DNA of 18,770 bases from Deltaproteobacteria bacterium RBG_13_61_14 (lineage in GTDB: Bacteria > RBG-13-61-14): contig MGQK01000132.1 of NCBI GenBank assembly GCA_001797815.1, positions 25,666 through 44,435 of the forward strand, in the 5' to 3' direction. The notes below the pieces were generated by a model that worked only from the letters and a program-made list of their open reading frames with translations, did no database searches and was not told the DNA's origin. Both the position numbers and the translations under genes were made by a program. This document shows positions 1 through 18,770 of the stretch, in pieces; the first letter of the stretch is position 1, and each line of letters begins with the position of its first letter.

Positions 1-1
1 C

Positions 2-247
2 CAGAACAGCGACCCCATCCACAAAACCCGCCGCTACGGCCAGATTCTGGACCTGATGGTGGACGAGTCTCATCGCCGCCGCGGCGTCGGCCGCGCCTTG
101 CTCAAACACATGCTGGCCGATTTCAAGCGCCGGAAGATCAAAAAGGTCCGGCTGATCGTGGACCTCGCCAACTCTAATGCCCAGGCGCTCTACCGCAGCT
201 TGGGATTTGAGCCCGAATACTATCGGATGGTGAGGAAGGGCCGGTGA
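2..247 (+). CDS. GNAT-family N-acetyltransferase, C-terminal part (5' end outside window)
   Basis: The reading frame is open from base 2, so the gene starts upstream of the window and only its last 81 residues are seen. GNAT enzymes transfer the acetyl group of acetyl-CoA to an amine of a small molecule or protein. The acetyl-CoA pyrophosphate-binding loop (motif A) is visible as RRRGVGRALL. It is followed by a basic helix, the strand VRLIVD and the family's usual ending NAQALYRSLGFEP. The ATG at 56 lies inside the conserved fold, so it is not taken as the start. The stop overlaps the GTG start of the next gene by 4 nt (GTGA), indicating translational coupling. The downstream gene is a paralogue with the same motif A and C-terminal layout. 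The acetylated substrate cannot be read from the sequence. Confidence 0.85.
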   Translation, partial: QNSDPIHKTRRYGQILDLMVDESHRRRGVGRALLKHMLADFKRRKIKKVRLIVDLANSNAQALYRSLGFEPEYYRMVRKGR

Positions 248-717
248 AAATCCGCAAGGCCGCTCGCCGGGAAATCCCCCGTCTGGTCGAGTTGTGGTGG
301 GATTTTCAAACTACCCATCCGCCCTACAATCCGGTCTTTTACCGGAACAAGTCCAAGGCCGAATGTCTTCGGCTTTGCCAAAAGTATTATCAGGTCATTC
401 TCGCATCGAAAAATCACATCTTTTTGGTGGCAGAGACGAATGGGAAACTGGTGGGCTTTATCATGGGCGAGATCGGCCATCGGCCTCCAGTCTACCGGAC
501 CGTCGAGGCGGGTTTTTTATCCATGATCTACATTATCCCGGAGATGCAAAGAAAAGGCGCGGGCACCCGGCTGGTCCAAGCCCTGGAAAAGGAATTCCGC
601 CGCAGGAAAATCCGCCACGTCGAGTTGATCGTGGACAAGAAAAACCGGCCCGCACTTGAACTTTACCGGAAATGCGGTTATCAAGACCGCCAAGTCAAAG
701 TCTATAAGCGGTTGTAA
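244..717 (+). CDS. GNAT-family N-acetyltransferase
   Basis: This is a complete 157-residue GNAT protein. The start is GTG 244, which overlaps the upstream stop. The acetyl-CoA-binding loop is QRKGAGTRLV near residues 101-110, preceded by the beta-4 strand SMIYIIPEM. It is followed by a basic RRRKIRHVELIVD segment and the C-terminal pattern ALELYRKCGY. The last third aligns by eye with the preceding gene, so the two look like a tandem duplication kept as one translational unit. The dehydrogenase gene follows after 12 nt, so all three are probably co-transcribed. Single-domain GNATs of this size acetylate antibiotics, polyamines, amino acids or ribosomal proteins. Nothing here separates these options. 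Confidence 0.88.
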   Translation: MKIRKAARREIPRLVELWWDFQTTHPPYNPVFYRNKSKAECLRLCQKYYQVILASKNHIFLVAETNGKLVGFIMGEIGHRPPVYRTVEAGFLSMIYIIPEMQRKGAGTRLVQALEKEFRRRKIRHVELIVDKKNRPALELYRKCGYQDRQVKVYKRL

Positions 718-729
718 GGGAGAAGAACA

Positions 730-1752
730 ATGTCCCGGACCATGCTCGCCGCGGTATTTGAAGGCCGGGGAAAGTTAGCTCTCAAGAAGATGCCGGTTCC
801 CAAGATCGAGAAGCCGGATGACGTGCTCCTCAAGGTGGAGGCCGCCTCCATCTGCGGCACCGACGTGCACATCCTGCACGTGCCGCCCGGGCACCCGGCC
901 ACTCCCGGCGCCATCCTCGGCCATGAATACGTGGGCGAGGTTTTGGAGGTCGGCAGCTCCTGCGGCGGGTTCAAGCCGGGGGACAAAGTGGCAGTGGACC
1001 CCAACGTCACCTGCGGCCATTGCCCGGCCTGCCAGCTCGGCCGGCACAACATGTGCCGGGAAATGACCACCCTCGGTATCTTCATCCACGGCGGCTTCGC
1101 GCCTTATAACGTGGCCCCGGCCCGCCAGCTCCATCGCTATGACCGCAGGCTCAAACCCGAGATCGCGGTCTTTGCCGAGCCGCTGGCCTGCGTGGTCAAC
1201 GCCTTCAAGAAGCTCAACCTGTTTCCGGGCGAGGGTGTGGTCGTGCTCGGGGCCGGACCGATCGGTCAATATTTCATTCAGATCGCCAAGGCCGGCGGAG
1301 CCGGGAAGATCGTGGCGGTCGAGCCGAACCCCCGCCGGCGCCGGTTCGCCAAGATCAGCGGCGCTGAAATTGTAATTGATCCTACTAAAAAAAATCTGCC
1401 GGAATCGGTGGCAAAAGTCTTTCCCTCCGGGCCGGAGGTGGTGATTGACGCGGTGGGATCACTCGCGGATCAAGCGGTGGGGATCGCGGGAAGGGCCGGC
1501 CGGATCATGCTCTTCGGCCAGAACGCGCTCGCCCGGGCCTCGATCGCCCAGAACATCATCACCCGGAACGAGCTTACGGTCATGGGCTCGTATATTGCCA
1601 AGCACACCTTCCCCGAGGCCATCCGCTTGCTCGAGACCGGCAAGGTGAATGTGAAGCCCCTGATCACTCATCGCCTGAAACTAACCGAAATCAGGAAGGG
1701 CCTCCGGGCCATGGAGAAAGGCCAGGCAATTAAAGCCATCGTTTTTCCTTGA
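730..1752 (+). CDS. Zinc-dependent medium-chain alcohol/polyol dehydrogenase (threonine/sorbitol dehydrogenase type)
   Basis: This 340-residue protein has the usual length for the MDR zinc dehydrogenases, which oxidise a secondary alcohol with NAD(P). Catalytic-zinc residues are Cys42 in ICGTD, His65-Glu66 in GHEYVGEV and Glu150 in AEPLAC. The structural zinc is held by Cys95, Cys98, Cys101 and Cys109. The Rossmann nucleotide loop is GAGPIG (174-179), and the acidic residue in VAVEPN favours NAD over NADP. The ATG at 730 follows an AAGGGAG Shine-Dalgarno at 716-722. Overall layout resembles L-threonine 3-dehydrogenase and L-iditol/sorbitol dehydrogenases, but the substrate cannot be assigned. 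It closes the GNAT unit and ends just before a strong hairpin. Confidence 0.9.
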   Translation: MSRTMLAAVFEGRGKLALKKMPVPKIEKPDDVLLKVEAASICGTDVHILHVPPGHPATPGAILGHEYVGEVLEVGSSCGGFKPGDKVAVDPNVTCGHCPACQLGRHNMCREMTTLGIFIHGGFAPYNVAPARQLHRYDRRLKPEIAVFAEPLACVVNAFKKLNLFPGEGVVVLGAGPIGQYFIQIAKAGGAGKIVAVEPNPRRRRFAKISGAEIVIDPTKKNLPESVAKVFPSGPEVVIDAVGSLADQAVGIAGRAGRIMLFGQNALARASIAQNIITRNELTVMGSYIAKHTFPEAIRLLETGKVNVKPLITHRLKLTEIRKGLRAMEKGQAIKAIVFP

Positions 1753-1753
1753 A

Positions 1754-1777
1754 CCCACCCTTGCGGACAAGGGTGGG
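1754..1777. terminator. Perfect 10-bp hairpin between convergent genes
   Basis: CCCACCCTTG, a 4-nt CGGA loop, then CAAGGGTGGG form a perfect stem two bases after the dehydrogenase stop codon. There is no U-tract on either strand, so it is not a classic intrinsic terminator. It may still act as a bidirectional terminator or 3' stabiliser for the dehydrogenase and the convergent symporter, or be a dispersed palindrome. Confidence 0.5.
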
Positions 1778-1789
1778 CTACAAGCGGTT

Positions 1790-1836
1790 GCGCGGCTGAG
1801 GCTTCGGCCGTGAGCTCAGCCGAACGGTCAGCCGCG
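1790..1836. repeat. Nested inverted repeats in the convergent intergenic region
   Basis: CGCGGCTGA (1791-1799) is the exact inverse of TCAGCCGCG (1828-1836). Inside it, GGCTGAG (1794-1800) can alternatively pair with CTCAGCC (1815-1821). The GCGCGGCTG string recurs as the stem of a hairpin at 17244-17265, so this may be a dispersed palindromic element rather than only a terminator. The rest of 1753-1887 holds nothing else recognised. Confidence 0.45.
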
Positions 1837-1887
1837 TCCCGAAAGTCAGGGTAGCCGCGATCGCCCCGGTCGCATAACTAAATTTTG

Positions 1888-3420
1888 CTAATTTATCAAA
1901 GTATCCCAAAGGACCGCATCTGATTTCTCTTTTGCATAAGCCGGCCGGAGGATACGGCTCATGAGGTAGCCGACTACAATCACCGTCACGCTGGTCACCA
2001 CGCCCGTCATGATCGGGTCCCAGGGGAATTTCAGCCAGGGGTAAGCGTTGGTGATGACCCCGGCATATTGCTCCGAGCCCCAGAGGGTGACGAGCAGCCC
2101 GGCCGCGATCCCGGCGAGCACGCCGCGGGCGTGGGCGCGGCGGGAGAAGAGGGCGAGGGCGAAGACGCCGGCGATGCCGCCGCCGATGATGGCCACGACC
2201 TCGAAGTAGAAGTTGAGGAAGGTCTGGACGCGGATCATGGCGAGGGCGAGGACGATGCCGAGCGCGCCCCAGGCGAAGGTGAGCCAGCGGGCGAGGGAGA
2301 GGGCGCGGCTTTCGGGCGCGTCGGGCCGGAGGAAGCGGCGGTAGAGGTCGGTGACGATGAGGGTGGAGAGCGCGTTCATGGAGGAATCGGCGGTGGACAT
2401 GGCCGCGGCGAAGAGTCCGGCGAGGAGCAGGCCGGAGAGGCCGGAGGGGAGTTGGGTGGCGATGAAGTGGGGGAAGACCTTGTCGCCTTTGCCGTTGGCC
2501 AGGAACTCGCTGACGCGCGGGTCGGGATGATGCTGGTAAAAGACAAAGAGCATGGTGCCGACCAGCAGGAAGAGGGCCCAGACCGGGACCGAGCCGAGCG
2601 CGCCGATCAGGGCCGCCTTTCGGGCCTCGGCGTCGGAGGCGGCGCACTGGTAGCGCTGGACCTGGTTTTGGTTCCCGGCCAGGAAGTAGAAGAAGTTGAG
2701 GAGTCCGGAGAGGGCGAGCACCCAGAAGGTGGGCCGGGCGAGAGAGGGCGAGAGGTCGAGGAGGCGGAACTTGCCTGCGCCGAAGGCTTCGGAGGCGGCG
2801 CCGAAGAAACCGCCCGGCACTTGGAGGCTCACCACGAAAACCACGGCCAGACCTCCGGCAAAGAGGACCAGGGTCTGGAGCACGTCGGTCCAGATCACGC
2901 CCTTGATCCCGCCGGCCGCGCTATAGGCCGCGGTGATAGCGCCCATGCCGGTGATCACCGCGACCAGGGGCCAGCCGGTGATGGTGTGGATCACCAGCGA
3001 GACCAGATAGAGGACCATGGCCAGGCGGGTGAGCTCGGCGGTGACCAGGACGAAGAGGGTAAAGAGCCGGACCCGGGGTCCGAAGCGGAGTTCGATGAAC
3101 TCGTTGACCGAGACGCGGACGTAGCGGCGATAAAAGGGGACCACGGCCAGCGCGCCCGCGAAAACCAGGACCGGCAGCATCAGGCCTTGCACCAGGTATT
3201 GCCAGTCGTGGATCAAGGATTTGCCGGGATAAGCCACGTAAGTAACCGAGGAGATACAGGTGCCGAGGATGGAGAGACCCAAGGCCCAGCCGGGGATTTT
3301 GCGGCTGCCGACGAAATAGTCCTCGGTGGTCCGATCGCGCCGGCTCACGTAAACGCCGATAGCCACGATTACCGTGAAATAGGCCGCTAAAAAGGCCCAA
3401 TCCAACAGGCCGAGGCGCAT
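1888..3420 (-). CDS. Sodium:solute symporter (SSS/SLC5 family)
   Basis: This is a 510-residue, very hydrophobic protein with about 13 predicted membrane helices, the normal size for the SSS family. These carriers import a solute such as a sugar, amino acid, carboxylate or vitamin with Na+. The N-terminus has the family hallmark DYFVGSRKIPGWALG followed by LGTCISSVTYVAYPGKS, the region of helix 1 that forms the substrate and Na+ sites. Further family features are AAYSAAGGIKGVIWTDVLQ, and AAMSTADSSMNALSTLIVTD for the second Na+-site helix. The ATG at 3420 is preceded by GGGGGACC. It lies 80 nt downstream of the ACR3 gene on the same strand, but has its own candidate promoter, so membership of the arsenic operon is uncertain. 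Substrate unknown. Confidence 0.9.
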   Translation of the reverse strand: MRLGLLDWAFLAAYFTVIVAIGVYVSRRDRTTEDYFVGSRKIPGWALGLSILGTCISSVTYVAYPGKSLIHDWQYLVQGLMLPVLVFAGALAVVPFYRRYVRVSVNEFIELRFGPRVRLFTLFVLVTAELTRLAMVLYLVSLVIHTITGWPLVAVITGMGAITAAYSAAGGIKGVIWTDVLQTLVLFAGGLAVVFVVSLQVPGGFFGAASEAFGAGKFRLLDLSPSLARPTFWVLALSGLLNFFYFLAGNQNQVQRYQCAASDAEARKAALIGALGSVPVWALFLLVGTMLFVFYQHHPDPRVSEFLANGKGDKVFPHFIATQLPSGLSGLLLAGLFAAAMSTADSSMNALSTLIVTDLYRRFLRPDAPESRALSLARWLTFAWGALGIVLALAMIRVQTFLNFYFEVVAIIGGGIAGVFALALFSRRAHARGVLAGIAAGLLVTLWGSEQYAGVITNAYPWLKFPWDPIMTGVVTSVTVIVVGYLMSRILRPAYAKEKSDAVLWDTLIN

Positions 3421-3437
3421 GAGGTCCCCCGGCCTGA

Positions 3438-3466
3438 AGTCTAGCCTATTTTCGCGGACGCGTCAG
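3438..3466 (-). promoter_or_regulatory. Candidate sigma-70 promoter of the symporter gene
   Basis: On the minus strand CTGACG (3466-3461) and TAGACT (3443-3438) are separated by 17 bp. The predicted start of transcription is about 10 nt before the ATG at 3420. The match to consensus is moderate, so this is a candidate only. Confidence 0.4.
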
Positions 3467-3500
3467 CCCCTTGGAACCCGGGCCGGGTGCGGAATTCCCT

Positions 3501-4586
3501 TCACGGTCGCATCGTCGGCGCGCCGTAGAACTTGCGCCCGAGCCAGAGCGAGACATTGACCAGCCCGATCAGGGCCGGCACTTCGACCAGCGGCCCGATG
3601 ACCGCGGCGAAAGCGGCGCCATGGTTGATGCCGAAGGTGGCGATGGCCACGGCGATGGCCAGCTCGAAGTTGTTGGACGCGGCGGTGAAGCTGAGGGTGG
3701 CCGCCTGTCCATAGTTCGCGCCGACCTTGCGGCTCATGAAGAACGAGATAAAGAACATCACCCCGAAGTAAATGAGCAGGGGGATGGCGATGCGCACCAC
3801 GTCCAGCGGGAGCTGCACGATGAACTCGCCCTTGAACGAGAACATCACGACGATGGTGAAGAGCAGCGCGATGAGCGTGACCGGGCTGATCTTGGGGATG
3901 AACTTTTCGTGGTACCATTGCTTGTCCTTCAGGTTGATCAGGGTGAAGCGCGTGATCACCCCGGCCAGGAAGGGGATGCCGAGGTAGATGAAGACGCTCT
4001 TGGCGATCTCGGCGATGGTGATGTTGACCGCCACGCCCGCGAGGCCGAACCAGGTGGGCAGCACGGTGATGAAGAGGTAGGCGTAGACCGAGAAGAAGAG
4101 GACCTGGAAGATGGAGTTGAACGCCACCAGGCCGGCGCAATACTCGGTGTCGCCCTTGGCCAGGTCGTTCCAGACAATGACCATGGCAATGCAGCGGGCC
4201 AGGCCGATCATGATCAGCCCCACCATGTATTCGGGCTTGTCGTGCAGGAAGAGTACCGCCAGGCCGAACATCAGGAACGGCCCCACGATCCAGTTCTGGA
4301 CCAGGGAAAGCCCGAGGACCTTGAAGTTCCGGAAGACCGGTCCCATTTCCTCGTAGCGGACTTTGGCCAGCGGCGGGTACATCATCAGGATCAGCCCGAT
4401 GGCGATGGGGATCGAGGTCGTCCCCACGCTGAACTTATCGAGCCAGGGCACGATCCCGGGGAAGAGATAGCCGGAACCCACGCCCACGGCCATGGCCAGG
4501 AAGATCCACACCGTGAGGAAGCGGTCGAGAAAGGATAGGCGCCGGGCGACGCCGCCGGACGCGAGGAGTTGAGCTTCATTTGTCAT
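3501..4586 (-). CDS. acr3: ACR3-family arsenite efflux permease
   Basis: This 361-residue inner-membrane protein with about ten helices expels arsenite (or antimonite) using the proton gradient. It belongs to the bile/arsenite/riboflavin transporter superfamily. Family features are [16 protein letters not shown], the essential cysteine motif [16 protein letters not shown] (Cys132, matching the cysteine known to be needed in ACR3) and [17 protein letters not shown]. The conserved C-terminal glutamate lies in [13 protein letters not shown]. The start ATG 4586 follows GGGGGT. It is the last arsenic gene on this strand, 67 nt downstream of the ArsG-like gene, and probably belongs to the arsR-led operon. 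The family call is secure from the cysteine motif and the complete length. Confidence 0.94.
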
Positions 4587-4653
4587 TGCATACCCCCGAG
4601 TGAAGCCGTTCCCGATAACGACGGCGCCACGGTCACTTCTTCTCTTCCCTTTT

Positions 4654-5346
4654 TCAAAAGTTCACCTGGAAAATATAGGTCAGGCAATAATAGATTCCCA
4701 CCAAAATAAAAATCCCTCCCGTCAGCCGGCGGGCCCATCGCTCCACCAGGGCCAGCCGGTCAAAAATCCTGCCCACCGACCGGGCGCTGAAGGCGAGCGC
4801 GATGGCGAAGGCCACCACCGGAAGCCCGGTGCCCAGCCCGTAAAGGGCCGGCATCAGTCCCGGGGATTGATGTTTCAAGGCGAGCGGGATCAGGCTGCCG
4901 AAGAAGAGCGCGGCGGAAACCGGGCAGAAGGAGAGCGCGAACACGATCCCCAATAAGCCGGCGCCCCAGACCCCGGCCCGCTCCATTTGCCCCTGGACTT
5001 TTTCTCCCGGGCCCCAGGAGGGAACGGGAAGTGAAATCCAGTCGAGCAAAAACATGCCGGCCAGGATCAGGACCGGGCCCAGGATTTGGTTCATGTATTT
5101 TTGCAGGAAGTTGGAAAGGCCCGGAACCTTCAACAGGCCGGCCACGATCAGAGCGCCCAGCGCGAGGTAGGTGAGGATGCGACCCAGGGTATAAAGCAGG
5201 CCGGCGAAGAGGACTTGCCGGCTCCGGCCCAGGCGGTTGCCGAGATAGGAGATGGCCGCGACGTTGGTCGCAAGCGGACAGGGGCTGATCGAGGTCAGGA
5301 TCCCCAGCCAGAGCGCCGCGGCCAGCCCGGAAAGAGAAAGGCTCAT
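4654..5346 (-). CDS. ArsG-like / CcdA-type membrane protein (thiol relay or aromatic arsenical efflux)
   Basis: This is a 230-residue protein with about six membrane helices and the CcdA/DsbD internal pseudo-repeat. Half one carries [10 protein letters not shown] (Cys23) and half two carries [10 protein letters not shown] (Cys141). In CcdA these paired cysteines move reducing equivalents across the membrane. The subfamily found beside ArsF-like proteins is called ArsG and was described in the arsEFG genes of Shewanella putrefaciens, which act on nitrophenyl arsenicals. Its start overlaps the arsF-like stop by 4 nt (ATGA), so the two are made together. It may be an exporter of aromatic arsenicals, as ArsG is named, or a thiol-electron conduit, as its cysteine pair suggests. 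The fold is sure; the exact function is not. Confidence 0.8.
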
Positions 5347-5864
5347 AGGTCCTCGACCAGGTAAGCCCGGACCTCGTCCTGGATGTATTTCTGAAAGTCG
5401 GCCTTGACCGTGAACAAGGTCCAGACCTGGTCCAGGTTTTTCCAGCGCGCCTCCCGGCCGTGATGCCGATCCGACAGGATCACGGACTTGGTGTAGAGCT
5501 GGTAGTCCTGGGCAAAGTGTTGATTCCCCGGCTCTTCAACATTGACCACCTGCCAGGTCAGGGTTCCACTTTTCAGTTCTTCCGCAAACCCGCTCTGGAT
5601 GGCCTCCTGGGTATAAGCCTCAATCTTCAAGCAGCTCGAGCAGCGGGCCCGGCCATGAAAATAATAGGCAACTACCTGGTGAGCAGGAGGAAGAGCCGCC
5701 TGGTCCGGTTCAGTTGCCGAAGCCGGGGCAGTTGAAGTGGGCAGGGGCTTGGTCGGCGGGTTGGGAGCTTCGGACCTTTGCCGCGATTCTTTGGCGATCA
5801 AAAAGGCGACGCTGGCCAGGACCAAAGCCAGGAGCAAAGCCGTTAGGATTTTTCTGGCCTTCAT
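5343..5864 (-). CDS. ArsF-like membrane-anchored CxxC protein
   Basis: The protein has 173 residues from ATG 5864. It has an N-terminal uncleaved-type membrane helix (MKARKILTAL onward), a Pro/Ala/Ser/Thr-rich linker at about 31-62, then a thioredoxin-like domain. That domain begins VVAYYFHGRARCSSC, with the redox pair Cys75 and Cys78. The domain should face the periplasm. It matches what annotators call the nitrophenyl compound nitroreductase subunit ArsF family, from the arsEFG organoarsenical genes. A longer ATG at 5930 would put about 22 hydrophilic residues ahead of the helix and has GGAAGGG directly against the ATG, which is too close for initiation. ATG 5864 has AAGGGG about 12 nt upstream, so the start is not certain. 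It is coupled to the ArsG-like gene by ATGA. Confidence 0.75.
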   Translation of the reverse strand: MKARKILTALLLALVLASVAFLIAKESRQRSEAPNPPTKPLPTSTAPASATEPDQAALPPAHQVVAYYFHGRARCSSCLKIEAYTQEAIQSGFAEELKSGTLTWQVVNVEEPGNQHFAQDYQLYTKSVILSDRHHGREARWKNLDQVWTLFTVKADFQKYIQDEVRAYLVEDL

Positions 5865-5939
5865 TGCTTTAGTTACCCCTTTTTCTCTTCTGAATAAGAC
5901 CTGAAGGTGCAAGGGCGATGCGCGAACCATCCCTTCCGG

Positions 5940-6200
5940 TCAAGATCCTTGGGACTTCTGAATCAGCTCCTTGACCTTGGCGACATTGGGCAATGGCTTG
6001 CCCTGATGCGCCACCTTTTCGTTGATCACCAGCCCCGGCGTCATCATCAGGTACTTGCGAATCTCGTTCAGGTCCGTGACATATTTTACTTCCGCATCCC
6101 TCCCCAGTCCCAGCTCCTGGAGCGCGGTCTGCGTCGTTTCCAGGAGCGTCTTGCAGTTGATGCACCCCGGCCCTAACACCTTGATCTTCAAATCCGCCAT
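5940..6200 (-). CDS. Small thioredoxin-fold CxxC protein (TM0996/redox-active disulfide type; possible ArsE)
   Basis: This is an 86-residue cytosolic protein of the small thioredoxin family known as redox-active disulfide protein 2. The active site GPGCINCK (Cys13, Cys16) follows the first beta strand. The cis-proline region MTPGLVINEKVAHQGKPL is typical of the fold. The start ATG 6200 has a strong GAGGAGGA Shine-Dalgarno, part of which lies inside the previous gene's end (2-nt gap), indicating coupling. Such proteins often sit between a DUF318/ArsP_1 permease and ArsR, exactly as here. In the arsEFG scheme it sits in the ArsE position. It could pass electrons to the ArsG/ArsF pair or reduce an arsenical directly. 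Whether it corresponds to ArsE is inference. Confidence 0.85.
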   Translation of the reverse strand: MADLKIKVLGPGCINCKTLLETTQTALQELGLGRDAEVKYVTDLNEIRKYLMMTPGLVINEKVAHQGKPLPNVAKVKELIQKSQGS

Positions 6201-6202
6201 GT

Positions 6203-6430
6203 TTATTCCTCCTCTCCATTTTTGGAAGTCTTGTGAAAGGCGCCGGCCGGATTCCGCTCCCCATCCAGGTGCGATTTCAGCCGGCTCTCCTGGGAAACCA
6301 GCAGTTTCCGGTAAACCGATTGCCGCAAAAAATGAAACGCGCCCTCCCGGTCCTGGTCGGTCATGATCCGCTCCAATTCCATGACCTCAGCCGGTTCCAA
6401 ACTTAAACTCTTGCGCGTGATCTCCAACAT
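6203..6430 (-). CDS. Small uncharacterised protein of the ars operon
   Basis: This 75-residue acidic and basic helical protein has no signal, no membrane helix and no cysteine. It begins MLEITRKSLSLEPAEVMELE and has a central segment DQDREGAFHFLRQSVYRKL. The C-terminus SRLKSHLDGERNP looks flexible. I do not recognise a named domain. It is judged real because ATG 6430 has GGAGG at good distance, it fits tightly between two operon genes (33 nt from the permease stop, 2 nt to the thioredoxin-like start), and its frame is intact. Its position implies a soluble partner of the permease or the redox protein, which is inference. Confidence 0.7.
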   Translation of the reverse strand: MLEITRKSLSLEPAEVMELERIMTDQDREGAFHFLRQSVYRKLLVSQESRLKSHLDGERNPAGAFHKTSKNGEEE

Positions 6431-6457
6431 CTTCGATGCCTCCGGCTCTCCTCGCCC

Positions 6458-6477
6458 GCGCGCTTAAAAAAGCGCGC
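6458..6477. other. Hairpin straddling the permease stop codon
   Basis: GCGCGCTT, a 4-nt AAAA loop, then AAGCGCGC (plus strand) form a perfect 8-bp stem exactly over the TAA of the permease gene. On the minus-strand transcript the loop is UUUU, and no U-run follows the stem. It may be an mRNA processing or partial termination point between the permease and downstream genes. Confidence 0.45.
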
Positions 6478-7762
6478 CGTAGATCATGCCGCTGAAGGTG
6501 GCCATCACGACCACCAGCGCGATATAGACAACCGTCTTGGCGGTGCCGAGCACGCTCCGGATCACCAGCATATTCGGAAGTGAAAGCGCCGGCCCGGCCA
6601 GGAGCAGCGCCAGCGCCGGACCCTGGCCCATGCCGCTGCCGAGCAGGCCTTGCACAATCGGGACCTCGGTGAGCGTGGCAAAATACATGAAGGCTCCGGC
6701 GACCGCAGCAAAGAGGTTCGCGGCCCAAGAGTTCCCGCCCACGGCCCGGCCGACCCAGGCCGAAGGGATCAGCCCCTCTTCTCCCGGCCGGCCCAGAAGA
6801 ATCCCGGCGGCCAGGACCCCGAGCAAAAGCAGGGGCAGGATTTGCTTGGCAAAGCCCCAGGTCTGGCTGAACCACTCGCCGCTCTCGCCGTCCTCGCCGG
6901 CGGTGAGCACGGCCAGGCCGAGCGCCCCGGCCGCAAACGGGAGCAGGGGAACTTCCGGAAAGACAAGCGCCAGGATCGCGGTCGGAACCGCGACCGCCAG
7001 CACTTTCCACCATTTCAACCCGAACCATGCGATCAGCATGGCGGCGAAGCTAATGGCGGCCGCGGCGGTAAGCAGCCACTTGACTGAGTAAATCGCGGAC
7101 CAGAAACCGGCGGCATCTTCAGCTTTGCCCCAGTTGGCAAAGACCAGGATCGCGACCATGACCGCAAAATAAATCGCGGTCTGCCAGAGCGGCCGGCCGG
7201 CTTCCGGCTCGGGCAGGTCCGCCTGGGCCTCGGCCTTTTGCATTTCTTCTCTCCGGAAGATCAGGAACATGAGCAGGCCGATCACCACACTGAAAAGTAT
7301 CGCGCCGACCGCGCGGGCCACGCCCAGCTTAAGCCCGAGGACGCGGGCGGTCAGGATGATGGCGAGCACGTTGATGGCCGGGCCGGAGTAGAGGAAGGCG
7401 GTGGCCGGCCCGAGCCCGGCGCCCCTCGAGTAGATGCCGGCGAAAAGGGGGAGCACGGTGCAGGAGCACACGGCCAGGATGGTGCCGGAGACCGAGGCCA
7501 CGCCGTAGGCCAGGACCGGGTTGGCCTTGGCGCCTAAATACTTGATCACCGAGGCCTGGCGGACAAAAGCGGCGATGGCGCCGGCGATGAAGAAGGCCGG
7601 GACCAGGCACAGGAGCACGTGCTCGCGGGCGTACCACTTGACCAGGGCCAGCCCTTCCAGAATGGCGTGGTCGAAGCGCTCCCGGCCCACCGGCAGGGTG
7701 TAGGCGATGGCGAACGCGGCGGCAATCGCCGCCAGAGTCTTAGCTTCTTTTTTCCAATCCAT
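6464..7762 (-). CDS. DUF318/ArsP_1-type permease (putative organoarsenical or metal exporter)
   Basis: This is a 432-residue protein with about ten predicted helices in two halves. The first half has the family signature SGTILAVCSCTVLPLFAGIY (Cys99, Cys101), followed by YSGPAINVLAIILT. The second half repeats the pattern as FATLTEVPIVQGLLGSGMG and LLLAGPALSLPNMLVI. Families named ArsP include exporters of trivalent organoarsenicals, and many DUF318 members lie in ars or metal operons. The start is ATG 7762 (MDWKKEAKTL). The open frame runs 34 codons further upstream into arsR, but those residues are not membrane-like and overlap arsR out of frame. It lies 40 nt after arsR. Substrate by context: an arsenical. 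Chemistry not proven. Confidence 0.82.
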   Translation of the reverse strand: MDWKKEAKTLAAIAAAFAIAYTLPVGRERFDHAILEGLALVKWYAREHVLLCLVPAFFIAGAIAAFVRQASVIKYLGAKANPVLAYGVASVSGTILAVCSCTVLPLFAGIYSRGAGLGPATAFLYSGPAINVLAIILTARVLGLKLGVARAVGAILFSVVIGLLMFLIFRREEMQKAEAQADLPEPEAGRPLWQTAIYFAVMVAILVFANWGKAEDAAGFWSAIYSVKWLLTAAAAISFAAMLIAWFGLKWWKVLAVAVPTAILALVFPEVPLLPFAAGALGLAVLTAGEDGESGEWFSQTWGFAKQILPLLLLGVLAAGILLGRPGEEGLIPSAWVGRAVGGNSWAANLFAAVAGAFMYFATLTEVPIVQGLLGSGMGQGPALALLLAGPALSLPNMLVIRSVLGTAKTVVYIALVVVMATFSGMIYGALF

Positions 7763-7802
7763 GATCTGGAATCCGCGACCGCAGAGCGGCAGCGGCTGCC
7801 TC

Positions 7803-8123
7803 CTACTTGACCAGGGCCAATTGCTTTTGGGCGGTGGTTTTGAGCGCGGATTCCACGCAGTCAAACAGGTCGAGCAGACAAGGACAGCTCAGGCTGTAGA
7901 AGACCTGGTTGCCGCGCTTCTCGTCGGCCACGATCCCCGCGGCCTTGAGGATGGAAAGGTGCTTGGACACGGTGGAGATGTCGGCGCCGACCATCTCGGT
8001 GAGTTTGCACACGCAGATTTCCCGGCGGGCCAACTGGTCCACCAGGAAGAGCCGGGTGGGATGGGCCAGGGCCTTGACGATCCTGGCCCGGGCCGCGAAG
8101 CGCGCCTGGGTTTTAGGATCCAC
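7803..8123 (-). CDS. arsR: ArsR-family metalloid-responsive repressor
   Basis: This is a 106-residue winged-helix repressor of the ArsR/SmtB family. It binds operator DNA and releases it when As(III) or a related ion is bound. The sensor site EICVCKL (Cys37, Cys39) in helix 3 matches the classic ELCVCDL arsenic site. The recognition helix is ISTVSKHLSILKAAG and the wing is EKRGNQVFYSL. Three further cysteines, Cys80, Cys82 and Cys89 (SCPCLLDLFDC), could complete or add a site. The start is GTG 8123, because a perfect AAGGAGGT sits 4 nt upstream. An ATG at 8171 lies above the -10 box and is not used. It is the first gene of the minus-strand operon and likely represses its own promoter. Confidence 0.95.
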   Translation of the reverse strand: MDPKTQARFAARARIVKALAHPTRLFLVDQLARREICVCKLTEMVGADISTVSKHLSILKAAGIVADEKRGNQVFYSLSCPCLLDLFDCVESALKTTAQKQLALVK

Positions 8124-8127
8124 GGGA

Positions 8128-8135
8128 ACCTCCTT
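8128..8135 (-). promoter_or_regulatory. Ribosome binding site deciding the arsR GTG start
   Basis: AAGGAGGT on the minus strand is a full anti-16S match, 4 nt before GTG 8123. It fixes the start downstream of the longer open frame. Confidence 0.85.
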
Positions 8136-8143
8136 AAGGTTTC

Positions 8144-8159
8144 CTATTTGGTAATATAG
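8144..8159. promoter_or_regulatory. Candidate ArsR operator over the -10 box
   Basis: CTATTTGGTAATATAG is an imperfect palindrome: four outer base pairs CTAT/ATAG, plus one inner pair. It covers the -10 box of the arsR promoter, where an ArsR repressor would block polymerase. It is a short AT-rich site, so chance is possible. Confidence 0.35.
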
Positions 8160-8181
8160 CCAAGTTCTCAAGGTTTGTCAA
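8153..8181 (-). promoter_or_regulatory. Near-consensus sigma-70 promoter of the arsR operon
   Basis: On the minus strand a perfect -35 TTGACA (8181-8176) is followed by 17 bp and -10 TATATT (8158-8153). Transcription should begin near 8146, leaving about 23 nt before GTG 8123, which holds the ribosome site. It is the best promoter in the window and is placed to drive the entire operon. Confidence 0.85.
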
Positions 8182-8276
8182 GCCGGATCCTTTTTAGCGG
8201 GCCGGGAGATGAAGAAGAACGCGCAGGAGGGTTAAGGACTAGCCGCGGCCAGGCCGCCGCCATCTCTTTTTTCCCT

Positions 8277-8316
8277 GAACCTAATCCTGGACGCAGGTTC
8301 GCCCTCGCGCTAAACT
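8277..8316 (+). promoter_or_regulatory. Candidate promoter and inverted repeat upstream of the methyltransferase gene
   Basis: TGGACG (8288-8293) and TAAACT (8311-8316) are 17 bp apart. Transcription would start almost at GTG 8326, so the mRNA would be nearly leaderless. A perfect inverted repeat GAACCT (8277-8282) / AGGTTC (8295-8300) brackets the -35 box and could be a regulator site. Each element matches consensus only moderately. The remainder of 8182-8276 shows nothing recognised. Confidence 0.4.
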
Positions 8317-8325
8317 AAGCCGTGA

Positions 8326-9006
8326 GTGGCCAGCTTTGTTTACATGAAGATCCTGGAGTCGCAGCCCCGCCGCTATGACCGGGGCATCGCCTGGCTCAGC
8401 CTGGGCCGGGCGCCGGCAATCAAGCAGCGGATCGCGCAGGAGTTCGGCCGGGAAGGCGTGCAGGTCTTGGAGATCGGCGCGGGCACGGGCGAGCTGGCGG
8501 TCTTGCTGGCGAAAACCGGGGCCAAGGTCGCCGGCTTTGACCAGTCCGCGGCCATGCTGGAAGTGGCCCGGCAAAAGGTCGCGGCTCAGGGGTTGGCCGA
8601 GCGGGTCAAGATCCGCGAGCTGGGCGTGGCCGAGATGGACCGGGCCTTCACCGACTCCTCCTTTGACCTGGTGGTGAGCACGCTGGTTTTCAGCGAGCTT
8701 ACCTCCGACGAGCAGCGGTATGCTTTGGCCCAGGCCTTTCGGGTGCTCAAGCCCGGCGGCATCCTGGCGCTGGCCGATGAAGTCCGGCCCGCGACCGGTT
8801 TCAAGCGAATGCTCTACTATCTGATTCGGTTGCCCCTGGCCCTGGTCACGTTCGCGCTGACCCAGACCAGCACGCGGGCGGTGGCGGGCCTGGAGGACAA
8901 GGTGCGGGAGGCCGGGTTCGCGATCGAGCAGGCCGAGAGAAGCGCCTTTGATAGTTTCCTCTACCTGAAAGCCCGCAAAATCCTGGCACAAGAAGGTCGC
9001 TCATGA
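8326..9006 (+). CDS. Class I SAM-dependent methyltransferase, CpaM-like (corrinoid-protein-associated)
   Basis: This is a 226-residue Rossmann-fold methyltransferase. Motif I is VLEIGAGTGELAVLL (47-61), the ribose-binding acidic residue is in GFDQS (Asp72), and motif IV is DLVVSTLVFSEL. The post-motif loop is RVLKPGGILALADE. The N-terminus, starting MASFVYMKILESQPRRYDRG from GTG 8326, resembles the CpaM group found beside HgcAB-like corrinoid proteins. A hydrophobic stretch YYLIRLPLALVTFAL lies near 165-180. It overlaps the next gene by 4 nt (ATGA). By partnership it may methylate the corrinoid protein, its cofactor or a shared substrate; the reaction is not established. ATG 8344 is an alternative start, but would remove the characteristic N-terminus. 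Confidence 0.82.
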   Translation: MASFVYMKILESQPRRYDRGIAWLSLGRAPAIKQRIAQEFGREGVQVLEIGAGTGELAVLLAKTGAKVAGFDQSAAMLEVARQKVAAQGLAERVKIRELGVAEMDRAFTDSSFDLVVSTLVFSELTSDEQRYALAQAFRVLKPGGILALADEVRPATGFKRMLYYLIRLPLALVTFALTQTSTRAVAGLEDKVREAGFAIEQAERSAFDSFLYLKARKILAQEGRS

Positions 9007-10067
9007 ACAAGCTCTGGGGATTCATCGTCGCCTACTTTCTGCGCTGGTTTCCGCACGGACTCGAACCGGGCCTGCGCCGGATCGGGAACCCCGGGCCGGA
9101 AAGCCCGGTCCTCGTTAGCGGCAACTTTTCCCTGACCCTGAAAAGGCTGATCCGGTCTCTGGTCGGGCAGGACCTGTGGCTGCTGGTGGCCAACTCCCGG
9201 GGCATCAATGTCTGGTGCGCGGCCGTGGGCGGCATGTTCACCCACCACAACGTGATTGCGGCGATCAAGACCTCGGGCCTGGCCGATCAGGTTCGGCATC
9301 GGGAAGTGATCCTGCCTCAGCTCTGCGCGGCGGGCATGGACGTCAAGGCCATCCGGGAGGAGGCCGGCTTCCAGGTCCGCTTCGGGCCGGTCCGGGCGGA
9401 GGATCTCCCGGCTTACCTGGCCCAAGGCAAGAAGAAGACGGATGCCATGAGCCGCTTCCGTTTTGACCTGCGGCATCGCCTGGACATGCTCCTTTCCAAC
9501 AACACCATGTTCTACCTGATCGTGGCCATCCCCCTCGCCATCTTCTGGCCTCACCGGCTCCTGGCCTTCACCCTGCTCTTCTGGGCCGCGGCCTTCTACC
9601 TTTACTTGTTGTTCCCGTATCTCCCGGGCAAGACCGGCTGGAGCCGATCCCTTTACTCCGCCCTGGCCGTGGTCCTCGCCATCCCGGCTGCCGATTTCTT
9701 CCGCGCCGGCCAGCCCTTCCTCCACTACGGCTGGATGATCGCCGTCGTCCTGGTCTTCTCTACCGTCGGCTTTGATGCCGCCGGCATCCTCGCGGCCATG
9801 CCCAGCGACGCCGAAGCCTTCCTCCACCGCCTCGGCATCAAGCGGCTCGGCTCGCTCTTGCAGGAAAAGACCCTGGGCCGGGTCGCGCTCGACCGGGAAA
9901 AGTGCCGGGGCGACATGATCTGCTACTCCATCTGCCCGGTCGGGGTATTCGGCGAGCTGGACCCGGACAAAAAGATCACCCTCCCTTGGCAAAACGCTTG
10001 CTTCGCCTGCGGCGCTTGCGTCAAACAATGCCCCCACGACGCCTTGAGCTTGCAACCCAGACCTTGA
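9003..10067 (+). CDS. HgcAB-like fusion protein (corrinoid domain, membrane helices, ferredoxin domain)
   Basis: This 354-residue protein joins on one chain what HgcA and HgcB provide separately in mercury methylators. Residues about 30-140 form a corrinoid-binding domain like that of HgcA and the CFeSP large subunit. It has the cap-helix motif NVWCAAVGG with Cys72, the residue that ligates cobalt in HgcA, and the family segment VILPQLCAAGMD. Residues about 165-265 hold four hydrophobic helices. Residues 297-350 are a two-cluster ferredoxin domain, C301xxD304xxC307xxxC311P and C333xxC336xxC339xxxC343P. Departures from true HgcAB are the loss of the GK after the cap motif, Asp304 in place of a cysteine, and no C-terminal cysteine pair. 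Fused HgcAB-like proteins are known in other microbes and are not thought to methylate mercury. Likely role: corrinoid-dependent methyl transfer with built-in cobalt reduction; substrate unknown. Confidence 0.88.
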   Translation: MNKLWGFIVAYFLRWFPHGLEPGLRRIGNPGPESPVLVSGNFSLTLKRLIRSLVGQDLWLLVANSRGINVWCAAVGGMFTHHNVIAAIKTSGLADQVRHREVILPQLCAAGMDVKAIREEAGFQVRFGPVRAEDLPAYLAQGKKKTDAMSRFRFDLRHRLDMLLSNNTMFYLIVAIPLAIFWPHRLLAFTLLFWAAAFYLYLLFPYLPGKTGWSRSLYSALAVVLAIPAADFFRAGQPFLHYGWMIAVVLVFSTVGFDAAGILAAMPSDAEAFLHRLGIKRLGSLLQEKTLGRVALDREKCRGDMICYSICPVGVFGELDPDKKITLPWQNACFACGACVKQCPHDALSLQPRP

Positions 10068-10095
10068 CCTCCTCGGCGCGGGCTTATGCTAGAAT
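10064..10095 (+). promoter_or_regulatory. Candidate promoter of the TPR-protein gene
   Basis: TTGACC (10064-10069) overlaps the stop of the preceding gene. Downstream are TATGCT (10085-10090, 15-bp spacing) and TAGAAT (10090-10095, 20-bp spacing). Neither spacing is ideal. The -10 region lies 9-14 nt before ATG 10105 and no Shine-Dalgarno is present. Confidence 0.3.
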
Positions 10096-10104
10096 GACTC
10101 TCCG

Positions 10105-11067
10105 ATGACCGCCGTGATCAAGACCTTAAGGTCTTTTTCGGCCGCGATGGTTCTCGGCCTCCTGCCGGTGTTCGCCTTCACCCAGGGCGCGACCTGGGAA
10201 ACTTTTTGGGAAGCGGGCAAGCAGGCGGACGCGCGCAGCGACTGGCCCGAGGCGGAAACGCAATACCGGGTCGCGCTCGTCGAGGCGGAGAAGCAATGGG
10301 GTGAGAAGGACATCCGCCTCTGCCCGATTTTGCAAAGCCTGGCCGAGGTTTGCCTGGCCCAGAGGAAATACAGCAAAGCTGAATCGCATTATCGGCGGGC
10401 CATGGCCCTGGAGGAAAGCATCTTAGGGCCGAACCATCCCAACCTGGCCGTGATCCTCACCGACCTGGCCATGATCTGCAAGGCGCAAAAGAAATGGGCC
10501 GAAGCCAAAGCCTTCCAGCAGCGCGCGCTCGCGCTCCAGCAACAATCCAAAGCCGCGAACCCGGACGATGTCGCCGCCAGCCAAGCCGGCCTCGCCGACC
10601 TGGACATGATCCAGCGCAAATATTCTGATCCGGAGCTGGAAGCGCACTACCAGCTAACCTTGAAAAACCTGGAGAAGACCCGGCCGGCGGACCATCCGGA
10701 GATCGCCGACGCGCTGGACAAGCTGGCCGAATATTATCTGGCGCAGAACCGGTGCGCCGAGGCCGAGCCGCTTTTTCGCCGGGCGCTCGCCATCCGCGAG
10801 AAGACTTACGGGCCGGATAGCTGCCAGGCGGCCAAGAGCCTGATGGACATCGCGGACCTGTGCCTGGTCCAGAACCGCTTCCAGGAAGCGGAGCCGCTGT
10901 ATAAACGCTGCCTGAAGATCCGGGAAAAGGGTTTAGGCAAGTATCATCCCGAGGTGGCCACCACGCTCGAGCATTACGCCTCGCTGATGAAAAAGACCGG
11001 CCGGGTGCCCCAGGCCGGCGAGCTCGAAGCCCGGGCCAGAGTGATCCGGGCTAAAAAAAACCCCTAG
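10105..11067 (+). CDS. Secreted tetratricopeptide (kinesin-light-chain type) repeat protein
   Basis: This 320-residue protein has an N-terminal signal peptide (basic MTAVIKTLR, hydrophobic core, likely cleavage near AFTQG-ATW). The rest is TPRs of the 42-residue kinesin-light-chain kind. Repeats are marked by AESHYRRAMALEESILGPNHP, AEPLFRRALAIREKTYGPDS and AEPLYKRCLKIREKGLGKYHP. TPR superhelices hold other proteins together, and this one should do so in the periplasm or outside the cell. Partner unknown. It starts 37 nt after the HgcAB-like gene but has a candidate promoter of its own and no Shine-Dalgarno, so it may be independent. The C-terminus is basic (RARVIRAKKNP). No enzymatic motif is seen. 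Confidence 0.85.
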   Translation: MTAVIKTLRSFSAAMVLGLLPVFAFTQGATWETFWEAGKQADARSDWPEAETQYRVALVEAEKQWGEKDIRLCPILQSLAEVCLAQRKYSKAESHYRRAMALEESILGPNHPNLAVILTDLAMICKAQKKWAEAKAFQQRALALQQQSKAANPDDVAASQAGLADLDMIQRKYSDPELEAHYQLTLKNLEKTRPADHPEIADALDKLAEYYLAQNRCAEAEPLFRRALAIREKTYGPDSCQAAKSLMDIADLCLVQNRFQEAEPLYKRCLKIREKGLGKYHPEVATTLEHYASLMKKTGRVPQAGELEARARVIRAKKNP

Positions 11068-11109
11068 TCCTGCCAGGAAAAGATAAAAAAATTAGAAGAG
11101 AGGATTTTT

Positions 11110-11196
11110 ACCACAAAGGCACTAAGACCTGAAACAAGAAAGAAAGCAGATAAGCTAAAAGGAAGATTTAATTTTGTGCCTTTGTGTCTTTGTGGT
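11110..11196. terminator. Large inverted repeat between convergent genes
   Basis: The 17-nt arm ACCACAAAGGCACTAAG (11110-11126) pairs with CTTTGTGTCTTTGTGGT (11180-11196): 15 Watson-Crick pairs, one G-U and one mismatch. The loop is A-rich and 53 nt long. A T-run precedes and another follows. It lies between the TPR gene and the minus-strand gene of unknown function, in an AT-rich 134-nt gap. It may be a bidirectional terminator, or a dispersed element, since the arm sequence is of a kind often seen between genes in environmental bacteria. Confidence 0.5.
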
Positions 11197-11201
11197 GAAA
11201 T

Positions 11202-12161
11202 TTATTTTTTTAAGGCTTCGAGGATGGCCGCGGCGAGGAGGGGGAAGAGGATTTCGTGGTGGCCGGTGAGGGCGATGCCCTGGCCGCCGTGGGCCACGGG
11301 CCGGCCGGTCACGTTCTGGCGGGGCCGGTAGTGCTGGAGGAAATCGAGGTTGACTGCGGTGAAGCGTTGGACCGGGTGGCCGAGGTTCCGGGCCAGGGAT
11401 AACGCCTTCAGGAACACCTCGGGTAAAATCACGGCCGAGCCGACGTTGAAATAGACCCCGCCTTCGAGTTTCGCGACCATGCCCGCGAAAAGTCGAAAAT
11501 CATAAAGGCTGCCCTGGCCGATGGCAGCGCCATTGGCGGAAGGGTGCATGTGAACCGTGTCGGTGCCGAGAGCCACATGGACTGTGGCCGGAATGCCCAG
11601 CTTGGCGGCTTGAGCGAGGAGGCTGAGGCGGGCATGAGGAAGTTTTGCTTTTGCGATCATTTCTCCAATGGCCTGACCCAGCCCCATTTTTCTAATCAGG
11701 CAAAGCTCCGCGGCGAGATTGAGCGCAATTGCCGTCTCGCGGGTGGCCCCGAAGCTTCCATCCTCCAACGTCGCGGCCACGTCCTCGGAGGTCTTGCCGG
11801 CATAGGCCACCTCGAAGTCGTGCACCGCGCCGGCGCCGTGGAGCGCGAGCCCGGTGACCACGCCCTGCTGCATCAGGTCAATCACCACCGGTGAAAGCCC
11901 CACCTTGATCACGTGCGCGCCCAGGGCCAGGATCACCGGTCTTCCCCGGCGCTGCGCCTGGACCACGGCCGTCACCACCCGGCGGAAGTCTTTGGCCGCT
12001 AAAATGTCCGGGAGCCCGACGATGAATTCCGAGAACTTGCGGCCCGGATGCCAGGGCCGGGCAAAGGCCTCCCGGTCCACGATCCGCCGGCTTTTGCGCA
12101 GCGAGGTGGTGCGGAGCTTGCTCGGATCCAGAGGTTTGATTCTACTTTTTGCCTTGGCCAA
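11202..12161 (-). CDS. Conserved protein of unknown function, weakly deoxyhypusine-synthase-like
   Basis: The frame encodes 319 residues from TTG 12161. This start is favoured because AGAGGTG lies at good distance upstream and because the following residues (MAKAKSRIKPLDPSKLRTTS) look like a normal N-terminus. GTG 12080 is a shorter option. The start lies 20 nt inside the end of gmhA in another frame. The pattern RGRPVILALGAHVIKVGLS then LMQQGVVTGLALHGAGAVHDFEVAYAG recalls the Rossmann-like first half of deoxyhypusine synthase, but I see no catalytic lysine region. Other conserved-looking parts are HVALGTDTVHMHPSANGAAIGQGS and GHHEILFPLLAAAILEAL. Coupling to gmhA suggests a role in sugar-phosphate or heptose metabolism; this is inference. 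No function is assigned. Confidence 0.7.
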   Translation of the reverse strand: MAKAKSRIKPLDPSKLRTTSLRKSRRIVDREAFARPWHPGRKFSEFIVGLPDILAAKDFRRVVTAVVQAQRRGRPVILALGAHVIKVGLSPVVIDLMQQGVVTGLALHGAGAVHDFEVAYAGKTSEDVAATLEDGSFGATRETAIALNLAAELCLIRKMGLGQAIGEMIAKAKLPHARLSLLAQAAKLGIPATVHVALGTDTVHMHPSANGAAIGQGSLYDFRLFAGMVAKLEGGVYFNVGSAVILPEVFLKALSLARNLGHPVQRFTAVNLDFLQHYRPRQNVTGRPVAHGGQGIALTGHHEILFPLLAAAILEALKK

Positions 12162-12741
12162 ACAGCACCTCTTCCACTTCTTCGCACAGGATATGACCGA
12201 GGGTAATATGCAGCTCCTGGATGCGCGGAGTCGCCTGGGCATCCACGTGCAGGCAGAGGTCGGTGTTCCGGTCCATGGGCGAGCCGGGCCGGCCGGCAAA
12301 GCCCAGGCGGAACAGGCCTCTCTTTTTCGCAGTCTTGAACCCCGAAAGGACATTGCCGGAGCCGCCGCTGGTGGAAAAGCCCCAGGCGATGTCGCCCTTC
12401 TGGCCCAGGGCCTCGATCTGGCGGGCAAAGACGCGATCAAAGTCGTGGTCGTTGGCAATGCTGGTGAGGATGGAGGTGTCGGTGGTGAGGGCGATGGCCG
12501 CGAGGGCGCGGCGGTTCTTGACCATGCGGTTGACCAATTCCGCGGCCAGATGCTGGGCGTCGGCCGCGGAGCCGCCATTCCCGAAGAGAAGGATTTTATT
12601 GCCCCGGCGAAGGGCGGTGGCCACCGCCTTCACGGCTTGCGCCAATTTCTCGGCCTCCAGCTCAGCCAGCCCCAGGCGCAGCTCGGCGCCGATGAGCAGT
12701 TGCTCGCGGATGCTTTTTACCAGCGCGGGTTTGGTCCTCAT
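12142..12741 (-). CDS. gmhA: Phosphoheptose (D-sedoheptulose-7-phosphate) isomerase, SIS domain
   Basis: This 199-residue cytosolic enzyme has a single SIS domain, the normal size for GmhA. GmhA converts sedoheptulose 7-phosphate to D-glycero-D-manno-heptose 7-phosphate, the first step towards ADP-heptose for LPS core. Motifs are GNGGSAADAQHLAAELVNR (substrate loop with conserved glutamate), the phosphate-binding STSGGSGNVL, and TPRIQELHITLGHILCEEVE carrying the catalytic Glu/His region. ATG 12741 has no Shine-Dalgarno, but a good promoter ends about 6 nt of leader before it. It overlaps the next minus-strand gene by 20 nt. Other SIS isomerases are possible, but the loop and C-terminal motifs fit GmhA best. 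Confidence 0.9.
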   Translation of the reverse strand: MRTKPALVKSIREQLLIGAELRLGLAELEAEKLAQAVKAVATALRRGNKILLFGNGGSAADAQHLAAELVNRMVKNRRALAAIALTTDTSILTSIANDHDFDRVFARQIEALGQKGDIAWGFSTSGGSGNVLSGFKTAKKRGLFRLGFAGRPGSPMDRNTDLCLHVDAQATPRIQELHITLGHILCEEVEEVLFGQGKK

Positions 12742-12753
12742 CGTTCGAGCACG

Positions 12754-12782
12754 ATTGTATATCTTTGACCGGAGATGGTCAA
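12754..12782 (-). promoter_or_regulatory. Sigma-70 promoter of gmhA with a nested palindrome
   Basis: On the minus strand TTGACC (12782-12777), 17 bp, then TACAAT (12759-12754). The -35 box overlaps the stop codon of the upstream secreted-protein gene. The same -35 forms half of a palindrome, TTGACC-N6-GGTCAA, at 12765-12782, which could be an operator. The leader before ATG 12741 is only about 6 nt. Confidence 0.6.
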
Positions 12783-14128
12783 GGCGCGGCCGGGGCCGAA
12801 GAGAGCGGGCGGGCGAAGACCTGGATCGGGCGCTCGATCAGATTCAGGATCTCTGGCACCTCGCCTTCGGAAAAGGGATAGGGGTAGTAGTGATAGAGTT
12901 GCCAGTGATACACGCCCTTGGGCATGTTCCCGGCGGATTTCACCCAGTATCCGACCAAGAGTTGGCCGGGATGCTCCTCGGGCGAGTCCGGATTGGCCAA
13001 CTCCTCCCGGACCAGGGTGGTCCGAACCAGGAGCCGGGACAAGGTTTGGTCAAAGACCAGGGCGTCCACCATGCCCCCTTGCGGGCCGCTGACGGTCAGG
13101 AAAGAGGTGTCGCCCTTCTTATCTAGATCTGCATGAGACTTCCCGTCCAGCACCACGCCCCGGGGATTGGCTTGGTTGCGGAAGGTGGAGCCCATGATGG
13201 CTTCGTTCAGGTCCATCGCCCAGTAAAAATTGATATCGAGAAACAGCTTGTGCAGGTTGACCGGGATGTTGGCCTCCATCGGGCTGATATGCCCGTTGCC
13301 ATAATAGGTGTAAAAAGCCTCGGTCTCCCAGTCCAGGCCGAGCGCCTTGATCTTGACCAGGTCGAGCTCGTCCCGGATCACCCGGACCGGGCCGTCAATG
13401 ACCCCCAGGGTCACGGACTTCATGTCCTTTTCCGGGACGTTGATGGGAATGCCCACGTTGAGCAAGCGCGCCCGCAGCCCCACCTTGGTCCGGTTGAGCA
13501 CGTCCGGGCTAAAGCCGCCGTCCGGCTTTCGAATCCGGAGCCAATCGTAATAGGTGACTCCCAATTGCTGGCCGATCTCGTATTGGTCGCTGCTGATCAG
13601 CTCTTTATTGTTTTCAATCCGATGGCGCACGTAATCCTCGGTCTGGGGCGGCTCGGCCCCGGGTTGATCGAAGAGATAGACCCAGGCCCGGCCGTCATCC
13701 AGGGGGTCCCGGAGCTCCATCGCCACGCCCCCCCGGGTCGCGGCCTCAACATAAACCGGCTCCGGGGGGCAGGGCCCGCCCGCGTCCTTGGCCATGAAGA
13801 CCAACTCATCGTTCGCGTCCAGGCGGGTCCCGTCGCGGAGCGGGTCCCGGAGCTTTTCATTGGGAAAGACGTAGCGTCCTTCCTGGTCGCGCTTGTCCAC
13901 CTGGAAGGGGATGGCCCGGAACCCGGCGCGGCCGCAGGCGTAGAGGTGGAGGTCGCGCGCCTCGGCGCCGAGCAAGGTGGGGACCTGGTCGCCGGTGAAG
14001 AGGACAAAGTCTTCCTGGCGGTTCCACCGGCGGGTCTGGGCCTCGGCCTTGGGGACAGCCCCCGCGAGAACAGCCATACTTGTAAGGCCAAGAAGCGAAA
14101 AAAGGAGCGGATGGTGGTTGAACTTCAT
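12779..14128 (-). CDS. Secreted protein of unknown function
   Basis: This is a 449-residue protein from ATG 14128. The signal peptide is MKFNHHPLLFSLLGLTSMAV onward, with likely cleavage near PKAEAQ. The open frame extends 114 codons further upstream, but that part is low quality and crosses the promoter region. The mature protein begins with a segment about receiving input values (DFVLFTGDQVPTLLGAEARD, then LDANDELVFMAKDAGGPCPP). It then has an aromatic-rich middle (EAFYTYYGNGHISPMEANIP, LDINFYWAMDLNEAIMGSTF) and a beta-rich end (GQLLVGYWVKSAGNMPKGVY). I recognise no catalytic motif and no named domain. Cysteines are few. It should act in the periplasm or outside the cell. It has its own promoter and lies divergent from the YfhO-type gene. 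Confidence 0.8.
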   Translation of the reverse strand: MKFNHHPLLFSLLGLTSMAVLAGAVPKAEAQTRRWNRQEDFVLFTGDQVPTLLGAEARDLHLYACGRAGFRAIPFQVDKRDQEGRYVFPNEKLRDPLRDGTRLDANDELVFMAKDAGGPCPPEPVYVEAATRGGVAMELRDPLDDGRAWVYLFDQPGAEPPQTEDYVRHRIENNKELISSDQYEIGQQLGVTYYDWLRIRKPDGGFSPDVLNRTKVGLRARLLNVGIPINVPEKDMKSVTLGVIDGPVRVIRDELDLVKIKALGLDWETEAFYTYYGNGHISPMEANIPVNLHKLFLDINFYWAMDLNEAIMGSTFRNQANPRGVVLDGKSHADLDKKGDTSFLTVSGPQGGMVDALVFDQTLSRLLVRTTLVREELANPDSPEEHPGQLLVGYWVKSAGNMPKGVYHWQLYHYYPYPFSEGEVPEILNLIERPIQVFARPLSSAPAAP

Positions 14129-14177
14129 GATGGAATCAACGAATTTTTCCGGTGCAAAATAGCGCCCAGTTGTTCTT

Positions 14178-14206
14178 ATTTTAAAAGCTTCCCTCCCCGA
14201 GGTCAA
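14178..14206 (-). promoter_or_regulatory. Sigma-70 promoter of the secreted-protein gene
   Basis: On the minus strand TTGACC (14206-14201), 17 bp, then TAAAAT (14183-14178). This gives a leader of about 43 nt to ATG 14128. No clear Shine-Dalgarno precedes the ATG. Confidence 0.6.
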
Positions 14207-14300
14207 GAAAAATCCCAAGAGCTCCCGCGAGAGAATAAGCTGTTTAAAAAATCTTTTCGGGAAACTCTCGGCCCAGGGATCTCTGAGGTTGACAGTTGAA

Positions 14301-14357
14301 GGTTCGCGGTTGGCGGAAAGAGGACTTCCTTCAACCGAAAACCACCAACCGTGAACC
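14301..14357. repeat. Long imperfect inverted repeat in a divergent intergenic region
   Basis: GGTTCGCGGTTGGCGG (14301-14316) pairs with CCACCAACCGTGAACC (14342-14357): 14 Watson-Crick pairs, one G-U and one mismatch, with a 25-nt loop. The AACCGTG heptamer is repeated directly at 14347 and 14354. The rest of the 283-nt gap holds only the two divergent promoters. It looks like an interspersed repeat. Confidence 0.5.
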
Positions 14358-14375
14358 GTGAACTCAACAAAGGCG

Positions 14376-14404
14376 TTTGCATTTCCGTCCCGCCCGCCTA
14401 TAAT
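14376..14404 (+). promoter_or_regulatory. Promoter of the YfhO-type gene, probably giving a leaderless mRNA
   Basis: TTTGCA (14376-14381), 17 bp, and a perfect TATAAT (14399-14404). Only 7 nt separate the -10 box from ATG 14412, so transcription should begin at or next to the start codon. No Shine-Dalgarno is possible. Confidence 0.65.
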
Positions 14405-14411
14405 TCTCCTC

Positions 14412-16706
14412 ATGGCCGATCCGACCGCTCGGGCACCTCTCCTCATCCGCGGCCTTCCGCTCCTCCTCATCCTGGTCGCCCTCCTGCTCTTTTTCGCGCC
14501 CGGCCTGTTCTTCGGCCAGGTCTATTTCTTCCGCGACCTCGGCATGGAGATCGTGCCCAAACGCCAGTTCTTTTCCGACCACCACGGCCTCGTGCTCTGG
14601 AATCCCTACGTCTTTGCCGGCGAGCCTTTTGCCGCCAATCCCCAGTCCTCGGCCTTTTACCCCCTCAGCCTGCTTTGGCTCCTGGGACCGGCCGAGGTCG
14701 TGCTCGGCCCTTACCTCGCGCTCCATTTCCTGCTCGCTGGAATTTTCGCCTATTGCTTTTTCCTGGAACTGGGTCTTAAGCGCACCAGCGCCCTGGCCGG
14801 GTCGCTGGCCTTGACCCTGGGCGGAGGTTTTGCCTCGCTCACTCTGCAGGTGGTCAACCTCAATTCCGCGGCCTGGATTCCCGGGATCCTTTGGTTGGGG
14901 ATCCGGATGCAAAGGGGCCGCTCCCTGCGGCCAGCCCTGGGGCTAGGTATCTTTATCGCTTTGCAAATTCTGGGCGGAGAGCCGGAGATTTGTTACCTCA
15001 CTCTCCTGGCGCTGAGCGGCTATCTGCTCTTTACGGGCGCGATGAATCGAGCCCCTACCGGTTCGCGCCACACCCTGGTCCGGCCGTTATTGCTCTTAGC
15101 GCTGGCCCTTCTCATCGGCCTGGGTCTATCCGCCATCCAGTGGGTCCTCACCATGGAAATGACCGGGCTCTCGAACCGCGCCTCTGGTTTTGCCCTGGCC
15201 GAAGCCTCCGCCTATTCTTTGGAAGTCCGGGACCTGATCTCCATCCTGGCGCCCCACGTTCTCCTCGACCCCTCTTCTCCCGACTGGGGCTTCGGCTTCT
15301 GGTCCCGGCGCTTGCCTTACTTCCTCAGCATCTACCCGGGCATCATCGGCCTGCTTCTGATACCTTTTGCTTTCCGAAGTGAGCGCCGTCGCGAAGTCAT
15401 CTTCTGGACCGGAGTGGCCCTGTTCTCCCTGCTCCTCGCCCTGGGCCCGGACGGCTACCTCTATAGCTGGGCCCACCGCTGGCTCCCGGGATTTGACCGC
15501 TTCCGCTTCCCGGAGCGGGCGCTCCTCGGTTTTGCCTTGGCCGCGGCCGTGCTGGCCGCGCTGGGGCTGGAAGCCCTGCCGGAACAGCTTCGGCGAAGCG
15601 GAACCGCCCGCGCCCTTTTCCTGACCTTGCCCGTCGTCGTTATTCTCGCTTTGGTCCTGGGCTTAAGCTTAAGCGGGCCGCTGCTCCCCTTCCCCCAACT
15701 CATGCCCGACCTCTTCCTGCGCTCGGGAGTCCGATCCCTGCTCTTTGCCCTGGTCTTTTTCCTCCTGCTCGGCCTGCTCTCCCGCGCGCCGCAAAGACAG
15801 CGCTTCTTGCCGGCCACCCTGGGTTGTCTTCTCGTCTTCGACCTCTTCCTGGCTCATCGCTGGCTCAATCCCACCACCGAGCGCTCCCTCTACACTTTCA
15901 AGCCCCCTTGGGTTTCCGAGCTTAAGGACAATCGTGGCCCGGTCCCTAGCCGGGTTTTCATCGCCGCGCCCCCCAAACTCGAAGACCAGTTCCTGGGCCG
16001 CGATGAAGATCCCCGCGACTTTTACCGCACCCAGCGCGAGTGGCTCCAGCCCTTCTTTGCCCTTCGGTCCGGCATCCCCGATCTGCATGCCAAGAGCTCC
16101 TTTTACCTGGCCTTGCAAAAAGACCTGAATGAGCTGCTCGACCAGGCCGATTCACGAGCTTTTCTCCGCTTACTCGCCATCTTTGGCGTCGAGAAGATCG
16201 CCGTGCCCTCGAAAGGCGTCCGACTCATTCCCAACGCTCTGCCCCGGGCTTACCTGGCCTTTGCCGAGCGCCGCGCCGAAAGCCATGACCAGGCGCGGCA
16301 GATTCTGCTCAACCAGGACTGGGACCCCTGGAAAGAGGTGGTGCTGGAAGGCGAGACCGCATCGCCGCCACTGACCGCCGGCGCTCCCATCCAGGCGGTG
16401 ACCATAAAGACTTATGCGAACGAACACGTGGAACTTTTGGTCCGGGCCGGGCAGCCGGCCTGGCTGGTCCTTCTGGACAGCTTCTATCCGGGCTGGCAGG
16501 CCCGGGTGGACCAGGAGCCAGTCCCCATCCGCCAGGCCAACGGCTTCTTCCGGGCGGTTCGGCTGAATCCCGGTTCTCACCAGATTACTTTCCGTTACCA
16601 ACCCTCTTATTTCTTCCTGGCCTTGGGAATTACCTTGGGCACATCCGGTCTGGTGGGCTTGCTTCTCATGCAGAGCCTATGGCCGCGCAAAGGCGGTTTG
16701 CCATGA
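14412..16706 (+). CDS. YfhO-family polytopic membrane protein (putative GT-C-like glycosyltransferase)
   Basis: This is a 764-residue protein with 11 or more predicted membrane helices, then a soluble extracytoplasmic domain and a last helix. ATG 14412 is chosen over in-frame ATG 14358 because the TATAAT box lies just upstream of it. The first loop, VYFFRDLGMEIVPKRQFF followed by WNPYVFAGEPFAANPQSSAF, is typical of YfhO proteins, as is the C-terminal DSFYPGWQARVDQEPVPIRQ plus FFRAVRLNPGSHQITFRYQP. YfhO proteins glycosylate cell-wall polymers in Gram-positive bacteria. In other phyla they are found with envelope polysaccharide genes, as here. The stop overlaps the start of the O-antigen-ligase-like gene by 4 nt (ATGA), so both serve one pathway. 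Sugar donor and acceptor are unknown. Confidence 0.85.
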   Translation: MADPTARAPLLIRGLPLLLILVALLLFFAPGLFFGQVYFFRDLGMEIVPKRQFFSDHHGLVLWNPYVFAGEPFAANPQSSAFYPLSLLWLLGPAEVVLGPYLALHFLLAGIFAYCFFLELGLKRTSALAGSLALTLGGGFASLTLQVVNLNSAAWIPGILWLGIRMQRGRSLRPALGLGIFIALQILGGEPEICYLTLLALSGYLLFTGAMNRAPTGSRHTLVRPLLLLALALLIGLGLSAIQWVLTMEMTGLSNRASGFALAEASAYSLEVRDLISILAPHVLLDPSSPDWGFGFWSRRLPYFLSIYPGIIGLLLIPFAFRSERRREVIFWTGVALFSLLLALGPDGYLYSWAHRWLPGFDRFRFPERALLGFALAAAVLAALGLEALPEQLRRSGTARALFLTLPVVVILALVLGLSLSGPLLPFPQLMPDLFLRSGVRSLLFALVFFLLLGLLSRAPQRQRFLPATLGCLLVFDLFLAHRWLNPTTERSLYTFKPPWVSELKDNRGPVPSRVFIAAPPKLEDQFLGRDEDPRDFYRTQREWLQPFFALRSGIPDLHAKSSFYLALQKDLNELLDQADSRAFLRLLAIFGVEKIAVPSKGVRLIPNALPRAYLAFAERRAESHDQARQILLNQDWDPWKEVVLEGETASPPLTAGAPIQAVTIKTYANEHVELLVRAGQPAWLVLLDSFYPGWQARVDQEPVPIRQANGFFRAVRLNPGSHQITFRYQPSYFFLALGITLGTSGLVGLLLMQSLWPRKGGLP

Positions 16707-18769
16707 AGCCGGGCAGCAAAACCTGGCTGGTAATCGGAGCCCTGATCCTGATCGGGTCGCCCCTGATCGAGGGCGGCACCACCTATATCCCGATCACCGG
16801 GCTGCGCCTCCTGATCCTGGCCGGGACCGCGGCCTGGCTCTGGCAAGGGCTTAAGGATCCATCCTTTGCCGTGGCCTCTTCCCGGGGGGACCTCTGGATC
16901 CTGGCCTTCTGGGCCCTGACCGCCCTCTCCCTGGTGCGCAGCTCCTATCCTTACATGACCGCCTACTGGTATGGGAACATTTTTTTCCTGATCCTCCTTT
17001 ATTACCTGGCCCTGCAACCCGCGACCCTTAACCAGCCGGAGCGGGACCGCATCTACCACGGCACCGCCACCTTGCTCCTGCTCATGGCCGTCGCTTTCAG
17101 CCTCTGGGGCATCGCCGAGTTCATCTTCGGCCGGGAAAGCCGCGCCAGCGCCGGCTTCTTCAACCCCAACGGCCTGGCCGGATACCTCCTGGCCATCAGC
17201 CCCTTCGCGCTCGCCCGCCTCCTCTGGCCCATAGATGCTGGGGGCGCGGCTGACCCCAGCCGCGCTCGTCGGTTCAACTGGCAGCGCTTAAGCCTCCTCG
17301 CCGCTCTCCTGCTCATGCTTGCCGCCATCCTCTGCACCCGCTCGCGCGCCGTGGTGATCGGCTTCCTTTCTTTCGGCGCCCTCCTCTGCCTGCGCTTCCG
17401 CCTCAAGGCGCTCGTCCCGCTGGCCGCGGCCCTGGTCCTCCTGGTGGCGGTCCCCAACCCCGTGCGCGAGCGGATGCTCACGCTCCGCCAGGGCGACCCC
17501 TATGCCTGGGAGCGGCTGCGCATCTGGGAGGCCAGCCTGGAAATGATCCGGGACCACCCGGCCGGCGTCGGGCTCGGCCTCTACAAGTATTACTACCCCC
17601 GCTACGGCCGGGCGGTCGAGACGATCAAGGTCGGCCGCTACGAAAAGTCGGCCGGCACCGCCCACAGCGAGCTCCTGCACCTGGCCGCGGAATTGAGCCC
17701 GCTCGCGCCCCTGCTCCTGCTCGGCATCGCGGTCCCGCTGATTCTGCTTACCTTTTCTTTCGGGGCGCGGGGCACCTGGTCATTAGGGGCGCGGGGCACT
17801 TGGTCTTTAGGGGCGCGGGTGCCCTCACCCGCGCATGCGCAACCCGATGCCCTCGGCGCCGCGGCCGGCCTGCTCGCGGTGACCGCGCACGGGATCATTG
17901 ATGCAAACCTGCATGAGACCGCGATCGCCGTGGCGGCCGTGGTCCTCGCGGCCATGCTCACGGCCTGGCTGGGTCCGGGTTCCCGCGGCGGGACGCGGCG
18001 GCGCCGCTTCTCTTTCCATTATCCGTGGGTGATGAAAGCGCTGCTTCTTACCCTGACCCCGGTGATCGCCGCGGCCCTGGTCTTCATCTCCGCCGCCTAC
18101 GGGCTGACCGAAGCTTACGCCCGGATCCCGGACCTGGACGAGCGGATCCAGAAGCTCGCCCGCATCGCTCCCTATAATGCCGGTTACGCGCCGCTGTCCG
18201 ACCACTTGAGCCAGGCCCTGTTTCAGAAAGCGCGGCTGCTGGGCCGGGTGGAGCTGCTGGAGAAGGCGATCCGGGAGGAAGACCTGGCCCGGCGCCGCAA
18301 TCCCAACAATTACCGGTATGCCCAAGGTCTGGGTGTGCTCTATCTGGAACTGGCCAAGCTGCTGAAGAAAGACTCGGGCTTGCTCAAAGCCGCGGAGCAT
18401 TACTTCCGCGGGGCCCTGACGCTTTATCCCAACCATCCTTTCATCCTCCACCGTCTGGCCGAAATTTCCCGCCGGCGCGGGCAGTGGCCCGAGGAAGAGG
18501 GGTGGTTGCGGGAGGCGCTTGTCCGGGAGCCGTTCTACTTTCAGGCCCGGGTGGAGCTGATCATCGGCCTGGCCCGGCAGGGGGATCTGGCCGCGGCCGG
18601 GACCCAGTTTCAAATTTTGGCGTCCCAAAGGAATGAGATTCGTGATATGGTAAAGAAGCAGCCGGAGGCCTTTGCTACTCCCTATCAGCGGGAGCTGCTG
18701 TATTTGCCGGCCGGGCAGTGGGAGGCATTAGCTAAGCAGTTTGAGCCTAAGCCCGGGCCGACGCCGTGA
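16703..18769 (+). CDS. O-antigen ligase-like membrane protein with C-terminal TPRs
   Basis: This is a 688-residue protein starting at ATG 16703, which overlaps the previous stop (ATGA). ATG 16679 would add 8 residues and a longer overlap. Residues about 10-470 hold about 11-13 helices. The Wzy_C-type periplasmic loop has RLRIWEASLEMIRDHPAGVGLGLYKYYYPRYGR and then AHSELLHLAAELSP. Before it comes GFFNPNGLAGYLLAISPFAL. The C-terminal third (from about 500) has TPR-like helix pairs such as AEHYFRGALTLYPNHPFILHRLAEISRRRGQWP. Such proteins ligate or polymerise surface polysaccharides on the periplasmic side. Two palindromes and a 24-nt tandem repeat lie in frame in loop regions (17244-17265 and 17762-17834), apparently tolerated insertions. 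It ends one base before the window end. Confidence 0.85.
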   Translation: MKPGSKTWLVIGALILIGSPLIEGGTTYIPITGLRLLILAGTAAWLWQGLKDPSFAVASSRGDLWILAFWALTALSLVRSSYPYMTAYWYGNIFFLILLYYLALQPATLNQPERDRIYHGTATLLLLMAVAFSLWGIAEFIFGRESRASAGFFNPNGLAGYLLAISPFALARLLWPIDAGGAADPSRARRFNWQRLSLLAALLLMLAAILCTRSRAVVIGFLSFGALLCLRFRLKALVPLAAALVLLVAVPNPVRERMLTLRQGDPYAWERLRIWEASLEMIRDHPAGVGLGLYKYYYPRYGRAVETIKVGRYEKSAGTAHSELLHLAAELSPLAPLLLLGIAVPLILLTFSFGARGTWSLGARGTWSLGARVPSPAHAQPDALGAAAGLLAVTAHGIIDANLHETAIAVAAVVLAAMLTAWLGPGSRGGTRRRRFSFHYPWVMKALLLTLTPVIAAALVFISAAYGLTEAYARIPDLDERIQKLARIAPYNAGYAPLSDHLSQALFQKARLLGRVELLEKAIREEDLARRRNPNNYRYAQGLGVLYLELAKLLKKDSGLLKAAEHYFRGALTLYPNHPFILHRLAEISRRRGQWPEEEGWLREALVREPFYFQARVELIIGLARQGDLAAAGTQFQILASQRNEIRDMVKKQPEAFATPYQRELLYLPAGQWEALAKQFEPKPGPTP
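17244..17265. repeat. In-gene palindrome (9-bp stem, 4-nt loop)
   Basis: GCGCGGCTG, ACCC, CAGCCGCGC form a perfect hairpin inside the O-antigen-ligase-like gene, in the loop encoding GGAADPSRARRF. It shares arm length, loop size and flanking GGGG with the palindrome at 17813-17834. It shares its stem sequence with the intergenic repeat at 1790-1836. Confidence 0.6.
17762..17812 (+). repeat. 24-nt tandem repeat in coding sequence
   Basis: Two 24-nt units (17762-17785 and 17786-17809) are identical at 22 of 24 positions, and a third partial copy runs into the adjacent palindrome. Each encodes GARGTWSL in frame, so the repeat lengthens a loop of the O-antigen-ligase-like protein without breaking it. 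Confidence 0.8.
17813..17834. repeat. In-gene palindrome (9-bp stem, 4-nt loop)
   Basis: GCGCGGGTG, CCCT, CACCCGCGC form a perfect hairpin directly after the 24-nt repeats. Compared with the palindrome at 17244 one stem pair is changed on both arms, so pairing is kept. Confidence 0.6.
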
Positions 18770-18770
18770 G

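Follow-up and report, generated by a model that had tools for sequence, protein, structure and literature searches.

A little-studied CpaM-HgcAB module near metal-sensor genes: a suggested methylator of toxic metals or metalloids

The cpaM gene and the HgcAB-like fusion gene that follows it form a real, conserved module in the window, by which is meant the whole stretch of 18,770 nucleotides analyzed here (positions 25,666 to 44,435 of contig MGQK01000132.1 from Deltaproteobacteria bacterium RBG_13_61_14). The domain content of the two proteins, their invariant pairing, their natural fusions in other genomes and a proximity to metal-sensor genes that is not random are all observed. From these we infer the methyl route through CpaM, its chemistry, and its substrate: the pair may constitute a SAM-fed corrinoid methyl-transfer machine that acts on thiophilic metal(loid)s, a reading to which we give a probability of about 0.5. 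The acceptor is probably a metal(loid), and in the window the neighboring genes suggest arsenic. The features of the window are as follows.

8326-9006, plus strand: cpaM, corrinoid protein-associated SAM methyltransferase, 226 amino acids (NF043040 and Pfam)
9003-10067, plus strand: HgcAB-like fusion protein, 354 amino acids (NF043039 and fold match)
9051-9422, plus strand: corrinoid-binding HgcA/CFeSP-type domain, residues 17-140 (match to the CFeSP gamma C-terminal domain, PF03599)
9207-9218, plus strand: cap-helix motif NVWC, residues 69-72, with C72 the equivalent of HgcA Cys93
9468-9791, plus strand: four predicted transmembrane helices, residues 156-263 (AlphaFold model and hydropathy)
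9879-10061, plus strand: two-[4Fe-4S] ferredoxin (HgcB-like) domain without the C-terminal cysteines of HgcB (Pfam Fer4 families)
8181-8153, minus strand: predicted sigma-70-like promoter of the ars operon, TTGACA-17-TATATT (11/12 consensus positions)
7803-8123, minus strand: ArsR/SmtB metalloregulator with an ICVC motif (NF033788, 86.7 bits; cutoff, 55)
6464-7864, minus strand: ArsP_1/DUF318 permease, likely start near 7762 (PF03773, 235.8 bits)
5940-6200, minus strand: ArsE/MTH895-type thioredoxin-like protein (TIGR00412, 73.2 bits; cutoff, 62)
5343-5930, minus strand: ArsF-family protein (NF040494, 116.1 bits; cutoff, 60)
4654-5346, minus strand: ArsG-family efflux permease (NF040495, 292.4 bits; cutoff, 200)
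3501-4586, minus strand: Acr3 arsenite efflux transporter (TIGR00832, 459.9 bits; cutoff, 282.8)

The product of cpaM, for which an alternative start is possible at ATG 8344 (MKILES), scored 293.5 bits against NF043040, the curated NCBIfam model named "corrinoid protein-associated methyltransferase" (CpaM; cutoff, 180), and is a class I SAM methyltransferase with the motif LEIGAGTG and Pfam SAM-methyltransferase matches over threshold. The adjacent corrinoid protein implied by the family name is supplied in the window by the HgcAB-like gene, which overlaps cpaM by 4 nucleotides (ATGA, 9003-9006) and whose product scored 394.6 bits against NF043039 (cutoff, 285), covering model positions 3-350 of 350. 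The AlphaFold model of the fusion (pLDDT, 88.6; pTM, 0.83) had as its top PDB fold match the HgcA chain of the 2020 HgcAB model 9a0b (E value, 8e-12), followed by the corrinoid iron-sulfur protein CFeSP, and the corrinoid domain matched the CFeSP gamma C-terminal domain at the sequence level (E value, 2e-12). The NVWC motif was invariant across all aligned CpaM-associated HgcA-like proteins, whereas CFeSP has VLT at the same place; an ILPQL segment is also present, and the ferredoxin domain spans about residues 293-353. The first-pass annotation had described a single chain with an HgcA-type corrinoid domain, membrane helices, and a two-cluster ferredoxin, overlapping by 4 nucleotides a CpaM-like SAM methyltransferase gene; the family models, the AlphaFold model, and the fold and Pfam matches confirm both descriptions. 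No promoter or operator was found on the cpaM side of the window.

The same annotation had placed the pair divergently from an ArsR-led operon of at least five arsenic-type genes, and family models identify six on the minus strand, in the order arsR-arsP-arsE-arsF-arsG-acr3. The open reading frame of arsR could begin as far out as 8171. The next gene on this strand after acr3, about 80 bp away, encodes a sodium:solute symporter (1888-3420, minus strand) and may be part of the operon. At another locus, L124 (3051-8916, genome G036), canonical hgcAB has neighbors of the kinds seen in the window's ars operon: Acr3, an ArsE-type thioredoxin, and two ArsF-like genes.

Scanning of genome contigs and whole genomes yielded 29 CpaM loci from bacteria and archaea, and an HgcA-like gene follows or is fused to CpaM in every one of them (29/29). 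Across a broad sample of bacteria, 12 of 386 genomes (about 3%) encoded CpaM, and phylum-wide searches added few further members because the family is sparse and patchy. Five canonical HgcA loci (L124 to L127 and L153) gave no CpaM match. Plasmid spread was considered and set aside, with no HgcAB-like match among 72,556 plasmid records. Three natural single-chain fusions were recovered, one CpaM::HgcAB and two CpaM::HgcA. The former (L116) has 592 amino acids, and its methyltransferase domain, the only part of that model compared, folds like Coq5 (Z score, 22.3). The latter, L013 and L122, share the order ArsR-family gene, CpaM::HgcA, and HgcB-like ferredoxin, and L122 belongs to another phylum than the window's genome. 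L013 is located in the window's own genome, and the organism therefore has two CpaM modules.

L013, contig 51 of the window's genome, 3868-6160: second module, comprising an ArsR-family gene, CpaM::HgcA (531 amino acids), and an HgcB-like ferredoxin

The ferredoxin of L013 contains the motif CMECGAC and ends in a cysteine-rich stretch, RCACAC; farther downstream of the module is a ZIP-type transporter. Genome G311 contains both a canonical ArsR-HgcA-HgcB locus (L153, 9020-11003) and the ArsR-CpaM::HgcA-HgcB locus L122 (9172-11850). Judged by sequence likeness, AmmeMemoRadiSam-type radical SAM genes adjoin CpaM-HgcAB in two distant lineages (L021, 2737-3843; L119, 11403-13372, the latter also with a MEMO-like gene), and a putative ArsM-like methyltransferase lies about 7 kb from CpaM-HgcAB on an Aminicenantes contig (L022, 18772-19635).

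Metal(loid)-sensor genes are enriched beside the CpaM pair more than chance would allow. The 6-kb flanks of the 29 CpaM loci (232 kb) were compared with 39 arbitrary segments of CpaM genomes (418 kb), and an ArsR or MerR gene was present within 6 kb at 13 of the 29 loci (the window, L013, L023, L024, L026, L027, L028, L121, L122, L147, L148, L149, and L152) and in none of the control segments (Fisher P = 2e-6). Treating the six Nitrospinota loci as one gave 9/24 versus 0/39 (Fisher P = 6e-5). Several of the survey queries were themselves taken from CpaM loci, and every ArsR or MerR assignment was reproduced with a query from a different locus. A test on 11 CpaM genomes with the Pfam ArsR model PF01022 is free of this circularity: the model matched 40 times in 40 Mb, with matches within 1 kb of 4 of the 12 CpaM modules (expected, 0.024; P = 1.4e-8) and P = 1.6e-5 for 6-kb flanks, the flank sizes having been picked after the loci had been seen. 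The window's genome has four ArsR matches, two of which adjoin its two CpaM modules. When all flanking proteins were compared with one another, most families common to several lineages proved to be metal related; the others were a lexA-like gene, a single radical SAM family, and common signaling or transport domains. The MerR-family proteins of L028, L147, and L026 score below the MerR equivalog cutoff and have three cysteines at spacings of 35 and 9, an arrangement that fits MerR and also other thiolate sensors. No metal-sensor gene was found within 6 kb at 16 of the 29 loci, several of which are on incomplete contigs; these sensor-free loci include the window's two closest relatives, L019 and L115.

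The genes that accompany the sensors differ between loci. Acr3, ArsP, ArsG, ArsF, and ArsE occur together only in the window among the 29 loci; Acr3 is encoded in 7 of 11 CpaM genomes and adjoins CpaM in one, that of the window, and no ars genes were seen at L019 or L115. The nearest case is L121, in which ArsR, CpaM, and an HgcAB with a cysteine-rich tail are followed by thioredoxin-like and DsbD/ArsG-like proteins, its ArsF/ArsG-like proteins being weaker matches than those of the window. The mer-type neighbors (MerT, MerP, MerA, and MerB) occur in four lineages other than that of the window.

L147 (Nitrospinota): MerR family, DUF169, a MerT-like protein just below the Pfam threshold, and an HMA/MerP-like protein
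L026 (Nitrospirota): MerR and MerT
L027: ArsR, MerT, and MerA
L149, 438-3577, on a short contig: DF-family thioredoxin-like protein, ArsR, MerB-like lyase (PF03243, 38 bits), CpaM, and HgcA without ferredoxin

Six Nitrospinota loci (L024, L028, L147, L148, L150, and L152) and L026 resemble mer operons in which CpaM-HgcA takes the place of MerA. Not every gene is present in each of these loci, which draw on a MerR-family gene, DUF169, a small thioredoxin, HgcA without ferredoxin, and a YHS cysteine-rich protein, with MerT/MerP-like proteins in some. Elsewhere, contig 237 of genome G311 (29751-30110) has a MerB-family match (63 bits) whose reading frame contains two TGA codons; it may encode a selenoprotein or be a broken gene. 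Since arsenic-type and mercury-type neighbors occur at different loci, the link is with metal(loid) sensing generally, and the substrate may differ by locus.

These results divide the proposal made in the first-pass annotation, that the pair may perform corrinoid methyl transfer to a metalloid or organoarsenical that the divergent operon then handles. The corrinoid pair stands, as does a link to metal(loid) sensors (4/12 modules; 13/29 loci); an arsenic-specific association was not upheld by the 29-locus survey. The annotation had named a lack of ars-gene enrichment next to the pair elsewhere as part of what would refute its idea, and because the full export set is found only in the window, that outcome largely holds for arsenic export genes. 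The results nonetheless strengthen the broader notion that the substrate is a metal(loid).

The fusion protein resembles HgcAB in its membrane-anchored corrinoid domain with a cap-helix cysteine (C72 in NVWC) and in its two-cluster ferredoxin, and SAM, the methyl source proposed here for the CpaM pair, is also that of HgcAB (PMC11588087). ArsR and ars genes have likewise been reported near canonical hgcAB (PMC7438021, PMC10349881). The window protein differs in being a single chain, in having a dedicated SAM methyltransferase partner, and in its position in the HgcA-domain tree, in which canonical HgcA forms a single clade (support, 100/100) and a second clade (95/92) holds the CpaM-associated proteins except for the two CpaM::HgcA fusions. 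Both of those fusions fall between the two clades, with an AU p value of 0.30 for placement with the CpaM-associated clade versus true HgcA. The signature motifs of HgcA, NVWCA(A/G/S)GK, and HgcB, C(M/I)EC(G/S)(A/G)C (PMC7536318), are replaced by NVWCAAVG, without the GK of NVWCAAGK, and by CFACGAC. Scores of 171.3 bits against the HgcA model NF040863 (cutoff, 275; true HgcA controls, 423 and 451) and 43.7 bits against the HgcB model NF040864 (cutoff, 99) fall short of both families. Cys73, Cys94, and Cys95 of HgcB, which are needed for Hg methylation (PMC11588087), have no counterparts in the fusion, whose tail after the last cluster motif reads LSLQPRP. Without these signature motifs and cysteines, the fusion is not a canonical mercury methylase, and its assignment as canonical hgcAB is ruled out by motifs, scores, and missing cysteines. 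Published work places fused HgcAB proteins, as paralogues, basally in the HgcA tree (PMC7573106), and two organisms with fused hgcAB, Methanococcoides methylutens and Pyrococcus furiosus, did not methylate mercury (PMC5893877).

Other known systems share parts of this arrangement. The corrinoid-binding domain is about 30% identical over 127 to 129 columns to that of the Wood-Ljungdahl protein CFeSP (AcsC/CdhE), which differs in having neither the cap cysteine nor a membrane domain. CFeSP receives its methyl group from methyl-THF through MeTr, and the window's genome has a separate CFeSP operon of its own (L014). The pairing of ArsM with ArsP or Acr3 offers a parallel, in that a SAM-dependent enzyme methylates a metalloid and its gene lies next to those for arsenic efflux, and anaerobic production of methylarsenite with export by ArsP is a published scheme (PMC11653729). 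However, ArsM acts directly on As(III), whereas CpaM is tied to a corrinoid protein and scores far under the ArsM models. Some CpaM-HgcA loci resemble mer operons in their three-cysteine MerR-family sensors, MerT, and HMA/MerP-like proteins; the Nitrospinota loci differ in having no MerA where CpaM-HgcA stands, and the window in having ars rather than mer genes.

In the mechanism that we propose, CpaM and the HgcAB-like fusion would form one membrane-attached methyl-transfer machine supplied by SAM. The ferredoxin domain would reduce the corrinoid of the HgcA-type domain to Co(I), and CpaM would bind SAM and hand its methyl group to Co(I). By analogy with HgcA Cys93, for which this has been shown, C72 may ligate the cobalt and so prime transfer of the methyl group as a radical or carbanion. 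The acceptor would be a thiophilic metal(loid), for example As(III) or Hg(II), or else an organo-derivative, and the adjoining efflux genes would then export the methylated product. HgcAB itself draws its methyl group from SAM with the help of Co(I), both ferredoxin clusters, and the conserved cysteine (PMC11588087). A role for CpaM is thus obvious, though purified HgcAB requires no separate methyltransferase (PMC11588087) and CpaM could therefore have another one. That partner-free activity counts against the SAM-fed metal(loid) machine, as do the 16 sensor-free loci, the inactive organisms with fused hgcAB, and the cpaM side, on which no operator or promoter was found.

Several of these same points would suit a SAM-to-corrinoid module serving an ordinary, non-metal acceptor in C1 or cofactor metabolism, with the ars operon a chance neighbor: more than half of the loci, the window's closest relatives among them, have no nearby sensor gene, Acr3 adjoins CpaM in a single genome of 11, and the assayed fused-hgcAB organisms made no methylmercury (PMC5893877). 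We consider this unlikely, though the most credible of the alternatives, given an ArsR adjacency far over chance, the MerR, MerT, MerP, MerA, and MerB types among the neighbors, and the mostly metal-related families shared across lineages. A divergent HgcAB that produces methylmercury is a still less probable account. The fold and cap cysteine do resemble HgcA, mercury-resistance gene types occur at other CpaM-HgcA loci, and the second copy in the window's genome has an HgcB-like protein with both the CMECGAC motif and C-terminal cysteines, but the window fusion itself fails both motifs and both cutoffs, has no equivalents of the three HgcB cysteines, and has fused relatives that were inactive when assayed (PMC5893877). 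The least probable reading, which we think would be surprising, is that the system runs in reverse as a demethylase, with Co(I) stripping methyl groups from organo-metal(loid)s taken up by the cell or made by others and so protecting it. The MerB-like organomercurial lyase gene between ArsR and CpaM in L149 and the membership of the window's ArsP_1 and ArsG permeases in families linked to organoarsenicals are consistent with such a role. SAM methyltransferases run essentially irreversibly toward SAH, however, and CpaM therefore fits methyl delivery rather than removal. HgcAB, too, is a methylator (PMC11588087).

A SAM-fed machine acting on metal(loid)s can be extended to a broader and more tentative proposal, which we regard as possible but doubtful in its full form. 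CpaM-HgcA(B) would be a second, SAM-methyltransferase-fed class of metal(loid)-methylating machines, patchy in bacteria and archaea and wired to arsenic and mercury sensors, including in mer-like operons of the nitrite-oxidizing Nitrospinota with CpaM-HgcA in the place of MerA, and the member in the window would handle arsenic together with its divergent ars operon. Both families are already named in NCBIfam, where the two window proteins exceed the curated cutoffs, the CpaM name implies the pairing, and no substrate is assigned; the present analysis adds the link to metal sensors, the CpaM::HgcA(B) fusions, and the mer-type operons. No paper on CpaM, its fusions, or its metal-sensor linkage was found in the literature searched, a search that left out most subscription papers and so does not establish novelty.

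HgcAB has recently been shown to use SAM. With a conserved and sometimes fused SAM methyltransferase and a non-random link to arsenic- and mercury-type sensors, the methyl route can be tested directly, and so can the substrate. Should the Nitrospinota loci act on mercury, they would be relevant to the sites at which methylmercury arises or is lost in oxygenated seawater. Taken together, the observations suggest that CpaM-HgcAB is a little-studied module that methylates toxic metals or metalloids.

Follow-up and report, generated by a model that had tools for sequence, protein, structure and literature searches.

The window, the whole stretch of 18,770 nucleotides from Deltaproteobacteria bacterium RBG_13_61_14 that we analyzed, encodes a protein in which an HgcA-like corrinoid part with membrane helices and an HgcB-like ferredoxin form a single chain, preceded by a gene for the methyltransferase CpaM (Table 1). 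The fusion protein scores 394.6 bits against the NCBIfam HgcAB_like fusion profile NF043039 (cut-off 285), with residues 7-349 aligned to profile positions 3-350, and falls below the cut-offs of both the HgcA profile NF040863 (171.3 versus 275 bits) and the HgcB profile NF040864 (43.7 versus 99 bits). Judged by these matches, it is a member of the already known HgcAB-like fusion family, which probably goes back to Haft and Gwadz (2023).

Table 1. Features of the window, with residue numbers of the fusion protein where applicable
Feature	Position	Strand	Basis
Arsenic cluster: Acr3, ArsG, ArsF, ArsE, ArsP-like permease, ArsR with CVC motif	3501-8171	-	Profile matches
CpaM, SAM-dependent methyltransferase (NF043040)	8326..9006	+	293.5 bits, cut-off 180
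HgcAB-like fusion protein, 354 aa	9003..10067	+	NF043039 match, structure model
Corrinoid-binding domain, residues 17-141	9051..9425	+	CdhD PF03599, structural match to CFeSP large subunit
Cys72, NVWCA cap-helix motif, equivalent of cobalt-ligating HgcA Cys93	9216..9218	+	Conservation, PMC7305189
Membrane helices, residues 156-256	9468..9770	+	Hydrophobic helices of model, HgcA alignment
C-terminal dicluster ferredoxin domain, residues 289-354	9867..10064	+	Fer4 families, structure matches
Ferredoxin motif 1, C301xxD304xxC307xxxC311P	9903..9938	+	DNA, translation, conservation table
Asp304, codon GAC, at second-Cys place of motif 1	9912..9914	+	DNA
Ferredoxin motif 2, C333xxC336xxC339xxxC343P, complete	9999..10034	+	Translation, 67/67 invariant

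The AlphaFold2 model of the fusion is of high confidence (mean pLDDT of 93.2, with 92 and 97 for residue blocks 291-300 and 301-310). In structure searches, its corrinoid domain matches the CFeSP large subunit (Z 21.1, rmsd 1.5), and the chain aligns to HgcA of the published HgcAB model 9a0b_A (Z 15.8). Long hydrophobic helices span residues 156-181, 183-206, 212-235, and 242-256, and the C-terminal domain folds as a dicluster ferredoxin, with ferredoxin structures at Z 7-9; the 7Fe ferredoxins of Acidianus and Sulfolobus are among the sequence and structure matches. Cys72 is a cysteine in 67/67 aligned fusions, and a cobalt-ligand role has been reported for its HgcA equivalent Cys93 (PMC7305189).

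CpaM is coupled to the fusion and recurs with its relatives

The stop codon of cpaM overlaps the start of the fusion gene by 4 bases, which indicates translational coupling. CpaM, described by NCBI solely as a partner of corrinoid proteins, is the only near-universal neighbor of the fusions, adjoining or fused to nearly every relative. The domains are combined in several ways: most relatives have HgcA-HgcB, the CpaM-HgcA fusion occurs in the window's genome and in Chloroflexi, and locus L028 has CpaM-HgcA-HgcB. All three parts form one chain in L028, L029, and L108, as recognized by profile search for the first and by length and motif for the other two, and these single-chain fusions tie the function of CpaM directly to the corrinoid protein.

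The window's genome has a second locus (L002, contig C51), with a CpaM-HgcA-like fusion at 772-2364 followed by an HgcB-like ferredoxin at 2346-2615, both below the HgcA and HgcB cut-offs in profile searches. Since this ferredoxin has two full motifs, including the second cysteine of motif 1, and a Cys-rich tail, one organism has both types. An ArsR-like helix-turn-helix protein is encoded upstream (328-720).

The arsenic cluster of the window is divergent from cpaM and begins 154 bases away. A near-perfect sigma-70 site (TTGACA-17-TATATT, 8153-8181, minus strand) overlaps the listed TTG start of arsR at 8171, so the true start is probably further inside.

An aspartate at the second cysteine place of motif 1

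A sequence-only reading of this DNA had described a first ferredoxin motif with Asp in place of its second Cys next to a complete second motif, which is what both the DNA and the translation contain. Motif 1 reads EKC301RGD304MIC307YSIC311P, with TGC codons for C301 (9903-9905), C307 (9921-9923), and C311 (9933-9935), and motif 2 reads C333-FA-C336-GA-C339-VKQ-C343-P. With D304 in motif 1, the protein departs from the two complete CxxCxxCxxxCP motifs of HgcB, and it fits the CxxDxxC ferredoxin pattern (C301xxD304xxC307 plus C343), the other cysteines being retained. The extra Cys of the CPxxC motif of 7Fe-type ferredoxins is absent, the sequence being CPVGV with V315. The chain ends HDALSLQPRP-stop, 11 residues past C343 and with no further Cys; it lacks the C-terminal cysteine pair of HgcB, as the same reading had pointed out, and also the equivalent of HgcB Cys73, a Cys about 12 residues past motif 2. 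The missing Cys tail is a known trait of the HgcAB-like family and nothing new about this locus. Because at least two base changes are needed to turn GAC into either Cys codon (TGC or TGT), a single sequencing error is ruled out, and sequencing error as the source of Asp304 was judged unlikely.

Position 304 alone varies among the ferredoxin cysteines

We determined how widespread this replacement is using a genome scan with an alignment profile, keeping the best 80 of 564 matches as loci. These were chosen by patterns in the HgcA part, which makes the selection independent of the ferredoxin motif. With loci from whole-genome searches added, 67 fusions could be aligned, all sampled relatives being below about 54% identity to the window protein and the phylum of G003 being represented by one genome. 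A contig scan seeded with the window protein alone returned no relatives, nor did the viral contigs searched, and the gene is absent from the two genomes of the organism's own order.

The residue at position 304 in the 67 fusions is Cys in 27, Ala in 17, Val in 11, Ile and Thr in 4 each, Asp in 2, and Arg and Met in 1 each, proportions that hold for the sampled set since four of the five seeds used in the scan belong to the sister clade of the window's own. The remaining seven ferredoxin cysteines are each present in 67/67. Five additional fusions from a separate search have Ala once and Cys four times at this position. Since position 304 alone varies while the seven other cysteines are invariant, Asp304 is beyond chance. 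Cluster A, as defined below, would have just three Cys ligands in most of the HgcAB-like proteins sampled.

In trees built without the ferredoxin columns, the window protein falls in a clade whose other members have Cys at 304 in 22/22 rows (careful tree; 20/20 in another tally). It is nested in supported clades of 7 rows (98/92) and 10 rows (95/92) in which every other member has Cys, and the six nearest sampled relatives (48-53% identity) all have Cys as well. The sequence-only reading had proposed to check Asp304 for conservation, and the answer goes largely against it. The sister clade is non-Cys at 304 in 39/41, mostly Ala, Val, Ile, or Thr, and contains the only second Asp among the 67 fusions (L055). 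Because of its nested placement, the Asp of the window protein is a private change, separate from that of L055. At minimum, Cys/non-Cys changes occurred 4 times among the fusions and 6 times when separate ferredoxins are included.

The CPxxC Cys is present in 37/41 of the sister clade and, overall, in 42/47 sequences that lost the second motif-1 Cys and absent in 38/41 that kept it. Strong as this association is across clades, we do not claim that the CPxxC Cys compensates for the loss, as just 3 supported independent pairs are available and they give no signal; an association between the Cys tail and loss of the second Cys is likewise not claimed.

Separate ferredoxins vary at this position as well. 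In Chloroflexi CpaM-HgcA loci, 7/9 have Val, Ile, or Leu at 304 and no Cys-rich tail; the Chloroflexi ferredoxins of L048, L060, L072, L083, L086, L087, and L093 are without the second motif-1 Cys and have CPxxC. The second motif-1 Cys is kept in every sampled canonical HgcB with a Cys tail, and likewise in 5/5 members of a fusion clade with such a tail (L057, L068, and L088-L090). These five and L109 share a CxCPTC tail past motif 2 and have the second Cys, an ArsR-type regulator lies near L068 and L088-L090, and the group is possibly a fused form still handling a thiol-binding metal. As far as the alignment indicates, one ligand is dispensable and seven are fixed, the loss recurring widely in the non-mercury family sampled. 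We did not find this pattern described in searchable papers, which is weak evidence of novelty.

Predicted role of the altered cluster

In HgcB, cluster A is held by the first three motif-1 positions and the last motif-2 Cys, while cluster B is held by the motif-2 cysteines and the fourth motif-1 Cys and lies 14.9 A from cobalt in the model (PMC7305189). By homology, D304 is predicted to be the fourth ligand of cluster A, distal from cobalt, and the cobalt-proximal cluster B would be intact (Cys 311, 333, 336, and 339). That Asp can be a ligand at this place, as the sequence-only reading had stated, is established for Asp14 of Pyrococcus furiosus ferredoxin (PMC8097209), and CxxDxxC clusters can interconvert between 4Fe and 3Fe forms (PMC9868604). 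Our guess is that Asp304 ligates an iron of cluster A. Its side chain may instead be turned from the cluster, as is the His of CxxHxxC 3Fe ferredoxins (PMC9868604).

The explanation that we consider reasonably probable is that the fusion, an HgcA-like corrinoid protein anchored in the membrane and joined to a dicluster ferredoxin of the HgcB type, cooperates with the coupled CpaM and has undergone a tolerated Cys-to-Asp change at its distal cluster. Electrons would pass from cluster A to cluster B and on to cobalt, yielding Co(I), which would be methylated either via CpaM or directly by SAM, the methyl donor for HgcAB (PMC11588087). The methyl group would then go to an acceptor other than Hg(II) from HgcB thiols, excluded here because the thiols are missing. 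Cluster A, whose fourth ligand appears to have switched from Cys to Asp in the window sequence alone, would probably be a [4Fe-4S] cluster with Asp as a ligand, readily converted to [3Fe-4S] by loss of iron. Asp304 would thus represent a tolerated, lineage-specific change at a repeatedly dispensed ligand rather than an adaptation for stronger reduction. Most likely, the protein itself is a methyl-transferring corrinoid protein whose distal cluster is labile or ligated by Asp.

Alternative explanations

A possible, if less favored, alternative is that cluster A is of the plain [3Fe-4S] kind seen in 7Fe-type ferredoxins, with Asp304 no ligand at all and equivalent to any other non-Cys residue. 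This would fit the Ala, Val, Ile, or Thr found across most of the sister clade, where the dominant non-ligating Ala, Val, and Ile suggest a [3Fe-4S] ground state, the CPxxC motif in the great majority of that clade, and the matches to Acidianus and Sulfolobus 7Fe ferredoxins. CPxxC occurs in 7Fe ferredoxins such as Azotobacter FdI. However, the window protein has V315 in place of that Cys, Asp is capable of ligating iron, and the rest of its clade has full Cys motifs.

It is unlikely that the fusion acts jointly with the divergent ars cluster in methyl chemistry of arsenic (or antimony or selenium). The neighborhood is suggestive, with genes for ArsR, an ArsP-like permease, ArsE, ArsF, ArsG, and Acr3 next to cpaM. 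ArsR-type regulators and ars genes are known near hgcAB (PMC7438021), and in the Phycisphaerales locus L101 hgcAB is flanked by ArsR, ArsP, ArsE, ArsF, and Acr3 homologs of the window cluster. Yet a conserved ars neighborhood was rejected, as the CpaM-fusion loci searched contain no ArsP, ArsE, ArsF, or Acr3 match to the window proteins, CpaM being the sole conserved partner.

More doubtful still is the idea that the open or labile iron of a three-Cys cluster A binds SAM, a thiolate, or an ion of a metal or metalloid as its substrate, the ferredoxin domain serving as a docking or catalytic site. The cluster of Desulfovibrio africanus FdIII takes up thiolate and metal ions (PMC13111528), and it has been argued that the clusters of HgcB, being held by four Cys each, are closed to SAM (PMC11588087), an argument that does not extend to most HgcAB-like relatives. 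If true, the ferredoxin domain would be more than an electron wire, where canonical HgcB relies on its tail thiols.

We find it very improbable that the Asp ligand is an adaptation tuning the ferredoxin for cobalt reduction, as the sequence-only reading had proposed. Fusion to a corrinoid protein does make cobalt reduction a likely job of the ferredoxin, but the Asp is private to one sequence, the cluster predicted to lie near cobalt is unchanged, and Cys, Ala, or Val serve in relatives of equal architecture. The potential also moves in the wrong direction: P. furiosus ferredoxin is reported at about -350 mV with Asp and -397 mV in the Cys variant (PMC8097209), while the Co(II)/Co(I) couple, going by the analogous CFeSP, should lie below -500 mV (PMC7305189). 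Since the Asp potential lies above that of Cys, away from Co(II)/Co(I), Asp304 would not tune cobalt reduction and, if anything, would raise the potential of the upstream relay.

Least credible of all is a mercury methylator with a different Hg delivery route, because, although its corrinoid domain resembles that of HgcA and has the NVWC cap motif, the protein misses both the HgcA and HgcB cut-offs and lacks both Cys73, whose change to Ala abolishes MeHg in D. desulfuricans, and the tail cysteines, whose joint loss nearly does (PMC7305189), and because the fused HgcAB of cultured P. furiosus and Methanococcoides methylutens gave MeHg not above controls (PMC5893877). The case against mercury delivery is therefore sound, although it already follows from membership in the HgcAB-like family. 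What stands of the sequence-only interpretation is the motif, the missing Cys tail, and the argument against mercury delivery, whereas the tuning for cobalt is unsupported and Asp304 is private to this sequence.

Comparison with known systems

The fusion shares its corrinoid fold with the large subunit of CFeSP from the Wood-Ljungdahl pathway, at the Z score and rmsd given above. That subunit has a single-cluster domain at its N-terminus and is not known to have a membrane anchor or a Cys as lower ligand to cobalt.

With CxxDxxC ferredoxins, i.e., P. furiosus ferredoxin, D. africanus FdIII, and the 7Fe ferredoxins of Sulfolobus and Acidianus, the protein shares an Asp at the same ligand place. 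Its motif is instead located in a domain at the C-terminus of a corrinoid protein with membrane helices, and P. furiosus ferredoxin has a single cluster whereas this domain is dicluster.

HgcA and HgcB (NF040863 and NF040864) have in common with it the corrinoid domain with the NVWC cap, the membrane helices, and the dicluster ferredoxin. They are two chains, however, while the window protein is one, under both cut-offs and without one motif-1 Cys, the Cys73 equivalent, and the C-terminal Cys pair.

The closest known systems are the HgcAB-like fusions accompanied by CpaM and the fused HgcAB of P. furiosus, M. methylutens, Kosmotoga, and Atribacteria, with which the window protein shares domain order, profile, and methyltransferase; most of these, like it, are without the HgcB-type Cys tail. 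Such fusions confound searches for mercury methylators, and the one-position pattern is a candidate sequence mark for much of the non-mercury branch. It also poses a spectroscopic question, namely whether the distal cluster is 3Fe, Asp-ligated, or open. What distinguishes the window protein is the Asp that takes the second Cys place in motif 1, where its own clade otherwise has Cys and the sister clade has Ala, Val, Ile, or Thr.
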